DNA of 64,000 bases, taken from assembly GCF_005889725.1 (NCBI RefSeq), contig NZ_VCKX01000023.1, positions 1 through 64,000 on the forward strand, written 5' to 3'. Shown here in pieces: positions 1 to 64,000 of the stretch. The notes beneath the pieces were generated by a model. The model was not told the origin of the DNA. It saw only the letters and a list, made by a program, of their open reading frames with translations, and did no database searches. This stretch comes from Nonomuraea zeae (GTDB taxonomy: Bacteria > Actinomycetota > Actinomycetes > Streptosporangiales > Streptosporangiaceae). The translations under genes and the position numbers were made by a program. Position 1 is the first letter of the stretch. Every line of letters begins with the position of its first letter.

Positions 1-1173
1 ACCCCGTTCGACCCGCCCGCCGACCTGGCCAAGCTGCGCGAGACGCGGCCCATCGCCCGGCTGTCCTACCCCGACGGCCACCAGGGCTGGCTGGTGACCG
101 GATACGCCCTCGTCCGCGAGGTCCTGGCCGACCGGCGCTTCAGCGCGCGCTCCGAGCTGCGGCACATCCCCATCGAGCAGCCCGCCGGGCAGCCCAGGCA
201 GCCGGCCCCGCCCGGCATGTTCATCTCCACCGACCCGCCCGTGCACACGCGCTACCGCCACCTGCTCACCGGCGAGTTCACCGTGCGCAGGATGCGCCGG
301 CTGGCCGAGCGCATCGAGGAGATCACGACCGCGCACCTTGACGCCATGGAGCGCCAGGGCCCGCCCGCCGACCTGGTGGCGGCGTTCGCGGCGCCGATCC
401 CCGCCCTGGTGATCTGCGAGCTGCTCGGCGTCCCAGATGAGGAGCGCGAGCGCTTCCAGTCCCGGAGCGGCAAGCTGATGCGGGCCGACACCCCGCCGGA
501 GGAGAAGTACGCCGCCTTCACCGCCCTCCAGGCCCACATGAAGGAGCTGGTGCGGGCCAAGCGCGCCCGGCCGACCGACGACCTGCTCAGCGGCCTGACC
601 GGGAGCGACCTCACCGACGAGGAGCTGGCCAACATCGGCTTCATGCTCCTCGGCGCCGGGCTCGACACCACCGCCAACATGCTCGCCCTGGGCACCTTCG
701 CGCTGCTGCGCCACCCGGACCGGATCGCCGTGCTGCGCGCCGAGCCGGACAAGGCCGGCCAGGTGGTCGAGGAGCTGCTGCGCTATCTGAGCATCATCCC
801 CTTCCTCGTCCGCACCGCGCTGGAGGACGTCGAGCTGGGCGGCGAGCTGGTGAAGGCCGGGGAGGCGGTCACCGTCTCGATCCCGGCGGCCAACCGTGAC
901 CCGGAGCGCTTCCCCGACCCCGACACGCTCGACCCGCACCGGGCGAGCGGCGGCCACCTGGGCTTCGGTCACGGCGTGCACCAGTGCCTCGGGCAGCAGC
1001 TGGCCAGGGTGGAGATGCAGGCGGCCTACCCCGCCCTGTTCGCCAGGTTCCCGTCCCTGCGCCTGGCCGCGGACCCGGGCGACGTGCCGCTGCGCACCGA
1101 CATGCTGATCTACGGGGTGCACAGCCTCCCGGTCACCTGGGACGCCGCGCCGACACCGGGCGGACGGCCATGA
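1..1173 (+). CDS. Cytochrome P450, 5'-truncated by window edge
   Basis: The reading frame is open from base 1 and already codes for the N-terminal P450 region (PFDPPADLAKLRET), so the true start lies before the window. It contains the I-helix motif AGLDTT near base 655, an ExxR motif (EELLRY) near 765 and the haem-binding loop FGHGVHQCLG near 961-990 with the Cys ligand codon at 985. This is a soluble bacterial class I P450 that would hydroxylate or epoxidise a small molecule using electrons from a ferredoxin not seen here. The stop overlaps the start of the following short-chain dehydrogenase (ATGA at 1170), so the two are translationally coupled and may act in sequence, hydroxylation followed by oxidation. 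The substrate cannot be told from the sequence. Confidence 0.95.
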   Translation, partial: TPFDPPADLAKLRETRPIARLSYPDGHQGWLVTGYALVREVLADRRFSARSELRHIPIEQPAGQPRQPAPPGMFISTDPPVHTRYRHLLTGEFTVRRMRRLAERIEEITTAHLDAMERQGPPADLVAAFAAPIPALVICELLGVPDEERERFQSRSGKLMRADTPPEEKYAAFTALQAHMKELVRAKRARPTDDLLSGLTGSDLTDEELANIGFMLLGAGLDTTANMLALGTFALLRHPDRIAVLRAEPDKAGQVVEELLRYLSIIPFLVRTALEDVELGGELVKAGEAVTVSIPAANRDPERFPDPDTLDPHRASGGHLGFGHGVHQCLGQQLARVEMQAAYPALFARFPSLRLAADPGDVPLRTDMLIYGVHSLPVTWDAAPTPGGRP

Positions 1174-2027
1174 CGGGCACGACGGGCACGACAGATATGA
1201 CGGACATGCCGGGCAAGGTGTGCCTGGTCACGGGAGCGTCGGCGGGCATCGGCCGGGCCATCGCCCTGGAGCTGCTGCGGGCCGGCCACACCGTGTACGG
1301 CCTGGCGCGCAGGGTGGAGAGGATGGAGGAGATCCGCGCGGCCGGCGGCCATCCGATCGGGATGGACGTCACCCGGGAGGGCGACCTCGACCGGGTCGTC
1401 CGGACGGTCCTGGCCGAGCGGGGCCGCATCGACGTCCTGGTGAACAACGCCGGCACCGCCGTGCACGGCGCCACCGAGGAGGTGCCGCTCGATCGGGCCA
1501 GGCGGGTGTTCGAGGTCAACCTGTTCGGCCTGGCCGCGCTCACCCACCGCGTCCTGCCGGGCATGCGGGCGCGCCGCTCGGGCACGATCGTCAACATCTC
1601 CTCGATCGGCGGCGAGATCACCCTGCCCATGGGCGCCTGGTACTACGCCTCCAAGCACGCGCTGGAGGCGTACTCCGACACGCTGCGGCAGGAGGTCCGG
1701 CGGTTCGGGGTGCGCGTGGTGGTGGTCCAGCCGGGGATCATCAGGACCGGGTTCGAGGACGACACGCCGCGCGACCTGCGCGAGATCTCGGGGCGGGGGC
1801 CGTACGCGGAGACGGCGGAGTGGATGGCCCGGCGGGCCGAGGAGGCGACCGGCCCCGGCTCCAAGGGCTCCGACCCCGCCGTGGTGGCCAGATGCGTCAG
1901 TGACGTCGTCGCGGCGGCCGACCCGAAGCCGCGCTATTCCGTCGGCTACCTCGCCGACCTGCTGCTGTGGGTCAATAGACTCCTGCCGGACCGCCTCTAC
2001 GACAAACTGGTGACCCGACGAGCATGA
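1170..2027 (+). CDS. Short-chain dehydrogenase/reductase (SDR)
   Basis: A 285-residue NAD(P)-dependent oxidoreductase of the classical SDR family. The cofactor motif TGASAGIG lies at residues 21-28, NNAG follows in the middle, and the catalytic Tyr158 and Lys162 (YxxxK) are preceded by the Ser of NISSIGG. The start at 1170 was chosen because it overlaps the P450 stop as ATGA; the ATGs at 1198 and 1207 are also possible because the first 12 residues are low-complexity (MTGTTGTTDM). The coupling suggests that it acts on the product of the P450. A TetR regulator follows after 25 bases, so the three probably form one operon. Confidence 0.93.
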   Translation: MTGTTGTTDMTDMPGKVCLVTGASAGIGRAIALELLRAGHTVYGLARRVERMEEIRAAGGHPIGMDVTREGDLDRVVRTVLAERGRIDVLVNNAGTAVHGATEEVPLDRARRVFEVNLFGLAALTHRVLPGMRARRSGTIVNISSIGGEITLPMGAWYYASKHALEAYSDTLRQEVRRFGVRVVVVQPGIIRTGFEDDTPRDLREISGRGPYAETAEWMARRAEEATGPGSKGSDPAVVARCVSDVVAAADPKPRYSVGYLADLLLWVNRLLPDRLYDKLVTRRA

Positions 2028-2052
2028 AGCAGACGACCTGGGGACGGCCGGC

Positions 2053-2664
2053 ATGACCGGCGCCACGCCCGCGCAGCGCCCGGCGGGCCGGCCGCGCAGC
2101 CAGGAGGCCGACACCGCCATCCTGACCGCCGCGCTCGACCTGCTCATCGAGCTGGGCGCCGCGCAGACGAGCATCGAGCAGGTGGCCAGGCGGGCCGGGG
2201 TGACCAGGGCGACGGTCTACCGCAGGTTCGCCGACAAGACCGAGCTGCTGGTACGCGCCCTGGAGTGGGCCAACCACGACCACGACCCCGACTTCACCGG
2301 CTGGCGCGACCTCGACCACATGTTCGGCGACTGGGCGGAGCATCTGGCCGATCCGCGCAACCGCCGCCTGCTGCGCCGGCTGTACGGCAGCGTCGACGAC
2401 TATCCCGAGCTGATCACCACCTACCGCAGCGTCAACGGCGGGCGCAGGGCGGCGCTGGTGCGCGAGATGCTGACCCGCACCCGCGATCTCGGGCTGCTCC
2501 CGCCGGACATCGATGTGGACGTGGTGAGCGAGCTGCTCAGCGGCGCGGTGCTCAACCATCTCGGCACCCATCGCGACGGCGAGAGCGCCGAGACGGTCAA
2601 GCGGTATTTCATGGAGATCATGCGGCAGCTCGGTCACCGGCCGCCCGTGACAAGGAAGCGTTGA
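2053..2664 (+). CDS. TetR family transcriptional regulator
   Basis: A 203-residue one-component regulator. The N-terminal helix-turn-helix covers about residues 15-60 (TSIEQVARRAGVTRATVYRRF), followed by an all-helical ligand-binding domain. It lies 25 bases after the SDR gene on the same strand and is the likely local regulator of the P450-SDR unit. No operator can be assigned because the promoter of that operon is outside the window. The effector is unknown. Confidence 0.93.
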   Translation: MTGATPAQRPAGRPRSQEADTAILTAALDLLIELGAAQTSIEQVARRAGVTRATVYRRFADKTELLVRALEWANHDHDPDFTGWRDLDHMFGDWAEHLADPRNRRLLRRLYGSVDDYPELITTYRSVNGGRRAALVREMLTRTRDLGLLPPDIDVDVVSELLSGAVLNHLGTHRDGESAETVKRYFMEIMRQLGHRPPVTRKR

Positions 2665-2684
2665 AGGATCTAGTTTTAGCGTCC

Positions 2685-4118
2685 ATGGAACGGCCCCTGG
2701 CGTGGCGGTCGGTCACGTCGATCGCGGTCCTGCTGTTCGTGATCCTCCTCGCGCTGAGCCCCGGCTACGGCTATCACCGCGACGAGCTGTACTTCCGCGT
2801 GCTGTCGGAGCATCCCGCCTGGGGCTACGTCGACCAGCCGCCGCTGACGCCGATGCTGGCCAGGGCCGGGATCGCGCTGTTCGGCGACACGGTCACGGGG
2901 ATCAGGGTCTTCCCCGCGCTGTCCGTGGCGATCCTGGTCGTGCTGATGGCCCTGATCGCCCGGGAGCTGGACGGCAGCCGGGCGGCGCAGGTGCTGGCCG
3001 CCGCGGGCACGGCGACGGGCGCGTACACGCTGATCGCCGGGCACTCGATGCTGACGCTCAGCTTCGATCTGCCGCTGTGGGCGGCGGCCATCCTGTTCAT
3101 GCTGAAGGCGCTGCTGCGCGAGCGGCCGCGCTGGTGGCTCGCGGCGGGCGCGGTCATCGGCCTGGCCACCTACAACAAGCACCTCATCGCGCTGCTGGTG
3201 CTGGGCCTGGCGGCCGGGCTGCTGCTGGCCGGGCCGCGGCGGCTGCTGGCGAGCCCGTGGCTGTGGGGCGGCGCGCTGCTCGCGGCGGCGATCGCCGTGC
3301 CGAACCTGCTCTACCAGGTGGCCGGTGACTGGCCGCAGCTGAAGATGGCGGCGGCGCTCAGCGCGAACAAGGGCGCGGAGATGCGCCTGCTGTTCGTGCC
3401 GATGCAGCTGACGCTGTTCGGCCCGGTGGTGTCGGTGATCGCCGCGTTCGGGTTCGTCCGGCTGTGGCGGGACCGGCGGGTGCGGGCGCTGGCGATCGCC
3501 TATCCCGTGGCGGCGGCGCTGACGCTGATCAGCGGCGGGCGCTTCGACTACGCGGCCGGGCTGATCCTGCTGCTGTTCGCCGCGGGCTGCGTGAGCGCGG
3601 CGAGCGCCGGGCGGGTGCGGGTGGCGGCGTGGGCCCTGGCGGCGGGCGCGGCGGGCTCCGCGGTGATCGCGCTGCCGCTGCTGCCGGTCTCCGCGCTGGC
3701 GGAGAGCCCGGTGCCGGCGATCAACGAGGTGGCCCGCGAATCGGTCGGCTGGCCGCAGTTCGTCGCGGCGGTGGAAGGGGTCAGGAACGCGCTGCCGGCC
3801 GAGGAGCGGGCGCGGGCGGTGGTGGTGACCGGCAGCTACGGCGAGCACGGCGCGCTGGCGCAGGCCGGGGTCCCGCGCGTCTACTCGGGCCACAACCAGC
3901 TCTGGGAGTACGGCCCTCCGCCCGAGACCGGCACCACCGCGATCCTGGTGAACATCGGCCCCGGCGGCCGGGACCTGTTCGGCGCCTGCGAGGAGCGGGC
4001 CAGGATCGACAACGGCGCCGGCGTCGGCAACGAGGAGCAGGGCCTGCCGGTCTACGTGTGCAGGGGACTCGACCGGCCCTGGGCCGCTACCTGGCCTTTG
4101 TGGCGGCATTTCAGCTGA
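2685..4118 (+). CDS. Glycosyltransferase family 39 (ArnT/PMT-like) membrane protein
   Basis: A 477-residue polytopic membrane protein with about ten hydrophobic segments. Residues 28-37 contain the motif YGYHRDELYF with the acidic pair Asp33/Glu34 in the first outside loop, as in PMT_2-type transferases that use polyprenyl-phosphate sugar donors, and GYVDQPP follows. The acceptor may be a cell-surface lipid, polymer or protein and cannot be told. ATG 2685 was chosen because the hydrophobic N-terminus begins there; the open frame upstream is antisense-like noise over the tetR gene. The AT-rich stretch 2671-2679 just upstream may be a -10 element of a weak internal promoter. Confidence 0.88.
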   Translation: MERPLAWRSVTSIAVLLFVILLALSPGYGYHRDELYFRVLSEHPAWGYVDQPPLTPMLARAGIALFGDTVTGIRVFPALSVAILVVLMALIARELDGSRAAQVLAAAGTATGAYTLIAGHSMLTLSFDLPLWAAAILFMLKALLRERPRWWLAAGAVIGLATYNKHLIALLVLGLAAGLLLAGPRRLLASPWLWGGALLAAAIAVPNLLYQVAGDWPQLKMAAALSANKGAEMRLLFVPMQLTLFGPVVSVIAAFGFVRLWRDRRVRALAIAYPVAAALTLISGGRFDYAAGLILLLFAAGCVSAASAGRVRVAAWALAAGAAGSAVIALPLLPVSALAESPVPAINEVARESVGWPQFVAAVEGVRNALPAEERARAVVVTGSYGEHGALAQAGVPRVYSGHNQLWEYGPPPETGTTAILVNIGPGGRDLFGACEERARIDNGAGVGNEEQGLPVYVCRGLDRPWAATWPLWRHFS

Positions 4119-4245
4119 CCAGATTACATTTCTGTTCGTTAAGTAACGTTTTACGACAAGTATTGCTTTCCGAACAAGATCTCTTCACCCTTCTCGACAG
4201 AGGCGTAAAGATCACCTCTCCCAGTTGTCGCGAAGGAGAGACCGC
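4119..4245 (+). promoter_or_regulatory. AT-rich promoter/operator region before the subtilase
   Basis: This gap is distinctly AT-richer than its flanks. It contains a perfect dyad CGTTA-AG-TAACG at 4137-4148, and the pair GTTCG (4134) / CGAAC (4171) forms a wider inverted repeat. TTACGA near 4151 and CAAGAT near 4175 could be -35 and -10 elements with 18 bases between them. A strong ribosome-binding site (GAAGGAGAG, 4232-4240) precedes the GTG start. The pattern suggests a regulated promoter for the secreted protease; the regulator is not identified. Confidence 0.55.
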
Positions 4246-7200
4246 GTGCCGTACACCCCCCGCTGGCGTGCGATCCTGACCGGGATCGTCACCGCCGCCG
4301 GCTTACTCGTCCCGCAGGCCGCCGCCGCCGCGGCGCCCGACCCGGGCAAGATCGACACAACCGTCCAGGCGCAGCTCGCCCAGGACGACAAGGCCACCTT
4401 CTGGGTCCGGATGAAGGGCAGCGCCGACCTGAGCGGCGCCCGCCGGGCCGTCTCCAAGGACGCGAAGGCCGAGCTGGTCTTCGAGGCCAAGACCGAACGC
4501 GCCGAGTCCTCCCAGGAGGGCCTGCGCAAGCTTCTCGACTCGCAGGGCGCCGACTACACCTCGTACTGGATCGTCAACGCCGTCCGGGTCACCACCGACG
4601 AGAAGCTGGCGGGCGAGATCGCCAAGCTGACCGAGGTGGACCGCATCGAGCCGGTCCGCACGGTCTCGGTGCCCAAGCCGGTGCCCGGCAAGGCCGAGGC
4701 CAAGGTGAACGCCAACGAGTGGAACATCGACCGCGTCAACGCCCCGCGCGTCTGGAGCGAGCTGGGCAACCGCGGCGAGGGCATCGTGGTGGCCAACATC
4801 GACACCGGCGCCCAGTTCGACCACCCCGAGCTGGCCGCCGCCTACCGGGGCAGGAACCCGGACGGCTCGGTCAGCCACGACTACAACTGGTTCGACCCCG
4901 CCCACGTCTGCCCGACGGCCGCGCCGTGCGACAACAACGGCCACGGCACGCACACCATGGGCACCATGGTCGGCGCCAACGGCATCGGCGTCGCGCCCGG
5001 CGCCAAGTGGATCGCCGCCAAGGGCTGCGAGATCAACACCTGCACCGACGCCTCGCTGCTGGCCGCGGGCCAGTGGGTCCTCGCGCCGACCGACCTGTCG
5101 GGCGGCAACCCGCGCCCCGACCTGGCGCCGGACATCGTCAACAACTCCTGGGGCGGCGACGGGTACGACCCCTGGTACAAGGAGACGGTCGAGGCCTGGG
5201 TCGCGGCCGGGATCTTCCCCGCCTTCTCCAACGGCAACGAGGGCCCCGCCTGCGACACCTCCGGCTCCCCCGGCCAGTACGTGATCAGCTACAGCGCGGG
5301 CGGCTTCGACATCAACAACGCGCTGTACGCCAGGTCGAGCAAGGGTGAGGGCGAGAACGGCGAGACCAAGCCGAACATCGCCGCCCCCGGCGTCAACGTG
5401 CGCTCCTCGACCCCCGGCAACACCTACAGCAGCTACACCGGCACGTCCATGGCCTCGCCGCACGTGGCGGGCACGGTGGCGCTCATCTGGTCGGGCTCGC
5501 CGGGGCTGCAGGGCAAGGTCGAGGCGACCAGGCCGCTGCTCGACAGCACCGCGATCGACGTCTCCGACACCAGTTGCGGCGGCACCGCGGCCGACAACAA
5601 CATATGGGGCGAGGGCCGGCTCGACACCTACGCCGCCGTGCAGGCCGCGCCCGCCGAGGGGCTCGGCGACCTCGCCGGCACGGTCACCGCGGGCGGCGCG
5701 CCGGTGCCCGGGGTGACGATCACGCTGACGGGCCCGCTGAGCCGCACCGTGACCACCGGCCAGGACGGCACGTACGCCGTCCCACGCCTGCTGCCCGGCG
5801 ACTACGAGCTCAGCGCGGCGAAGTTCGGCTACGAGCGCGCCACCGCGACCGCCACGATCACCGCCGAGCAGTCCACCACCGCGGACGTGCCCATGACCAA
5901 GCTGGCCACCGGCGTGGTGTCCGGCACGGTCACCACGGCGGGCACGCCCGAGCCGGGCGCGACGGTGGCGGCCGCCGGCACCCCGGTCAGCGGCGTGACC
6001 GACGCCGCCGGCCGCTACAGCCTGACGCTGCCGCACGGCGACTACGAGCTGCGGATCACGCCGGTCTCCCGCTGCTCCAGCGCCGCCACGGCGGCCGTCA
6101 CGGTGGCCGGCGACCTGGTCAAGGACGTCGAGCTGCCGCTGCGCGGCGACAACTTCGGCTACACCTGCAAGAGCGGCGCCGAGGCGTACGTGCCGGGCAC
6201 CGAGAAGCTGGCCCTGACGGGCGACGACGAGGCCGCGCAGGTCACGCTGCCCTTCCCGGTCCCGTTCTACGGCACCGGCCAGAGCAGGGCGTGGATCGGC
6301 ACGAACGGGTTCATCACGTTCGCCGCCGACCGGATCGTCACCGCCAGCAACGGCAGGCTCCCGACCACGAGCACGCCCAACAACGCGCTCTACCCGTACT
6401 GGGACGACCTCAAGGTGGACGCCGAGGCCGGGATCTACACGGCGGTGACGGGCACCGCGCCGCACCGCCAGTACGTGGTCGAGTGGCGCAACGTCTCCTT
6501 CTACAGCGAGGCCGACCAGCGGGTGTCGTTCGAGGCGCTGCTCGGTGAGGACGGCTCGATCGCCTTCCGCTACAAGGACATCGAGAGCGAGCGCGACCGG
6601 GGCACCAGCGCCACGATCGGCATCGAGAACGCCGGCGGCACCGACGCGCTGCTGTACTCCTACGAGGAGGCGGCGCTGTCCAGCGGGCAGAGCCTGGCGT
6701 TCACGGCCAGCAGGCACGGCCTGCTGACCGGCGCGGTCACCGACGCCAACGACGGCAAGCCGCTGGCGGGGGCGACGGTGAAGGTGGGCGACGTGGCCAC
6801 CTTCACGACCGGCGAGAACGGCGCCTTCTACGGGCAGGTGCTGGCCGGCGACTACGAGGTCGTGGTCTCCAAGGAGCACTACGGCACGTTCACCCAGGCG
6901 GTCACGATCGCGCCGGCCTCGGTGACGCGGCTGGACACGGCCCTGATCACCGGCCGGGTGAGCGCCTCGGCCGCGGAGGTGACCGTGGTCATGCCGGGCG
7001 AGTCCTCCCGCACCAGGACGCTGGAGCTGTCGAACCTGGGCTCGCCCACGGCGTACACGGTGGCGGGCGAGCCCTGGGCGGTCGTCACGCCGGCGGCGGG
7101 CGAGCTGGCCAAGGGCCAGTCGGTGACGCTGAAGATCGCGGTCTCCAGCGCCGGCGTCGCACCGGGGACGCTGCGCGAGGGCAAGCTGGTCGTCAAGTCG

Positions 7201-7740
7201 GCCAGCGGCCGGCAGCCGACCATCGAGATCAAGGTGACGGTCGTGGTGCCCAAGCACCAGGTGGCCATCGACGTGGGCGGCTCGAAGAGCCTGACCGACA
7301 GCGCCGGTGACACCTGGACGCCGGACAAGAAGTACGCCGCGGGCTCCTACGGCTACCTCGCCGGCCAGAACCGGACGTCGAGCACCTCCAGGACCATCAG
7401 CGGCACCACCGACCAGGCGCTGTTCAGGACGGCCAGGGAGAGCATGCTGGAGTACCGCTTCGACAACGTCCCGAACGGGACGTACACCGTCGAGCTGGAC
7501 TTCGCCGAGATCAAGAACACGCAGATGGGCAAGCGGGTCTTCGACGTGCTCGTCGAGGGGCAGCTGGCCATACCGGCGCTCGACCTGGCCCTGGAGTCGG
7601 GCACGTACACGGCCGTGAGCAGGCAGTACACGGTGAAGGTCACCGACGGCCAGCTCAACGTGCGCTTCGCGACCCGCCAGGGCGCGACGATCGTCAACGG
7701 GCTGCGCATCTCCGAGCGCCCCGACAAGGTCACCCCGTAA
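4246..7740 (+). CDS. Secreted S8 (subtilisin-like) serine protease with Ig-like and malectin domains
   Basis: A 1164-residue exported protease. A signal peptide (residues 1-30, ending near AAAAAAP) is followed by an inhibitor-like propeptide, then the S8 domain with Asp186 (DTGAQ), His233 (HGTHT), oxyanion Asn331 (NGNEGP) and Ser401 (GTSMASPH). After this come two carboxypeptidase-regulatory-like beta domains (about 480-640), a jelly-roll/nidogen-like segment (about 650-820), a third beta domain, a linker, and a C-terminal malectin-like carbohydrate-binding domain (about 1005-1160, AIDVGGS). The GTG start was preferred over an upstream TTG because GAAGGAGAG sits 5 bases before it. The domain order resembles bacillopeptidase F-type exoenzymes. 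It is a single-gene unit closed by a strong hairpin at 7746-7776. Confidence 0.95.
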   Translation: MPYTPRWRAILTGIVTAAGLLVPQAAAAAAPDPGKIDTTVQAQLAQDDKATFWVRMKGSADLSGARRAVSKDAKAELVFEAKTERAESSQEGLRKLLDSQGADYTSYWIVNAVRVTTDEKLAGEIAKLTEVDRIEPVRTVSVPKPVPGKAEAKVNANEWNIDRVNAPRVWSELGNRGEGIVVANIDTGAQFDHPELAAAYRGRNPDGSVSHDYNWFDPAHVCPTAAPCDNNGHGTHTMGTMVGANGIGVAPGAKWIAAKGCEINTCTDASLLAAGQWVLAPTDLSGGNPRPDLAPDIVNNSWGGDGYDPWYKETVEAWVAAGIFPAFSNGNEGPACDTSGSPGQYVISYSAGGFDINNALYARSSKGEGENGETKPNIAAPGVNVRSSTPGNTYSSYTGTSMASPHVAGTVALIWSGSPGLQGKVEATRPLLDSTAIDVSDTSCGGTAADNNIWGEGRLDTYAAVQAAPAEGLGDLAGTVTAGGAPVPGVTITLTGPLSRTVTTGQDGTYAVPRLLPGDYELSAAKFGYERATATATITAEQSTTADVPMTKLATGVVSGTVTTAGTPEPGATVAAAGTPVSGVTDAAGRYSLTLPHGDYELRITPVSRCSSAATAAVTVAGDLVKDVELPLRGDNFGYTCKSGAEAYVPGTEKLALTGDDEAAQVTLPFPVPFYGTGQSRAWIGTNGFITFAADRIVTASNGRLPTTSTPNNALYPYWDDLKVDAEAGIYTAVTGTAPHRQYVVEWRNVSFYSEADQRVSFEALLGEDGSIAFRYKDIESERDRGTSATIGIENAGGTDALLYSYEEAALSSGQSLAFTASRHGLLTGAVTDANDGKPLAGATVKVGDVATFTTGENGAFYGQVLAGDYEVVVSKEHYGTFTQAVTIAPASVTRLDTALITGRVSASAAEVTVVMPGESSRTRTLELSNLGSPTAYTVAGEPWAVVTPAAGELAKGQSVTLKIAVSSAGVAPGTLREGKLVVKSASGRQPTIEIKVTVVVPKHQVAIDVGGSKSLTDSAGDTWTPDKKYAAGSYGYLAGQNRTSSTSRTISGTTDQALFRTARESMLEYRFDNVPNGTYTVELDFAEIKNTQMGKRVFDVLVEGQLAIPALDLALESGTYTAVSRQYTVKVTDGQLNVRFATRQGATIVNGLRISERPDKVTP

Positions 7741-7745
7741 ACGGC

Positions 7746-7776
7746 CCGGGCCCGCCCCGCTCAGGGGCGGGCCCGG
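7746..7776 (+). terminator. Strong GC hairpin terminator after subtilase
   Basis: Perfect 13-bp arms (CCGGGCCCGCCCC at 7746-7758 and its complement at 7764-7776) are separated by a 5-base loop, 6 bases after the protease stop codon. There is no T-run, as is common in actinomycete hairpin terminators. Confidence 0.85.
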
Positions 7777-7847
7777 AGCCCCGTACCATCCGCCGGCGGC
7801 GTTCCAGCGAAGAAAGGGGCAAGGCAACACCCACACAAGGAGATCTG

Positions 7848-8705
7848 ATGCGTAAGCAACTGGCGCTCGCCGCGGCGGTGCTCGGCGCGGGCGCGGTCCT
7901 GGCCTCGCCCGCGCAGGCCCACCGGTACGACGGCCCGCGCGTGACCGGCCTGACGACCATGGGCGACCTGGTCGTCTTCGACGCCGGCAATCCCAGGAAC
8001 GTCGACCGGCTCGGCCGGATCAGCGGGCTCAGGAACGACATGAAGGTCGTCGGCATCGACTACCGCGTCCAGAACGGCAAGCTGTACGCCGTCGGCGACA
8101 AGGGCGGCATCTACACCGTGGACGGCAGGGCGAGGGCCACGAAGGTGTCCCAGCTCACCGTGGCGCTCAGCGGCAAGACGTTCGGCGTCGACTTCAACCC
8201 CGCCGCGAACCGGCTGCGCGTCATCAGCGACGCGGGCCAGAACCTGCGGCACAACCTCGACGACCCGAACGGCGCGCCCGCGGCGGGCACCACCGCCGCC
8301 GACGGCACGCTGACCAACCCCCCCGTGCCGCCGGCCACCGCCGGGGCGACCGCGCTCGGCGTGACCGGCGCCGGCTACACCAACAACGACCTCGACCCGG
8401 CCACCGCGACGACCCTGTTCGACCTGGACACCACGGCCGACCAGGTCTCGCTGCAGTCCCCCGCGAACGCGGGCAGCCTGGCCCCGACCGGCAAGCTGGG
8501 CCTGGACGCCGACCTCGACGCCGGATTCGACGTCTACAGCCGGCTCAGCAAGGGCGTGACGGTCTCGAACACGGCCTACGCCACGCTGAAGTCCGGCGGC
8601 GTCTACCGCTTCTACACGGTGAACGGGCTGACCGGCAACGCGGAGGTCGTTGGAACGTTCCCGTCGAACCGCCAGGTGAGCGACATCGCCGTTCAGCTCG
8701 GCTGA
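7848..8705 (+). CDS. Secreted DUF4394 domain protein
   Basis: A 285-residue protein with a cleavable signal peptide (MRKQLALAAAVLGAGAVLASPAQA, residues 1-24) and a DUF4394 domain through the rest. That domain is built of short beta-strand repeats around FDAGNP, GIDYR and GVDFNP, and probably forms a beta-propeller-like fold. Its biochemical role is not established. The start has an excellent ribosome-binding site (AAGGAGA). It is a monocistronic gene after the subtilase terminator. Confidence 0.9.
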   Translation: MRKQLALAAAVLGAGAVLASPAQAHRYDGPRVTGLTTMGDLVVFDAGNPRNVDRLGRISGLRNDMKVVGIDYRVQNGKLYAVGDKGGIYTVDGRARATKVSQLTVALSGKTFGVDFNPAANRLRVISDAGQNLRHNLDDPNGAPAAGTTAADGTLTNPPVPPATAGATALGVTGAGYTNNDLDPATATTLFDLDTTADQVSLQSPANAGSLAPTGKLGLDADLDAGFDVYSRLSKGVTVSNTAYATLKSGGVYRFYTVNGLTGNAEVVGTFPSNRQVSDIAVQLG

Positions 8706-8765
8706 TTGCGCAAGGGGTGCCCCCGGGCTACCGCACACCGGGCGGCATCTGTTACTGGTAAGTAC

Positions 8766-10379
8766 ATGAAACGCGTTCGGCTCCAGCGCGATCTGCCGGT
8801 GCGGATGCCCGACGGCGTGACGCTGCTGGCCGACCACTACGCACCGCCCGGCGGCGAGCCGGCCCCCGTCGTCCTGATGCGCTCGCCGTACGGCCGGCGC
8901 GGCCTGCTCGGCTGGGTCTTCGGCCGGGGCTTCGCCCGGCAGGGCTTCCACGTCGTGATCCAGAGCTGCCGCGGCGGCTTCGGCTCCGGCGGCCTGCTCG
9001 ACCCGCTCGGCGACGAGCACGACGACGGGCTGGCCACCGTCGCCTGGCTGCGCGAGCAGCCGTGGTACGGCGGCTCGTTCGCCATGTTCGGGCCCTCCTA
9101 CCTCGGCTACACGCAGTGGGCGATCGCGCCCTACGCCGGTCCCGAGCTGAAGGCGATGGCCACGCAGATCACCGCCTCGCAATTCAGGGACGCGGCCTAC
9201 GTGGGCGGCGCGTTCGCGCTGGAGTCGGCGCTGAGCTGGACCACGCTCACCGACGGCATGTCCCGCCGCTTCGGCGGCACCTCGGTGCTGACCGCGCCCA
9301 GGCTCACCCGCCGCGCGGTCCTGTCGGGCCGCCCGGTGGCCGAGCTCGACCGGGCCTCGGCGGGCCGGCAGCTGCGCTTCTACCAGGACCTGCTCGCGCA
9401 CCACGCCGACCCGGCCGTCCCGTACTGGATCAAGCGCGACTTCTCGCCGAAGGTGGGCGAGGTCGAGGCGGCGGTGACCATGCTGGGCGGCTGGTACGAC
9501 GTGTTCCTGCCGTGGCAGCTCAAGGACTACACGGCGATGCGGGCGGCGGGGCGGCGGCCGTACCTGACGATCGGGCCGTGGTACCACGTGGACAGCCGGC
9601 ACGGCCGGCCCTCGATGGCCGAGGCGACGGCCTGGTTCCGCGCGCACCTGCTCGGCGACTTCTCCAGGCTGCGGCCCGACCCCGTGCGGCTCTACGTGAC
9701 CGGGGCGGAGGAGTGGCGCGACTACCCCGACTGGCCGGTGCCCGGCACCCGGGAGCAGCGCTGGCACCTGCAGCGCGGGTTCGGGCTCGGCACCGGGCCG
9801 CCGGAGGAGGACGGGCCCGACCGCTTCCGCTACCACCCCGCCCATCCGACGCCGGTGATCGGCGGTCCCGTGCTGCTCGGCGACTCCAGGCCGCGGGACC
9901 AGCGGCGGCTGGAGCAGCGCCGCGACGTGCTGGTCTACAGCTCGGCCGCGCTGGAGTCGCCGGTGGAGGCGATCGGGCCCGTGCGGGCGGAGCTGTTCGT
10001 GCGGTCGAGCACGCCGCACGTGGACGTGGTGGTGCGGGTGTGCGACGTGCGGCCGGACGGACGCTCGCTGAACGTGTGCGAGGGCGTGCGCCGGCTCGGG
10101 CCGCCCGCCGCGGAAGCGGCGCGCCAGGCGGGCAAGGGTGCGTGTGACGGCGTCCGCCGGGTGGAGGTGGATCTGTGGCCGATGGGCCACAGGTTCCGGC
10201 GCGGCCACCGGATCAGGGTGCACGTGGCCGCCGGGGCGTACCCGACGATCGCCCGCAACCCGGGCACCGGCGATCCGCTCGGCTCGCCCGGCGCGATGGT
10301 GCCCGCCGACGTCGAGGTGTTCCACTCCCCCGCCCGGCCCTCCGCCGTGGTGCTGCCGCTGTGCGCGCCGCGCGGCTGA
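8766..10379 (+). CDS. CocE/NonD family alpha/beta hydrolase
   Basis: A 537-residue serine hydrolase of the X-Pro dipeptidyl-peptidase/cocaine esterase family. The triad is visible: Ser111 in GPSYLG, Asp245 in GGWYD and His274 in GPWYH, at spacings close to those of CocE, followed by the C-terminal jelly-roll domain (about 330-530). ATG 8766 begins at MKRVRLQRDLPVRMPDG, the usual family start; the frame upstream has no domain content. The 3' end overlaps the following WYL regulator by 19 bases. The natural substrate, an ester or an acyl-peptide, is unknown. Confidence 0.92.
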   Translation: MKRVRLQRDLPVRMPDGVTLLADHYAPPGGEPAPVVLMRSPYGRRGLLGWVFGRGFARQGFHVVIQSCRGGFGSGGLLDPLGDEHDDGLATVAWLREQPWYGGSFAMFGPSYLGYTQWAIAPYAGPELKAMATQITASQFRDAAYVGGAFALESALSWTTLTDGMSRRFGGTSVLTAPRLTRRAVLSGRPVAELDRASAGRQLRFYQDLLAHHADPAVPYWIKRDFSPKVGEVEAAVTMLGGWYDVFLPWQLKDYTAMRAAGRRPYLTIGPWYHVDSRHGRPSMAEATAWFRAHLLGDFSRLRPDPVRLYVTGAEEWRDYPDWPVPGTREQRWHLQRGFGLGTGPPEEDGPDRFRYHPAHPTPVIGGPVLLGDSRPRDQRRLEQRRDVLVYSSAALESPVEAIGPVRAELFVRSSTPHVDVVVRVCDVRPDGRSLNVCEGVRRLGPPAAEAARQAGKGACDGVRRVEVDLWPMGHRFRRGHRIRVHVAAGAYPTIARNPGTGDPLGSPGAMVPADVEVFHSPARPSAVVLPLCAPRG

Positions 10380-11302
10380 TGTCCCTGGTCCTGCTGCTGC
10401 AGGGCCGGGGCGGGATGACGGCGGCGGAGCTGGCCAGGGAGCTGGAGGTCTCCGAGCGCACGGTGCACCGCGACGTGCTGGCGCTGGCGGAGGCGGGCGT
10501 GCCCGTCTACGCCGATCGCGGGCGGGGCGGCGGATACCGGCTGCTCGACGGCTACCGCACGCGGCTGACGGGGCTGGACCGGGCCGAGGCCGAGGCGCTG
10601 TTCCTGTCGGGGGTGCCGGCCGCGCTGCGGGAGATGGGGCTGGAGGAGGTGGCGGCGACGGCCCGGCTGAAGGCCGCCGCCGCGCTCTCCCCCGGCCTGC
10701 GCGACGCGCCGTCGGTCGCGGCGCAGCGCTTCCATCTGGACGCGCCGGGCTGGTTCGCCGGCGGCGACCCGCCGCCCGCCGCGCTCGCGCCGCTGGCCAG
10801 GGCCGTCTGGAACGACCTGCGCGTCCAGGCCGTCTACAAGGACAGCACGCGGACGCTGGAGCCCTACGGGCTGGTGCTCAAGGCGGGCGCCTGGTATCTG
10901 GCGGCCCGGCTCGGGACCCGGTTCCTGATCTTCCGGGTGCACCGCTTCGGCGAGGTCACCGTGCTCGCGCAGTCCTTCGACCGGGACCAGGACTTCGACC
11001 TGGCCGCCTTCTGGAGCGAGCAGTCGGCGGCGTTCACCCGCTCGCTGCTGCGCGAGGTGATCACGCTGCGGCTCAGCGAGCGCGGCCTGCGGATGCTGCG
11101 GCACATCGCCGACCCGGCCGCGCTGGACGACGCGCTCGCCTCGCTCCAGCCCGGCGGGGTCGTGCGGCTCGCGGTGGAGTCGGTGGAGGTGGCCTTCTCC
11201 CAGGTGCTGCGGTTCGGGCCGGAGGCCGAGGTGCTCGAACCGCCACGGCTGCGGGCCCTGGTCGCCGAGGCCGCCGCCCGCATGTCCCGGTTGTACGAGT
11301 GA
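10361..11302 (+). CDS. WYL-domain helix-turn-helix regulator (YafY type)
   Basis: A 313-residue regulator with an N-terminal winged helix (GRGGMTAAELARELEVSERT, about residues 17-36 and on) and a WYL domain at about 150-220 (LEPYGLVLKAGAWYLAA), followed by a WCX-like C-terminus. The GTG at 10361 was chosen because it restores the family N-terminus (MRAARLMSLVLLLQ); the next ATG at 10379 would remove the first helix turn. It overlaps the hydrolase gene by 19 bases and is therefore co-transcribed with it. The last codons and the stop are duplicated downstream (see the repeat at 11283-11353). Confidence 0.92.
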   Translation: MRAARLMSLVLLLQGRGGMTAAELARELEVSERTVHRDVLALAEAGVPVYADRGRGGGYRLLDGYRTRLTGLDRAEAEALFLSGVPAALREMGLEEVAATARLKAAAALSPGLRDAPSVAAQRFHLDAPGWFAGGDPPPAALAPLARAVWNDLRVQAVYKDSTRTLEPYGLVLKAGAWYLAARLGTRFLIFRVHRFGEVTVLAQSFDRDQDFDLAAFWSEQSAAFTRSLLREVITLRLSERGLRMLRHIADPAALDDALASLQPGGVVRLAVESVEVAFSQVLRFGPEAEVLEPPRLRALVAEAAARMSRLYE

Positions 11303-11353
11303 GCCGGTCTGCTCGTGAGAGCCGTTGTCCCGGTTGCACGGGTGAGCCGGTCT
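11283..11353. repeat. 28-bp direct repeat spanning the WYL gene stop codon
   Basis: Copy 1 (11283-11310) contains the final codons and TGA stop of the WYL gene, and copy 2 (11326-11353) is 26/28 identical with an offset of 43 bases. The second copy reaches the 3' end of the convergent SDR gene. It looks like a segmental duplication of a gene tail. Confidence 0.85.
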
Positions 11354-12242
11354 ACCGGTAGGCCTCCCAGCCGGTGTCCCTGCCGTTCTCGCCGACCTCG
11401 GTGAGGTAGCGCCACACCTGCGGGCGGCTGCCGTCCACGTCGGTGAGCCCGTACGCCTCGGCCACCTCGCCGCTGTCGACCGACCGGCCCGACCAGCGGC
11501 TCCGGTCCGGGTCCTGGGCGATGGCGGCGACGCCGCGGCCGACGTAGGCGGGGGTCTCGGAGACCATCCACGCGCTGTCGGCCTTGGCCTCCCGCCAGTT
11601 CTCCTCGGTGACGCCGAAGTTGTCCAGCATGGCCTCCGAGCGCAGGAACCCGGGCGTGATCGCCACGGCCGTGCCGCCGTACGGGCGCAGCTCGTTCGAC
11701 CAGGCGAAGGCCAGCCGGTTCACCGACATCTTGGCCAGGTCGTAGTAGACGTTCTCCCGGTAGCGGGTCTCGTTGTAGGCCCAGGTGCCGTCGGTGACCT
11801 CCACGACCAGCCCGCCCTCGTGCTCGATCAGCAGCGGGAGCAGGTGGCGGCTGGTGATGATGTGGGTGTCGATCGCCAGCCTGAGCAGCCGCAGCCCCTT
11901 GTCCATGTCGTGCTTCCAGACGGGCGTGTCCCACTCCCACAGGTGGTCGCCGCCCCAGATGTCGTTGACCAGCACGTCGAGCCGGCCCTGCTCGCGGCGT
12001 ACGCGTCCGGCCAGGTCCGCGACCGCGGCCGGGTCCAGGTGGTCGGCCCGGACCGCGATGCCCGTGCCGCCGGCCGCCGTGACCAGCTCCGCCGTCTCCT
12101 CGATGGTCTCCGGCCGGTTCATCTCCGAGCGGCTCTCCCTCGTGCTCCTGCCCGTGCAGTAGACCGTCGCGCCGGCCGCGCCCAGCGCGACCGCGATGCC
12201 GCGTCCCGTTCCGCGGGTCGCCCCCGCCACCAAAGCAATCAT
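11352..12242 (-). CDS. Short-chain dehydrogenase/reductase, atypical
   Basis: A 296-residue SDR-fold oxidoreductase. It starts MIALVAGATRGTGRGIA (the Gly-rich NAD(P) motif), but the usual NNAG is replaced by NDIWGGD, while the YxxxK pair is kept in YYDLAK. Such SDRs with an NDIWGG loop form an actinobacterial subgroup of unknown substrate. The start at 12242 is preferred because it begins directly at the Rossmann strand; an ATG at 12281 would add 13 polar residues. It is divergent from the VOC gene and shares a 77-base intergenic region with it. Confidence 0.88.
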   Translation of the reverse strand: MIALVAGATRGTGRGIAVALGAAGATVYCTGRSTRESRSEMNRPETIEETAELVTAAGGTGIAVRADHLDPAAVADLAGRVRREQGRLDVLVNDIWGGDHLWEWDTPVWKHDMDKGLRLLRLAIDTHIITSRHLLPLLIEHEGGLVVEVTDGTWAYNETRYRENVYYDLAKMSVNRLAFAWSNELRPYGGTAVAITPGFLRSEAMLDNFGVTEENWREAKADSAWMVSETPAYVGRGVAAIAQDPDRSRWSGRSVDSGEVAEAYGLTDVDGSRPQVWRYLTEVGENGRDTGWEAYR

Positions 12243-12319
12243 GCGGCGATCGTGTCGCGAATACCCGACACCTGTTGTCATGTTTTTACCCGAAACCCTG
12301 TGATAAGTAGGGAGTTACT

Positions 12320-12868
12320 ATGAACAGCGAATTCGAGCTCCGCGGGGTCAACCACGTCGCGCTGGTCTGCTCGGACATGAAGCAGACCGTCGACTTCTAC
12401 TCCGGCGTGCTGGGCATGCCGCTGATCAAGACGATCGAGCTGCCCATGGGCTGGGGCCAGCACTTCTTCTTCGACTGCGGCGGCGGCAACGCGCTGGCCT
12501 TCTTCTGGTTCCCCGACGCGCCGGACGGCGTGCCCGGGGTGTCGGCGCCGAAGAACCTGCCGGACCGCGGCGAGCTGCTCTCGGCCGTCGGTTCGATGAA
12601 CCACATCGCCTTCGACGTGCCGCCGGAGAAGATCGAGGAGTACCGCGACCGGCTCGTGGCCAAGGGCATCGACGTGGGCGTGCTGCTCAACCACGACGAC
12701 AGCGAGTTCGGCGTGGCGTCGGAGCTGCACGACGGCGTGTTCGTCAGGTCCATCTACTTCAAGGACCCCGACGGCGTGCTGGTCGAGTTCGCCGCGTGGA
12801 CGCGCCAGGTCGGGCAGCCCGGCGACGTGCGGCACGAGCCCAAGACCGCGGCCGACCGGACCGTCTGA
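12320..12868 (+). CDS. VOC family (glyoxalase/dioxygenase-like) protein
   Basis: A 182-residue vicinal-oxygen-chelate protein with two beta-alpha-beta-beta-beta repeats. The metal-ligand positions are recognisable as His in NHVALV (N-terminal repeat), His in NHIAFDV and Glu in VLVEFAAW. Such proteins act as glyoxalases, ring-cleavage dioxygenases or resistance proteins. The TGA overlaps the ATG of the following gene by one base, so the two proteins are made together. A possible -35 (TTGTCA at 12275) and a GGGAG ribosome site precede it. Confidence 0.9.
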   Translation: MNSEFELRGVNHVALVCSDMKQTVDFYSGVLGMPLIKTIELPMGWGQHFFFDCGGGNALAFFWFPDAPDGVPGVSAPKNLPDRGELLSAVGSMNHIAFDVPPEKIEEYRDRLVAKGIDVGVLLNHDDSEFGVASELHDGVFVRSIYFKDPDGVLVEFAAWTRQVGQPGDVRHEPKTAADRTV

Positions 12869-13485
12869 TGCCGCGGCTGCGGCAGGTCCCGCGCGAGGAG
12901 ATGACCGACCCGGTCGTGCAGTTCTTCTACGACCACCTGTTCGCCGACGGCAGGGAGGGCACCGCCACCGGATCGCCGGGCGACTGGTGGACGGTGTTCG
13001 CGCTCGACCCGAAGATCTTCCGGCACTGCGTCAAGGGCTTCCAGCTCTACCGGGAGTCGGCGCTGGACCCGGTGCTGCGCGAGCTGGCGCAGACCAGGGC
13101 TGGATGGTCGCGGCAGAGCCAGTTCGTGTTCTCGCAGCACTGCAAGCAGCTGCGGGCGCTCGGCGTGCCCGAGGAGAAGGTGCGGGCCGTCGCCTGCTGG
13201 CCGGTCAGCGACCAGTTCGACGAGCTGGAGCGGGCGGTGCTGGCCTACACCGACGCGCTGGTGCTGGACGGCGGCCGGGTGCACGACGAGGTGTTCGCGG
13301 CGCTCTCCGGGCGGCTGCCGGACGAGCAGATCCTGGAGCTGACGTACGTGACATGCCTGTACGAGATGCACGCGACGATGGCGCGGGCGCTGCGGCTGGA
13401 GTTCGACGACCGGCCCGATCCGATCGTGGAGGTGCCGGCGCCCGAGGGGTACGGCACCCGGGACATCGCCGACGAGCTGACCTGA
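12868..13485 (+). CDS. Carboxymuconolactone decarboxylase (CMD/AhpD-like) family protein
   Basis: A 205-residue all-helical CMD-family protein (core about residues 60-175; SQHCKQLRALGVPEEKV and CLYEMHATMARAL). The family includes gamma-carboxymuconolactone decarboxylases and AhpD-type disulfide reductases. The typical CxxC pair is not present, so a peroxidase-linked redox role is less likely than a lyase or hydrolase role. It is translationally coupled to the VOC protein, which points to a joint role in aromatic or reactive-carbonyl metabolism. The ATG at 12868 overlaps the VOC stop. The stop lies inside a 19-bp tandem array. Confidence 0.88.
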   Translation: MPRLRQVPREEMTDPVVQFFYDHLFADGREGTATGSPGDWWTVFALDPKIFRHCVKGFQLYRESALDPVLRELAQTRAGWSRQSQFVFSQHCKQLRALGVPEEKVRAVACWPVSDQFDELERAVLAYTDALVLDGGRVHDEVFAALSGRLPDEQILELTYVTCLYEMHATMARALRLEFDDRPDPIVEVPAPEGYGTRDIADELT

Positions 13486-13548
13486 CCAGTCCGACCGGGC
13501 CTGACCAGTCCGACCGGGCCTGACCAGTCCGACCGGGCCTGACCGGGC
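13482..13548. repeat. 19-bp tandem repeat (3 perfect copies plus a partial) over the CMD stop codon
   Basis: The unit CTGACCAGTCCGACCGGGC occurs perfectly at 13482-13500, 13501-13519 and 13520-13538, and the partial CTGACCGGGC follows to 13548. The first unit carries the TGA stop of the CMD gene. Because 19 is not a multiple of three, the four TGA triplets fall successively in all reading frames. Confidence 0.95.
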
Positions 13549-13800
13549 CTTACTGGCCGGATGACCGTTCGCCGCGGGCTACCGACCATTCGGCGATCCA
13601 GTACTCACCATGGGCCACAGCCGTCGTTAGGGTTTTCTTCGGTATGCGGTCTCACCTGACGGGCAGTCATCTCAACATTTAGGCCAAACCGTAACATTGC
13701 CGACATTGGGTTTAATACCGCCGCAAAGTTACTCTCCCTCCATTGACGAACCGTCAGGGGCCGGTGACAGCCGGCTGCTGATCCATTCATCGGAGGGTCG
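13549..13800 (+). promoter_or_regulatory. Promoter region of the DUF3311-mctP operon
   Basis: This 252-base gap codes for nothing I can support. It contains an AT-rich stretch (13640-13735) with TTGCCG, TTTAATAC and TTACTC boxes, and a perfect dyad TGACG-AAC-CGTCA at 13744-13756 that could bind a regulator. GGAGG at 13792-13796 is the ribosome-binding site of the DUF3311 gene. I cannot assign one promoter with certainty. Confidence 0.5.
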
Positions 13801-14010
13801 ATGACTACCGGGGAACCCGGGCAGCCACGCACCGACCGCAGCCCCTGGAACTGGCTGCTGGTCCTGCCTATCGTGCTGCCGTTGCTGACGTTCCTGTTCA
13901 ACGCCGACGAGCCGCGCCTGCTGGGCTTCCCGCTCTTCTACTGGCTGCAGCTCGCCTTCATCGTGGTGGGCGTCGCGTCCACGACCATCGTCTACAGGAT
14001 GACCAAGTGA
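13801..14010 (+). CDS. DUF3311 small membrane protein
   Basis: A 69-residue protein with two transmembrane segments (about 17-36 and 44-65), with an Asp-Glu-Pro loop and FPLFYWLQLAF between and within them. DUF3311 proteins are regularly encoded just before sodium:solute symporters of the MctP type and are thought to be accessory subunits. Here the stop overlaps the symporter start as GTGA at 14007, fitting a 1:1 complex. GGAGG is spaced correctly before the ATG. Confidence 0.93.
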   Translation: MTTGEPGQPRTDRSPWNWLLVLPIVLPLLTFLFNADEPRLLGFPLFYWLQLAFIVVGVASTTIVYRMTK

Positions 14011-15614
14011 GCGCTCACACGACCGAGCTGGTCGTCTTCATCCTGCTGTTCGCCCTGGTCAGCGGCATGGGCTTCGTGGCCGCCCGCTGGCGGAGGCCCA
14101 CCGACCTGGCCAGCCTCAACGAGTGGGGTCTGGGCGGGCGCAGCTTCGGCTCGTGGATCACCTGGTTCCTGGTCGGCGGCGACCTCTACACCGCCTACAC
14201 GTTCGTCGCGGTGCCCGCGCTGGTCTTCAGCTCCGGCGCGCTGGGCTTCTACGCGCTGCCGTACACCGTGGTGGTCTATCCGCTGGTGTTCCTGGTGCTG
14301 GCCCGGATGTGGTCGGTGTCGCACGTGCACGGGTTCGTCACGCCCGCCGACTTCGTCCGGGCCCGGTTCGGGTCGCCGACGCTGGCGCTGGTGATCGCGA
14401 TCACCGGGCTGGTGGCGACGATGCCGTACATCGCCCTGCAGCTCGTCGGCATCGAGGCGGTGCTGAAGTCGATGGGCATCACCGGGCACCTGCCGATCAT
14501 CATCGCGTTCGCGATCCTGGCGGCGTACACCTACCAGTCGGGGCTGCGGGCGCCCGCGCTGATCGCGTTCGTGAAGGACGCGCTCATCTACATCGTGATC
14601 CTCGCGGCCGTCATCTACATCCCGGCCAAGCTGGGCGGCTGGGGCTCGATCTTCGACGCGGCCAAGGCCAAGTTCGACGCCACGCCGGCGCCGAACGACG
14701 GCATCATTCTCAACGCCAACAACCAGCTGCAGTACATCACGCTGGCCTTCGGCTCGGCGCTGGCGCTGTTCCTCTACCCGCACAGCCTCACCGGCGTGCT
14801 GGCCTCCAAGAACCGCAACGTCATCAAGCGGAACATGTCGGCGCTGCCCGCCTACAGCTTCGTGCTCGGCCTGATCGCGCTGCTCGGCTTCATGGCCATC
14901 GCGGCGGGCACCAAGCCGGTCACGATGAACGGCAAGGCCGATACGAACACGGTCGTGCCGATGCTGTTCGACCAGATGTTCCCCGACTGGTTCACCGGTG
15001 TCGCGTACGCGGCCATCGGCATCGGCGCGCTCGTGCCGGCGGCGATCATGTCGATCGCGGCGGCGAACCTGTTCACCCGCAACATCTACCGCGAGTACTT
15101 CAACAAGAACGCCACCGACGCCCAGGAGGCCAGGGTCTCCAAGGTGACGTCGCTGGTCGTCAAGGTGGGCGCGGTGCTGTGCATCCTGCTGCTCGACCCG
15201 CAGTTCTCGATCGACCTGCAGCTCATCGGCGGCGTGATCATCCTGCAGACGCTGCCGTCGGTGGCGCTCGGCCTGTACACGCGCTGGTTCCACAAGGGCG
15301 GCCTGATCGCCGGCTGGGCGACCGGTCTGGCGGCGGGCATGTGGATGCTGTACCTGATCCCGAACCCGGCCAACGGCAAGCTGCACTTCGGCGGCTCGGC
15401 GTTCGGGCTGTCGAACCTCGGCTTCGACACCAAGATGACGATCTACGCCGGGTTCCTGGCGCTGGCCGTCAACCTGATCGTCGCGGTGCTCGGCACGCTG
15501 GCGTTCCGGGCGGCCAAGGTGGCCGACGGGGACGACGCGACCGCTCGTCACGACTACTTCGCCGACGAGGGCGACCCGGACGTCAAGGACCTGGACCTGG
15601 CCGGCTCGCACTGA
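14007..15614 (+). CDS. mctP: Monocarboxylate uptake permease, sodium:solute symporter family (MctP-like)
   Basis: A 535-residue symporter with about thirteen transmembrane helices, similar in layout to MctP of rhizobia and actinobacteria. The SSF features ADFVRARFGSPTLAL and TGLVATMPYIALQL lie at about 110-155. It should import lactate, pyruvate, propionate or alanine with a cation. It is translationally coupled to the DUF3311 protein and closed by a hairpin terminator. Its C-terminal tail is acidic and cytoplasmic (FADEGDPDVKDLDL). The family is clear; the exact substrate is inferred. Confidence 0.9.
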   Translation: MSAHTTELVVFILLFALVSGMGFVAARWRRPTDLASLNEWGLGGRSFGSWITWFLVGGDLYTAYTFVAVPALVFSSGALGFYALPYTVVVYPLVFLVLARMWSVSHVHGFVTPADFVRARFGSPTLALVIAITGLVATMPYIALQLVGIEAVLKSMGITGHLPIIIAFAILAAYTYQSGLRAPALIAFVKDALIYIVILAAVIYIPAKLGGWGSIFDAAKAKFDATPAPNDGIILNANNQLQYITLAFGSALALFLYPHSLTGVLASKNRNVIKRNMSALPAYSFVLGLIALLGFMAIAAGTKPVTMNGKADTNTVVPMLFDQMFPDWFTGVAYAAIGIGALVPAAIMSIAAANLFTRNIYREYFNKNATDAQEARVSKVTSLVVKVGAVLCILLLDPQFSIDLQLIGGVIILQTLPSVALGLYTRWFHKGGLIAGWATGLAAGMWMLYLIPNPANGKLHFGGSAFGLSNLGFDTKMTIYAGFLALAVNLIVAVLGTLAFRAAKVADGDDATARHDYFADEGDPDVKDLDLAGSH

Positions 15615-15630
15615 GCTCCAAGTTCCGGCG

Positions 15631-15663
15631 CGGCCCGCCCTTCCGTGGTGAGAGGGCGGGCCG
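15631..15663. terminator. Bidirectional hairpin between mctP and the DUF6285 gene
   Basis: Perfect 11-bp arms (CGGCCCGCCCT at 15631-15641 and its complement at 15653-15663) with an 11-base loop lie 16 bases after the mctP stop. The convergent DUF6285 gene ends at 15703, so the hairpin could serve both. Confidence 0.8.
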
Positions 15664-15702
15664 TGCCTTCGTTCAGGTCCGCCAGGTCCCGCGCCGGCGG
15701 TC

Positions 15703-16053
15703 TCAGCCGGACGTGAGGTAGCCCGGGTTGGCCACTTCGAGCTTCGCCCGGACGGCCGCCTCCAGGGCCGCCGTGAGCGCGGCGCCGTCCTGGAGGCGGC
15801 CGTCGCGGATCGCCGCGGCCAGCTCGGCGTCGTCCGCCACGCCCAGGTCCGCCAGCCGCCGCGCGTGCTCCGCCGCCTGCGCGGGGCCGAGCTCGATCTC
15901 CCGCTCCACCATGCCGAGCACGTTGATCGCCACCCGGGTGTGGAAGCGCACCCGGCCCTCCACCCCGGGCAGCACGTCGGTCTGGAGGAAGTCGCGGACG
16001 GCGGCCACGAGCTGCGCCGCCGTCGGGACGTCGTGCGGGTCGGTTGTCGTCAT
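15703..16053 (-). CDS. DUF6285 protein, possible LvaB-like phosphotransferase partner
   Basis: A 116-residue helical protein (TAAQLVAAVRDFLQTDVLPG, then RVAINVLGMVEREIELGP) matching the DUF6285 pattern. DUF6285 genes usually stand beside phosphotransferase and acyl-CoA dehydrogenase genes, and both are found here at 16985-19143, though on the other strand with a CPBP gene between. In Pseudomonas putida the small protein LvaB assists the 4-hydroxyacyl-CoA kinase LvaA; an equivalent role is my inference from size and context, not shown by the sequence. It starts with ATG 16053 and is monocistronic. Confidence 0.8.
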   Translation of the reverse strand: MTTTDPHDVPTAAQLVAAVRDFLQTDVLPGVEGRVRFHTRVAINVLGMVEREIELGPAQAAEHARRLADLGVADDAELAAAIRDGRLQDGAALTAALEAAVRAKLEVANPGYLTSG

Positions 16054-16161
16054 ACCATCCTCGCTCTGCTGCCGGTGGCCTCCCCGTGGCGTCTACTGTG
16101 CCATCCGCGACGCCGTGGGGGCTTTATCCGGGTCCGATCATCGAGGAGCTAATCTGCGGCC

Positions 16162-16944
16162 ATGACGACACAGTCTCCTCCCGCGCCGGTCCCGGTGCTC
16201 GGGCCCAGGCTCATCCGGGCCGAGGTCCTCGTCGTGATGTCGGTCTCGCTCGGCGCCAGCGGCCTGGTGGCGTTCGTGCGGCTGATCGGAGCGCTCACGG
16301 CGCCCAAGGAGCTGAAGGGCCAGCAGGCCGTGCTGGTCGGGTCGATGGCGCCGGGGCGGCCCTGGCTGGACCTGACGCTGCAACTCGTCGAGATCGCGAT
16401 CTCGCTGGCGCCGGTCGCGCTGGTGGCGTACCTGATGGTGCGCTCGGGCGAGTCGCTGCGGACGATCGGCGCCGACGCCAGGGAGCCGGGCCGCGACCTG
16501 CTGCGCGGGGCGCTGCTCGCGGCCGCGATCGGCGGCTCCGGGCTGGCCTTCTACCTCGCGGTGTGGGCGGCGGGGGTGAACCTGACCGTCGTCCCCGGCG
16601 CGCTGCCGCAGGTGTGGTGGCAGGTGCCGGTGCTGCTGCTCGCCGCGGCGCAGAACGGCGTGCTGGAGGAGGTCCTCGTCGCCGGATATCTGCTGCACCG
16701 GCTGGGGCAGGCCGGCTGGTCGCCGTGGCGGGCGGTGGTCGTCTCGTCGCTGCTGCGCGGGTCGTACCACCTGTATCAGGGGTTCGGCGGGTTCGTCGGG
16801 AACGTGGTGATGGGGCTGGTGTTCGGGCGGCTGTACCAGCGGTGGGGCCGGACCACGCCGCTGGTGGTGGCGCACACGCTGATCGACTCCGTCGCCTTCG
16901 TCGGGTACGCCTTCCTGCACGGTCGGGTGAGCTGGCTGCCCTGA
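16162..16944 (+). CDS. CPBP family intramembrane metalloprotease
   Basis: A 260-residue membrane protein with about seven helices and an ABI/CPBP core at about 150-250. The first motif reads EEVLVAGYLLHRL, so the paired Glu are kept but the usual Arg of EExxxR is replaced, as in several actinobacterial members. The second motif (LLRGSYHLYQG) keeps the His, and AHTLIDS supplies the third. Family members are prenyl-protein or CAAX-type proteases or act in bacteriocin self-immunity; its role here is unknown. It starts 108 bases from the divergent DUF6285 gene. Confidence 0.87.
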   Translation: MTTQSPPAPVPVLGPRLIRAEVLVVMSVSLGASGLVAFVRLIGALTAPKELKGQQAVLVGSMAPGRPWLDLTLQLVEIAISLAPVALVAYLMVRSGESLRTIGADAREPGRDLLRGALLAAAIGGSGLAFYLAVWAAGVNLTVVPGALPQVWWQVPVLLLAAAQNGVLEEVLVAGYLLHRLGQAGWSPWRAVVVSSLLRGSYHLYQGFGGFVGNVVMGLVFGRLYQRWGRTTPLVVAHTLIDSVAFVGYAFLHGRVSWLP

Positions 16945-16967
16945 AACCGTTGACTGGACAACGGTTT
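16944..16967 (+). promoter_or_regulatory. Operator dyad over the acyl-CoA dehydrogenase promoter
   Basis: Perfect 9-bp arms AAACCGTTG (16944-16952) and CAACGGTTT (16959-16967) are separated by 6 bases. A -35-like TTGACT (16950-16955) lies inside the dyad, and TGAGAT at 16973-16978 could be the -10, which would place the transcript start at or near the ATG (16985), giving a leaderless message. The arrangement fits repression by a TetR-type protein, which I infer. Confidence 0.7.
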
Positions 16968-16984
16968 GGGGTTGAGATCGCTTC

Positions 16985-18175
16985 ATGAGCTTCGCCGTGC
17001 CTGACAGCGTCCGACCGGTTCGCGACGCCGTACACGCGTTCATGACCGAGCGGGTCGAGCCCGCCGAGCCGGTGCTGCACGAGGGCGGCGCGCCCGCCGC
17101 GGCGGCCATGGAGGAGCTGCGGGCCGAGGCGAAGAAGGAGGGCCTGTGGGCTCTCGGCCACCCGCGCGAGCTGGGCGGCGGCGGGCTGCCGTTCCTCGAC
17201 TACGTCTACGTCAACGAGGTGCAGGGGCGCAGCGAGTTCGGGCAGCTCGCGCTGGGCACGTTCACGTTGCAGGACTCGCTGATGCTCTACGAGCACGCCT
17301 CGCCCGGGCAGCGCGAACGGTATCTGGAGCCCCTGGTACGGGGTGACATCTCGCCGAGCTTCGCGATGACCGAGCCGGCGGTGTCGAGCAGCGACCCCAC
17401 CCAGATCACGACGTCCGCGGTGCTGGACGGCGACGAATGGGTGATCAACGGGCACAAGTGGTTCACGACCGGGGCGTCCCTGGCCGCGTACACGACCGTG
17501 ATGTGCCGGACCGAGCAGGACGCGCCGCCGCACCTGGCCTTCTCGATGATCCTGGTGCCGACGGACACCCCCGGCTACACGATCGTCCGCGAGACGCCCG
17601 TCCTGGGGCTCGGCGGGGCGCATTGCGAGGTCCGCTACGAGGACGTCCGCGTGCCCGCCTCGAACCTGCTCGGCGGCCGGGGCCAGGGGTTCGTCATCGC
17701 GCAGAAGCGGCTCGGGCCCGGCCGGATCTTCCACTGCATGCGCTGGCTGGGGCAGGCGCAGCGGGCGTTCGACCTGATGTGCCGCAGGCTGCACGAGCGG
17801 ACCGCGTTCGGCGAGCCGCTGGCGGCCAAGCAGCTCATGCGCCAGCACGTGTTCGACTCCTACACCGAGATCCAGGCCGCCAGGCTGCTGACGCTGCACG
17901 CCGCCGAGGCCATCGACGCGGGCTCGCAGGCCAGGGTCGAAATCGGCGCCATCAAGGTGGTGGGCGCGCGCATGCTGCACAACGTGATCGACCGGGCCAT
18001 CCAGGTGTACGGCGCCGCCGGCCTGACCCCGGACACGCCGCTGGATCGCATGTACCGGCACGCGCGGGCCGGCCGGATCTACGACGGTCCCGACGAGGTG
18101 CACATCGACTCCGTGGGCCGGCGGATCCTCGGCACGTACGCGGCGGGCGGCACCTGGGAGTTCGGCCTGCGATGA
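16985..18175 (+). CDS. Acyl-CoA dehydrogenase (ACAD10/11-LvaC-like)
   Basis: A 396-residue flavoprotein with an N-terminal helical domain, a central beta domain (FAMTEPAVSSSDPTQI and WVINGHKWFTTGA near 120-160) and the C-terminal FAD-binding helices with VYGAAGLTPDTPLDRMYRHA. The sequence style matches dehydrogenases paired with aminoglycoside-phosphotransferase-like kinases, as fused in eukaryotic ACAD10/11 and separate in LvaC/LvaA. There the kinase phosphorylates a 4-hydroxyacyl-CoA and the dehydrogenase-fold protein converts it to the 3-hydroxy isomer. The stop overlaps the kinase start as ATGA, strengthening the link. A 9-bp-arm operator sits upstream. Confidence 0.92.
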   Translation: MSFAVPDSVRPVRDAVHAFMTERVEPAEPVLHEGGAPAAAAMEELRAEAKKEGLWALGHPRELGGGGLPFLDYVYVNEVQGRSEFGQLALGTFTLQDSLMLYEHASPGQRERYLEPLVRGDISPSFAMTEPAVSSSDPTQITTSAVLDGDEWVINGHKWFTTGASLAAYTTVMCRTEQDAPPHLAFSMILVPTDTPGYTIVRETPVLGLGGAHCEVRYEDVRVPASNLLGGRGQGFVIAQKRLGPGRIFHCMRWLGQAQRAFDLMCRRLHERTAFGEPLAAKQLMRQHVFDSYTEIQAARLLTLHAAEAIDAGSQARVEIGAIKVVGARMLHNVIDRAIQVYGAAGLTPDTPLDRMYRHARAGRIYDGPDEVHIDSVGRRILGTYAAGGTWEFGLR

Positions 18176-19143
18176 CGGATCCCCACGCGATCGCCGGCGC
18201 GGCCTTCGGCGCCGGCGCGGTGGTCACGTCCAGCGTGCGGCTGCCGGGCGGCGCGTCCCGGGAGACGTGGGCCCTGGACGTCGTCACCCCCGACGGGCGC
18301 ACGCACGAGCTCGTCCTGCGGCTCGACTCCCCCGGCGCCGCTCCGGAGACCGGCGCCGGGCTGGCCGCCGAGGCCACGCTGATGCGGGCCGCATACGACG
18401 CCGGCGTGCCGGTGCCGCGGATCGTCGCGTGCGGCGAGTCGCACATCCTGATGACCCGCGTCCCCGGCGAGACGATCCCGCGCAAGATCCTCAGGGACGA
18501 GGCGTACGCGGCGGCCCGGCCGCTGCTGGCCGCGCAGTGCGGGCAGGCGCTGGCCGCGATCCACCGGATGCCGCTCTCCTGCGTGCCCGGGGAGGCGGCG
18601 GAGGATCCCCTGGAGCGCTGGCGGGACGTGCTCGACCTGCTCGGCGAGCCGCACCCGGTGTTCGAGCTGGCGCTGCGGCGGCTGGCGGCCTGCCGGCCGC
18701 CCGGCACTCGGCGTACGGTCGTGCACGGCGACTTCCGCAACGGCAACCTGATCGTCGGGCCCGAGGGGATCAGGGCGGTGCTCGACTGGGAGCTGGCCCA
18801 CCTCGGCGACCCGCTGGAGGACCTCGGGTGGCTGTGCGTGAAGGCGTGGCGGTTCGGCTCGCCGCTGCCGGTGGGCGGTTTCGGCGGCTACGACGACCTC
18901 GTCGGCGCCTACGAGCGGGCCGCCGGGCAGCCGGTCGACCGGGACGCGCTGCGCTGGTGGGAGACCTTCGGGGTGCTCAAGTGGGGGATCATCTGCGTCA
19001 TGCAGACCATGCGGCACCTGCGCGGCGGCGCCTCCTCCGTGGAGCTGGCGGCGATCGGCCGCCGGGTGTGCGAGAACGAATGGGACCTGCTCGGGATGCT
19101 GCGCGAGCGCGCGGAAAACCCGTTGCCTCAGCGTCCCCTGTGA
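18172..19143 (+). CDS. Phosphotransferase (aminoglycoside-phosphotransferase fold, LvaA-like)
   Basis: A 323-residue kinase-fold protein. VVHGDFRNGNLIV (about 182-194) is the catalytic loop with Asp, and LDWELAHLGDPLEDLGW supplies the metal-binding Asp. The ATG at 18172 overlaps the dehydrogenase stop. By analogy with LvaA and the kinase domain of ACAD10/11 it should phosphorylate the 4-hydroxyl of an acyl-CoA rather than an antibiotic; this is inferred from operon partner and motif style. An ABC exporter begins 15 bases downstream, so they are probably co-transcribed. Confidence 0.9.
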   Translation: MTDPHAIAGAAFGAGAVVTSSVRLPGGASRETWALDVVTPDGRTHELVLRLDSPGAAPETGAGLAAEATLMRAAYDAGVPVPRIVACGESHILMTRVPGETIPRKILRDEAYAAARPLLAAQCGQALAAIHRMPLSCVPGEAAEDPLERWRDVLDLLGEPHPVFELALRRLAACRPPGTRRTVVHGDFRNGNLIVGPEGIRAVLDWELAHLGDPLEDLGWLCVKAWRFGSPLPVGGFGGYDDLVGAYERAAGQPVDRDALRWWETFGVLKWGIICVMQTMRHLRGGASSVELAAIGRRVCENEWDLLGMLRERAENPLPQRPL

Positions 19144-19158
19144 ACGCACTCTTGACCG

Positions 19159-19878
19159 GTGGCCATCCTCGAGGCGTCCCATCTGGTGAAGCGGTTCGGA
19201 GCGGTCACCGCGGTCCGCGACCTGAGCCTGACCGTGCGCGAGGGCGAGGTCGTCGGGCTGCTCGGCCCCAACGGCGCGGGCAAGTCGACCACGCTGCACA
19301 TGCTGCTCGGCCTGATCACCCCCGACGCGGGCGGCATCGAGCTGTTCGGGCTGGAGCTGGCCAGGCACCGGACCGAGGCGCTGAGCCAGGTCAACTTCGC
19401 CGCCAGCTACGTGGACCTGCCCGGGGTGCTGCGCGTGCACGAGGTGCTCGACGTGTTCGCCCGGCTCTACGCCCTGCGCCGCCCCCGCGAGCGGGTGGCC
19501 GAGGTCATCGAGCTGTTCGAGCTGGGCGCGATCGCCAGACGGCGGGTGCTGGGCCTGTCGTCCGGCCAGCGCACCCGCGTGCAGCTCGCCAAGGCGCTGC
19601 TCAACGCGCCCAGGCTGCTGGTGCTCGACGAGCCCACGGCCAACCTCGACCCCGACGCGGGCGACCGCATCCGCGGCCTGCTGTCCAGGCTGGCCAGGGA
19701 GAACGGCAGCGCCATGCTGATCACCTCGCACAACATGCGCGAGGTCGAGCGCATGTGCGACCGGATCCACTTCATGGCCGACGGCCTGGTCGTGGCGACC
19801 GGCAGCGCCGAGGAGCTGGCCGGGCGCTACGAGGCCGAGGACCTGGAAGAGGTCTTCCTGAAGGTGGCACGCGGATGA
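19159..19878 (+). CDS. ABC transporter ATP-binding protein
   Basis: A 239-residue ATPase with Walker A GPNGAGKST (36-44), signature LSSGQRTRVQLAKALL, Walker B LLVLDEPTANLDPD and a switch His in ITSHNMREVE. It starts at GTG 19159, 15 bases after the phosphotransferase, and overlaps the permease start as ATGA. This is the ABC-2 (drug, lipid or polysaccharide exporter) type. The substrate is unknown; the operon with acyl-CoA genes could mean a lipid-related cargo, which is a guess. Confidence 0.93.
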   Translation: MAILEASHLVKRFGAVTAVRDLSLTVREGEVVGLLGPNGAGKSTTLHMLLGLITPDAGGIELFGLELARHRTEALSQVNFAASYVDLPGVLRVHEVLDVFARLYALRRPRERVAEVIELFELGAIARRRVLGLSSGQRTRVQLAKALLNAPRLLVLDEPTANLDPDAGDRIRGLLSRLARENGSAMLITSHNMREVERMCDRIHFMADGLVVATGSAEELAGRYEAEDLEEVFLKVARG

Positions 19879-20708
19879 CGACTCCCCCTGCTTCTCTGCT
19901 CCTGCCGCCCCTGAGCCTGGCGGCGCGGCGCGCCCGGGTGCTCGGCGTCGTCCGGCGCGACTTCGCGGCGCTGCGCCGCAGCCCCATCCGGACGTTCGAG
20001 ATCCTGTTCTGGCCGACCGTGGAGCTGGTGCTGTGGGGGTTCCTCACGGTCTTCCTGCAGACGCAGCGGGTGCCGTTCGTGGTGTCGTTCCTGCTCGGCG
20101 CCGTGCTGCTGTGGCAGGTGCTGCAGAAGGCGAGCAACGAGATCTCGCTGGCCTTCCTGGAGGACATCTGGTCGCGCAATCTGCTCAACGTGCAGGTCAG
20201 CCCGCTGTCCAGCGTCGAATACCTGGTCGGGCTCGTGCTGTTCTCGCTGGGCAAGGTGGCGTTCGCGGTCACGGTGATGGCCGGGCTGGCCCTGGCCCTC
20301 TACGGGTTCGGGGTGACGAGCCTCGGCGTTGGGCTGGTGCCGTTCATGGCGGTGCTGCTCGTGCTCGGCTGGTCGCTGGGGCTGGTCGGCATCGCGGCGG
20401 TGCTCCGCTTCGGCGAGAACGCGCAGGTGATCGCCTGGTCGCTGGTGTTCGTGGTGCAACCGCTGGCCGGGATCTTCTACCCGGTCTCGGTGCTGCCCGC
20501 GCCGCTGCAGGCCGTGTCGTGGCTCCTGCCGGCCTCGCACGTCTTCGAGGGCATGCGCACGGTCATGGCGGGCGGCGCGGTGCCGTGGGACCGGCTCGCC
20601 TGGGCCGCCGCGCTCGACGCCGGCTATCTGGCCGCGACGCTCGGGCTGTTCGCCTGGGCGCTCAGCCACGCCCGGCGGTGTGGGAGGCTCTCGAGGTTCG
20701 GGGACTGA
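19875..20708 (+). CDS. ABC-2 type transporter permease
   Basis: A 277-residue membrane protein with six predicted helices and an ABC-2 motif around LAGIFYPVSVLPAPLQAVSWLLPASHVFEGMR cut here to its key part (FYPVSVLP, ASHVFEGMR). It is translationally coupled to its ATPase. The last 47 bases overlap the convergent TetR gene (20662-21270), an unusual amount of shared coding sequence between opposite strands. Confidence 0.9.
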   Translation: MTTPPASLLLPPLSLAARRARVLGVVRRDFAALRRSPIRTFEILFWPTVELVLWGFLTVFLQTQRVPFVVSFLLGAVLLWQVLQKASNEISLAFLEDIWSRNLLNVQVSPLSSVEYLVGLVLFSLGKVAFAVTVMAGLALALYGFGVTSLGVGLVPFMAVLLVLGWSLGLVGIAAVLRFGENAQVIAWSLVFVVQPLAGIFYPVSVLPAPLQAVSWLLPASHVFEGMRTVMAGGAVPWDRLAWAAALDAGYLAATLGLFAWALSHARRCGRLSRFGD

Positions 20709-21270
20709 TCGCCGCGGCGATCACGTCGACCAGGCCCTCCACCACCTGCGCCCGGTCCACTTCCGGATGCTCCAGCCACCAGTCGCCGGTCGTCTGCACC
20801 ATGCCCACGAACGCGTGCCCGAGCACCTGCGCCCGCACCGGGTCCGGGACCACGCGCTCGGCGGCCAGCATCGCGCCGAGCTCCTCGCCCAGGCTGCGCA
20901 CGAGCGAGGTCATGTGGGAGCGGATCCTGGTGTCCTCGGCGCTGGCCCGGTGGAACAGGAACCGGTAGAGATTGAGGTTGGCCGAGATCAGGTCGAGGTA
21001 GGCGGCGATCGCCGACCTGGCCCTGCTGCGCAGGTCGGCGTCCGTCTCGGCGAGCTTGGGCCGCAGCTGGGCGATGACCGTGCGGACATGCCGGTCGGCC
21101 AGCGCCTGGAGCAGGCCGCTCTTGTCGCCGAAGTGACGGTAGAGGATCGGCTTGGTGATGCCGGCCTCCGCGGCGATGGCCGCCATCGACACCTCGGGGC
21201 CCTCGCTGAGGATGACCCGGTCGGCCGCGTCGAGCAGCGTCCTGCGCCGATCCGGATCCCGTCCACTCAC
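20662..21270 (-). CDS. TetR family transcriptional regulator
   Basis: A 202-residue TetR regulator with the helix-turn-helix at about 28-60 (VSMAAIAAEAGITKPILYRHF) and a TetR_C-like helical domain (RFLFHRASAEDTRIRSH). It is the second gene of a unit with the membrane protein at 21267-21752 (4-base overlap) and overlaps the ABC permease tail by 47 bases. It is a candidate repressor for the 16944-16967 operator, because that operon runs convergently towards it. This link is not proven. Confidence 0.92.
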   Translation of the reverse strand: MSGRDPDRRRTLLDAADRVILSEGPEVSMAAIAAEAGITKPILYRHFGDKSGLLQALADRHVRTVIAQLRPKLAETDADLRSRARSAIAAYLDLISANLNLYRFLFHRASAEDTRIRSHMTSLVRSLGEELGAMLAAERVVPDPVRAQVLGHAFVGMVQTTGDWWLEHPEVDRAQVVEGLVDVIAAAISPRTSRASHTAGRG

Positions 21271-21752
21271 GGGTCAAGGATAGATCGCAGGCGGCCGGGC
21301 AGCAGCGCCGAGAGCACCAGCACCACACCGATGATCGTGTAGAGCCCGGTCATCCCGGCCAGCGTGCCCGGGGGCTCGCCCAGCTCGGCCCACGCCAGGC
21401 CGTCCGGCTGCGACCACGGCAGGCCGCCGGCCGCCGACCAGGGCAGCTTGGCCGCCACGCCGAGCGCGGCGTCCAGGTCGAGTGCGAACAGCACGCCCGC
21501 GGCGGCCAGCGGCAGGCCGCAGGCGAGCGCCGCCGGGGGCCAGGCGGTCAGGAGCGTGACGAGGACGGCCGCGCCCAGCAGGTAGCCGAGGCCCGCCGGC
21601 GCGGGGCCGAACGCGGCGTTGCCGGTGCGCAGGGCCCTGGCCGCGGCCTCGGTCAGGTAGTAGACGGGGAGCAGTGCCCCGAGGCCGGCGACCGCGCCCA
21701 GCAGCCGGCGGGCCTCGCGGGGCAGGCGGCGGCGGGTGCGGGCCCATCTCAT
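21267..21752 (-). CDS. Four-helix membrane protein of unknown function
   Basis: A 161-residue protein with four hydrophobic segments (about 14-38, 53-70, 73-92 and 136-152) and a basic N-terminus (MRWARTRRRLPREARR). I do not recognise a family. It overlaps the start of the TetR gene by four bases, so the regulator is translated behind it. It might be a target or partner of the TetR system. The coding sequence has normal third-position G+C, supporting expression. Confidence 0.7.
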   Translation of the reverse strand: MRWARTRRRLPREARRLLGAVAGLGALLPVYYLTEAAARALRTGNAAFGPAPAGLGYLLGAAVLVTLLTAWPPAALACGLPLAAAGVLFALDLDAALGVAAKLPWSAAGGLPWSQPDGLAWAELGEPPGTLAGMTGLYTIIGVVLVLSALLPGRLRSILDP

Positions 21753-22034
21753 CGCTTGGTGTACGCGCTCGTTGATCTCTGCCTCCCAGGGTGATCAGTG
21801 GTGCCGGGCGGACTCCGGTTCGGCCGGCGTCGCCGGTCTCCCCACGATCTCTCCCGGCCGGTCTCGGGGGGAGACCCGGGATTGGCGCCTGATGGTCACT
21901 GTGCGTGGCCATGTGGAGCGTAGCGGCTCGCCGCCCGCGTGCCCGGTCTATGGGCGAAGCGGTCCCCCGATGAGCGCCGAGCCGTGCCTCTTTCGGGGGA
22001 GCAAACCCTTCGCTTCCGGCGCGAAGGTGAACGC
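21753..22034. other. Intergenic region, 282 bases
   Basis: I see no convincing gene. A short hairpin GGTCTC-GGGGG-GAGACC lies at 21860-21876. The region must hold the promoter of the leftward membrane-protein/tetR unit and of the small lipoprotein gene; no clear -10 or -35 can be named. Confidence 0.4.
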
Positions 22035-22193
22035 ATGACACCACTGACACCACGCGGAGCTCTCCTCGGACTCCGGACCCTCGTCCTGGCCGCCGCTCTC
22101 GCCGTGCTCCTCGCCGCCGGATGCGGCGCCATCTCCGGTACGGCGGGCGGCCCCGGGGCGCCTCCGGCACCCGCCTGCGAAAGAGCCCGCTGA
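22035..22193 (+). CDS. Small putative lipoprotein
   Basis: A 52-residue product with a basic N-terminus, a hydrophobic segment (residues 12-26) and a lipobox-like LAAGC with Cys30, leaving only about 22 residues after lipidation (GAISGTAGGPGAPPAPAC...). A good ribosome site (GAAGGTGA, 22023-22030) precedes ATG 22035. It could be a short surface-anchored peptide or lipoprotein remnant. No homologue is recognised. Confidence 0.5.
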   Translation: MTPLTPRGALLGLRTLVLAAALAVLLAAGCGAISGTAGGPGAPPAPACERAR

Positions 22194-22268
22194 CGCGGAA
22201 CCCCGCTGGATCCGACATGTCCGGCACAATGCCTTAAACGATCATGCATGTGGTTCAAGCGGAGCGAT

Positions 22269-22289
22269 ACGGTGAACCGTGACGTCACG
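22269..22289 (+). promoter_or_regulatory. Two abutting palindromes before the YihY-DGPF-ECF42 operon
   Basis: ACGGT-GA-ACCGT (22269-22280) overlaps a perfect 12-bp palindrome CGTGACGTCACG (22278-22289). They lie 53 bases before the YihY start in an otherwise AT-richer patch with CACAAT near 22224. They are likely regulator sites; the protein is unknown. Confidence 0.6.
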
Positions 22290-22341
22290 ACGGCATCCGT
22301 TTGCCGGCATTCACGCGAGCCCCGCGGAAGGACCATCCATC

Positions 22342-23340
22342 ATGAACGCCACCGGGCCGATCCGGCGATCGGCCAAGGGGCTGGCGGCAGGCTGGCGGCG
22401 CGCCCGCGACCGCCACGGCTGGCTGGACCACCTGGTACGCGCCGTGGTCCGCTACGACGAGGCCGACGCCGGCCGGTTATCGGCCGCGCTCACCTATTAC
22501 ACCTTCTTCGCCACGTTCTCGCTGGCCCTGCTGGCCTTCGCGATCCTCGGCCGGGTCCTGGACGACCCGACGGTGCTGGCCACGGTCCAGCAGTACCTCA
22601 GCGAGAACTTCCCGCGTCTCGACGTCCAGGCCCTGCGGGACGCGCGGGGCACGGCGGGCGCGGTGGCGTTCGTCGCGCTGCCGCTCACCGGCCTGTTCTG
22701 GATGGACAGCCTGCGCTCGGCCACCCGGGCGATCTGGCGGGTGGAGCAGTATCCAGGCAACTTCTTCCTGCGCCAGCTCATCGACCTGGGCGTGGTGGCC
22801 GGTCTCGGGCTGCTGCTCGCCCTGTCGCTCGCCGTCGCGTTCGCCGCCGAGCGGCTGCTCACCTGGCTGGCCGTGCTCACCGTGGGCCCGGAGGCCCTGC
22901 CGGCCCAGTGGGTGCTCACCGCGGCCGGGATCGTGCTCGGGCTGGGCGTCAACACCCTCCTGGCCATGGCGCTGCTGACCGCGCCGCCCCGGCTGCGGCT
23001 GCCGCTGCGCCGCGTGATCGGCCCGGCGCTCGTCATCACCGTCGGCCTGGAGATCCTCAAGTCCCTCGGCCAGGCCTACGTCAACCTCACCGTGGCCAAC
23101 CCCGCCTACCAGGTCGTCGCGGGGGCCGCCGGGATGCTGCTGTTCCTCAAGGTGCTCAATCAGCTCATCCTGCTGGCCACCGCGCTGGCGGCCACCAGCA
23201 CGGCCGGGACCGTCACCGACCTGGCGGCCCCGCGCCCCGCCCCCAGGACGACCGGAGACATTCCCGCCGGGCCCGTGTCCGGAACGGCCGCGCCCGTTCG
23301 TCATCCTGATGACACTCCGACAGAAGGGGCACAGGAATGA
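22342..23340 (+). CDS. YihY/BrkB family inner-membrane protein
   Basis: A 332-residue membrane protein of the YihY/virulence-factor BrkB family, with six helices and the family pattern RLSAALTYYTFFATFSLALLA near residues 51-71, given here only in part. ATG 22342 is preceded by GGAAGGA at the right distance; an ATG 21 codons upstream lacks a ribosome site. Its stop overlaps the next start as ATGA (23337). The family's molecular function is not settled. Co-transcription with an ECF sigma gene suggests a link with envelope or stress status. Confidence 0.9.
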   Translation: MNATGPIRRSAKGLAAGWRRARDRHGWLDHLVRAVVRYDEADAGRLSAALTYYTFFATFSLALLAFAILGRVLDDPTVLATVQQYLSENFPRLDVQALRDARGTAGAVAFVALPLTGLFWMDSLRSATRAIWRVEQYPGNFFLRQLIDLGVVAGLGLLLALSLAVAFAAERLLTWLAVLTVGPEALPAQWVLTAAGIVLGLGVNTLLAMALLTAPPRLRLPLRRVIGPALVITVGLEILKSLGQAYVNLTVANPAYQVVAGAAGMLLFLKVLNQLILLATALAATSTAGTVTDLAAPRPAPRTTGDIPAGPVSGTAAPVRHPDDTPTEGAQE

Positions 23341-23684
23341 AGTACATGATGTTCGTCTGCACCGACACCGCGCCGGACACCGACACCGCAGGCTGGCCCG
23401 ACATCGAGGTGTGGGTGGCCGAGAACGACGCCCGTGGCCGCCGCCTGCACGGCGACCGGCTGGCCCCCACGTCGGCGGCCACCACCGTCCGGGTGCGCGA
23501 GGGTGAGCTGCTGGTATCCGATGGCCCGTTCGCCGAGGTCAAGGAGGTGATCGTGGGCTACGACGTGCTCGAGTGCGCCGATCTGGACGAGGCGATCGAG
23601 GTGGCCCGCGCCCACCCGATGGCCCGCGCGGGGCGGCTGGAGCTGCGCCCGTTCCACGTCGAGGACGCTGCGCCGCGTGACTGA
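23337..23684 (+). CDS. YciI-like DGPF domain protein
   Basis: A 115-residue ferredoxin-like-fold protein of the YCII/DGPF family, with the signature DGPFAEVKE at about 61-69 and an N-terminal strand MKYMMFVCTD. DGPF proteins are the standard neighbours of ECF42 sigma factors and are thought to take part in sensing or modulating the sigma factor. It overlaps both neighbours (4 and 8 bases), so the three-gene unit is tightly coupled. Confidence 0.93.
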   Translation: MKYMMFVCTDTAPDTDTAGWPDIEVWVAENDARGRRLHGDRLAPTSAATTVRVREGELLVSDGPFAEVKEVIVGYDVLECADLDEAIEVARAHPMARAGRLELRPFHVEDAAPRD

Positions 23685-24912
23685 GGCGACCCCGGCCGAC
23701 GGCGACGCGGCGCGGGCCGTCGCCGCCGCCGGCCGGGAAACCTTCGCCCGGATCGCCGCCGCGCTGATCCGGGTCACCGGCGACTGGACGCTGGCCGAGG
23801 ACTGCGCCCAGGAGGCGCTGGCGCTCGCCCTCGAACGCTGGCCCGAGGACGGCGTGCCCGCCAACCCCGGGGGCTGGCTCATGACCGTGGCCCGCAACCG
23901 TGCGATCGACGTGCTGCGGCGCGCCTCCACCGAGCGGCGCAAGCTGCGGGAGGTGGCGCTGCTCTCGCTCACCGATCCGGGCGATCCGGCCCCCGCGCCG
24001 GCGAAGGAGGACGTCGTGGACGACCGGCTGCGGCTGATCTTCACCTGCTGCCACCCGGCGCTCCCGCTGGAGGCGCGCGTGGGCCTGACGTTGCGGACGG
24101 TCTGCGGGGTGCCGACCGCCGACATAGCGCGGGCCCTGCTGGTCAGCGAATCGGCCATGACCCGCCGCCTGACCCGCGCCAAGACGAAGATCGCCGATGC
24201 CGGCATCCCGTACCGGGTGCCGGCCGGCCCGGCGCTCGCCGAGCGCCTGCCCGGGGTGCTCGCCGTGCTGTACCTGCTGTTCACCCGCGGGTACGACGCC
24301 GACGGGCAGCCCGCGTTCGCCGAGGAGGCCATCCGCCTGGCGCGGCTGCTGGACCGGCTCCTGCCCGGCCGGTCCGAGGTCTCCGGGCTGCTGGCCCTGT
24401 TCCTGTTCCAGCACTCGCGGCGCGACTCCCGCCGCGACGACGCCGGCGACCTGCTCACCCTCGACCGGCAGGACCGGTCCCGCTGGGATCACGCCGCGAT
24501 CGCCGAAGGGCTCGGCGTGCTGGCCAGGACGACGCCGGACGGCCCGTACGCGCTGCAGGCCAGGATCGCGGCCTGCCACGCCACCGCCGCGTCCGCCGAG
24601 GCCACCGACTGGGCGGCGATCGCGCGATGGTACGACGGGCTCGCCCGACTCCAGCGCTCCCCCGTGATCGAGCTGAACCGGGCCGTGGCACACGGCTACG
24701 CGCACGGACCGGCGGCGGGGCTGGCACTGCTCGCCGCGGCCCGCACCGGCGGCACGCTCGACGACCACCCCCACGCGGTCGCCGCCGAGGCCGATCTCAC
24801 CGCCCGGCTCGGCGACCGCGCCCGCGCCGCCGCCCTCTTCCGGCGGGCCGCCGGCCTCAGCTCCGCCGGCTCCGAGCGCCGCGCGCTCCTCGACCGCGCC
24901 GCCCGGCTGTAG
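23677..24912 (+). CDS. ECF42-type RNA polymerase sigma factor with C-terminal extension
   Basis: A 411-residue sigma factor. Region 2 is at about 20-90 (DWTLAEDCAQEALALALERW, ARNRAIDVLRR) and region 4 at about 125-180 (TADIARALLVSESAMTRRLTRAK), followed by a 230-residue DUF6596-type helical/TPR-like extension containing the family-typical FTRGYDADGQ and ELNRAVAHGYAHGP. ECF42 members lack an anti-sigma factor, and the extension is thought to control activity. GTG 23677 overlaps the DGPF gene by 8 bases. The palindromes at 22269-22289 could be the input to this operon. Confidence 0.93.
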   Translation: MTEATPADGDAARAVAAAGRETFARIAAALIRVTGDWTLAEDCAQEALALALERWPEDGVPANPGGWLMTVARNRAIDVLRRASTERRKLREVALLSLTDPGDPAPAPAKEDVVDDRLRLIFTCCHPALPLEARVGLTLRTVCGVPTADIARALLVSESAMTRRLTRAKTKIADAGIPYRVPAGPALAERLPGVLAVLYLLFTRGYDADGQPAFAEEAIRLARLLDRLLPGRSEVSGLLALFLFQHSRRDSRRDDAGDLLTLDRQDRSRWDHAAIAEGLGVLARTTPDGPYALQARIAACHATAASAEATDWAAIARWYDGLARLQRSPVIELNRAVAHGYAHGPAAGLALLAAARTGGTLDDHPHAVAAEADLTARLGDRARAAALFRRAAGLSSAGSERRALLDRAARL

Positions 24913-24949
24913 CAGCCCGGGAACGGTCACGGCACGTGGTGCGGCCGGG

Positions 24950-25351
24950 TCATCCCTCGCGCAGGAAGGACCCGTCGCCCGGCGGCGCGATCAGCCGGGC
25001 CGGGAACGCCGCGGCGCGCTGGGCGGCGGCGATCGCCTGCTCCACGTCGTCGTGCACGACCATGGCCTGCCTCGCGCCGGTGATCTCCAGCAGCCGGGCC
25101 GGGCTCGGCTGCAGCCCGGCCACGTGCAGGGCGACACCGTGGACGCGGGCCAGCGCGGCGGCGGCGAGCAGGACGGCCAGGCCGGAGCTGTCCATGAAGG
25201 TCAGCCGGCTCACATCCACGATCAGGTGCTCGTCGAGCCGGCGGCGCACCTGGTCGATGTAGCACTCCAGCTCGGCGGAGGTGGTGGTGTCGACCTCGCC
25301 GGACACGGAGATCAGCGTCGCGCCGGCGAGATGGCGGCTGGTGAGGATCAC
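24950..25351 (-). CDS. STAS-domain anti-sigma factor antagonist
   Basis: A 133-residue STAS protein with the phosphorylatable-serine motif LTFMDSSGLAVLL at about 50-62. Such proteins are dephosphorylated to release a sigma factor from an RsbW-type kinase. A C-terminal tail of about 25 residues (ARLIAPPGDGSFLREG) is longer than usual. The start overlaps the stop of the upstream paralogue (25348-25351). Confidence 0.9.
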   Translation of the reverse strand: MILTSRHLAGATLISVSGEVDTTTSAELECYIDQVRRRLDEHLIVDVSRLTFMDSSGLAVLLAAAALARVHGVALHVAGLQPSPARLLEITGARQAMVVHDDVEQAIAAAQRAAAFPARLIAPPGDGSFLREG

Positions 25352-25722
25352 TGGCGCTCCTGAAGACGGGTTTCGTGATCGTGCAACACCACGGCGACGG
25401 CCTCCTCGACGCCGGTGTGGATGTTCAGGGCGTCCCAGACGCCGGAGATCTGCAGCACGCGGGCCGGCAGATCCTGGACGGCCGCCAGGTGCAGGACGCC
25501 GCCCTGCACGCGGGTGGCGGCGTTGAGCCGGAGCAGCACCTGAAGGCCGCTGCTGTCCATGAACGTCAGCCCGCTCAGATCGAGCACCAGCGGCTCCCCC
25601 GGCCTGCGGGCGCTCTCGACGGAGGACTCCAGCCAGTCGGCGTTCGTGGAGTCGGCCTCACCGGCCACGGTGACCAGGACGCCGGTGACCAGCCGGCGCT
25701 CGTCCACACTCAAGGGGGACAT
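25348..25722 (-). CDS. STAS-domain anti-sigma factor antagonist (tandem paralogue)
   Basis: A 124-residue STAS protein with the motif LTFMDSSGLQVLL around residue 55. It is encoded directly before the second STAS gene with a 4-base overlap, and the two are clearly related (shared LTFMDSSGL, an ARVLQISG/ARLLEITG pair and a C-terminal VEEA/VEQA helix), indicating a tandem duplication. They may titrate the same or different kinases; none is adjacent, though an RsbW-like ATPase lies at 41243. Confidence 0.9.
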   Translation of the reverse strand: MSPLSVDERRLVTGVLVTVAGEADSTNADWLESSVESARRPGEPLVLDLSGLTFMDSSGLQVLLRLNAATRVQGGVLHLAAVQDLPARVLQISGVWDALNIHTGVEEAVAVVLHDHETRLQERQ

Positions 25723-25778
25723 ATCACCCTCGCTACGGCGCGCAGCGGGCCGTGACGCTGCGCGACGATCACGAGCAT
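25710..25778 (-). CDS. Possible 22-codon leader ORF before the STAS pair
   Basis: An ATG at 25778 opens a 22-codon frame (begins MLVIVAQRHGPLRA) that ends with TGA inside the first STAS gene, overlapping its start by 13 bases. A G-rich stretch (GGGGG) is about 7 bases before it. Termination so close to the STAS start could couple translation. The evidence is only position and spacing. Confidence 0.25.
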   Translation of the reverse strand: MLVIVAQRHGPLRAVARVICPP

Positions 25779-26012
25779 GGTGTCCCCCGTGGAGTCCGGC
25801 CGGACTGCGATGTCATGGTGCCGTTCACCGTCCACAGTAATGCGAAGGCGGCGGCCGGAGAGCCGGTTCGCCCGAGGTTCTCGGGCCCGCCCGGGAGCCG
25901 CCCGCCGCGCGGCCGGGCGGTGCGGGCGGGGCCGGGGCGGCCGACCCCACCGGCCGCCGTAGTGATATCAGTGGACCTGTTCCGAACGTCGTGAAGGCAG
26001 GGAAAGGACTCC

Positions 26013-27380
26013 ATGCCCGTCTCCCCCGGCCCGTTCACCGGCCGTACCGTCACCGGCCTCGCCCAGGACCTGCGCGAAGGGCGGACCAGCTCGGCCGAGC
26101 TGGTCGAGCAGGCGCTCGACGCCGTCGCCAAGCTCGATCCGCCGCTCAACGCGTTCGTCACCGTGGACGCCGACGGCGCGCGGGCCGCGGCGCGGCGGGC
26201 GGACGACGAGCTGGCCGCCGGCACCGACCGGGGCCCGCTGCACGGCGTGCCCGTCGGGGTGAAGGATCTCATCGACGTCGCGGGGCTGCCGTCGGCCAGG
26301 GGTTCGCGGCACTTCGCCGGTCACGTCCCGGACGCCGACGCCGTGTGCGTCACGCGCCTGCGCCGCGCCGGGGCGGTGGTCGTCGGCAAGACCACGACCC
26401 ACGAGTTCGCTTACGGCCCCACCGGCGACCGCTCCGCGAACGGCCCGTCGCGCAACCCCTGGGATCCGGCCCGCATGTCGGGCGGCTCCAGCGGCGGCAG
26501 CGCCGCGGCCGTGGCGGCGGGCATGGTGCCGCTGGCGCTCGGCACGGACACGGGCGGCTCCGTCCGCATCCCGGCCGCTCTGTGCGGGGTCGCCGGGTTC
26601 AAGCCGGCCTACGGGGCGATCCCCGAGGAGGGCGTCTTCCCCCTGTCGCGCAGCCTCGACCACGTCGGCGTCCTCGCGGGCGACGAGCGCGACTGCCTGA
26701 TCGCCTACCGCTGCCTGGCCGGGATCCCGGAGGACGCCCTCCCCGAGCCGGCCCAGGACGCCTGCGCCGTGCGCGTGGCGTGGCTGGACCCCGCCGGGCT
26801 GCTCGCCGGACTGCCCGCCGGGCTCTCCGCGGCCGCCGCGCGGGTGGCGAGCGTGGTGCGCGCGGCGTCGGGGGCGCGGGAGGAGGTCCGGCTGCTTCCG
26901 GGGACCGCCGAGGCGTTCAGGGAGGCGTACACGGTGATCCAGAGCTGCGAGACGGCGGCCGTGCACGGGCCGCGGCTGGCAGGGGCGCCGGAGCTGTTCG
27001 ACCCCGAGGTGGCCGAGCGGCTGCGCGCCGCCGCCGAGGTGCCCGGCTGGAAGTACGTCCAGGCCATGGAGGCGCGGCCGCGGCTGGCCGCGGCCGTCGC
27101 CGCGCTGTTCGAGCACCATGACGTGATCGCGCTGCCCGCCGTGCCGATCACCGCGCCCCTGCTCCAGGTGCGGGAGATCGAGCTGGACGGCGAGATCGTC
27201 GCCGTGCGCGCCGCCCTGCTCGCGCTGACCAGCCCGTGGAACCTGACCGGACGCCCCGCCCTGACCGTGCCGTCCGGGACCGTGGACGGCCTGCCGGTGG
27301 GGCTGCAGCTCATCTGCCGCCCCGGCCGCGAGCACCTGCTCTTCGAGGCCGCCGCCCGCCGGACGCCGCCGTCCCCATGA
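26013..27380 (+). CDS. Amidase (amidase signature family)
   Basis: A 455-residue hydrolase with the Ser-cisSer-Lys triad: Lys84 in GVPVGVKDLID, cis-Ser159 in GGSSGGS and nucleophile Ser183 in GTDTGGSVRIPA. The family cuts amide bonds (aryl-amides, carbamoyl compounds, glutaminyl-tRNA in GatA). It lacks GatB/GatC neighbours, so a catabolic amidase is most likely. The ATG at 26013 has a G/A-rich ribosome site. A stem GGCCGC-tccgt-GCGGCC at 27448-27464 follows and may attenuate read-through into the next gene. Confidence 0.93.
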   Translation: MPVSPGPFTGRTVTGLAQDLREGRTSSAELVEQALDAVAKLDPPLNAFVTVDADGARAAARRADDELAAGTDRGPLHGVPVGVKDLIDVAGLPSARGSRHFAGHVPDADAVCVTRLRRAGAVVVGKTTTHEFAYGPTGDRSANGPSRNPWDPARMSGGSSGGSAAAVAAGMVPLALGTDTGGSVRIPAALCGVAGFKPAYGAIPEEGVFPLSRSLDHVGVLAGDERDCLIAYRCLAGIPEDALPEPAQDACAVRVAWLDPAGLLAGLPAGLSAAAARVASVVRAASGAREEVRLLPGTAEAFREAYTVIQSCETAAVHGPRLAGAPELFDPEVAERLRAAAEVPGWKYVQAMEARPRLAAAVAALFEHHDVIALPAVPITAPLLQVREIELDGEIVAVRAALLALTSPWNLTGRPALTVPSGTVDGLPVGLQLICRPGREHLLFEAAARRTPPSP

Positions 27381-27485
27381 GCCCGGGCCTCCGGCGCGCC
27401 GGGCGGGGAGGCATTCACCGGGCCGGACGGGGAAGTGGCCCGCGTGCGGCCGCTCCGTGCGGCCCGCAGTGAGGAGAAGGTCATC

Positions 27486-27530
27486 ATGAGGATCGGGCCA
27501 TCGCGCCGCGCGACCCCGGTAAGGGGCTGA
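27486..27530 (+). CDS. Possible 14-codon leader peptide before the dehalogenase-like gene
   Basis: A very strong ribosome site (GAGGAGAAGG, 27471-27480) precedes ATG 27486, which opens the 14-residue frame MRIGPSRRATPVRG ending TGA at 27530, only 4 bases before the TTG start of the hydrolase. The best ribosome site of the region therefore serves the small ORF, suggesting translational coupling or attenuation. Confidence 0.4.
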   Translation: MRIGPSRRATPVRG

Positions 27531-27534
27531 GACG

Positions 27535-28422
27535 TTGTTCGAGGACTTCGAGGCCGAGCTGATCCGGGTCGAGGGCGCGGACGTCTTCACCCGCCACGGC
27601 GGCGAGGGGCCGCCCGTGCTGCTGCTCCACGGCCACCCCCGGACCTCGGCCACGTGGCACCGGGTCGCCCCCCGGCTGGTGGCCGAGGGCTTCACCGTCG
27701 TGTGCCCCGACCTGAGGGGATACGGCCGCTCCCGCGGCCCGGCGCCCGCCCCGGACCACTCGGCGCACTCCAAACGGGCCGTCGCGGGTGACCTGATGGC
27801 GGTGATGCGCGCGCTCGGCCACCGGCGTTTCGCGCTCGCCGGGCACGACCGGGGCAGCTACGTCGCGCTGCGGCTCGCCCTGGACCACCCGGAGAGCGTC
27901 TCGCGCGTCGCGCTCCTGGACTCCATCCCGATCAGCGAGCACCTCTCGCGCATCACCCCGTCGTTCGCGACGCGGTGGTGGCACTGGTTCTTCTTCGCCC
28001 AGCCCGGCATCCCCGAACGCGTCATCAACGCCGACCCCGACGGCTGGTACCACGGCGACCCGCTGAGCATGGGGCAGGAGAACTACGACGAATGGCGCGC
28101 GGCCACCAGGAACCCCGAGGTGGTGCGGGCCATGCTGGAGGACTACCGGGCCGGGCTCACCGTCGACCGGCGCCACGAGGAGGACGACCGGGCGGCCGGC
28201 GCGCGGCTGCGCTGTCCCGCGTTGATCCTGTGGTCGCTCAAGGACGATCTCGAGGAGCTGTACGGGGACCCGCTGCGGATCTGGCGGGACTGGGCGGAGG
28301 ACGTGCGCGGGCACGGCATCGACTCCGGGCACCACATGGCCGAGGAGGCTCCGGACGAGCTCGCCGCCGCCCTGGCCGGCTTCTTCGGCGCTCAGAAGGC
28401 GGCACGGCCGCCGGTCCGGTGA
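27535..28422 (+). CDS. Alpha/beta hydrolase, fluoroacetate-dehalogenase-like
   Basis: A 295-residue hydrolase that resembles haloacetate dehalogenases: HGHPRTSATWHRVAP (oxyanion region), DLRGYGRS, and Asp105 in GHDRGSYVALRLALDHP, where an Asp rather than Ser is the nucleophile, with His266 in DSGHHMAEEAP. It would hydrolyse a carbon-halogen bond or an epoxide. The start is TTG 27535 with AAGGGG 8 bases upstream; no ATG/GTG gives the same N-terminus. The gene follows a possible leader ORF. Its stop is part of a degenerate tandem repeat. Confidence 0.85.
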   Translation: MFEDFEAELIRVEGADVFTRHGGEGPPVLLLHGHPRTSATWHRVAPRLVAEGFTVVCPDLRGYGRSRGPAPAPDHSAHSKRAVAGDLMAVMRALGHRRFALAGHDRGSYVALRLALDHPESVSRVALLDSIPISEHLSRITPSFATRWWHWFFFAQPGIPERVINADPDGWYHGDPLSMGQENYDEWRAATRNPEVVRAMLEDYRAGLTVDRRHEEDDRAAGARLRCPALILWSLKDDLEELYGDPLRIWRDWAEDVRGHGIDSGHHMAEEAPDELAAALAGFFGAQKAARPPVR

Positions 28423-28503
28423 GCACAGGCGGCACGCCGATCCGGGGGAAGGGCGGCACGCCGGTCCGGTGAGGAAGGGCGGCGCGGCCGGGTGGCCGGC
28501 CGC
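28398..28503. repeat. Degenerate GGCGGCAC repeat over the hydrolase stop codon
   Basis: Units beginning GGCGGCAC or GGCGGCGC start at 28398, 28428, 28452 and 28478 (spacing 30, 24 and 26). The first contains the last codons and TGA of the hydrolase gene, and GCCGGTCCGGTGA recurs in the third unit 50 bases on. Confidence 0.75.
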
Positions 28504-28551
28504 CCCTCGCCCGGATCGTGCGCGGCGCGCGGGGCGGTTCGCGTCCCCGGG

Positions 28552-28603
28552 CCGGGTGCGCGGGCCGGGTGCGCGGGCCGGGTGCGCGGGCCGGGTGCGC
28601 GGG
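28552..28603. repeat. 13-bp tandem repeat, four perfect copies
   Basis: CCGGGTGCGCGGG is repeated exactly four times (28552, 28565, 28578, 28591) directly beyond the 3' end of the leftward beta-helix gene, which stops at 28613. Confidence 0.95.
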
Positions 28604-28612
28604 TGGATCGCG

Positions 28613-29725
28613 TCAGGGTTGGCAGTCGAGCTGGGTGCCCGGCCGGGCGGTGACCGCGCCGTAGTAGCGGACCTTGCCGCACGGGTCCTGGCCGCCGGTG
28701 ACGACGTTGCCGGTCACCACCACGTCGGTGATGGGCGCGGCGTCGGCGCGGACGGCGATGGCGTCGCGCGCCCCGGTGTTGCTCACGCGGTTGCCGGTGA
28801 TCTCCACCGTGCGCAGGGCGGCGCCGTCGACGGACTTGACGTAGACGCCGCCGGCGCAGGAGTCCAGCTCGTTGTCGGCGATGCGCACGTTCTGGGCGTT
28901 GAGCGTGGCGATGCCGTCCCAGCGGGTGTTGCGCACGACGTTGCCCTCGATCCGCACGCGGGTGTGCGGATGGGCGGGGTCGGAGGTGTGGGAGCCGGTG
29001 AACTGGCCCCACCCCGCCTGCGAGCCGGAGGTGTCGCAGGTGTTGCCGCTCAGCAGGATGTCGGTGCAGGGGGTCAGGTCGCTGGCGCCGCCCCAGGTGT
29101 TGCCGCCCGCGGGCAGGTCGAGCTGGACGGCCTCGCCGTGCCACAGCCCCTGGCCGGGGTCGGCGATCCAGCCTTTGAGCGCGCATCCGCGCACCGTGCC
29201 GCGGCGTACGGCGTTGAGCTCGATCCCGTGCCACCATTTGACGTTCCACATGGTGACGTCCTGGATGAGCACGTCGCTGGCGTGCACGAAGGTGATCCCG
29301 TTCATGGCGGGCGCCTGGCCGGGCACGCCGCGCTGGACGAAGTCCCACACGGGGTCCCAGCTGCCGCCGGTGACGGCGATGTTGCCGGCGGCCGCGTAGC
29401 CGCCGGTGGTGGCGCCGACCGCGTTGAGCACCATGGTGTGCTTGACGCCGGTGGCGGGGAACCTGGCCACGATCCTGGCGTCCGTGGCGTCCAGGTGGGT
29501 GTTGCGGTAGACGATCAGCGGCTGGGTGAGGAGGTAGGTGGCCTTGGGGACCTTGGCCACGTACCGGCCGGCCGCGTCCTTGGTCCCCTGGCCGTCTCTC
29601 GCGGCGTTCAGCAGTTGCTGGATCTTGGAGCCGGCCACGTAGGCGGGCAGTGCCGAGGGCCGGGTGAACGCGTGCCCGGCCAGCATCGCCGCCGTGCCGC
29701 CGAATAAGGCTCTTCGTCCGATCAT
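28613..29725 (-). CDS. Secreted right-handed parallel beta-helix protein
   Basis: A 370-residue protein with a twin-arginine-like export signal (MIGRRALFGGTAAMLAGHAF) and a long parallel beta-helix made of repeating turns such as ITGNRVSNTGARDAIAV and IEGNVVRNTRWDGIA. The fold is that of polysaccharide lyases, glycoside hydrolases and adhesins; catalytic residues cannot be picked out. ATG 29725 is chosen since the frame upstream codes for a low-complexity Arg/Gly/Pro stretch without a signal. It lies 65 bases downstream of the MFS gene on the same strand. Confidence 0.87.
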   Translation of the reverse strand: MIGRRALFGGTAAMLAGHAFTRPSALPAYVAGSKIQQLLNAARDGQGTKDAAGRYVAKVPKATYLLTQPLIVYRNTHLDATDARIVARFPATGVKHTMVLNAVGATTGGYAAAGNIAVTGGSWDPVWDFVQRGVPGQAPAMNGITFVHASDVLIQDVTMWNVKWWHGIELNAVRRGTVRGCALKGWIADPGQGLWHGEAVQLDLPAGGNTWGGASDLTPCTDILLSGNTCDTSGSQAGWGQFTGSHTSDPAHPHTRVRIEGNVVRNTRWDGIATLNAQNVRIADNELDSCAGGVYVKSVDGAALRTVEITGNRVSNTGARDAIAVRADAAPITDVVVTGNVVTGGQDPCGKVRYYGAVTARPGTQLDCQP

Positions 29726-29790
29726 GGCGCCCGACTCTCGTGCCAGGACCGGCCCGCTGTCAACCGGGCCGGCCCGTACGAGAGGGACTG

Positions 29791-31392
29791 TCAGTGGGCG
29801 GCCGGGACGTCGGCGGGGGCCTGGCCGCGCCGGACGGTCAGCGCCGCCGCGACCGCGCCCGCGACGCACAGCACGCCGGTGACGGTCAGCGCGGTGTGGA
29901 ACCCGGCCACGAACGCCTGGTGGCTGCCCTCGATGACGGCGGCCTTCAGCGCCTGCGGCATGGCGGCGGTGACCGGGGCGACGCCCTGGGCGACCGCGCT
30001 CACGGCCCCCTCCAGCTCGCGGGCGGTGGCGGCGGGGGTGCCCGCGCCGGTGAGCGCGCCGAACAGGGTGGCGCCCGCCTTGCCCGCCAGGATCGAGGCC
30101 AGCACGGAGGTGCCCAGCGCGCCGCCCAGCTGCAGCGCCGTGGTCTGCAGGCCGCCCGCGACGCCCGCGTCACGGACCGGCGCGTTGCCGACGACGGCCT
30201 CGGACGAGGCGGACATCACCAGCCCGACCCCCAGCCCCAGCAGGACGAACCCGGGCCACAGGGAGTGGTAGGACGAGCTCGTCCCCGCCCCCAGGAGCGA
30301 GAACGCGGCCACGGCCTGCGACGCCATGCCCAGCGGCATGGTCAGCCGGGGGCCGAAGCGCTCGGTGAGCTTGGCGCCGATGGGCGGCGCGACGATGGAG
30401 GCGAGGCTGAGCGGCAGCGTGTAGACGCCGGTCATCACCGCGCTGTATCCGCGCACGTTCTGCAGGTAGAGCATGAGCAGGAAGATCACGCCGAGCAGCA
30501 CGAAGAAGTTCAGCGCGGTGATGATCGTGCCGGCCGTCAGCGACGGGTTCCTGAACAGCCGCATGGGCAGCAGCGGGTGCCGGCGCCGGGCCTCGAAGAG
30601 GCCGAACCCGGCGAGGACCAGGAGGCCGAGCGCCAGGCAGCCGAGCGTGGCGGCCGAGCCCCAGCCCCAGGTCTCGCCCTTGACCACGCCGAAGACCAGG
30701 ATGAGCATGCCGAGGGCGAGCAGGATCACGCCCGTGACATCGAAGCGCTCCCGTCCGCCGGCCGGCTTGGTCCTGGGCAGCACGCGCAGGCCGAAGACGA
30801 GGCCGGCCAGGCCGATCGGTGCGTTGATGTAGAAGACCCACTCCCAGCCCACGCGCTCGACGAGCAGCCCGCCGACGATGGGGCCCAGCGCGGTGGAGAC
30901 GGAGGAGACCATCGCCCAGAGGCCCACCGCCATCCCGAACTTCCGCGGCGCGAAGACCGCGCGGATCAGGCCCAGGGTGTTGGGCATCATCAGCGCGGCG
31001 AACACACCCTGGGCGGCGCGGAAGGCGATGACCCCGCCGATCGAGCCGACCAGCCCGATGGCGACCGAGGACAGGACGAAGCCGGCCATGCCGGCGAGGA
31101 AGAAGGTGCGCCGGCCGAACCGGTCGCCCAGCTTGCCGCCGAGGATCAGCAGCGCGGCGAGCGCCAGCAGGTAGGAGTTGGTCACCCACTGCAGCTGCGA
31201 CAGCGACGCGTTCAGGTCGGCGCTGATGTACGGGTTGGCGATGGACACCACGCTGCTGTCGAGGCTGACCATGAACAGCCCGAAGCAGACGGCGGCGAGG
31301 GTGAGCCAGGGATTGACGCGTGCGGGGTGCGCGGCGGGGGCCGCGCCGTCCGTGGAGGGAGCACTATGACGGTCCACGGATGGAGGTGTCAT
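29791..31392 (-). CDS. MFS drug-efflux transporter, 14-TM DHA2 (EmrB/QacA) family
   Basis: A 533-residue proton antiporter with about fourteen helices. Motif A (GGKLGDRFGRRTFF) lies near residues 84-97, the first helix carries LDSSVVSIANPYI, and motif C-like GPIVGGLL is in helix 5. It should export toxic organic compounds. It follows the MarR gene after a 59-base gap that contains a hairpin, and the pair has the standard layout of a MarR-controlled pump. Confidence 0.93.
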   Translation of the reverse strand: MTPPSVDRHSAPSTDGAAPAAHPARVNPWLTLAAVCFGLFMVSLDSSVVSIANPYISADLNASLSQLQWVTNSYLLALAALLILGGKLGDRFGRRTFFLAGMAGFVLSSVAIGLVGSIGGVIAFRAAQGVFAALMMPNTLGLIRAVFAPRKFGMAVGLWAMVSSVSTALGPIVGGLLVERVGWEWVFYINAPIGLAGLVFGLRVLPRTKPAGGRERFDVTGVILLALGMLILVFGVVKGETWGWGSAATLGCLALGLLVLAGFGLFEARRRHPLLPMRLFRNPSLTAGTIITALNFFVLLGVIFLLMLYLQNVRGYSAVMTGVYTLPLSLASIVAPPIGAKLTERFGPRLTMPLGMASQAVAAFSLLGAGTSSSYHSLWPGFVLLGLGVGLVMSASSEAVVGNAPVRDAGVAGGLQTTALQLGGALGTSVLASILAGKAGATLFGALTGAGTPAATARELEGAVSAVAQGVAPVTAAMPQALKAAVIEGSHQAFVAGFHTALTVTGVLCVAGAVAAALTVRRGQAPADVPAAH

Positions 31393-31438
31393 GAAAGGGG
31401 AGATCCTTGTTCTTCGGTACGGCTCTCACGAGCTGACT

Positions 31439-31463
31439 GCCGCCGGAGGCGTCATCCGGCGGC
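31439..31463 (-). terminator. Hairpin spanning the marR stop (attenuator-like)
   Basis: Nine-bp arms GCCGCCGGA (31439-31447) and TCCGGCGGC (31455-31463) with a 7-base loop flank and include the MarR stop region. In the marR-MFS message this would sit between the two genes and could lower pump expression. Confidence 0.55.
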
Positions 31464-31934
31464 GGGGTGCACCCTGCGGAGCAGGGCGTCGAGTGCGGGC
31501 AGGGCCTGCCCGATGGCCGCGACCTCGTCGTCGCTCAAACCGTTCAGGCCGTCGCCGAGGACGCCGGAGGTCAGCGCGTCGGCGACCGCGAACCGCCGGT
31601 CGGCCTCCTCGGTGGTGTGCAGGTGGGCCAGGCGGCGGTCGGCCGGGTCGGGAACCCGTTCGAGCTCGCCCTGGGCGACGAGCTGCGTCACCAGGGCGCT
31701 GAGGTTGTTGGGCTTCATCAGCAGCTCCTCCGCCGCCTCGCGCACGGTGATCCCCGGCCGCTCCTTCACCAGCCGCACCAGCGCGAGCTGGCCTTCCGGA
31801 AGGAGGGGATGCGGGAATTCGAGGCGCACGCGCCGCTCCACGGCCCGCGCCAGGCGCGGCAGCAGCGCGCCCAGCCGGGACACGACCTCGGGGGAGGCGG
31901 TGACGGCCGGGCCGTCAGGGGCGGGAGCGGGCAC
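31452..31934 (-). CDS. MarR family transcriptional regulator
   Basis: A 160-residue winged-helix repressor; the recognition region is ITVREAAEELLMKPNNLSAL followed by the wing DPADRRLAHLHTT. It starts at GTG 31934, which sits 7 bases after a consensus-like -10, so the message is probably leaderless. It should repress itself and the MFS pump and respond to the pump's substrates. The operator is the long AT-rich dyad at 31945-31980. Confidence 0.93.
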   Translation of the reverse strand: MPAPAPDGPAVTASPEVVSRLGALLPRLARAVERRVRLEFPHPLLPEGQLALVRLVKERPGITVREAAEELLMKPNNLSALVTQLVAQGELERVPDPADRRLAHLHTTEEADRRFAVADALTSGVLGDGLNGLSDDEVAAIGQALPALDALLRRVHPAAG

Positions 31935-31941
31935 GCCGTCC

Positions 31942-31980
31942 AGAATAGGTATGTAAACATAGCTATGTCAAAATACCTAT
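31942..31980 (-). promoter_or_regulatory. MarR promoter with nested operator dyad
   Basis: Centred at 31962/31963 are a perfect 12-bp palindrome ACATAGCTATGT (31957-31968) and, around it, outer arms ATAGGTAT (31945-31952) and ATACCTAT (31973-31980); 15 of 18 positions pair overall. Leftward, TTGACA (complement of 31966-31971) and TATTCT (complement of 31942-31947) form a promoter with 18-base spacing inside the dyad. The strong A+T content stands out in this genome. Confidence 0.85.
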
Positions 31981-32017
31981 CCACGCGGCAAACGGATCAT
32001 GGCGTTAGCGTCGTTCC

Positions 32018-32710
32018 ATGACGAACAGCGGTACGGGGCCAGGCCCCATCACTCCTGACGGCTCCCCTGTCGACTTCTACAGCCTGCTCGAACCCGGCGC
32101 CGAGCCGGAGATCGCCGCCCGGGTGACCCCCTCCGGCGGCACGATCCTGGAGCTGGGCGCGGGCGCAGGCCGGGTCACGCACGCGCTCGTCGAGCGCGGT
32201 TTCGACGTGGTGGCCGTGGACGAGTCCCCCGAGATGCTGGCCCGCGTCCGCGGCGCGCGGACGGTCCTCGGCCGGGTCCAGGAGCTGCGGCTGGACGAGC
32301 GCTTCGACACGGTCATGCTGGCCTCCCAGCTCGTGAACACCGTGGACGACACGCTCAGGCGCGACTTCCTGGCCGCCTGCGCGCGGCACGTCAAACCCGG
32401 CGGCGCGGTGCTGATCCAGTGGATCTCCGCCGACGGGCACGACAGGTGGCGCGCGGGGACCGGCCGGCAGGACGGCGCCGTGACGATCACGATGACGGCG
32501 GTCGAGGAGACGTCCCCGGGGATCTTCCACGCGACGATGCGGTACGCCCACGAGGGCCCCGGCGACGCCGGCGGCAGCGTGTGGACGCAGTCGTTCGCCT
32601 CCAAGCGGCTCACCGACGAGGAGCTGGCGGCGGAGCTGGCCGGGGCCGGGTTGCGGCTGGAGCGGTTCCTGACCGAGGACCGCATGTGGCTGCTGGCGGT
32701 GCCCGCGTGA
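32018..32710 (+). CDS. Class I SAM-dependent methyltransferase
   Basis: A 230-residue methyltransferase with motif I ILELGAGAGRVT at about 43-54, the acidic residue VVAVDESPEML that binds the SAM ribose, and a post-motif LAACARHVKPGGAVLIQW. The substrate is a small molecule of unknown identity. It is divergent from the MarR-MFS pair and shares the 83-base region that contains the MarR dyad, so it may be under the same repressor. Confidence 0.9.
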   Translation: MTNSGTGPGPITPDGSPVDFYSLLEPGAEPEIAARVTPSGGTILELGAGAGRVTHALVERGFDVVAVDESPEMLARVRGARTVLGRVQELRLDERFDTVMLASQLVNTVDDTLRRDFLAACARHVKPGGAVLIQWISADGHDRWRAGTGRQDGAVTITMTAVEETSPGIFHATMRYAHEGPGDAGGSVWTQSFASKRLTDEELAAELAGAGLRLERFLTEDRMWLLAVPA

Positions 32711-32794
32711 GCGCCTTTACGTTGTAGATCACATAATCGCCTCGATGTCGCGAAAATTACTGGAAAATGCTGGGACTGTTGGTACGCTCGCGCC

Positions 32795-33565
32795 ATGAGT
32801 GACCAGCTGGACGATCTTGAGCGACGGATCGACGAGCTGCGGGCCGGGGTGCGCACGGCGATGCGGGTCAGGGACAGCGCGACCGCCCGCACCCTGCGCG
32901 CCGAGCTGCGCTCGGCCGAGCGCGCCTGGGACGCCCTGGTGAGCGGCGAGCCGGCCAGGCCCAAGCCCGAGCCGCCGCGCCTGGTCACCGTGCGCGAGCA
33001 GGTGCACCAGGGGCTGCGGCTCCTGGGGGCGTCCGCCCAGCCGAGGCTGGTCGTGGCCGTCAGCGACGCGTTCTTCGGCGGCACGATCCGCAGCAGCCAG
33101 CTCACCAGCCTGCGCAGGGACGAGGAGCGCTCGTTCAGGTCCTCGCCGTTCGGGCGGCCGTACTATCTGTGCGCCGCGCTAACGGACCGCCTCTCCCCCG
33201 CCCGCGGCCTGCTGACGCTCAGCTCCTGGCCGATCGAGCGGCGCGTGGTCGGCCCGCTCAGCCCTCGCGTCGACTTCCTGACCTGCGCCATCGCGGTGGC
33301 CGAGCACGAGAGCGACGACGGGCGGGCGGCCCGCTTACTGGTCAGGATGGCCAGGAACATCCCCGGCGCCACCGACGCCACGTTCGGGCCGCCGGACCCC
33401 GCCCGGGTGATCGAGGCGGCCCGCGCCGAGCTGGCCGTGCACGCCGAACGCGACACGCGGGACCGCGCCGAGCTGGCCGGACGCGCCGTGGCGCAGCTCG
33501 GTGACGCCGCCCGGCTGTTCGGCGCCGCTACGCTGAGCACGATCAAGAAGGAGAAGGCGAAGTGA
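32795..33565 (+). CDS. Unknown coiled-coil/wHTH-like protein, first gene of the nuclease-helicase operon
   Basis: A 256-residue protein of unknown family. Residues 1-50 are charged and heptad-like (LDDLERRIDELRAG..., ELRSAERAWDAL), predicting a coiled coil. Residues 62-165 hold a compact domain with GTIRSSQLTSLRRDEERSF and RPYYLCAALT, which has the look of a winged-helix DNA-binding unit, then SWPIERRVVGPLSPRVDFL. The C-terminus is helical and Lys-rich (STIKKEKAK). Its stop overlaps the nuclease start as GTGA, so it is translated with it. It may be the DNA- or partner-binding subunit of the complex; that is inference. Confidence 0.8.
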   Translation: MSDQLDDLERRIDELRAGVRTAMRVRDSATARTLRAELRSAERAWDALVSGEPARPKPEPPRLVTVREQVHQGLRLLGASAQPRLVVAVSDAFFGGTIRSSQLTSLRRDEERSFRSSPFGRPYYLCAALTDRLSPARGLLTLSSWPIERRVVGPLSPRVDFLTCAIAVAEHESDDGRAARLLVRMARNIPGATDATFGPPDPARVIEAARAELAVHAERDTRDRAELAGRAVAQLGDAARLFGAATLSTIKKEKAK

Positions 33566-34692
33566 GCGGCTTGAAGCGCGAAGGCGACCCTGTGCACCGG
33601 CTCGACGCGTTGCGCGGCACCACGCCACAGAAGCCGCATGACGCCCGCGCCATCGCGGCGCTGGCCGCCAACCCCGGCTGCACCCGCCGCGCCCTGCTCG
33701 ACGGGGCCGGCCTTGACAAGGACGCGGCGGCCCGGCACCTGGGCTTCCCCGCGCCGTTCGGGCAGTCGCCGTTCGCGATCACGCGCGGCAACGTGTTCGA
33801 GTCGCTGGTCAAGGCCGACGGCTGCGCGGAGCTGCTGCGGATGCTGCGCGAGCTGCTCGGCCTGCCGGTCGCCGAGGTGGCCTACCACGACGTGGAGAAC
33901 GTCGGCGCCCACCTGCGCCACGCCCACACCAGGGCGCTGATCGACCGCGCGGCGGCCGACGGCCAGGACTCGGGCACCCTGTACGACCATCCGCTGCTGA
34001 GCCTGGAGATCGCCGGCCATACCGCGTACCTGGAGCCCGACGTGGTGGCCTTCCAGCTCGGCGGCCGCTTCCACATCGTGGAGATCAAGTCCTTCGCGGT
34101 GATCGACGGGCAGGCCGACCCCGCGGCGGTGGCCGCGGCGGCCCGGCAGGCGGCGGTGTACGTGCTCGCGCTGCGCGGCCTGCTGGAGGAGCTGGGCCAC
34201 GACCCGCTGAAGGTCTCGCACGACGTGGTCCTCGTCTGCCCGGAGAACTTCGCCAACCGCCCGGTCGCGACCCTGGTCGACGTGCGCAAGCAGCTCGCCG
34301 TGCTGCGGCGCCAGCTCACCAGGATGACCACGCTCGACCGGCTGCTCGCGGAGCTGCCCGACGATCTCACCTTCGACCTGCGGCCCGGCGAGGACGGCCG
34401 GCCGACCAGGCCCGTCGCCGAGCTGGCCGACGCGCTGCGCAGGGCGACGGCCCGCTACGCGCCCGACTGCCTGTCGGCGTGCGACATGTGCTTCTTCTGC
34501 CGCGACGAGGCCCGCCAGGAGGGCGCGTCCGACCTGCTGGGCCGCAACGTGCGCGACGAGCTGGGCGGGGTGGCCTCGGTGGCGGAGGCGCTCGGCCTGG
34601 CTGACGGTGCCCGCGACCCCGCCGAGGGGCAGGAGGAGATCGCCCGGCTGCTCCGCAACGCCGAACGCCTGCGCAGGGAGTGCCTGAATTGA
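33562..34692 (+). CDS. Cas4/Dna2-like RecB-family nuclease with iron-sulfur cysteines
   Basis: A 376-residue protein that carries the full motif set of the PD-(D/E)xK exonucleases of the RecB/Cas4/Dna2 group: Cys40 in a CxRR element (GCTRRALL), Gly76xxxGlu80 (RGNVFE), Asp160 (LEPD), Glu174-x-Lys176 (VEIKSF), Gln196xxxTyr200 (RQAAVY), and a C-terminal cluster Cys303, Cys307, Cys310 and Cys313. One N-terminal and three C-terminal Cys are the ligands of the [4Fe-4S] cluster in Cas4, AddB and Dna2; here a fourth C-terminal Cys is present. It would degrade or trim single-stranded DNA ends. No cas1/cas2 are nearby. Its operon partner, an SF1 helicase, argues for a Dna2- or AddAB-like machine. Confidence 0.88.
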   Translation: MSGLKREGDPVHRLDALRGTTPQKPHDARAIAALAANPGCTRRALLDGAGLDKDAAARHLGFPAPFGQSPFAITRGNVFESLVKADGCAELLRMLRELLGLPVAEVAYHDVENVGAHLRHAHTRALIDRAAADGQDSGTLYDHPLLSLEIAGHTAYLEPDVVAFQLGGRFHIVEIKSFAVIDGQADPAAVAAAARQAAVYVLALRGLLEELGHDPLKVSHDVVLVCPENFANRPVATLVDVRKQLAVLRRQLTRMTTLDRLLAELPDDLTFDLRPGEDGRPTRPVAELADALRRATARYAPDCLSACDMCFFCRDEARQEGASDLLGRNVRDELGGVASVAEALGLADGARDPAEGQEEIARLLRNAERLRRECLN

Positions 34693-34732
34693 GCCCGCTG
34701 ATGCCGAACGCCCCGCGCGGGGAGTGCCCGAC

Positions 34733-36160
34733 GTGAGCCTGCTGACCTCGCTCGCGCGGCTGCGGGCCCTGCAGGAGGGCCGCGCGCAGCCCGTCGCGAC
34801 CGTCCGGCACTGCCATCTGGCGGACCGGCCGATGATGTTCATCCCGCTCAAGCTGTCCGGCGAGGCCGCGGCGCCGCTGGCCGCGATGCTCGGCACCGAC
34901 AGGGAGCGCCCGCGGCTGCTCGTGGTGACCCAGCCGCGCAACCGCGACCTGCGCTTCGCCTGGGCCGCCGAGCTGGCCGGGGTGCTGCTGCCGTACCTGG
35001 AGGGGTTCCTGGCCGACACCGAGACGGTGGAGCGGAAGAACTCCGACCCCTACGAGCGGACGCTGGACGCGCCGCAGCTCCTCGTGCCGAACCCGGCCGG
35101 CGTGGCCTTCACCAGGCTGCTCGGCCGCTCGACGCGTTTTCGCCGGGCCGACGGCCCCTATCCGGTGCCCGAGTCGGTGCCGCTGCTGGGGCGGTGGCTG
35201 ACCTATCTCGCCGAACGGGCCGCCTACCCCGGCTCGTCGCTGCTGCTGTCGGCGACCGAGGAGCTGGGCCGGCACTGGGCCAGCGGGCAGAGCTCGCTGG
35301 AGGACGCCAACCTGGCCGCGCTGCTCGGCTGGATCACGACGGGGCCGGGCGACGACGCCGAGGACCCGCTGATCTGGCCGCCCGCGGGGCCCGCGACCGA
35401 TCCGGGGTTCGACGCCGAGGTGCTCGCGCCCGCGATCGAGAGCGAGTCGCCCGAGCGCATCACCGAGGCGCTGCGCACGCAGCTCGAGCCCACGTGGCGG
35501 CTCATGTGGCAGGCCGCCGACCTGCTCGCGGGCCTTGAGGAGGGCCCGAGCGCGGCACAGCGGTGGGAGCAGGACCGCGGCTCGTTCAGCGCCATGGCGG
35601 CGCACATCGCCGAGGGCGCGCCGCCGCAGGCCCGCCGCGACGGCGCCGTCACCGCCGCGGCCAAGCTGGCCCGGATGGAACGCGCCCAGGCCGCCTACGA
35701 CGTGCAGCGCGCCTACGACGACCCGCTCGTCATGGCCGAGTACCGGCTGACCGGCGAGGCGTTCGCGGGCGAGGTCGTCGAGACCGACCCGGGCAACACC
35801 GAGGGCGAGGGCCGCTCGCGCAAGCTCCGCCCGCTGGTGGTGGTCAAGACCGACGACCCCGTACGCCTGGCGCCCGGCACCTCCCTCGGCACCCCGCAAC
35901 GCCGCGCCCAGGGCGCCGAGCTCGTGTCGGCCGGCGAGGGGCTGGTCACCCTGAAGATCACCAAAGGCATGGGCAGGGGCAAGACGGCGGCGCCCGGTGC
36001 CGTGCCCGAGGTGGGCGAGCGCGTCTGCTACACCTCGCTGACCGACGACTTCCAGGGCTCGCCGAACCTGCCCGACTCCGAGGCCACGCCGTGGACCCAC
36101 GGCGGGCCGCCGCAAGAGTACGTGCCCGACGACGAGGACGCGCAGGAGGAGTGGTCGTGA
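34733..36160 (+). CDS. Large unknown protein of the nuclease-helicase operon
   Basis: A 475-residue protein without a recognised domain. The N-terminal 150 residues include MMFIPLKLSGEAAAPLAAML and RLLVVTQPRNRDLRFAWAAE, the middle is helical, and residues about 355-430 look like a small beta-barrel (VVVKTDDPVRLAPGTSL, GLVTLKITKG, VGERVCYTSL), a feature that UPF1/DNA2-type helicases carry as an inserted barrel. The tail is acidic (PDDEDAQEEWS). GTG 34733 has GGGGAG 8 bases before it; a GTG 9 bases upstream is possible. The stop overlaps the helicase GTG. It may load or regulate the helicase; this is speculation. Confidence 0.78.
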   Translation: MSLLTSLARLRALQEGRAQPVATVRHCHLADRPMMFIPLKLSGEAAAPLAAMLGTDRERPRLLVVTQPRNRDLRFAWAAELAGVLLPYLEGFLADTETVERKNSDPYERTLDAPQLLVPNPAGVAFTRLLGRSTRFRRADGPYPVPESVPLLGRWLTYLAERAAYPGSSLLLSATEELGRHWASGQSSLEDANLAALLGWITTGPGDDAEDPLIWPPAGPATDPGFDAEVLAPAIESESPERITEALRTQLEPTWRLMWQAADLLAGLEEGPSAAQRWEQDRGSFSAMAAHIAEGAPPQARRDGAVTAAAKLARMERAQAAYDVQRAYDDPLVMAEYRLTGEAFAGEVVETDPGNTEGEGRSRKLRPLVVVKTDDPVRLAPGTSLGTPQRRAQGAELVSAGEGLVTLKITKGMGRGKTAAPGAVPEVGERVCYTSLTDDFQGSPNLPDSEATPWTHGGPPQEYVPDDEDAQEEWS

Positions 36161-37455
36161 CCGCCCTGACCGAAGCCGAAGCCAGGAGCCCGGAGCAGGT
36201 CATCAGGGACGTCCTCGCCGACCTGCCCCGGCATCGGGGCGTGGTGGTCGACTCCCCGCCCGGAGCGGGCAAGTCCACCCTGGTCGTACGCGCCGCCGCG
36301 CACATCGCGGCCACCGGCGAGCCGCTGATGATCGTCGCCCAGACCAACGAGCAGGTCGACGACCTGGTGAGCAGGATCTCCGCCAAGCATCCGCGGCTGA
36401 CCGTGGGCCGCCTGTCGGCCGGCGGGTACGTGCCGCCGCTGCGGCTGCTGGAGCTGCCCGGCGTACGGGTCGGGACGCGGATCCAGGACCTGGGCGATCC
36501 GGACGTCGTCATCGCCACGGCGGACAAATGGGCGTGGATCAGCGGCCGGGTGTGGCCCTGGGCGATCGTGGACGAGGCGTACCAGATGCGCTCGGACAAG
36601 CTGCTGCGGATCGCGGGGCTGTTCGAGCGGGCGCTGTTCGTGGGCGATCCCGGGCAGCTCGACCCGTTCTCGATCGTGGACGGCGACCGCTGGTCGGGGC
36701 TGTCCTGGGATCCGTTGCAGAGTGCCGTGTCGGTGCTGCTGCGGCACAACCCGGACCTGCCCGTGCACCGGCTGCCGGTGTCGTGGCGGCTGCCCGCCTC
36801 GGCCGCGCCCGTGGTGTCGCGGGCGTTCTACCCGTTCACCGGGTTCCGCTCCGGCACCGATCACGGGGACAGGCGGCTGGAGCTCGTCACGGGCGGCATG
36901 GGCACGGTGCACGACCGGGCGCTGGAGGAGGCGGCCAGGTCGGGGTGGGCGCTGCTGGAGCTGCCGAACCGGCACACCGTCCGTACCGACGGGGAGGCCG
37001 TGCAGGCGGTGGCCCTGCTGGCGGCCCGCCTGCTGCAACGCGGCGCCCTGGCGACCTCGGAGCAGGGCGAGCGGCCGGTGACGGCGGACCGGATCGCGGT
37101 CGGCGCGGCGCACCGGGACCAGGTGGCCGCGATCAGGAACGCGGGACTGCCGCCGGAGATCACCGTGGACACCGCGAACCGGCTGCAGGGCCGCGAGTAC
37201 GACGTCACGTTCGTGCTGCACCCGCTGTCGGGCCGGCGCGACGCCACGGCCTTCCACCTGGAGTCGGGACGGCTGTGCGTGCTGGCCTCGCGGCACCGGC
37301 ACGCGTGCGTGGTGGTGGCCAGGGCGGGCATCGCCGAGCTCCTGGACGCCCATCCGTCGGCCGAGCCGGTGCAGCTGGGGGTGCCGGTGAAGTTCCCCGA
37401 CGGGTGGGAGGCCAACCAGTCGGTGCTGGAGCACCTGTCCAGGCACCGCGTCTGA
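36157..37455 (+). CDS. SF1 (UPF1/DNA2-like) helicase
   Basis: A 432-residue ATPase with the ordered motifs of superfamily 1 helicases: Walker A PPGAGKST (Lys39), Q/Ia region MIVAQTNEQVDDLV, motif II IVDEAY (Asp139-Glu140), motif III VGDPGQLDP (163-171), motif IV-like VSWRLP, motif V TANRLQGREYDVTFV (Gln344) and motif VI-like LCVLASRHRHACVVVAR. Motifs V and VI follow the UPF1/DNA2 style (QGRE...SRHRHA). It is compact and lacks the usual nuclease or barrel domains, which appear to be supplied by the neighbouring genes. GTG 36157 overlaps the upstream stop, with AGGAGG before it. Its own stop lies in a 13-bp duplication. Confidence 0.88.
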   Translation: MTALTEAEARSPEQVIRDVLADLPRHRGVVVDSPPGAGKSTLVVRAAAHIAATGEPLMIVAQTNEQVDDLVSRISAKHPRLTVGRLSAGGYVPPLRLLELPGVRVGTRIQDLGDPDVVIATADKWAWISGRVWPWAIVDEAYQMRSDKLLRIAGLFERALFVGDPGQLDPFSIVDGDRWSGLSWDPLQSAVSVLLRHNPDLPVHRLPVSWRLPASAAPVVSRAFYPFTGFRSGTDHGDRRLELVTGGMGTVHDRALEEAARSGWALLELPNRHTVRTDGEAVQAVALLAARLLQRGALATSEQGERPVTADRIAVGAAHRDQVAAIRNAGLPPEITVDTANRLQGREYDVTFVLHPLSGRRDATAFHLESGRLCVLASRHRHACVVVARAGIAELLDAHPSAEPVQLGVPVKFPDGWEANQSVLEHLSRHRV

Positions 37456-37476
37456 CGCGCTGGTCTGACGCGCGGG
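37451..37476. repeat. 13-bp duplication over the helicase stop codon
   Basis: TCTGACGCGCTGG (37451-37463) and TCTGACGCGCGGG (37464-37476) are 12/13 identical; the first contains the TGA at 37453. The repeat fills the whole 22-base gap between the convergent helicase and GNAT genes. Confidence 0.8.
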
Positions 37477-37477
37477 A

Positions 37478-38407
37478 TCAGAGCCGGCGGCGCCAGACGT
37501 CGATCACCATGACCCGGCGCATCCCCGCCGACTCGTAGAGCCCCAGCGCCGGAGTCGTGTTGTTGGAGTCGACGTGCAGGATCGTGCCCTTGCGGCCGCG
37601 GGCGGCGTCGGCGGCGAAGGCGTGGCGCAGCAGGAACCGGCCGAGCCCTCTCCCCCTGAACTCGGGCAGCACCGCCAGCGTGGCCACGTAACCGCAGTCC
37701 TGGTCGGGCACGAACTGGTTGTTGCCGATGAGCAGCCCCGCCGGGCGGCCGTCGAGCTCGGCGAGCGTGAGCTGGCTCCAGTCGGTCGAGCTCTGCGCCT
37801 GCCTGCGCGCGTACCACAGGTCGTAGTCGATCGGCACGAAGCCGAAGTGCTCGGCGAAGCCCTCCTGGTGCACGCGGTGCGCCGCGCGCCGGGCCTCCTC
37901 GCTCTCGCCGGTCCGCAGCGTGAGCCCGGCCGGCCGGCCGGGCTCGGGCACCGGCCCCTCGTGGTCGATCCGCATGCGGTGGAAGCCGGTGCCGGGCTCG
38001 AAGCCGAGCTCCCCGGCCAGCGCCTGCTTGGCCTGGTCGGCGCGGTAGATGCCGACATGCGCGGTGACGGCGTCGTGGCCGCGCGCGGCGCCCAGCTCGC
38101 GGGCCCGGCCGAGCACCATCGGCCACAGCTTCTCCGCCAGGCCCTCGACGCCGGGGCGGACGATCACCTCGACGTCCACGAGGTCGCTGTCGCCGTTGCT
38201 GCACGCCCACGCCGAGGCGTCGAGCCGGCCGCCGGCGTCGTAGGCCAGCCAGCCGTCCGCGCCGAGGTCGAAGTCAGGCTCGGCCAGCTCGTCCTGGACG
38301 TCCTCTAGCGTCATGTCCGGCGCTCCGAGCACCGAGGTGCCGTAGGCGGAGACGAGCTCGAAGATGGTCTCGGCGTCTTCCACGCGCGGCCGGGAGATGC
38401 TGTGCAT
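37478..38407 (-). CDS. GNAT N-acetyltransferase with two GNAT domains
   Basis: A 309-residue acetyltransferase. The N-terminal half is a degenerate GNAT domain (VEVIVRPGVEGLAEKLW...) and the C-terminal half carries the acetyl-CoA loop LAVLPEFRGRGLGRFLL at about 220-236 and the DSNNTTPALGLYESAGM motif. Tandem-GNAT proteins of this kind resemble mycothiol synthase-like enzymes, but the substrate is unknown. ATG 38407 is preferred; a GTG 6 codons upstream is also open. GACAAT 7 bases before the ATG could give a leaderless transcript. Confidence 0.88.
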   Translation of the reverse strand: MHSISRPRVEDAETIFELVSAYGTSVLGAPDMTLEDVQDELAEPDFDLGADGWLAYDAGGRLDASAWACSNGDSDLVDVEVIVRPGVEGLAEKLWPMVLGRARELGAARGHDAVTAHVGIYRADQAKQALAGELGFEPGTGFHRMRIDHEGPVPEPGRPAGLTLRTGESEEARRAAHRVHQEGFAEHFGFVPIDYDLWYARRQAQSSTDWSQLTLAELDGRPAGLLIGNNQFVPDQDCGYVATLAVLPEFRGRGLGRFLLRHAFAADAARGRKGTILHVDSNNTTPALGLYESAGMRRVMVIDVWRRRL

Positions 38408-38553
38408 GGTGAGGATTGTCCACAAACGAGCCTCTCGGCGCCTCCCATTTTCCGCGCCCCCACCTGCCGCCGAGCGTCCGGGAATCGCCCGGTTCGCCCA
38501 CTGATGCCACCCCAGCCCCGGCGCTGCCGGGCTGGGGTGGCTAAGCTGGACGC

Positions 38554-38874
38554 GTGCTCGACAGGACGCCGCTGCACATCGAGATCGCCACGCCCGACGC
38601 GACCACGGTCGCGCTCGCGCTCAGCGGCGATCTCGATTACGACACGGCCGAGCAGCTGGCCGGACTCAGTTTCGCCGACGGCTACCGCCGGCTCGACGTC
38701 GACCTGTCCGCGCTCAGCTTCATCGACTCCTCCGGCCTGGCCGCCCTCGTCCGCCTCCACCAGCAGGCCGAGGGCGCCAACGCCGTGGTTCACGTGGTGG
38801 CGTTGACGCCCTATCTGCGCACGCTGCTGAAGATCACCGCGCTCGACCGGCTGTTCAGCCTGCCGCCGGTGTGA
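38554..38874 (+). CDS. STAS-domain anti-sigma factor antagonist
   Basis: A 106-residue STAS protein with the serine motif LSFIDSSGLAALVRL (about 53-67), starting at GTG 38554. Its last 20 bases overlap the 3' end of the convergent MFS gene. It is probably part of a partner-switching network with the RsbW-like ATPase at 41243. Confidence 0.9.
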   Translation: MLDRTPLHIEIATPDATTVALALSGDLDYDTAEQLAGLSFADGYRRLDVDLSALSFIDSSGLAALVRLHQQAEGANAVVHVVALTPYLRTLLKITALDRLFSLPPV

Positions 38875-40489
38875 CGCGCTCCTTCTCCGGGCCGTCCGGG
38901 CCGTCCTGGGTGTCCTGGATGTCCGGGCCGTCCTGACCGTCCGGGCCGTCCGCCGGGGCCCCGCCGCGCAGCGGGATCTCCTTGACGAAGGCCGCCAGCA
39001 CCGGCACGACCACCGCGAACAGGATCGCCCACCAGAAGACGCCGGACAGCGAGGTCGCCAGCGACTCCAGCAGCCCCGTGCGCTGCTGGGCCGGCATCTG
39101 GCCGAGCGCCGAGGCGTCCATCCTGGCGCCGCCCTTGGCCAGCTTCTCCGCCGCCTCCGGGCCGAACCTGGCGGTCAGCTCCGACAGGAACTGGTTGTTG
39201 AAGACGGCCCCGAACAGCGACACGCCGAACGAGCCGCCGATCGACCTGAAGAACGTGCTCGCGCTGCTGGCCACGCCGAGGTCGCGCTGCTCGACGCTGT
39301 TCTGGGCGATCAGCATCGTGGTCTGCATGAGGAAGCCCATGCCGAGCCCCAGCACCGCGATGTAGACGCCGGTCAGCCAGGCGGGGGTGCTGACGTCCAT
39401 CGTGGACAGCAGCCACATGCCGACGGCCATCCCGACGCCGCCGATCACCGGATAGATCTTGTACTTGCCCGTGCTGGTGATGGCCCGGCCCACGAACAGC
39501 GACACGACCATGGCGGCGGCCATCATCGGCAGCAGCAGCAGGCCCGAGTTGGTGGCCGTGGCGCCCTGCACGAGCTGCTGGAAGACCGGCAGGAAGTTGA
39601 TCGCGCCGAACATCGCGAAGCCGAGCAGGAACCCGATCGCCGAGATCAGCGTGAAGTTGCGGTTGCGGAAGAGCTGCAGCGGCATGATCGGCTCGGCCGC
39701 CTTGCGCTCGACCTGGATGAACCAGGCCAGCGTGACCACCGCCAGCGCGGCCAGGCCGAGGATCTGCCAGGAGCCCCACGCGTAGTCGTTCCCGCCCCAC
39801 GTCGTGATGAGCACCATCGAGGTGATGCTGATCGACAGCAGAACGGCCCCCGGCCAGTCGATGCGCACCCTGCCGGAGTGGCTCAGCGGCGGCAGGTGCA
39901 GCTTCAGCACCAGCAGGACGAGCGCGATCGCGCCGACCGGCAGGTTCACGTAGAAGGCCCAGCGCCAGTCCAGGTTGTCGGTGATGAACCCGCCGACCAG
40001 CGGGCCCGCGATCATCGTCAGCGACATGACGCCGGCCATGATGCCCTGGTACTGGCCGCGCTCGCGGGGCGGCACCAGGTCGCCGATGATCGCCATCACG
40101 TTGACCATCAGGCCGCCCGCGCCGAGCCCCTGCACGGCACGGAACGCGATCAGCTGGGCCATGCCGTTCTCCGGCCCCCCGAGCATCGCCGAACCCGCCA
40201 TGCCGCAGAGCGCCGAGCCGATCATGAAGATCACGATCGAGATGATGAAGATGCTCTTGCGGCCGTACAGGTCGCCGATCTTGCCCCAGATCGGGGTCGA
40301 GACGGTGGTGCCCAGAACGTACGCCGTGACGACCCACGACATGTGCGCCAGGCCGCCGAACTCGACCAGGATGCGCGGCATGGCCGTGCCCACGATCATG
40401 TTGTCCAGCATCGCCAGCGCCATCGCCAGCAGCAGCCCCGGTAAGATGATCATTACTTCGCGGCGCCGCCCGACTGCCTCCGCCACCAC
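38855..40489 (-). CDS. MFS drug-efflux transporter (EmrB/QacA family)
   Basis: A 544-residue transporter with fourteen helices: MLDNMIVGTAMPRI in helix 1, motif A GKIGDLYGRKSIF near 70-82, and GPLVGGFITDNLDWRWAFYVN near helix 5/6. The cytoplasmic tail is a low-complexity (DGP)-type tripeptide stretch from a 9-bp DNA repeat. The start GTG 40489 lies just beyond two TetR-type operators, and the divergent TetR gene is its likely repressor. It should export a toxic small molecule. Confidence 0.92.
   Translation of the reverse strand: MVAEAVGRRREVMIILPGLLLAMALAMLDNMIVGTAMPRILVEFGGLAHMSWVVTAYVLGTTVSTPIWGKIGDLYGRKSIFIISIVIFMIGSALCGMAGSAMLGGPENGMAQLIAFRAVQGLGAGGLMVNVMAIIGDLVPPRERGQYQGIMAGVMSLTMIAGPLVGGFITDNLDWRWAFYVNLPVGAIALVLLVLKLHLPPLSHSGRVRIDWPGAVLLSISITSMVLITTWGGNDYAWGSWQILGLAALAVVTLAWFIQVERKAAEPIMPLQLFRNRNFTLISAIGFLLGFAMFGAINFLPVFQQLVQGATATNSGLLLLPMMAAAMVVSLFVGRAITSTGKYKIYPVIGGVGMAVGMWLLSTMDVSTPAWLTGVYIAVLGLGMGFLMQTTMLIAQNSVEQRDLGVASSASTFFRSIGGSFGVSLFGAVFNNQFLSELTARFGPEAAEKLAKGGARMDASALGQMPAQQRTGLLESLATSLSGVFWWAILFAVVVPVLAAFVKEIPLRGGAPADGPDGQDGPDIQDTQDGPDGPEKERVTPAAG
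38887..38949. repeat. 9-bp tandem repeat in the MFS gene 3' end
   Basis: Seven 9-bp units related to CCGGGCCGT (four exact copies) occupy 38887-38949. Because the unit is a multiple of three, the protein tail becomes a chain of Asp-Gly-Pro/Gln tripeptides. Confidence 0.9.
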
Positions 40490-40515
40490 GCACCCCCATG
40501 GTTCAGATCTTGCTT

Positions 40516-40571
40516 ACTTGCCGACCGGCAAGCATAGAATAAGCTAAGTACTTACTTGTCGGCCGTCAAGT
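40516..40571. promoter_or_regulatory. Twin TetR operators between MFS and tetR
   Basis: Two matching 18-bp dyads, ACTTGCCGACCGGCAAGC (40516-40533) and ACTTGTCGGCCGTCAAGT (40554-40571), stand 38 bases apart. The core of the first is a perfect CTTGCCG-AC-CGGCAAG. Between them lies AT-rich DNA with TAGAAT (40535) on one strand and TATTCT on the other, that is, promoter elements for both directions. Confidence 0.85.
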
Positions 40572-40586
40572 CGAAATTGGTGCAGA

Positions 40587-41132
40587 GTGCGGGAAGACAC
40601 GCGGGCCCGGATCCAGGAGATCGCGCTGAGGCTCTTCACGGAGCAGGGCTACGAGGCGACCTCGCTGCGAGAGATCGCGGAGGAGCTCGGCGTGACGAAG
40701 GCCGCCCTTTACTACCACTTCAAGACCAAGGACGACATCGTGGCGAGCCTCGCCGACCTCCGGGTCGCCGAGCTCGAAGAGCTGCTCCAGTGGGCCAGGA
40801 GCAGCCCCAAGACCCCGGAGATGCGGCGCGAGCTGCTCGAACGCTACGCCGAGCGGCTCAAGCAGGCCCGCTACCTGGAGGTCACCAGATTCCTGGAGCG
40901 CAACCAGACCGCGCTGCGCGACCATCCGAACATCAGCCGGATGCGCGAGACCATGCTGGCGCTCACGAGCGAGATGAGCCCGCCGGACGCCACTCCGACC
41001 GAGCGCATCAGCCACTCGCTGGCCCTGTTCGCGCTGCACGCGGGCAAGTGGCTGACGCAGCAGGGCGACCTCACCGAGGAGGAGATCAGCAAGGCCACCA
41101 TGGAGGTGGCCCTGCGGCTGCTGGAGCCGTAG
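40587..41132 (+). CDS. TetR family repressor of the MFS pump
   Basis: A 181-residue TetR regulator with the helix-turn-helix ATSLREIAEELGVTKAALYYHF (about residues 22-43, key part TKAALYYHF) and a helical ligand domain. It begins at GTG 40587, 15 bases after the proximal operator, so autorepression is likely. Divergent pump, twin operators and TetR make a complete efflux module. Confidence 0.93.
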   Translation: MREDTRARIQEIALRLFTEQGYEATSLREIAEELGVTKAALYYHFKTKDDIVASLADLRVAELEELLQWARSSPKTPEMRRELLERYAERLKQARYLEVTRFLERNQTALRDHPNISRMRETMLALTSEMSPPDATPTERISHSLALFALHAGKWLTQQGDLTEEEISKATMEVALRLLEP

Positions 41133-41242
41133 CGGCGCCCGGGCCGGGCCGCTCCGGGAGCCGGCCGCCCCGGTCGTGCGCGATTGGACCGCCGGATCGT
41201 GGGCAGAAGCTTCGGCACGCATCCGGAACCAGGAGGAGGCAA

Positions 41243-41674
41243 GTGGAGGCCACGATAGCGCTCCGACTGCCCAGGGATGCGGCGAGCGTCCCGCTGATCA
41301 GGCAGATGCTGGACGGCACGCTGCGGTCGCTCGGCGTCGAGCCACAGGTCCGCGACGACATCGAGCTCATGCTCTCCGAGGCGTGTTCCAACGTCATCAG
41401 GCATGCGGCGCCGAGCGACGAGTACACCGTCACCGCCGCCGTCTACGATCACCTGTGCATCATCAAGGTGATCGACACAGGGGGCGGCTTCGACCCCCGC
41501 AAGGTGCACGAGCCGGAGCCCGGGGCCGAGCACGGCCGCGGACTGCAGATCATGCGCGCGCTCGCCGACGACATCCGCTTCACCAATCGACGCGAGAACG
41601 GGGCGGTGGTCTGTCTGGAGAAACGGCTGCGATACGCGCCAGGCGCAGCCGGCCCGCATCTCATGACGACCTGA
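41243..41674 (+). CDS. RsbW/SpoIIAB-like ATP-binding anti-sigma kinase
   Basis: A 143-residue HATPase_c_2 protein with the N box EACSNVIRHA (about 47-56), G1 box DTGGGFDP and G2 box GRGLQIMRAL. Such proteins bind sigma factors and phosphorylate STAS antagonists; three STAS genes occur in this window (24950, 25348, 38554). GTG 41243 is preceded by AGGAGGAGG. A strong hairpin follows the stop. The partner cannot be fixed from the sequence. Confidence 0.92.
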   Translation: MEATIALRLPRDAASVPLIRQMLDGTLRSLGVEPQVRDDIELMLSEACSNVIRHAAPSDEYTVTAAVYDHLCIIKVIDTGGGFDPRKVHEPEPGAEHGRGLQIMRALADDIRFTNRRENGAVVCLEKRLRYAPGAAGPHLMTT

Positions 41675-41747
41675 GGCCGGGCCCCCGGGTCCGCGCCACG
41701 CGGCCTGGAAACGGCTCGGCTCTCCCACGGGCGGCCCGAAAGGCGAA

Positions 41748-41782
41748 CCGGGGCCCCTGCGACACCGTCGCAGGGGCCCCGG
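41748..41782 (+). terminator. Perfect 16-bp hairpin terminator
   Basis: The arm CCGGGGCCCCTGCGAC (41748-41763) and its exact complement (41767-41782) enclose a 3-base loop, 74 bases after the ATPase stop. This is one of the most stable hairpins in the window. A 14-bp tandem array begins at the next base. Confidence 0.9.
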
Positions 41783-41910
41783 CCGTGTGTCCCGGGCCGT
41801 GTGTCCCGGGCCGTGTGTCCCGGGCCGTGTGTCCCGGGCAGTGTGTCCCGGGCAGTGTGTTCCAAGGCCGTGTGTCGGGGCCGTGCGTTCCAGGCCGTGT
41901 CCCCGGCCCT
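41783..41910. repeat. 14-bp tandem array after the terminator
   Basis: CCGTGTGTCCCGGG is repeated exactly at 41783, 41797, 41811 and 41825; a fifth unit (41839) has one change, and degenerate copies run on to about 41910. The array makes overlapping open frames in several registers, which I do not treat as genes. Confidence 0.93.
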
Positions 41911-41938
41911 GTCGCCGGGGACACGGCCCCCGGCTCGC

Positions 41939-42331
41939 TCAGTGGTTCGAGCGTCGTGCCACCAGCCGGGGCTCGCGGATTCTCGCGCGATGCGGCTCCG
42001 CGCCCCCGGGCCGCCGCTCGCCCGGCGGCGCGCCGCCGAGCCGGAAGCGGCGGCGCAGCCGGGGCGTGCTTCCGCTCAGCGCCGCGCGCCGCCGCTTGGG
42101 CACGGTGCTCCCGCTCAGTTTCAGAGTGAGCGGCCGCTGCCTGTACGTCAGCCGCCGCCATGCCGCCCGCCAGTCGGCCATCGATCCGGCCAGCACGGCG
42201 AGCGCCACCAGCACGGCCACGGAGATGAGAAGCACGGCCAGGAGGACGAGGACGACGATGACCACAAGGGAGCCGATGATGCCCAGCACAGCCAACATTT
42301 GGCGAAAGATGCCCCAGGACCAGCGGTTCAT
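41939..42331 (-). CDS. Putative small membrane protein with basic tail
   Basis: A 130-residue frame with one long hydrophobic region (about 13-50, GIIGSLVVIVVLVLLAVLLI and on) that could form two helices, and a strongly basic C-terminus containing a repeated LSGST-x5-RRR pattern. It begins 24 bases after the stop of the Ppx gene on the same strand. There is no good ribosome site (CCCCAAAAAAACGC precedes the ATG), so expression is uncertain. Confidence 0.45.
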   Translation of the reverse strand: MNRWSWGIFRQMLAVLGIIGSLVVIVVLVLLAVLLISVAVLVALAVLAGSMADWRAAWRRLTYRQRPLTLKLSGSTVPKRRRAALSGSTPRLRRRFRLGGAPPGERRPGGAEPHRARIREPRLVARRSNH

Positions 42332-42355
42332 GCGTTTTTTTGGGGATATATCAAC

Positions 42356-43315
42356 TTACTCTGCTGAGGTTGAGGACTGATCGAGCCGTCCGGGCAGGAC
42401 GTCCAGCCTGCGCAGTATCACTCCCTCGCGCAGCGCCCACGGGCACACCTCCAGCCGGTGCACCTCGAACAGGTCCATGGCCGCGTCGGCGACCAGTGCC
42501 CCGGCCGCGAGCTGGGCCGCCCGCCCCTCGGAGACGCCGGAGAGCTCGGCCCGCTCCTGCGAGCCCATCGTGGTCAGCTTGATCGCCCAGTCGGCCATGT
42601 CCTGCCTCGACAGCGAGCGGGAGACGTACTCGCCGTCGCTGGAGGGCGCGGCCCCGGCGATCCTGGCCAGCTGCTTGAAGGTCTTGGAGGTGGCCACCGC
42701 CCGGTTGGGCTCGCCGAACCTGACGACGCCGCCGACCGTGCGCGCGATCTCGGCGCGTACGTGTTTGCGCAGCTTGCGCACCTCGTCCGCGGACGGCGGG
42801 TCGCCGGTGAACCAGTCGCGGGTCAGCCGGCCCGCGCCCAGCGGCAGCGAGACGGCCACGTCGGGCTCCTCGTCCACCCCCGCGGCGATCTCCAGCGAGC
42901 CGCCCCCTATGTCGAAGGCCAGCAGCCGCCCCGACGACCAGCCGAACCACCTGCGCACGGCGAGGAACGTCAGCCTGGCCTCGTCGCGCCCGGACAGCAC
43001 CTCGATGTGGACCCCGCAGCGGTCGTCGATCTGCGCGAGCACCTGCTCGCCGTTGGCCGCCTCGCGCACGGCGGAGGTGGCGAAGGCCAGCAGGTCCTCC
43101 ACCCCCTTGTCCTCCGCCAGGTGGACCGCCTCCTCGACGAACGCGCCGAGCCGCTCGATCCCCTCGTCGGCCAGCCTGTTGTGCTCGTCGAGGTACTGCG
43201 TGAGGCGGAGGTCCACCTTGTGGGAGTAGGCGGGCATGGGCCGGGCGCCCCGGTGGGCGTCGACGACGAGTAAATGGACGGTGTTCGAGCCGATGTCCAG
43301 CACGCCGAGTCGCAT
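42356..43315 (-). CDS. Ppx/GppA family phosphatase
   Basis: A 319-residue sugar-kinase/Hsp70-fold phosphatase with [11 protein letters not shown] (phosphate 1 motif, residues 7-17), ATSAVREA and [10 protein letters not shown] (about 139-148). The family removes phosphate from polyphosphate or from pppGpp, linking it to stringent-response control. It is the short form lacking the C-terminal HD domain. It starts 9 bases after the P450 stop on the same strand, so it is probably co-transcribed with that gene. Confidence 0.93.
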
Positions 43316-43324
43316 GGGAAAACG

Positions 43325-44569
43325 CTACCGTTCTGCGGCTTTTATCGTGAAACTGAGCCGGAAGTGGTCGAGCGTGGCCGGCAGCGGATCCGCCAAGCTC
43401 ACGGAGGCTTCGACTGAGCGGCCACGCAGGAGAGCGCCGAGCAGCGTGGTCGCGGTGAACAGGACGAGGTCCTCTCCGGGGCAGCGGGCGAACCCGGCGC
43501 TGAACGGCACGCCGGCCCAGGTCCCCTCGCCGCCGGAGCCGCCGGACCCGCCCTCCCGCCACAGCTCGGGCCGGTAGCCGTGGCCCGGCTCCGCCCGGTT
43601 CACGTACGGGCTGTAGATCACCACCACCGTGCCCTCGGGGACGTCCCACGCGGTGGGGCCGGTGGTGTCGCGCAGGATGGCCAGCGTCGTGGGCCAGAGC
43701 CGGACCGACTCCAGGACCGCGGCCCGCAGCCGGGCGTGGTCGAGCGGCCCCGGGTGCGCGGCGAGCAGCGCGAGCGCCCGCCAGGCGGCGATGGCGGCGG
43801 CGTCGTAGGCGAACAGCCAGTGCGGCACCTGCCCTTCGGGGTGCACGTCCGCCGCCGCGTGGGTGCGCGCGAGGACGGCGGCCAGGCTGCCGGGCTCGGC
43901 CCGCGCCAGGTGCCCGGCCAGCCGGCGCTTGAAGGCGTTGTGGACGTCGGTACGGCGGCCGACCAGGTAGGACCAGTTGGCGTCACGGCGCAGCCGGTCG
44001 AGCTGCCTGGTGAGCCGCACGTCGTCGCGGGCGCCGTCGCCCAGCACGATGCGGCGCACGATCCGCCAGTGGGCGGCGTGGAAGCGCGGCCAGGTCAGCA
44101 CCCCGTCGCGGGGCAGGGTGGCGCTCTCCTCCTCCACGACCCGGGTGAAGGGCTCGAAGCCGGTGCGCACCACCTGCTCGTTCAGCGCGCGGCGCCGGTC
44201 GCGCAGCTCCTGTTCCGGGGTGATGAGCACGGCGTCGGGCTCGAAGTGGCCGAGCGCGCCGCGCTTCTCCTTGTTCGCCGGGGTGAACGCCCGGTCGTCC
44301 AGGACCGCGCGCACGTCCCGCGCGGCCAGCGGCAGCACCGCCCAGCCGCGTCTGGGAAGGCGTACCAGGAGGGGGCCGTCGCCGTGCTCGGCCCGCAGCC
44401 GCGTGAGCAGCCTGATCGCCCGGTCGTCGGCGCCGGTGACGGCGGCCAGGCGCACGCCCAGCGGGCGGCGCACGATGACGCCCTGCGCGAGCGCCGGGAG
44501 TGCGAGTGTGGAGGCCAGCGCCAGACTCTGCGCGGTCGTCACCCGGGGCAGCCGCGTGATCGTGGGCAT
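43325..44569 (-). CDS. Divergent cytochrome P450
   Basis: A 414-residue P450-fold protein. The haem loop PFSAGFARCPGEDLVLF fits FxxGxxxCxG, and the K-helix ExxR is present (AVLESVRLW). In the I helix, however, the acid/alcohol pair is missing: the region reads FAYDAAAIAAWRALALLAAHP. This suggests unusual oxygen activation or a peroxide-using or isomerase-type P450. ATG 44569 has AGGAAGGG upstream. It is divergent from FGE (48-base gap) and co-directional with ppx. Confidence 0.85.
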   Translation of the reverse strand: MPTITRLPRVTTAQSLALASTLALPALAQGVIVRRPLGVRLAAVTGADDRAIRLLTRLRAEHGDGPLLVRLPRRGWAVLPLAARDVRAVLDDRAFTPANKEKRGALGHFEPDAVLITPEQELRDRRRALNEQVVRTGFEPFTRVVEEESATLPRDGVLTWPRFHAAHWRIVRRIVLGDGARDDVRLTRQLDRLRRDANWSYLVGRRTDVHNAFKRRLAGHLARAEPGSLAAVLARTHAAADVHPEGQVPHWLFAYDAAAIAAWRALALLAAHPGPLDHARLRAAVLESVRLWPTTLAILRDTTGPTAWDVPEGTVVVIYSPYVNRAEPGHGYRPELWREGGSGGSGGEGTWAGVPFSAGFARCPGEDLVLFTATTLLGALLRGRSVEASVSLADPLPATLDHFRLSFTIKAAER

Positions 44570-44617
44570 GTACCAGGGACTACCCTTCCTTGGTGTCGTG
44601 ACACTTTGGGGGGATCT

Positions 44618-45631
44618 TTGAGCGCTTGCTGTGGTCCGAGCAGGGAAGCCGGTGCCGGCCCGATCCTGGAGCCCGCCGGGATCCCTTCCGGCGCCGCCGG
44701 AAGTGCCGCCGGAAGTGGGCCCGGAAGTGGGCCCGGAAGTGCCGCCCGAAGTGGTCCCGGGAGCGCTGCGGGGAGTGCCGCCGGGGCCGGTGGGCGGCGG
44801 GCGGTGCCGCGCGGGATGGTCCGCATTCCCGGGGGCACGTTCCTCATGGGCGGCGACGACCCCGACGGCCGCCCCGAGGACGGTGAGGGGCCCGTGCGGG
44901 AGGTGCGGCTCGACCCGTTCATGATCGATCCGACGTGCGTGACGAACGCGCAGTTCGCGACGTTCGTGAAGGAGACCGGCTACGTCACCGAGGCCGAGCG
45001 GATCGGCTGGTCGTTCGTGTTCCACCAGTTCACCAAGGCCGGGGTGATGGACGCGAGCGTGCCGGGCGCGCCCTGGTGGGCGGGGGTCGAAGGGGCCACG
45101 TGGCGCTCCCCCGAGGGCCCGGGATCGTCGTCCGGCGACCGGCAGAATCATCCCGTCGTGCACGTGTCGTGGAACGACGCCGTCGCGTACGCCGCCTGGG
45201 CGGGCAAGCGGCTGCCCACCGAGGCGGAATGGGAGATGGCCGCCCGCGGCGGGCTCGTCCAGGCCCGGTACGCGTGGGGCGACGAGCTGGCGCCCAAGGG
45301 CCGCCAGCGCTGCAACATCTTCCAGGGCCGCTTCCCGACCTCGCCGAGCAGGGGCACGATGCCGGTGAAGTCGTTCCAGCCGAACGGCTACGGGCTCTAC
45401 AACGTGGCGGGCAACGTCTGGGAGTGGACGGCCGACTGGTGGGGCACGACCTGGGAGCCGTACGCCGACAATCCCGCCGGGCCCGGGGAGGGCACGGCGA
45501 AGGTGATCCGCGGCGGCTCCTACATGTGCCACGACTCCTACTGCAACCGCTACCGCGTGGCCGCCCGCACCTCGAACACGCCGGACTCCTCGACCGGGCA
45601 CACCGGTTTCCGCTGCGCGGCCATACTCTGA
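44618..45631 (+). CDS. Formylglycine-generating enzyme (SUMF1/EgtB-fold sulfatase-activating enzyme)
   Basis: A 337-residue enzyme that oxidises a Cys in sulfatases (CxPxR motif) to formylglycine. The copper-binding active-site pair Cys304 and Cys309 lies in SYMCHDSYCNRYRVAAR, followed by SNTPDSSTGHTGFRC, nearly as in Streptomyces FGE. Other FGE hallmarks are NHPVVHVSWNDAVAYAAWAG and GNVWEWTADWW. I chose TTG 44618 because the N-terminus SACCGPSR recurs in actinobacterial FGEs; then follows a Gly/Ser/Ala/Pro linker from a 12-bp repeat (44699-44782). No sulfatase gene is in the window. The next gene starts 4 bases on. Confidence 0.93.
   Translation: MSACCGPSREAGAGPILEPAGIPSGAAGSAAGSGPGSGPGSAARSGPGSAAGSAAGAGGRRAVPRGMVRIPGGTFLMGGDDPDGRPEDGEGPVREVRLDPFMIDPTCVTNAQFATFVKETGYVTEAERIGWSFVFHQFTKAGVMDASVPGAPWWAGVEGATWRSPEGPGSSSGDRQNHPVVHVSWNDAVAYAAWAGKRLPTEAEWEMAARGGLVQARYAWGDELAPKGRQRCNIFQGRFPTSPSRGTMPVKSFQPNGYGLYNVAGNVWEWTADWWGTTWEPYADNPAGPGEGTAKVIRGGSYMCHDSYCNRYRVAARTSNTPDSSTGHTGFRCAAIL
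44699..44782. repeat. 12-bp in-frame tandem repeat in the FGE linker
   Basis: Seven 12-bp units related to GGAAGTGCCGCC / GGAAGTGGGCCC fill 44699-44782. They code for Gly-Ser-(Ala/Gly)-(Ala/Pro) repeats forming a flexible linker between the N-terminal Cys-Cys peptide and the FGE domain. Confidence 0.9.
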
Positions 45632-45635
45632 TCGC

Positions 45636-46769
45636 ATGTCACGAACCCTGCGACTGTTGATCACCGGCGGCGGCACCGGCGGTCACACCTATCCTGCCCT
45701 GACGACCCTGTCGGCCGTTCAGCGACGTCAGGTGCCGCACGACGTGCTCTGGGTGGGCACGGCCAACGGCCTCGAAGCCAGGATCACGGCCGAGCACGGC
45801 ATCCCGTTCAAGGCGATCACGACGGGAAAGCTGCGTCGCCGCCCGAACATCAAGGAGCTGGGCACCAACATCGCCGACGTGTTCCGCATCCCGATCGGCG
45901 TCTTCCAGGCGGTCGGGCACGCCGCCCGCTACCTGCCCGACGTGGTCCTGTCGACCGGAGGCTACGTCGCGGTGCCCATCGGGGTGGCGGCCAAGCTGAT
46001 CCGCCGCCCGCTGGTGATGCACGAGCAGACGACCGTGGTCGGCCTGGCCAACCGGATCCTGGCCAGGCTGGCGACCAGGATCGCCCTGTCGCACGAGTCG
46101 TCGCTGGAATACCTGCCCGCCTCCGCCAGGAGCAAGGCGGTGGTGACGGGCAACCCGATCAGGCCCGAGCTGCTGCAGGGCAACAGGGCGGCGGCGTACG
46201 ACCTGTTCGGGCTGACGTTCGAGGTGCCGCTGATCTACGTGACGGGCGGTGCGCAGGGCAGCAAGCAGATCAACACGCTGATCGCCGAGGTCCTGCCGCG
46301 GCTGCTGCCGCACGCGCAGATCGTGCACCAGTGCGGGCCCGCCTGGATCGAGCAGATGCGGGCCGTGCCCCTGCCCCCCGACCTGGCCGACCGCTACCAC
46401 CCGGTGCCCTACGTCGGGGCCGAGCTGGCGGATCTGTTCGCGGCGGCCGACGTGGTGATCGCGCGCAGCGGGGCCGGGACGGTGTCGGAGCTCACCGCCA
46501 TCGGCAAGCCCTCCGTGCTGATCCCGCTGATCCCGACGGGTGGTGACGAGCAGCGCAAGAACGCCTCCTACCTGGTCTCGGCGGGCGCTGCGCGGGCGCT
46601 GCTGGAGCCGCGTCCGGTGGCCGAGCAGCTGCTGGCCGAGCTGATGCCGCTGCTGGCGGATCCGGAGCTGCGGCAGGCGATGGGGCAGGCCGCGGGCAAG
46701 CTGGGCCGGGTGGACGCCGCCGACGCCCTGTGCGACGTGCTGCTGCACACGGCGCAGGGCGCGCACTAG
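45636..46769 (+). CDS. MurG-like glycosyltransferase family 28
   Basis: A 377-residue GT-B enzyme with the MurG features GGGTGGHTYPAL (residues 11-22), a STGGYVAVPIGVAA loop and RSGAGTVSELTAIGKPSVLIPL near 280-301 (EXGXS-type donor site, part shown). MurG adds GlcNAc to lipid I in peptidoglycan synthesis. This gene is outside any dcw cluster and follows FGE by 4 bases, so it is probably a second, specialised MurG paralogue. The middle (KLRRRPNIKELG) differs from housekeeping MurG in length. The gene ends in a hairpin. Confidence 0.88.
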   Translation: MSRTLRLLITGGGTGGHTYPALTTLSAVQRRQVPHDVLWVGTANGLEARITAEHGIPFKAITTGKLRRRPNIKELGTNIADVFRIPIGVFQAVGHAARYLPDVVLSTGGYVAVPIGVAAKLIRRPLVMHEQTTVVGLANRILARLATRIALSHESSLEYLPASARSKAVVTGNPIRPELLQGNRAAAYDLFGLTFEVPLIYVTGGAQGSKQINTLIAEVLPRLLPHAQIVHQCGPAWIEQMRAVPLPPDLADRYHPVPYVGAELADLFAAADVVIARSGAGTVSELTAIGKPSVLIPLIPTGGDEQRKNASYLVSAGAARALLEPRPVAEQLLAELMPLLADPELRQAMGQAAGKLGRVDAADALCDVLLHTAQGAH

Positions 46770-46784
46770 CGGGCGGGCCGCTTC

Positions 46785-46804
46785 CCCGGGACGCGGGTCC
46801 CGGG
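46785..46804. terminator. Hairpin after the MurG-like gene
   Basis: Eight-bp arms CCCGGGAC (46785-46792) and GTCCCGGG (46797-46804) with a 4-base loop lie 15 bases after the stop, in the convergent gap before the three-paralogue operon. Confidence 0.65.
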
Positions 46805-46856
46805 CCGGCCCCGTCCGGGCTCGGCGTCCGAGGCGGCAGGCGCCGTCGCGGGCGGG

Positions 46857-46958
46857 GCTCAGGGTTGTGGCTCGTGGGCAGGGCTCAGGATTCGTGGCGG
46901 ATGGCCCCGTCGTGGGCCGAGCTCAGGGTTCGAGGTGGCGGAAGGCCTCGTGGGCGGA
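46857..46958. repeat. Duplicated 3' end of the third paralogue gene
   Basis: Units starting GCTCAGG occur at 46921, 46883 (offset 38) and 46857 (offset 26, internally deleted), followed by related GTGGCGGAnGGCC and CGTGGGC segments. The unit at 46921-46958 includes the stop codon and final codons (SSAHEAFRHLEP) of the leftward gene; the second copy would code for the altered SSAHDGAIRHES. Confidence 0.8.
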
Positions 46959-47804
46959 GCTCAGGCTCCGTCTCAGCGCCTGGTCGAGCCGGTCGGCGTC
47001 CTGCGCCAGCCGCTCCAGCTCCGGCAGGGCGAATCCGTCCGCGCCGGTCTCGGCCACGAGTTCCTCGTACTGGTGCACCCGGCCGCGCAGCTCCTCGATC
47101 TGGTGGTGGGCCAGGTAGGCGCGCTCGGCGTCGGTGACGTTGGCGGCGTACCGTTCCAGCGCCTCGACCCGGGCCAGCACCGCGTCCTCGCTGTTGTCCA
47201 GCGCCCTGGCCAGCGGCGCGGCCACGGCCTCCACTTCGGGCGTGAGCCCGTGCGAGACGGTCTCCCTGTGCTTGCCGCGCAGCGCCGACAGCTTGGCCAG
47301 CAGCCGCGCGATCTCCCACTCCTGGGCGGGCAGCATCACCGCGTTGCGCACGTCGTCGAGCAGCCCGTCGGCGTTGACCCGCGAGCCGCTCACGGTGGCC
47401 ACGGCCTGCCGGGCGCGGGCGAGCAGTCTTGCCGCGGACTCGTCGAGGTCGTCGGTGAGGACGTAGCGGCCCTCGTACCAGCGCAGTTGTTCGTAGACCT
47501 CCCGCTCGAACTCCATCTCGTCGCCGGGCGGGTCGTCACGGACGAAGAGCATGACCAGCAGCGGGATGCCGAGCAGGATGACGGCCAGCATGAGAAGGCC
47601 GCGGCCCAGCAGGCCCGCGCCCGCGACGACGCCGAGGCTCATGACCGCGCCGACGGCCGCATGCAGGCGGGGACGCAGGCCAGAAGCGGCCCGCTGCGGC
47701 TCGGGAACCCAGCCGTGGCGCATCTTGATCAGCACCTGGCGGCTCTCTCTGAGCAACTGCGCGTCTTCCGGCGGCACCCCGGGGTCTACCACCACATCCG
47801 CCAC
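46923..47804 (-). CDS. Two-TM helical protein, third tandem paralogue
   Basis: A 293-residue protein that shares its whole layout with the two upstream genes: a short N-terminal motif (VVVDPGVPPE), a Trp-containing HGWVPEP segment, two hydrophobic segments (about 50-88), a conserved block NADGLLDDVRNAVMLPAQ (and EWEIARLLAKLSALR after it) at about 145-178 and a long helical tail ending SSAHEAFRHLEP. I do not recognise the family. It is probably a membrane-anchored, coiled-coil-forming protein. The GTG start lies 21 bases after the upstream stop. Confidence 0.85.
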   Translation of the reverse strand: MADVVVDPGVPPEDAQLLRESRQVLIKMRHGWVPEPQRAASGLRPRLHAAVGAVMSLGVVAGAGLLGRGLLMLAVILLGIPLLVMLFVRDDPPGDEMEFEREVYEQLRWYEGRYVLTDDLDESAARLLARARQAVATVSGSRVNADGLLDDVRNAVMLPAQEWEIARLLAKLSALRGKHRETVSHGLTPEVEAVAAPLARALDNSEDAVLARVEALERYAANVTDAERAYLAHHQIEELRGRVHQYEELVAETGADGFALPELERLAQDADRLDQALRRSLSSAHEAFRHLEP

Positions 47805-47825
47805 GAATCCGGATCCTAGGGGAAG

Positions 47826-48734
47826 TCAGCCCTTTAGGTGACGAAAAGCCTCGTGGGCCGAGCTGACGCTGTCGCGCAGGGCCTGTTCGAGACGGTCGGC
47901 GTCGTCCGCCAGCCGGCTCAGCTCCGGCACGGCGGCCCCGTCCGCGCCGGTCTCCGCGAGGAGCTCCTCGTAGCGGGGCAGCTTGGCACTGAGGCGTTCG
48001 ATCTGGTGCCGGGCGCGGTAGGCGCGTTCGGCGTCGGCGACGTGCCCGGCGTACCGTTCCAGGGCCTCGACGCGGGCCAGCACCGCGCGCTGGCTGCCGT
48101 CGAGGGCGTGGGCCAGGGGCTCGGCCACGGCGGCCACCTCGGGCGTGACACCTTCCGAGACGACCTCCTGATGCTCGGCGCGCAGCTGCGACAGCTTGGC
48201 CAGCAGCCGGGCGATCTCCCACTCCTGAGCGGGCAGCATCACCGCGTTGCGCACGTCGTCCAGGAGGCCCTCGGCGTTGACTCCGGAGTCCATGACCTGC
48301 TCGATGGCCGCCTGGGCGCGGGACATGAGGCTCCTGGCGGGCTCGTCGAGCTCCTCGCGCAGGACGTAGTGGCCGTCATGACGGCGGGCGGCGTCGTAGA
48401 CATCCTGCTCCAGCGCGCGCCGCCGCTCCGCCTCGGCGTCCGGCGCGGGCCTGAGCAGGACGCTGACGATCAGCAGCGCGGCACCCGTCATGATCACGAC
48501 GAAGGGCGGGTAGCGTTCCGCGACGAACAGCGCCAGGCCGTACACGGTCGCCGCCGCGGCCGTCGCGGTGGCCGCCAGCCTGGCCAGGGTCCCGGCCAGG
48601 GGGCGGGGCCGCTTGTACGCGGGCGCCCAGCCGGCGTGGATGCGGGCGAGGACCTTGCGGTTGTCACGTAAGAGGGCCGCGACTTCGTCGGGCACCGCCG
48701 GATCGACTATCACCTTCGCCTGACGTCCGGGCAC
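47826..48734 (-). CDS. Two-TM helical protein, second tandem paralogue
   Basis: A 302-residue member of the same family: VIVDPAVPDE at the N-terminus, HAGWAPAYK, two hydrophobic segments (about 48-92), then the near-identical block NAEGLLDDVRNAVMLPAQ with EWEIARLLAKLSQLR, and the tail ending SSAHEAFRHLKG. The membrane segments diverge while the block is almost unchanged, so the block is under functional constraint. GTG 48734 is 33 bases after the first paralogue. The function is unknown. Confidence 0.85.
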   Translation of the reverse strand: MPGRQAKVIVDPAVPDEVAALLRDNRKVLARIHAGWAPAYKRPRPLAGTLARLAATATAAAATVYGLALFVAERYPPFVVIMTGAALLIVSVLLRPAPDAEAERRRALEQDVYDAARRHDGHYVLREELDEPARSLMSRAQAAIEQVMDSGVNAEGLLDDVRNAVMLPAQEWEIARLLAKLSQLRAEHQEVVSEGVTPEVAAVAEPLAHALDGSQRAVLARVEALERYAGHVADAERAYRARHQIERLSAKLPRYEELLAETGADGAAVPELSRLADDADRLEQALRDSVSSAHEAFRHLKG

Positions 48735-48767
48735 GTTATTGATCCTATGTGCCGGTCTGTCCGACTG

Positions 48768-49670
48768 TCAGCCTTCCAGATACCTGAACGCCTCGTGAGC
48801 GGACTTGACGCTGCGCCGCAGCATGTTCTCCAGCACGTCGGCGTCCTCGGTGAGCCGCTCGATCTCGGGCACGGCCAGCTTGTCCGCGCCCGACTCGGCG
48901 AGCAGCTCCTCGTAGCGCGGCAGCCTGGCGCGCAGCTCCTCGATCTGGCCGCGGGCGTGGTAGGCGCGCTCGGCCTCGGCGACGTGCTTGGCGTAACGTT
49001 CCAGCGCCTCGACGCGGGCGACCACGGCGGCCTCGCTGTTGACCAGCGCCCGTTCGAGCGGCTGGATGACCGCCGCCACCTCCGGGGCGATCCCCCTGGC
49101 CAGCAGCTCCCTGTGCTCCAGGCGCAGGGCGGACAGCTTGGCCAGCAGGCGGGCGATCTCCCACTCCTGGGCGGGCAGCATCACGGCGTTGCGCGCGTCG
49201 TCGAGCAGCCCTTCCGCGTTGACGTGGGAGCGCAGCACGGACCCGATGGCCCGCTGCGCCCTCAGCAGGACCAGCCTGGCCTCCTGGTCGAAGTCCTCGG
49301 CGAGCAGGTAGCGGCCGTCGTACCAGCGGGCCTGCTCGTACACGCCGCGCTCGTGCGGCCGGTCGTTGTCGGGTACCTCGTTCATGGAGGCGATCTTGAC
49401 CAGGACGATGAAGACGTACGTGCCCAGCAGCACGAACCCGGCGGCCGCCGCCGGCGAGGCCAGCAGCACGGCCATGAGCGCGATCACCACGGGCGTGGCG
49501 GCCAGCAGCGCGGTGCTGGAGGGGCTCTTGCGGCGCGGCAGGGGCGGGGCGGCCGGCGGCACCCAGCCGGCCCGGACTCTGGACAATAAGGGAGCGTTGG
49601 CACGCAGCAGTCCGGCAACTTCCGGGGGTACTCCCGGATCGACGACCACACCCACGCTCTGTCCTGGCAC
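48768..49670 (-). CDS. Two-TM helical protein, first tandem paralogue
   Basis: A 300-residue protein and first gene of the leftward operon. It has VVVDPGVPPE, RAGWVPP, two hydrophobic segments (about 52-95), the conserved block NAEGLLDDARNAVMLPAQ with EWEIARLLAKLSALR (Val to Ala once) and the tail KSAHEAFRYLEG. It starts at GTG 49670. A promoter with CTGACA and TAATAT lies at 49701-49730. The three proteins may form a hetero-oligomer in the membrane; this is inferred from their co-expression and shared block. Confidence 0.85.
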   Translation of the reverse strand: MPGQSVGVVVDPGVPPEVAGLLRANAPLLSRVRAGWVPPAAPPLPRRKSPSSTALLAATPVVIALMAVLLASPAAAAGFVLLGTYVFIVLVKIASMNEVPDNDRPHERGVYEQARWYDGRYLLAEDFDQEARLVLLRAQRAIGSVLRSHVNAEGLLDDARNAVMLPAQEWEIARLLAKLSALRLEHRELLARGIAPEVAAVIQPLERALVNSEAAVVARVEALERYAKHVAEAERAYHARGQIEELRARLPRYEELLAESGADKLAVPEIERLTEDADVLENMLRRSVKSAHEAFRYLEG

Positions 49671-49700
49671 CCTGGCGCCCCCAACGCTCGCGATGGGTGG

Positions 49701-49730
49701 ATATTACGTAACATTCCGGCGGAGTGTCAG
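49701..49730 (-). promoter_or_regulatory. Promoter of the three-paralogue operon
   Basis: Leftward, CTGACA (complement of 49725-49730) and TAATAT (complement of 49701-49706) are 18 bases apart, predicting a start near 49694 and a 24-base leader. The TAATAT box overlaps the TTACGTAA palindrome and the terminal stop of the decayed MMPL frame. Confidence 0.7.
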
Positions 49731-49963
49731 CCTCCTAAAGGTCAGGGCAGGGAACCACCAGTTCCGCTCAACAAGCACTTCCATGGCGGCAGACACCAGG
49801 ATCAGGCGCACCACAGTGGCGTCCACCAGCACCGCAGCGGCCAGGCCCGCCCTCATGACGCGCGGCGCGCGGTCGTCGGACGCCCCGAAAGCGGCGGACC
49901 GCAAAACATGATCGTAGCCGCGGAGGTAATGACCCCGGCGGTCCCGGCGAGCCCACCCTCCGG
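49704..49963 (-). pseudogene. Frameshifted 3' remnant of an MMPL-family transporter
   Basis: In one leftward frame (from 49963) the DNA codes for PEGGLAGTAGVITSAATIMF, the hallmark helix of MMPL/RND lipid exporters; at about 49895 the match jumps to another frame and continues AAFGASDDRAPRVMRAGLAA, then AAVLVDATVVRLILVSAAME and NWWFPAL, the family's last helix and C-terminus. A one-base shift joins them in the expected order and spacing. The rest of the roughly 700-residue gene is gone. It is a decayed gene, not a functional small ORF. Confidence 0.8.
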
Positions 49964-50165
49964 GCCCGGCGGACGAACGGCCGGGGTCGTCCGGGGTCGT
50001 GGCGGGCGGCCGGACCGGTGAACGCACGCGCCGCGCCGCAGCCGGGCTCAGGCGGCCGGGTGGCCGGGACGGGCGGCTATAGCCTGGACGGCGCTGGAAG
50101 TGGTTATGTGCGCGTTATGCCGGTCAGGGCACACTGTCCGGCATCTAAGATCATCTGGGGGCAAC
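49964..50165 (+). promoter_or_regulatory. Upstream region of the two-component operon
   Basis: No gene is supported in this stretch. Arms ATGCCGG (50117-50123) and CCGGCAT (50138-50144) form an inverted repeat with a 14-base spacer, TAAGAT (50146-50151) could be the -10, and GGGGG just before GTG 50166 is the ribosome site. The dyad may be the response regulator's own site. Confidence 0.5.
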
Positions 50166-50822
50166 GTGCGCGTTTTGGTCGCCGAGGACGAGCGGATGCT
50201 CGCCGACTCGATCGCCGAGGGGTTACGGGGCGAGGCGCTGGCGGTGGACGTCGCCTATGACGGGGAGGCGGCGCTCGAACGGCTCGGCGTGCACGACTAC
50301 GACGTGCTCGTCCTCGACCGGGATCTGCCGTCGGTGCACGGCGACGAGGTGTGCAGGACCGTGGTCGAGCGCGGCTGGCTGGTCCGGGTCCTCATGCTGA
50401 CCGCCGCGAGCGACGTGCGCTCGCGGGTGGCGGGCCTGTCGCTGGGCGCCGACGACTACCTGCCGAAGCCGTTCGCGTTCGAGGAGCTGGTCGCCAGGGT
50501 GCACGCGCTCGGGCGGCGGGCCAGGCGGGCCGATCCGCCCATGCTGGAGCGGGCCGGCGTCCGGCTGGACTGGGCGCACCGGCAGGTGTTCCGCGACGGC
50601 CGGTACGTGCCGCTGGCGCGCAAGGAGTTCGGCGTGCTGGCCGAGCTGCTGCGCGCCCAGGGGGCGGTGGTCTCGGCCGAGAGCCTGCTGGAGAAGGTGT
50701 GGGACGAGCACATCGACCCGTTCACGAACACGGTCCGCACGACGATGATGAAGCTGCGCAAGAAGCTCGGCGAGCCCCAGGTCATCGAGACCGTGCCGGG
50801 CTCGGGATACCGGATCCCATGA
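50166..50822 (+). CDS. OmpR-family response regulator
   Basis: A 218-residue regulator. The receiver domain has the acidic pocket Glu7/Asp8, phospho-acceptor Asp51 (VLVLDRDLPS), Thr79 and Lys101 (LPKPF). A winged-helix DNA-binding domain (about 125-218) ends VIETVPGSGYRIP. GTG 50166 was preferred because it begins at the receiver strand MRVLVAED; an upstream ATG adds 22 unrelated residues. It overlaps the kinase gene as ATGA. Confidence 0.95.
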   Translation: MRVLVAEDERMLADSIAEGLRGEALAVDVAYDGEAALERLGVHDYDVLVLDRDLPSVHGDEVCRTVVERGWLVRVLMLTAASDVRSRVAGLSLGADDYLPKPFAFEELVARVHALGRRARRADPPMLERAGVRLDWAHRQVFRDGRYVPLARKEFGVLAELLRAQGAVVSAESLLEKVWDEHIDPFTNTVRTTMMKLRKKLGEPQVIETVPGSGYRIP

Positions 50823-51976
50823 GCGTGCGCCTGCGCTTCGCCCTGGCCTGCGCGGGGGTGATGCTCGTGATGGGCGGGCTCGTCCTCGCGGGCGTCTACC
50901 TCGTCGTCCGGCAGAGCCTCGAATACCGCCCCGGCCTCGTCACCCCCGACTACATCGAGGTGCGCGGCCGGGGCTACTTCCCGAGATACAGCGACCACTA
51001 CGAGGTCGCCCGGGCGCGGGTGATGCAGGCCCGCGCCGTCTACCAGCGCGACACGCTGTCCAGCGTGCGCACGATCGGCGGGATCGGGGTGCTGGCCGCG
51101 ACGGCCGCGGCGTTCGGGCTGGGCTGGCGGACGGCGGGCTGGGTGCTGCGGCCCGTCAAGCGGGTCACCGAGAACGCCCGCCGCATCGCGCAGAGCGGCG
51201 ACCTGACCGAGCGCATCGGCTACGAGGGCCCGCGCGACGAGGTCAAGGAGCTGACCGAGATCTACGACACCATGATGGGCCGGCTGGCGCGCTCGTTCGA
51301 CGGGCAGCGCAGGTTCGTCGCGAACGCCTCCCACGAGCTGCGCACGCCGCTCACCATCAACAGGACGCTGGTGGACGTGGCCGTGCGGCGGCCGGACGCG
51401 ACGGACGACGTCAAGCGGCTCGGCGAGTCGCTGCTGCTGGTCAACTCCCGCCACGAACGCCTCATCGACGGCCTGCTGGCGCTGACCGAGGGCGAGCAGG
51501 CGGTGCTGGACCGGCGGCCGTTCGACCTGACGGACGTGGCCGAGCACGTGCTGGACCAGGCGGCGGCCGAGGCGGCCGAGCGGGAGGTGACCATCCACCG
51601 GCTGCTCGACTCGGCTCCGACGACGGGCGAGGCGGTGCTGGTGGAGCGCCTGGTGCAGAACCTGGTGGAGAACGCCGTGCGGCACAACCACCCCAAGGGC
51701 GAGGTGTGGGTGACGACGCGGCGGCGGGCCGCGCACGTCGAGCTGGTCGTGGCCAACACCGGGCTGCAGGTGCCGCCGTACGAGATCGAGACGATCTTCG
51801 AGCCGTTCCGGCGGCTGCACGGAGACCGGCTGCGCTCCGATCGGGGCAGCGGGCTGGGGCTGTCGATCGTACGGGTGATCACGGAGGCCCACGGCGGCAC
51901 GGTGCTGGCCAGGCCGCGGGACGAGGGCGGGCTGACGATCATGGTGGAGCTGCCCGCCGACCCGGCCGTCCCCTGA
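50819..51976 (+). CDS. Sensor histidine kinase
   Basis: A 385-residue membrane kinase with TM1 (about 6-30), a short 50-residue outside domain (YRPGLVTPDYIEVRGRGYFP), TM2 (about 85-105), HAMP (RPVKRVTENARRIAQ), HisKA with His172 (ASHELRTPL) and HATPase_c with VENAVRHN, VANTG and GSGLGLSIV. It phosphorylates the partner encoded just upstream. The tiny sensor region suggests sensing of membrane stress or a peptide antibiotic; the signal is not known. Confidence 0.95.
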   Translation: MSVRLRFALACAGVMLVMGGLVLAGVYLVVRQSLEYRPGLVTPDYIEVRGRGYFPRYSDHYEVARARVMQARAVYQRDTLSSVRTIGGIGVLAATAAAFGLGWRTAGWVLRPVKRVTENARRIAQSGDLTERIGYEGPRDEVKELTEIYDTMMGRLARSFDGQRRFVANASHELRTPLTINRTLVDVAVRRPDATDDVKRLGESLLLVNSRHERLIDGLLALTEGEQAVLDRRPFDLTDVAEHVLDQAAAEAAEREVTIHRLLDSAPTTGEAVLVERLVQNLVENAVRHNHPKGEVWVTTRRRAAHVELVVANTGLQVPPYEIETIFEPFRRLHGDRLRSDRGSGLGLSIVRVITEAHGGTVLARPRDEGGLTIMVELPADPAVP

Positions 51977-52005
51977 CCGAGCAGCGGACGCCTCCCCCGG
52001 GCCGG

Positions 52006-54849
52006 TCAGTCGCCGCCGGCGCGGCCCGTGTTCCGGTGGATCTCCAGCAGGGCCGCTTCGGGGATGCCCGCCTTGACGAGCTGCTCCCAGGTGGCCCGCC
52101 GGTCGCCGGGGTCGGCGAGCATGACGGCCAGGAGCGGCCGCAGCTCGGCGTGGTCGGCCCCCTCCTCCGCCCACAGGGCCCCCAGCGCCCGGTGCATGGC
52201 CGGCGACCTGACCCCCACCGTCCGCAGCAGCTCCCCGACGAGGCCGGCCCGGTCGCCGAAGGGCAGGTCGCGGCCCTTCCCCAGCGCGCTCAGCAGCAGG
52301 TCGAGCAGCCTGCGGTGGCGCGGCGTGTGGCCGGTGGCGACCGCGACCACGACGTCGCCCATCCCGCTGGTCTCCCCGCCCCCGAGTACGACGTCCTCCA
52401 GGTCCCCTTCCACCACGCGGTGCGCCGACAGCGCGGTGACCAGCCCGCTCCAGCCCTCCTGCCCGAGCTGCCCCTTCCACAGGTGGCTGAGCGCGGACCA
52501 GCGCTCCATGTGGTCGGGCCCCTGGAGGATGGAGGAGACGCTGACCGGCTCCTCGGAGGCGGCGACGATGAGCAGGGTGAGGTTCGCGGAGTAGGCGGCT
52601 AGGCGGCGGGTCATCGTGTGCCGTACCGGCCGGAAGCCGGTGAAGTGGCGTCTGGGCCGCTCGTACAGCGAGCGCCGCAGCAGCCCGGCCAGCAGCGTCA
52701 CGCACCGGGCCCGCACCGCGGCGGGCACCTCCTCCAGCAGCTCCAGGATGAACCCGACCGTCGGCCCGCGCTCGGCCAGGCAGGAGTGGGACGTGACCGC
52801 GTACAGCAGGTCGTCGTCCACCGCCTGCACGAGCGCCAGCGGCTCGTCGCCCGCCAGGCGGCGGCGCCGGTCAAGGTCGCGCAGCGCGTACATGGCCAGC
52901 CAGGCCACCAGGAACTCGCCGAACGTGGAGTGCAGGAAGGCGTGTCCCTTCCTGCGCACGAAGAAGAACCGCTCGGTGGCCCTGCGCGCCCAGTCGACCG
53001 GCTCGGTCTCCTCCCACGGCTCCTCCTCGCCGCCGAGGCACAGCGCGGGCAGGTCCCGGTCGAGGTCCTCGTCGGTGATGACCTGGCGGCCACGGGCCTG
53101 CATGGACAGCGCCACCGCGCCGAGCAGCACCAGCTCCTGGTCGATCACGATCCGGTGCGCCCCGCCGGTCTCGCGTTCGGTGTAGTCGCGCAGCAGCACC
53201 TCGTACAGGCGGGCCCGTCCGAGCGGGCCGTGGTCGCGCTGCAGGGCGTTGCTGCCCGCGTCGTAGAGGGCCAGCAGCAGGAGGAGCAGCGGCTGCCTGG
53301 CCATCTCGCCGTGCACGAGCGCCGCGTCGGCGGGCAGCGGCTTCAGGTCGCGCCTGGCCAGCAGGGCACGGTTGGCGTGGTCCCAGATGTCCAGCCACTG
53401 CCGCACCTGCTCGTCCTCGAACGGCTGGAGCTGCAGCGCCAGCAGCCCGGCGGGAAGCCTGATCCGGTCGGCCACCACCGTGCGGCTGGTGACGAGGACC
53501 GCGACGGGCCGCCCCAGCCCGGCCTCCCTGCGCTGGAACTCCTGGACGTGTTCGAGGTAGTCGTAGCGGTTGACGCCGCCCTGGACGAGCTCGTCGAACC
53601 CGTCCAGCAGGATCACCGGCATCGCACCGTCCCCGGCGGTCACCAGGTCGGCGTAGCTCACCTCCTCGCCCAGCACCCCGGCGACGGCCTGCTCGATCTG
53701 CTCGGTGACGGCCGCCCTGGCCGCCACGCCGCGCAGCTCCACCCTGATCGGCAGGAACTCCGACCTGCCCAGCCGCGCGGCGAACACCTCGGTCAGCTTG
53801 GTCTTGCCCGAGCCGGGCTCGCCCAGCACCAGCAGGGGCGCCTGGGTGGCGCGCAGCGAGGTGAGGTGCCCCACCAGGAACGCCTCGCTGTCGGGCAGCA
53901 CCCGCTGCTCCTCCCACCAGCTCCGATGCGCGGGCGCGGACTCGCGGGTAAGCTCCGCGACCCGGAAGCGGGGGCTGAGGTAGCCCTCGCCGAGCAAAGG
54001 CAGGTAGACGTCCTCGGGTAACTTGCCGGCGATCAGGAGCGGCTGGTCGAGCGCGTTGGCCGCCATCCTGGCCTGGTGGATCAAGGGGCGGTCGCCCACG
54101 CGGGGCGGGGCCAGCTCGGCCAGCAGCCACGCCACCCGCGACAGCGCCGTGGCCGGCGACGGCTTGTCGGTGACCAGGCTGCGGACCTCGAACTCGTGGC
54201 TGTCGAGCGCCAGCGACCGGTAGTCCTCGTCGTAGATGCGCAGCGCGTGCGCGGGCGGCCCCTCGGCGAGCATGCGCGGCAGCAGGAGCTGGTCGTCGAC
54301 CGGCAGCTCGTCCCAGACCGTCAGGCCGCCCACGTATCCCGCCATGGCCTCGGACATGCGCAGATAGGCACGTTCCACGGCCAGGCGGGTCTCCGCGTAC
54401 GGGAGGTGCGGCTCGGGCGTGGGCAGCCGTTCGAGCAGCAGGCCCGCGACGAGCCTGGCGAACCGCTCGGGGCCGGGCGTCCCCTTCGCGAGGCCCGGCG
54501 AGCTCTGGCCGGCGCGGTCGAGCTGCTCCAGCGTGAACGGCAGCTTGGCCTCGCCGAGCGCCTCGAAGTAGGCGGCGACGACCACCACGGCGTGCGCGGC
54601 GGCCAGCCGCTGCGTGCGGGTGAACCGGTCCACGCCGTTCTTCAGCTCCGGCAGGCGGCGTACGACGTCCTCGCCGTAGCGGACGATGTCGCCGCGCATG
54701 TCGGACAGGCCGGACACGAGCTGCCCGCCGCCCGCCAGCGCCCAGCCGGTGCGTGCCGCGGCCGAGGCGAACCCGACCACCTTGACGAGTCTCGCGTCCT
54801 TGCATCCGAGAATCCTCAGGGCGTCGGCGTAGCTCGGGGTTTCGATCAT
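52006..54849 (-). CDS. NACHT-domain STAND NTPase
   Basis: A 947-residue signal-transduction ATPase. The N-terminal ~230 residues (begins SYADALRILGCKDARL) look like the helical domain that precedes NACHT in many actinobacterial proteins (NNH type). The NACHT domain follows: Walker A VLGEPGSGKTKL (Lys349), Walker B VILLDGFDEL (Asp416, Asp419, Glu420), then the sensor-1-like VLVTSRTVVADRI. The C-terminal ~400 residues are helical repeats without catalytic motifs. NACHT proteins act as intracellular sensors, some in phage defence. No effector domain such as a nuclease is visible. The ATG has GGGAGAAGG upstream. Confidence 0.88.
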   Translation of the reverse strand: MIETPSYADALRILGCKDARLVKVVGFASAAARTGWALAGGGQLVSGLSDMRGDIVRYGEDVVRRLPELKNGVDRFTRTQRLAAAHAVVVVAAYFEALGEAKLPFTLEQLDRAGQSSPGLAKGTPGPERFARLVAGLLLERLPTPEPHLPYAETRLAVERAYLRMSEAMAGYVGGLTVWDELPVDDQLLLPRMLAEGPPAHALRIYDEDYRSLALDSHEFEVRSLVTDKPSPATALSRVAWLLAELAPPRVGDRPLIHQARMAANALDQPLLIAGKLPEDVYLPLLGEGYLSPRFRVAELTRESAPAHRSWWEEQRVLPDSEAFLVGHLTSLRATQAPLLVLGEPGSGKTKLTEVFAARLGRSEFLPIRVELRGVAARAAVTEQIEQAVAGVLGEEVSYADLVTAGDGAMPVILLDGFDELVQGGVNRYDYLEHVQEFQRREAGLGRPVAVLVTSRTVVADRIRLPAGLLALQLQPFEDEQVRQWLDIWDHANRALLARRDLKPLPADAALVHGEMARQPLLLLLLALYDAGSNALQRDHGPLGRARLYEVLLRDYTERETGGAHRIVIDQELVLLGAVALSMQARGRQVITDEDLDRDLPALCLGGEEEPWEETEPVDWARRATERFFFVRRKGHAFLHSTFGEFLVAWLAMYALRDLDRRRRLAGDEPLALVQAVDDDLLYAVTSHSCLAERGPTVGFILELLEEVPAAVRARCVTLLAGLLRRSLYERPRRHFTGFRPVRHTMTRRLAAYSANLTLLIVAASEEPVSVSSILQGPDHMERWSALSHLWKGQLGQEGWSGLVTALSAHRVVEGDLEDVVLGGGETSGMGDVVVAVATGHTPRHRRLLDLLLSALGKGRDLPFGDRAGLVGELLRTVGVRSPAMHRALGALWAEEGADHAELRPLLAVMLADPGDRRATWEQLVKAGIPEAALLEIHRNTGRAGGD

Positions 54850-54968
54850 GGCCTTCTCCCGGGGACTGGGGATGTCCCATCATGCGCTGTACGCCGCGAT
54901 CGCGCAGGCGGCTTGCCTGTGACGATCTGGGCGCCGGCGGCTTCGTTACCTGCTCGTCATGATTCCCT

Positions 54969-56834
<1,866 letters not shown>

Positions 56835-56891
56835 TTATCGATCAGACCAGTCACCGCCCCCATGATGCAAGACCCGTGGGAGGGTGTCCGC

Positions 56892-57530
56892 GTGAGTGAT
56901 GACATGATCCTTTCCGTCGTGATGGGTTCGCGGGCGTACGGTCTCGAAACGGAGACCTCCGACACCGACCGGCGGGGGGTGTTCGTGGCGCCGACGGCCG
57001 CGTTCTGGCGGCTGGACAAGCCGGCCACGCATCGGGACGGGCCGCTGCCCGAGCAGTTCTCCTGGGAGGTCGAGCGCTTCTGCACTCTCGCGCTCGACGC
57101 GAATCCGACCGTCCTCGAGTGCCTGTGGTCCCCCATCGTCGAGGTGATCACGCCGGCCGGGCGGCGGCTGCGCGACCTGCGCGGGGCGTTCGTGTCGCAG
57201 CGGGCGCACCAGACGTTCGCCGGCTACGCCGCCACCCAGTTCAGGCGCCTCGACCCGGCGGCGCCGAAGTGGAAGCAGGCCATGCACATGATCCGGCTGC
57301 TGCTCAGCGGCCTGCACCTGGTGCGGCACGGGGAGCCGCTGGTCCAGGTGGGGCCGCACAGGGAGCGGCTGCTGGCCGTCAAGCGGGGCGAGCTGGCCTG
57401 GGCCGAGGTGGTCGCCTGGCAGGCGGCGCTGTCGGCAGAGCTGGCGGCGAGCCCCAGCGTCCTGCCCGAGCGGCCGGACCGGGACCGGGTGGAGGATTTC
57501 CTGGTCGGCGTGCGGAAGGAGAACCTGTGA
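56892..57530 (+). CDS. Nucleotidyltransferase (DNA pol beta superfamily, COG3541-like), copy 1
   Basis: A 212-residue protein with the nucleotidyltransferase signature GSRAYGLETETSDTD (residues 12-26; metal ligands Asp24 and Asp26) and the helical domain typical of the YcgL/COG3541 group (AAPKWKQAMHMIRLLLSGLHL). The target is unknown. GTG 56892 is chosen because GGGAGGG precedes it by 6-8 bases. Its stop overlaps the start of a second, related nucleotidyltransferase. Confidence 0.88.
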   Translation: MSDDMILSVVMGSRAYGLETETSDTDRRGVFVAPTAAFWRLDKPATHRDGPLPEQFSWEVERFCTLALDANPTVLECLWSPIVEVITPAGRRLRDLRGAFVSQRAHQTFAGYAATQFRRLDPAAPKWKQAMHMIRLLLSGLHLVRHGEPLVQVGPHRERLLAVKRGELAWAEVVAWQAALSAELAASPSVLPERPDRDRVEDFLVGVRKENL

Positions 57531-58282
57531 ACGAGTCCTCGATTCCTGACGAGCTGCCCGCGTGGCTGGCCGAGGTCGCGGGCGAGCAGCGCTATCCGCT
57601 GCTGTTCTCGACGGTGAGCGGCGCGCACCTGTACGGGTTCCCCTCGGTGGACTCCGACGTGGACCTGCGGGGCGCGCACGTGCTGCCGGTCGAGGAGGTG
57701 GCGGGGCTGTCGCACGGGCCCGAGACGCTGGAGCGGACGTGGACGCGTGACGGCGTGGAGGTGGACCTGGTGACGCACGACCTGGCCAAGTTCTGCCGGC
57801 TGCTGCTCGGCCGCAACGGCTACGTGCTGGAGCAGGTGCTCTCGCCGCTGGTGGTGACGTCGTCGCCGGCGCACGAGGAGCTGGCCGCGCTCGCCGCCGG
57901 GTGCGTGACGCGCCATCACGCCCACCACTACCTGGGGTTCGCGCGTACGCAGTGGCGGCTGTTCCTCAAGACCCTCCAGCTCAAGCCGCTCCTCTACACC
58001 TTCCGCGTGCTGGCCACCGGGACCCACCTCATGCGCACCGGGGAGCTGGAGGCCGATCTGACCCGCCTGTACGCCTACGGGCCCGCGTACCTGCCGGACC
58101 TGGTCGCCGCCAAGCGCTCGGCCGAGCACGGGCCCGCGCCGTCCACGACGGGGCTGGAGGCGGACGTGCAGCGCATGACGGCCGAGCTGGAGCAGGCGGG
58201 CGCCTCCTCGGCGCTGCCCGAGCGGGCGACGGCCGGGGAGGCGCTGCATGACCTGGTGGTGCGTGTCCGGTTAGGCCGGTAG
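57527..58282 (+). CDS. Nucleotidyltransferase (COG3541-like), copy 2
   Basis: A 251-residue relative of the preceding protein with SGAHLYGFPSVDSDVD (residues 31-46; Asp44, Asp46) and a third acidic strand VEVDLVTHDLAKF. It shares the helical region QLKPLLYTFRVLATGTHLM with copy 1's MIRLLLSGLHLVRHG. The start overlaps copy 1's stop (GTGA), so the two probably form a heterodimer or act on the same substrate. COG3541 function is not established. Confidence 0.88.
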   Translation: MNESSIPDELPAWLAEVAGEQRYPLLFSTVSGAHLYGFPSVDSDVDLRGAHVLPVEEVAGLSHGPETLERTWTRDGVEVDLVTHDLAKFCRLLLGRNGYVLEQVLSPLVVTSSPAHEELAALAAGCVTRHHAHHYLGFARTQWRLFLKTLQLKPLLYTFRVLATGTHLMRTGELEADLTRLYAYGPAYLPDLVAAKRSAEHGPAPSTTGLEADVQRMTAELEQAGASSALPERATAGEALHDLVVRVRLGR

Positions 58283-58295
58283 GGCCGGCGCGGGT

Positions 58296-58380
58296 GTCAC
58301 TGGCTCCCGGGAGTCACTGGCTCCCAGGTGTCACTGGCAACCGGCCGTCACTGGCTCCCGGCCGTCACCGGCTCCCGGGC
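58296..58380. repeat. 17-bp tandem repeat, five copies, over the GNAT stop codon
   Basis: Five contiguous 17-bp units related to GTCACTGGCTCCCGGCC begin at 58296, 58313, 58330, 58347 and 58364. The last contains the stop and final codons of the leftward GNAT gene (stop 58365-58367); the other four extend downstream of it. Confidence 0.92.
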
Positions 58381-59306
58381 TTCGCGGACAGGACGAGCCT
58401 GATGGCGAAGTTCCGGTAGCCGGCCCGCTCGAAGGCCCTGGCCATCGGCACGTTGCCGCTGTCGGTGTCGGCCGTGATCCGCTGGAACCCGCGCCCGGCG
58501 TGAGAGCGCGTGATCTCGGCGAGCAGGTCGTCCACGTACCCGTGGCCGCGGTGCTCTGGCACCACGCCGAGGTAGCCGACCACCGGCCCGCCGTTGTTGG
58601 CCGACGGCAGGGCGACCCCGACCAGGTCGCCGTCCTCCGCGTACGCCAGCCGCCACCACGACCGGTCCCCCGGCATGGAGCGGTAGTCGTGCACGTCCTG
58701 CCTGGCCTGGGCCTCCGGGTCCATGGTCTCCAGGGCCTCGCGGGTGTGGAAGTCGAGCGTCCCTTCGGCCACCCGCCGGAACGCGGCCACGAACACCTCG
58801 TCGTCGTCATCCCCGCGGAACGTGAGCCGCTGCGACGGCTCCGGCACGGCCTCGTCGGACGTCCAGGCGTAGCGCAGGCGTTCCAGCTCCTCGGTCAGCC
58901 CGGCGCGGCCCGCGGCCGCCCATCGCCAGGCGATGGCCTCCGCCGCCCGCGGGTCCTCGCGCCAGCCGTTGGAGACGAAGACGTGGTAGGCGGGCGACTC
59001 GCCGTACCCGGCGTGGGCGTGGCTCAGCAGCTCGGCGGCCAGGCCGATCCGGTCGGGCACGGACGGGTGGACGTACAGGCAGTCCAGCGCGAGCGGCTGG
59101 TCCCCGTCGGGGAAGCCCCACCAGACGGCACGGGCCAGGATCCGGCCGTCATCCTCGCTCTCGGCGATCCAGATACGGTCGAAACGGTAGCTGCCGTCCT
59201 CCAGGAAGGAGAGCAGCCGATCAGGGTGCGCCCAGCTGATGGACTCGTCGACGACGCAGCCGAGCAGACTGTCTAGATCGGCTTCGACGGCAAGACGGAA
59301 ACGCAT
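58365..59306 (-). CDS. GNAT family N-acetyltransferase
   Basis: A 313-residue acetyltransferase with two GNAT-like halves; the C-terminal one has the acetyl-CoA loop LGVVPEHRGHGYVDDLL (about 245-261) and DSGNVPMARAFERAGY. The N-terminal half is degenerate. The substrate is unknown. The ATG at 59306 has GGAGGAA nearby but lies inside a small upstream ORF that owns the strongest ribosome site. The C-terminus (AKPGSR) is encoded by the 17-bp repeat. Confidence 0.88.
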   Translation of the reverse strand: MRFRLAVEADLDSLLGCVVDESISWAHPDRLLSFLEDGSYRFDRIWIAESEDDGRILARAVWWGFPDGDQPLALDCLYVHPSVPDRIGLAAELLSHAHAGYGESPAYHVFVSNGWREDPRAAEAIAWRWAAAGRAGLTEELERLRYAWTSDEAVPEPSQRLTFRGDDDDEVFVAAFRRVAEGTLDFHTREALETMDPEAQARQDVHDYRSMPGDRSWWRLAYAEDGDLVGVALPSANNGGPVVGYLGVVPEHRGHGYVDDLLAEITRSHAGRGFQRITADTDSGNVPMARAFERAGYRNFAIRLVLSAKPGSR

Positions 59307-59362
59307 GATTCCTCCGAGAAGTAGAAGCGGGCGCGAAGAGCACCCGAGGTAATGCCGTACAT
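59273..59362 (-). CDS. 29-residue upstream ORF overlapping the GNAT start
   Basis: A small frame begins at ATG 59362 with an ideal ribosome site (AAAGGAGGCG, 8 bases before) and codes for a 29-residue peptide starting MYGITSGALRARFYFSEESC and ending at TAG 59273, 33 bases inside the GNAT gene in another frame. The GNAT start therefore lies within a translated leader, which predicts translational coupling or a peptide-based switch. Confidence 0.55.
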   Translation of the reverse strand: MYGITSGALRARFYFSEESCVSVLPSKPI

Positions 59363-59435
59363 CTTGCGCCTCCTTTCTTCTGACTTTTCGGTGTCGAGCG
59401 GCACTCTAGCGCAAATATCACGACAGGATGGCCTC

Positions 59436-60377
59436 GTGAGGTCCTACGACGACGACACGCTGCCCCTCCAGCCCCCGATCCGGCTGCCCGGCGAGGCCAC
59501 CCTCGCGGCCGCCGTGCGCGCCGCCCCGCTCGCCGGGGAGCTGAAGCCGGAAGGCGACGACGCGGAGGTGCTGGCCTTCTGGGCGGAGCACTGCCGCGAG
59601 GTGCTGGCCGCCGACGAGGGCCTGCTGCTGGAGCTCATCAGGATGTTCCTGTCCCGGGAGCCGCTCAAGGGTGACGGGCCCGAGTCGCCGGCGAGCCCGC
59701 TGATCGGGCTCGGCCTGGTACGGCAGGCGGAGCCGTACACGCTGAGCTGGCTCGGCCTGTGGGCGGCGCGGCAGATCATCGCGGAGACCACCGGGCAGGA
59801 CATCCCGGTCATGGGCTCGCTCGCGGACCGCGACGCCGCCACGCTGCTGCACGGCCTGCGCTCCTATCCGGAGGCCGAGCGCGGCGAGGAGCTGGCGGGG
59901 TGGCTGAAGGAGCGGGACGCCGGCGCGGCGGCGGCCGAGATCGCCTCGGCGCTCGGCACGGTGAGCCCGCTGAGCCGGGCGGTCGGCGTGGAGCTGCTGT
60001 CGTCGAGCCTGGGCGAGGAGGGCCGCCTGGCACTGTCCGGCCTGCTCGAGGAGCCGAGGCTGGGCGCGGTGGTGGCCGCCAGGACGGGGCGCGAGGACCG
60101 GCAGCCCGCCCCCGACGAGATCGCCTGGGTGCTGGTGGACATGGCGGCGGCGCTGCTGGAGTTCGGCGGCGAGACGGGCGAGGTGATCGAGTCGATCGCC
60201 ATGGGGATGGACGCCGACGAGCAGGCGGGCACGATCGCGATCCTGGCGTTCGGCGATCATCCGTGGACGGGGCGGGTGCTGCGGGTGTTCATCGACCATC
60301 ACCCGGACGAGCGCGTCGCGGCGGCGGCCCGCAAGGCGCTGCGGCGGCTGCACGGGCTCGCCGACGCGCGCGGCTGA
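59436..60377 (+). CDS. Helical protein of unknown function
   Basis: A 313-residue acidic, helix-rich protein. The N-terminal part (residues 1-130) has LPLQPPIRLPGEATLAAAV and FWAEHCREVLAADEGLL; the C-terminal half has HEAT-like repeats (GTIAILAFGDHPWTGRVLRV, then DERVAAAARKALRRL). I do not recognise the family. GTG 59436 is chosen because AGGATGG lies 7 bases before it; an ATG further upstream would run through the promoter region. It stands 73 bases from the divergent leader ORF. Confidence 0.75.
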   Translation: MRSYDDDTLPLQPPIRLPGEATLAAAVRAAPLAGELKPEGDDAEVLAFWAEHCREVLAADEGLLLELIRMFLSREPLKGDGPESPASPLIGLGLVRQAEPYTLSWLGLWAARQIIAETTGQDIPVMGSLADRDAATLLHGLRSYPEAERGEELAGWLKERDAGAAAAEIASALGTVSPLSRAVGVELLSSSLGEEGRLALSGLLEEPRLGAVVAARTGREDRQPAPDEIAWVLVDMAAALLEFGGETGEVIESIAMGMDADEQAGTIAILAFGDHPWTGRVLRVFIDHHPDERVAAAARKALRRLHGLADARG

Positions 60378-60412
60378 CGCCGTCCCGTCCGGGCGCCGGT
60401 AGAGTCGGCTCG

Positions 60413-60928
60413 GTGACGAAGCATGCGATCTCCCCGCAGACGGGCATCCTGGGCGACGCGTTCGCCTGCGACTGCGGCGCCGTGCTCGCCGGGCGGATGA
60501 CGGCCGAGCTGCACGCCGCCGAGAACGGCCTGTGCTCGGCCTGTCTAGGCACCACCACGGAGGAGCTGGCTCCCGGCCTGGCGCGCGGGTGCTCGTCCTG
60601 CGTGGCGACCGGCCGCCGTAAGGAGCAGATCACATGGCAGCTCGCCTACGCCGAGGCCGAGCAGCTGATCACCATGAGCGTCGTGCGCGGGATCGTGGCG
60701 GGCTTCGACGGGCCGTTCCGGCTGTCGGAGGTGGCCGACACGGTCAGGGCCGGCCTGGGCGTGCCCGCCGGGCGGTTGCCGGTCGGGCCCCGGGTGCGCG
60801 ACCTGCTGCTGGAGCTGCAGGTGGCGGGCGAGATCACCATGCTGTCGGCGCCCGACGAGATGGTCGGCACGGACATGGTCCTCTACCGCGACCCCCAGTG
60901 GCAACGCGCCCGCACACTCGGCCTCTGA
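60413..60928 (+). CDS. Cys-rich (zinc-ribbon-like) protein of unknown function
   Basis: A 171-residue protein with three cysteine pairs in the first 63 residues (Cys19/21, Cys41/44, Cys60/63), which could bind one or two zinc ions, followed by a helical domain with a wHTH-like pattern (FRLSEVADTVRAGLG, VRDLLLELQVAGEITML). It may bind nucleic acid. TAGAGT at 60400-60405 ends 7 bases before GTG 60413, predicting a leaderless transcript. The stop sits in a 16-bp duplication. Confidence 0.75.
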   Translation: MTKHAISPQTGILGDAFACDCGAVLAGRMTAELHAAENGLCSACLGTTTEELAPGLARGCSSCVATGRRKEQITWQLAYAEAEQLITMSVVRGIVAGFDGPFRLSEVADTVRAGLGVPAGRLPVGPRVRDLLLELQVAGEITMLSAPDEMVGTDMVLYRDPQWQRARTLGL

Positions 60929-60950
60929 CCCCGGCGGCCTCTGACTTCCG
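60919..60950. repeat. 16-bp duplication over the stop of the Cys-rich gene
   Basis: CGGCCTCTGACCCCGG (60919-60934) and CGGCCTCTGACTTCCG (60935-60950) share their first 11 bases exactly; the first includes the TGA at 60926. Confidence 0.7.
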
Positions 60951-60957
60951 CTTCGCC

Positions 60958-61752
60958 CTAAGCGCGGCAGATGATCTCGCCGTGCAGGAGCGACAGCCAG
61001 CCGTCCTCGGCGGCCGCCCACTCCAGCCACCCCTCCGAGATCCGCCGCAGGTCCGCCTCCGTCGCGGCGCCGTCGGTGAGTGCCTGCTCGGCCATGGCGG
61101 AGTGCAGGACCCGATCGGCCCACATCCCGCCCCACCACGCCCGGTCTTCCGGCGTGGCGAAGCACCAGGTGGAGGAGGTGGCGGTGATGTCGGTGAAACC
61201 GGCCGCCCTGGCCCACGACAGCAGCCGCCGCCCGGCGTCCGGCTCGCCGCCGTTGCCCCGGGCGAGCTTCTGGTAGAGCGCCAGCCACTCGTCCAGCGCC
61301 GGCAGCCGCGGATACCAGGCGAACGCCGAGTAGTCGCTGTCGCGCACGGCCACGAACCCCGTCGGCTTGGTCACCCGCCGCATCTCCCGCAACGCCTGCA
61401 CCGGGTCGGCCACGTGCTGCAGCACCTGGTGCGCGTGAACCACGCAGAAGGTGTCGTCGGCGAAGTCCAGCGCGTGCACGTCCGCGACCGCGAAGTCGAC
61501 ATTGGACAGCCCCCTGGCCCGCACCTCGGCCCTGGCCAGGTCCAGCGCCTCCTCGCTCACCTCGGAGGCCGTCACGTGCCCGGTCAGCTCAGCCAGCTCG
61601 GCGGTGATGGTGCCCGGGCCACTGCCCACGTCCAGCACCTTCATGTGCGGCTTGAGGTGGGGCAGCAGGTACGCGGCCGAGTTCGCCGCCGTGCGCCAGC
61701 GGTGTGAGCGCAGCACGGACTCGTGGTGGCCATGGGTGTAGACGGCATCCAT
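60958..61752 (-). CDS. Class I SAM-dependent methyltransferase (UbiE-like)
   Basis: A 264-residue methyltransferase with motif I VLDVGSGPGTITAELAE (about 39-55), the acidic SAM-ribose contact in TASEVSEEALDLA and motif post-I VVHAHQVLQHVADPVQALREM. It methylates an unknown small molecule or quinone-like compound. The ATG at 61752 is followed by HGHHESVLRSHRWRT, a common start for this subgroup. The promoter region to 61830 is shared with the deformylase gene. Confidence 0.92.
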   Translation of the reverse strand: MDAVYTHGHHESVLRSHRWRTAANSAAYLLPHLKPHMKVLDVGSGPGTITAELAELTGHVTASEVSEEALDLARAEVRARGLSNVDFAVADVHALDFADDTFCVVHAHQVLQHVADPVQALREMRRVTKPTGFVAVRDSDYSAFAWYPRLPALDEWLALYQKLARGNGGEPDAGRRLLSWARAAGFTDITATSSTWCFATPEDRAWWGGMWADRVLHSAMAEQALTDGAATEADLRRISEGWLEWAAAEDGWLSLLHGEIICRA

Positions 61753-61907
61753 CCCGGAACTCCTTCGTTCGCTTCCGATGCGGCCACCTTAGCGCTTGTC
61801 TCAGCATACAAGAGAGAATGTCTTGATATATGAGACCGAATCAGACCATCGCCCGCCGCTCGTACACTTGTCGCGGAAACATCCGCCATCCAGGAGAGGC
61901 GTTGGTC

Positions 61908-62447
61908 GTGGGAGAGGTCCGGCCGATCGTGCACGTGGGCGACCCGGTGCTGCATCATCCGTGCGAGCCGGTCACCCGGTTCGACGGCGAGCTGGCCACG
62001 CTGGTCGACGACATGTTCGCGAGCATGTACGCCGCCGACGGCGTGGGGCTGGCGGCCAACCAGATCGGGGTGCCGCTGCGCGTGTTCATCTACGACTGCC
62101 CCGACGCGGAGGGCGAGCGCCACAAGGGCGTCGTCGTCAACCCCGAGCTGGAGCTGCCCGGGATCGGCGAGCGCCGCCTCGACCCCGACGACGAGGGCTG
62201 CCTGTCGGTGCCCGGCCAGTACGCGCCACTCCCCCGCCCCGACCGCGCCACCGTGCGCGGCTTCGACGCGGCGGGCGAGCCCGTGACGGTCACCGGCACC
62301 GGGCTGCTGGCCCGCTGCCTCCAGCACGAGACCGACCACCTCGACGGCCACCTCTACATCGACCGGCTGCCGGCCAAGACGCGCAAGCAGGTGCTGGCCG
62401 CGTACCGGGAAGCTCACTCCGCTATAGCGGACATTTCATCGCTATAG
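61908..62447 (+). CDS. def: Peptide deformylase
   Basis: A 179-residue metalloenzyme that removes the formyl group from new proteins. Motif 1 GVGLAANQ (45-52), motif 2 EGCLS (96-100, Cys98) and motif 3 HETDH (His140, Glu141, His144) are all intact. GTG 61908 has AGGAGAGG 8 bases before it; a TTG at 61902 is too close. Actinomycetes usually have several def genes; this one is not beside fmt. Its stop codon lies within the operator of the downstream XRE-cupin gene. Confidence 0.95.
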
Positions 62448-62451
62448 TGGA
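62418..62451 (+). promoter_or_regulatory. Twin palindromes and promoter of the XRE-cupin gene
   Basis: A perfect 14-bp palindrome TCCGCTATAGCGGA (62418-62431) and an imperfect copy ATCGCTATAGTGGA (62438-62451) are 20 bases apart, two helical turns. TATAGT (62443-62448) in the second copy is a good -10 and would place the transcript start at the ATG (62455). The def stop TAG is part of the second copy. Confidence 0.85.
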
Positions 62452-62454
62452 GGA

Positions 62455-63066
62455 ATGCAAGGCGAAGGAGTTCTGTCCAGCGGGCTGTCGATGGCCGCTC
62501 TGGGGACGCGGATCCGCACCGAGCGCCGCGCGCGCGGGCTGTCCGTGGAGCGGCTGGCGGAGCTGAGCGGCATCAGCAGGAGCATGGTGTCGGAGGTCGA
62601 GCGGGGCACGAAGACGCCGACGGTGCTGGTGCTCGACCGGCTGGCCACGGCGCTCGGCACCTCGATCGCCCGGCTGCTCGACGAGCCCGCGCACGGGGCG
62701 ATGCGGGTGCTGCGCCACTCCGAGCAGCGGGTCCTGCGCGACCCCTCCGGGTGGGAGCGCCGCGTGCTGTCGCCGGTGCTGGGGGACGTGGAGTTCGAGT
62801 TCATGCGGACGACCATCGGCCCCGGCGTGGACGCGGGCGAGTTCGCGCCGCACGCGCCGGGTTCGCGGGAATACCTCGCCGTCGAGCACGGCAGCCTGCT
62901 GCTGACCATCGACGGGCGGGCGTACCGGCTGGACACGGGCGATTCCGCGTACTACCCGGGCGACTGCCGCCACGCCTACGCCAACGACGGCACGACCGAC
63001 TGCGTCTACTACCTCGCCATGGAACTGGGCGCCGGTCAGCACCACCAAGGGGGACATCATGGATGA
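62455..63066 (+). CDS. XRE-family regulator with C-terminal cupin domain
   Basis: A 203-residue one-component regulator. The helix-turn-helix is at about 16-70 (RRARGLSVERLAELSGISRS) and a cupin_2 sensor domain at about 110-190 (GEFAPHAPGSREYLAVEHGS, GDSAYYPGDCRHAYAN). Such proteins (PuuR/SutR style) sense a small metabolite. It overlaps the decarboxylase gene by 8 bases and has its own twin palindrome, so it probably controls itself and the decarboxylase. Confidence 0.93.
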   Translation: MQGEGVLSSGLSMAALGTRIRTERRARGLSVERLAELSGISRSMVSEVERGTKTPTVLVLDRLATALGTSIARLLDEPAHGAMRVLRHSEQRVLRDPSGWERRVLSPVLGDVEFEFMRTTIGPGVDAGEFAPHAPGSREYLAVEHGSLLLTIDGRAYRLDTGDSAYYPGDCRHAYANDGTTDCVYYLAMELGAGQHHQGGHHG

Positions 63067-64000
63067 GCTGCGCCGAGCCGGCGCCACCGCCGCCGCCATC
63101 GCGGCCGACCATCTCGCGAGCATCGCCGACCGGCCGGTGTGGCGGCCGGTGCCCGAGGCGGAGCGCGGCTGGCTGAGCGGCCAGGAGCTGCCCGAGACCG
63201 GCCGCCCGCTCGACGACCTCCTGGAGGACGCGCGGGCGCACGTGCTGCCGTACCCGATGGGCAACGGGCACCCCCGTTTCTTCGGCTGGGTCAACTCGCC
63301 GCCCAGCCCCGCGGGCGTGCTCGTCGAGCCGCTGGCCGCGGCCTTCAACCCGAGCTGCGCCGGCGGCGACCACGCCGGGCCGCACCTGGAGCGCGCGGTG
63401 GTGCGCTGGCTGGCCGACCTGGTCGGCTTCCCGCATCCGCCCGGCGGCGGGCTGCTGACCAGCGGGGCGTCCATGGCCACGATCATCTGCCTGGCCACCG
63501 CCCGTCAGCGGGCCGCGCTCGCCGACGGCTGGGACGCCCGCGAGGAGGGGCTGGCCGGACGCCCACCCATGATCATGTACGTCACCGAGGAAGGCCACAG
63601 CTGCCTGCACAAGGCGGCCCAGCTCCTCGGCCTGGGGGCGCGGCACGTGCGCACGGTGCCGGTGGACGGCGCGTACCGGATGGACGTCGGCGCGCTCCGT
63701 GCCATGATCGCGCAGGACGTGGCCGCAGGCCTGCGGCCGTTCTGCGTGGCGGGCAGCGCCGGCACGGTCAACTCCGGCGCGATCGACCCGCTCGGCGAGA
63801 TCGCCGACGTGGCCGCCGAGCACGGGCTCTGGTTCCACGTGGACGGCGCCTACGGCGCGCTCGGCGTCCTGGCCGACGGCGCCGCGCCGCGGTACGAGGG
63901 CCTCGACCGGGCCGACTCGCTGGCCCTGGATCCGCACAAGTGGCTCGGCGTCCCGGTGGGCTGCGGCTGCGCGCTGCTGCGCGACCCGGCCGCCGCGCGG
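63059..64000 (+). CDS. PLP-dependent group II decarboxylase, 3'-truncated by window edge
   Basis: The first 314 residues of an aspartate-aminotransferase-fold decarboxylase (aromatic-amino-acid, glutamate or diaminobutyrate type). GHPRFFGWVNSPPSP and FNPSCAGGDHAGPHLE match the substrate region, SGASMATIICLATAR binds PLP phosphate, WFHVDGAYG gives the PLP-nitrogen Asp and Lys294 in DPHKWL is the Schiff-base lysine. ATG 63059 overlaps the regulator stop (ATGGATGA). The stop codon is beyond 64000. It makes an amine from an amino acid; the exact substrate cannot be read. Confidence 0.93.
   Translation, partial: MDELRRAGATAAAIAADHLASIADRPVWRPVPEAERGWLSGQELPETGRPLDDLLEDARAHVLPYPMGNGHPRFFGWVNSPPSPAGVLVEPLAAAFNPSCAGGDHAGPHLERAVVRWLADLVGFPHPPGGGLLTSGASMATIICLATARQRAALADGWDAREEGLAGRPPMIMYVTEEGHSCLHKAAQLLGLGARHVRTVPVDGAYRMDVGALRAMIAQDVAAGLRPFCVAGSAGTVNSGAIDPLGEIADVAAEHGLWFHVDGAYGALGVLADGAAPRYEGLDRADSLALDPHKWLGVPVGCGCALLRDPAAAR

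What the first reader, a model, noticed from the sequence alone, without database searches (positions are those of the whole stretch)
32795..37455. Candidate new system: split Dna2-like nuclease-helicase operon with two unknown subunits
Four genes are coupled (GTGA overlaps at 33562 and 36157, 40-base gap at 34693-34732). The second gene has the complete Cas4/Dna2/AddB motif set (Cys40, Asp160, Glu174/Lys176, Gln196xxxTyr200, Cys303/307/310/313), and the fourth is a compact SF1 helicase with UPF1/DNA2-style motifs V and VI. In eukaryotic Dna2 these two activities share one chain; here they are separate and accompanied by a coiled-coil/wHTH-like protein and a 475-residue protein with a possible small beta-barrel. 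No cas1, cas2 or recBCD parts are near. It could be a DNA end-resection machine, a plasmid or phage defence system, or a repair complex. I know of no named system with this exact gene order, but I cannot search.
Basis: partly seen in the sequence, partly recalled or inferred. Interest (0 to 1): 0.78.

Follow-up and report, generated by a model that had tools for sequence, protein, structure and literature searches.

The report
Three-chain bacterial DNA2-like nuclease-helicase operon
Many soil actinomycetes, including nearly every genome examined in two genera, carry an unnamed set of genes that looks like the DNA-end-processing enzyme DNA2 cut into three separate proteins, sometimes sitting beside the bacterial Mre11-Rad50 genes, which gives a testable candidate for an overlooked DNA repair or immunity machine.

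Summary
In detail: four tightly coupled genes lie at 32795-37455 (here G1-G4). G2 is a Cas4/AddB/DNA2-type nuclease with four invariant cysteines; G4 is a UPF1/DNA2-type SF1 helicase. Correction: Cys310 is not conserved (53 of 97). G3 is not an unrelated subunit: its C-terminal part has the fold of the stalk and 1B barrel that G4 lacks; its N-terminal part resembles a DnaQ exonuclease without the catalytic DxE. The operon reads as a co-linear three-chain DNA2/Bad-like enzyme plus G1. G3 occurs in 52 of 54 same-genus genomes and 141 of 150 of a genus inferred to be Streptomyces. There the core copy lacks G1 and often (11 of 15) has a PafBC-like promoter, shared with dnaN, dnaE and pcrA. Most G1-bearing copies instead carry CTGG direct repeats. 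Accessory copies sit beside SbcCD (Mre11-Rad50), pPIWI-RE, Wadjet or Hma genes. Best reading: a DNA-end or flap processing machine for repair, recruited more than once to immunity. Nothing was tested at the bench; fold matches are moderate, and G2 and G3 show no significant sequence link to single-chain relatives. New variant of a known kind.

The parts
32757..32788 (+). Promoter region of the operon: CTGG direct repeats with 11-base period followed by TACGCT six bases before the start codon of G1 (perhaps a leaderless transcript)
   Evidence: Exact 32-base sequence once in the window, 0 in 100 shuffles; a looser pattern once in the whole 13.6-Mb genome, 0 in the reversed control; CTGG repeat upstream of G1 in 74 of 90 loci against 18 of 1387 other genes
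32795..33565 (+). G1, 256 aa, coiled-coil-like N-terminus, no known family; travels with the CTGG repeats; likely dedicated regulator or sensor (inference)
33562..34692 (+). G2, 376 aa, iron-staple PD-(D/E)XK nuclease (Cas4/AddB/EXO5/DNA2 type); catalytic Asp160, Glu174, Lys176, Gln196, Tyr200; Cys40, Cys303, Cys307, Cys313
   Evidence: conservation; AlphaFold model pLDDT 85.6; structural matches Cas4 7mi4 Z 9.6, RecB 8.4, EXO5 7.8, AddB 7.2, Dna2 5eax 6.0
34660..34745 (+). 44-base tandem duplication across the G2/G3 junction, which accounts for the 40-base gap
   Evidence: sequence; 4-base overlap at this junction in 48 of 96 loci
34733..36160 (+). G3, 475 aa, two-part protein: DnaQ-like domain and helicase stalk/1B barrel
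34823..35728 (+). G3 residues 31-332: DnaQ-like (DEDD) exonuclease fold; the place of the DxE signature is Pro38/variable 40, so probably not catalytic
   Evidence: KOD polymerase 7omg residues 135-488 Z 9.7, 185 residues, rmsd 3.7; RNase T Z 8.0; Pro38 in 104 of 105, position 40 K/R/T/A
35702..36052 (+). G3 residues 324-440: stalk helix and 1B beta-barrel as in UPF1/IGHMBP2/DNA2-type helicases
   Evidence: IGHMBP2 4b3f Z 9.5, 86 residues, rmsd 2.2; Dna2 5eaw Z 7.7, 87 residues, rmsd 2.4; Sen1 Z 7.5; unrelated barrels reach Z 6.6-7.7 in the same list
36157..37455 (+). G4, 432 aa, compact SF1B motor (RecA1 and RecA2 only), Walker A at residues 33-41 (36253-36279)
   Evidence: AAA_11 3.7e-8, AAA_12 8.8e-6; profile match to SMUBP-2 2.7e-10 and DNA2 3e-8; Walker and motif V/VI residues 101-102 of 102

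Best explanation
The operon encodes a DNA2/Bad-like helicase-nuclease divided into three co-translated chains in the same order as the domains of DNA2: G2 (iron-sulfur nuclease), G3 (DnaQ-like, probably inactive domain, then stalk and 1B barrel) and G4 (RecA1-RecA2 motor). I infer that the chains assemble, that G4 with the G3 barrel moves 5' to 3' on single-stranded DNA, and that G2 cuts the strand ahead of it, so that the complex trims 5' flaps or resects DNA ends. In Streptomyces-type genomes the three-gene core serves DNA repair or replication, often from a damage-type (PafBC-like) promoter. In the window's lineage and in accessory copies a fourth gene, G1, together with CTGG repeats, replaces that control. 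Accessory copies are often coupled to SbcCD (Mre11-Rad50) and lie among immune systems, where the same machine probably degrades invading DNA. Shown here: genes, conservation, predicted folds, neighbours, promoter motifs. Inferred: the Fe-S cluster, assembly, polarity, substrate, regulation by G1, biological role.
For: Co-linear fit to one solved protein, Dna2: G2 to residues 22-419 (5eax, Z 6.0), G3 C-terminal part to 462-567 (5eaw, Z 7.7), G4 to 644-807 (5eax, E 3e-8). IGHMBP2 1B match Z 9.5, rmsd 2.2. Similar domain order in single-chain actinobacterial proteins found with TIGR03491: RNase_H_2, AAA_11, AAA_12 in two of two scanned, preceded by a weak PDDEXK_1 in one of the two; the G4 profile aligns to their columns 749-1129 at 99.5% probability. 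Order kept in 92 of 92 loci. Catalytic and motor residues kept in most or all sequences. G3 found in 52 of 54 genomes of the genus and 141 of 150 of genus g3. PafBC-like promoter TGTCAGTG-N8-YAGACT in 11 of 15 distinct g3 core copies against 5 of 1376 other upstream regions; strict form with the G2 start in 57 of 150 genomes, 0 in the reversed control; the same motif precedes dnaE, dnaN and pcrA genes. SbcD/SbcC beside the operon in 13 of 106 loci from four genera, in two arrangements; 3 of the 80 loci of the unselected scan.
Against: Foldseek gave no match with E <= 0.001 for either model. The Dna2 matches (Z 6.0 and 7.7) lie under the Z 8 that the tool names as possibly only a common arrangement, and the G3 barrel also matches unrelated barrels (riboflavin synthase, lumazine protein, F1-ATPase, siderophore-interacting proteins, a ribosome-assembly entry) at Z 6.6-7.7. 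Profile-profile comparison of G2 and G3 with the single-chain proteins is not significant (E 0.08 and 0.06). No fusion of neighbouring genes was evident among the extracted proteins (one long G2, L080, was not examined). G2 has lost Glu174 and Lys176 in the four pPIWI-RE-linked copies and Asp160 in four other loci, so nuclease activity is not always kept. Four of 15 core copies lack the strict PafBC-like motif, its -10 part departs from the mycobacterial consensus, and a published search did not find the M. smegmatis PafBC motif conserved in S. venezuelae (PMC9380542, passages). In G204 G4 lies about 36 kb from G3. The motif also precedes genes with no evident repair role (cobF, a glycosylhydrolase, a kinase).
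Confidence: 0.6

Rival explanations
1. It is primarily an anti-phage or anti-plasmid system; the widespread core copies are domesticated or simply a fixed immune gene set.
For: Accessory copies lie beside SbcCD, Wadjet, Hma and pPIWI-RE genes, in two genomes near chromosome ends and in two Streptomyces plasmid records; a GmrSD-type or RhuM gene sits between G3 and G4 in three Micromonospora loci.
Against: Near-universal and mostly single-copy in two genera, with partly shared neighbours in the window's family; promoter class shared with dnaN, dnaE and pcrA; no phage record matches G3. The window's own neighbours were not scanned for defence genes; none was obvious by eye.
Confidence: 0.22
2. 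The genes are co-regulated but work apart: G2 a Cas4-like exonuclease, G4 an RNA or DNA helicase of UPF1 type, G3 a structural protein whose fold likenesses are common arrangements.
For: No significant Foldseek E-values, no significant profile similarity of G2 and G3 to the single-chain proteins; unrelated beta-barrels match G3 at Z 6.6-7.7.
Against: The G3 barrel match to helicases has rmsd 2.1-3.0 and recurs across IGHMBP2, Dna2, Sen1 and Setx, with IGHMBP2 above the unrelated barrels; G4 lacks exactly this part; the order is invariant in the extracted loci.
Confidence: 0.12
3. About G1 only: G1 is not a regulator; the CTGG repeats are bound by another factor, and both were lost together by descent.
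For: G1-lacking copies are largely separate lineages, so co-occurrence is partly shared ancestry; no DNA-binding family was recognised in G1.
Against: 0 of 15 G1-lacking copies carry the strict repeats against 74 of 90 with G1, including a within-genus loss in L036 and a G1 remnant without repeats in L069; the motif is unique in the genome.
Confidence: 0.4

Closest known systems
Bad, bacterial DNA2-like helicase-nuclease of Geobacillus stearothermophilus (PMC7430649: abstract, passages, sections 5, 14, 22 read)
   Same: Iron-staple nuclease, extra central domain, SF1B motor, in that order; bacterial
   Different: Bad is one 1245-aa chain, here three chains; Bad's sequence was not compared here; Bad is described as rare and sporadic, this set is near-universal in two genera
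TM0106 family (TIGR03491) nuclease - RNase_H_2 - SF1 helicase single-chain proteins of actinobacteria
   Same: Similar domain order; G4 aligns to their motor
   Different: One chain; DxE visible at the start of their RNase_H_2 part; G2 and G3 do not match the family model
Eukaryotic DNA2
   Same: Nuclease, stalk/1B barrel and motor map co-linearly
   Different: One chain; no counterpart of the DnaQ-like part was matched; ubiquitous and essential there (PMC7430649)
SbcCD / Mre11-Rad50
   Same: Neighbour in 13 of 106 loci; works with DNA2 in eukaryotic resection (recalled)
   Different: Separate proteins; not seen near the window copy
AddAB, AdnAB, RecBCD
   Same: RecB-type nuclease with SF1 motor
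   Different: UvrD-type (SF1A) motors (recalled); here an AAA_11/AAA_12 motor

Membership tests
DNA2/Bad-like helicase-nuclease | RecB-family nuclease motifs with four spanning cysteines (iron staple) | tested here: met
   C40, C303, C307, C313 in 97/97; D160, E174, K176, Q196, Y200 in 92-97 of 97; Cas4, RecB, AddB and EXO5 folds among the best matches
DNA2/Bad-like helicase-nuclease | SF1B motor with UPF1/DNA2 motifs | tested here: met
DNA2/Bad-like helicase-nuclease | Stalk and 1B barrel before the motor | tested here: met
   By predicted fold only, at the C-terminal part of G3, on a separate chain (IGHMBP2 Z 9.5)
DNA2/Bad-like helicase-nuclease | Nuclease and helicase on one polypeptide | tested here: not met
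   Separate chains in the window and in the extracted loci
DNA2/Bad-like helicase-nuclease | Central conserved domain as in Bad | tested here: inconclusive
   G3 N-terminal part is DnaQ-like by fold; no significant profile link to the central part of the TIGR03491 proteins; Bad itself was not compared
DNA2/Bad-like helicase-nuclease | 5'-3' ssDNA motor and ssDNA endonuclease activity, Fe-S cluster | not testable with these tools
   needs purified proteins
TM0106 family (TIGR03491) | Match to the family model | tested here: not met
   No match in the window genome at E <= 0.001 nor for G1-G4 at E <= 1
CRISPR Cas4 | Match to a Cas4 family model | tested here: not met
   No Cas4 match for G2 in Pfam at E <= 1 nor among 18 relatives; the fold alone is Cas4-like
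CRISPR Cas4 | cas1/cas2 next door | not tested
   No profile search of the window for cas1/cas2 was run; none was recognised by eye among the called genes
Known defence systems of PADLOC-DB 2.0 | Match of the operon proteins to a system model | tested here: not met
   G1-G3 no match at E <= 1; G4 only partial helicase matches
AddAB/AdnAB/RecBCD | UvrD-type SF1A motor subunits | tested here: not met
   G4 best matches are AAA_11, AAA_30, AAA_12; UvrD_C_2 only E 0.1

The most novel reading that the evidence does not exclude
Actinomycetes have a complete bacterial counterpart of the eukaryotic MR-DNA2 resection machine: SbcCD (Mre11-Rad50) working with a three-chain DNA2 whose motor is completed in trans by a barrel on another protein fused to a dead DnaQ exonuclease. 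A core, damage-regulated form keeps chromosomes of multicellular actinomycetes intact, and G1-controlled forms were recruited more than once as immune effectors.
Probability: 0.3. Interest if true: 0.9.

Novelty: new variant of a known kind. Interest (0 to 1): 0.72.

Why it matters
A gene set present in almost every genome sampled of two genera, whose first three genes are annotated as hypothetical in the two public Streptomyces plasmid records looked at, may be a DNA end-processing machine in bacteria of industrial importance. It offers a dissectable DNA2: nuclease, barrel and motor can be removed one at a time. It gives a structural lead on the unexplained central domain of bacterial DNA2-like proteins, suggests a PafBC-type promoter class in Streptomyces that also covers dnaN, dnaE and pcrA, and links Mre11-Rad50, DNA2-like enzymes and immunity in one locus.

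Tried and rejected
Pfam, NCBIfam, PADLOC-DB and PHROGs gave nothing usable for G1-G3 (two Pfam hits for G2 at E 0.06 and 0.2, one PHROG hit for G1 at E 0.15). Profile searches of PDB sequences: G2 matched designed repeat proteins over 31 residues and Bse634I at E 0.3, G3 one protein at E 1.8, G1 coiled-coil and designed proteins at E 0.005 and above; not used. A first profile comparison was run in the wrong alignment mode and repeated.

Idea that the split set and the TM0106 fusions replace each other: not supported. 48 of 396 phylum genomes pass the TIGR03491 cut-off and 1 of the 14 G3-bearing ones (G050) does too, about what chance gives. Fusion genes as direct proof: none evident. A phage home: no phage record matched G3. 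tRNAs and Rfam families in the window: none.

Literature: nine full-text searches on the operon and its kin listed no paper whose title or abstract describes it, and one on PafBC; only open-licence PMC papers are held, and many listed papers were not opened. Papers seen: PMC7430649 (abstract, passages, three sections); PMC3702460, PMC5704561, PMC10482375, PMC9380542, PMC5656591 (passages); all others in listings only.

Rows dropped: loci under 7,000 bases (L081-L098, L111-L117) were left out of the neighbour table; loci whose start codon could not be set were left out of the spacing counts. Of 90 G1-bearing loci 16 lack the strict CTGG pattern: some probably because the gene start was misplaced (such as L014, L019, L031), some with variant repeats by eye (L101, L182, L183, L185-L187), others simply lack it. 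One G1-lacking row with a hit (L061) was discarded because its contig ends inside G2. The SbcCD count is enriched: L178-L187 were fetched because they were second copies; in the unselected 80 loci it is 3. Two of the 13 (L181, L188) hold only pieces of SbcCD. The 31 G2-first rows include duplicates of the same genomes and one truncated accessory copy (L113); 11 of 15 counts distinct g3 core copies.

Full report
What is there. Four genes lie head to tail at 32795-37455 with two GTGA overlaps and one 40-base gap. The window is contig C162 of an unnamed 13.6-Mb genome; the best-matching named loci are Nonomuraea, so I take the genus to be Nonomuraea. The gap is explained by a 44-base tandem duplication at the G2/G3 junction; 48 of 96 loci have a 4-base overlap there.

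Conservation. A scan with G3 kept 80 loci from named genomes. tblastn with the window proteins found G2 and G3 in 80 of 80, G4 in 78 of 80 (the two misses end at the contig edge) and G1 in 73 of 80. In the wider set of 106 loci the order G2-G3-G4 is kept in 92 of 92 with all three extracted, G1-G2-G3-G4 in 79 of 79. Whole-genome searches with a G3 profile: 52 of 54 genomes of the genus, 141 of 150 genomes of genus g3, 48 of 296 of the class, 14 of 396 of the phylum. Genus g3 is unnamed by the tool; I infer Streptomyces because its accessory copies branch with those of two named Streptomyces plasmids.

G2 is a nuclease. No family model recognises it; two of 18 family members reach PDDEXK_1 weakly. 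The AlphaFold model (pLDDT 85.6) matches mostly RecB/Cas4/lambda-exonuclease-type nucleases at the top: Cas4 7mi4 Z 9.6, a DinG 8.7, RecB 8.4, MGME1 8.2, lambda exonuclease 8.1, EXO5 7.8, AddB 7.2, Dna2 6.0. Foldseek E-values are not significant (best 0.0043). Cys40, Cys303, Cys307 and Cys313 are invariant (97/97), which fits an iron staple; Cys310 is not (53/97). Asp160, Glu174, Lys176 and Gln196 are kept in 92-94 of 97.

G4 is a bare motor. It matches SMUBP-2 (IGHMBP2) and DNA2 by profile with the Walker and motif V/VI residues complete, but its Walker A begins at residue 33, so it has no room for the stalk and 1B barrel that come before the motor in this helicase family.

G3 supplies them. 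Its model (pLDDT 85.7) has two parts. Residues 324-440 match the 1B region of IGHMBP2 (Z 9.5, 86 residues, rmsd 2.2), Dna2 (Z 7.7, residues 462-567 of 5eaw), Sen1 and Setx; unrelated barrels reach Z 6.6-7.7. Residues 31-332 match DnaQ-like exonucleases (KOD polymerase Z 9.7; RNase T 8.0; TREX1 7.2). The DxE signature is missing: position 38 is Pro in 104 of 105 and position 40 varies. Foldseek gives Dna2 as its first hit but at E 0.018. Thus G2, the end of G3, and G4 fall in order on Dna2 (22-419, 462-567, 644-807).

Single-chain relatives. Of 26 regions fetched around TIGR03491 matches, 24 gave an open frame of 916-1403 aa with a P-loop; two scanned with Pfam show RNase_H_2, then AAA_11 and AAA_12, and one of them a weak PDDEXK_1 in front. 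The G4 profile aligns to their motor at 99.5% probability; G2 and G3 do not reach significance, although their first alignments lie in the expected regions. The published enzyme Bad has nuclease, an unexplained central domain and an SF1B motor in one chain, and a second class is said to occur in mycobacteria and Rhodococcus (PMC7430649). The present set is a divided version of this kind, not a member in the strict sense.

Two forms. In g3 genomes the usual copy has G2-G3-G4 only. Of 23 genomes searched for G1, 13 had it: twelve g3 genomes that hold an accessory copy, plus G050. The ten without are nine g3 genomes with only the core copy, and G204. A tree of 69 loci on G3+G4 puts the core copies in one clade and the accessory Streptomyces copies in two places, one SbcCD-linked and one pPIWI-RE-linked; deep branches are poorly supported.

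Promoters. Upstream of G1 lie CTGG direct repeats of 10-11 base period and a TANNNT-like box just before the start codon; the repeat is seen in at least one locus of 12 of 13 named genera. The strict repeat is found in 74 of 90 G1-first loci, in 0 of 15 usable G1-lacking loci, and in 18 of 1387 control genes; in the window genome the motif occurs once (32759-32788). Core copies of g3 instead carry TGTCAGTG-N8-YAGACT (11 of 15 distinct copies; 5 of 1376 controls), with the spacing of the mycobacterial damage promoter tTGTCRgtg-8-TannnT quoted in PMC5656591 but mostly CAGACT in the -10 place. Exact motif plus start codon is found in 57 of 150 g3 genomes, 0 in the reversed control. Over five genomes the motif occurs 5-9 times each, 0 in the reversed control, and precedes dnaE, dnaN, pcrA, cobF, a NADAR-type gene, a glycosylhydrolase and a protein kinase among others. 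PMC9380542 reports that an initial search did not find the M. smegmatis PafBC motif conserved in S. venezuelae, so this variant deserves a test.

Neighbours. SbcD and SbcC genes lie directly downstream of G4 in Kibdelosporangium, Actinoplanes and Micromonospora (3 of the 80 unselected loci), and divergently upstream of G1 in ten Streptomyces accessory copies: 13 of 106 loci in all, two with only pieces. Four further Streptomyces copies have pPIWI-RE genes (PprPDDEXK, PprRE, PprDinG) in that place, and there G2 has lost Glu174 and Lys176. Wadjet genes follow in five loci, HmaA and HmaB in one. An SMC/RecF-like ATPase gene is divergent upstream in six loci. A Streptomyces plasmid record shows the row SMC ATPase - SbcD - G1-G2-G3-G4 - DUF3375 - DUF4194 - ATP-binding protein - JetD; a second has the same row with the SbcCD part broken; in both, G1-G3 are annotated hypothetical and G4 as an AAA protein. 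The window copy has ordinary neighbours by eye, some of them shared across its family.

Reading. The parts point to a machine that moves on single-stranded DNA and cuts it, used in chromosome maintenance and recruited beside immune systems. The Fe-S cluster, assembly, polarity, substrate and the role of G1 are inference. I give the co-linear three-chain DNA2-like reading 0.6, and the stronger claim of a bacterial MR-DNA2 machine 0.3.

Noticed in passing
L057, L059, L060, L052 (between G3 and G4): The gap between G3 and G4 takes insertions: a GmrSD/HEC-05-type gene in two Micromonospora loci, a RhuM-type gene in a third, and an unidentified reverse-strand 523-aa frame in Sphaerisporangium melleum.
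   Followed up: partly
L101, L185, L186, L187: pPIWI-RE modules lie divergently beside G1-G4 in four Streptomyces loci, where the G2 nuclease has lost Glu174 and Lys176 and a separate PDDEXK protein sits next door.
   Followed up: partly
L191-L220 (unnamed Streptomyces-type genomes): TGTCAGTG-N8-YAGACT precedes dnaE, dnaN, pcrA, cobF, NADAR-type and kinase genes, suggesting a PafBC-type regulon in Streptomyces.
   Followed up: partly
G536 (L178), G570 (L179), NZ_CP108489.1 (L189): Accessory G3 copies lie about 7 kb (G536) and 22 kb (G570, one copy near each end) from chromosome contig ends and about 13 kb from the end of a linear plasmid; Wadjet and Lamassu were reported enriched at Streptomyces ends (PMC10482375, passages).
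   Followed up: no
41777-41900: 14-base tandem array CCCGGGCCGTGTGT, about 9 copies, in a stretch where no gene was called.
   Followed up: no
13481-13544; 46871-46965; 58291-58380: Short tandem arrays: 19-base unit 3.4 copies at 100% identity, 38-base unit 2.5 copies, 17-base unit 5.3 copies.
   Followed up: no
L105 (G204): G2-G3 are followed by a gene that clusters with a GGDEF/EAL protein, and G4 lies about 36 kb away.
   Followed up: partly
L036 (Nonomuraea sediminis): G1 and the CTGG repeats are absent and G2 has changed catalytic residues (Asp160 to Ser, Glu174 to Val) while G3 and G4 are kept.
   Followed up: no
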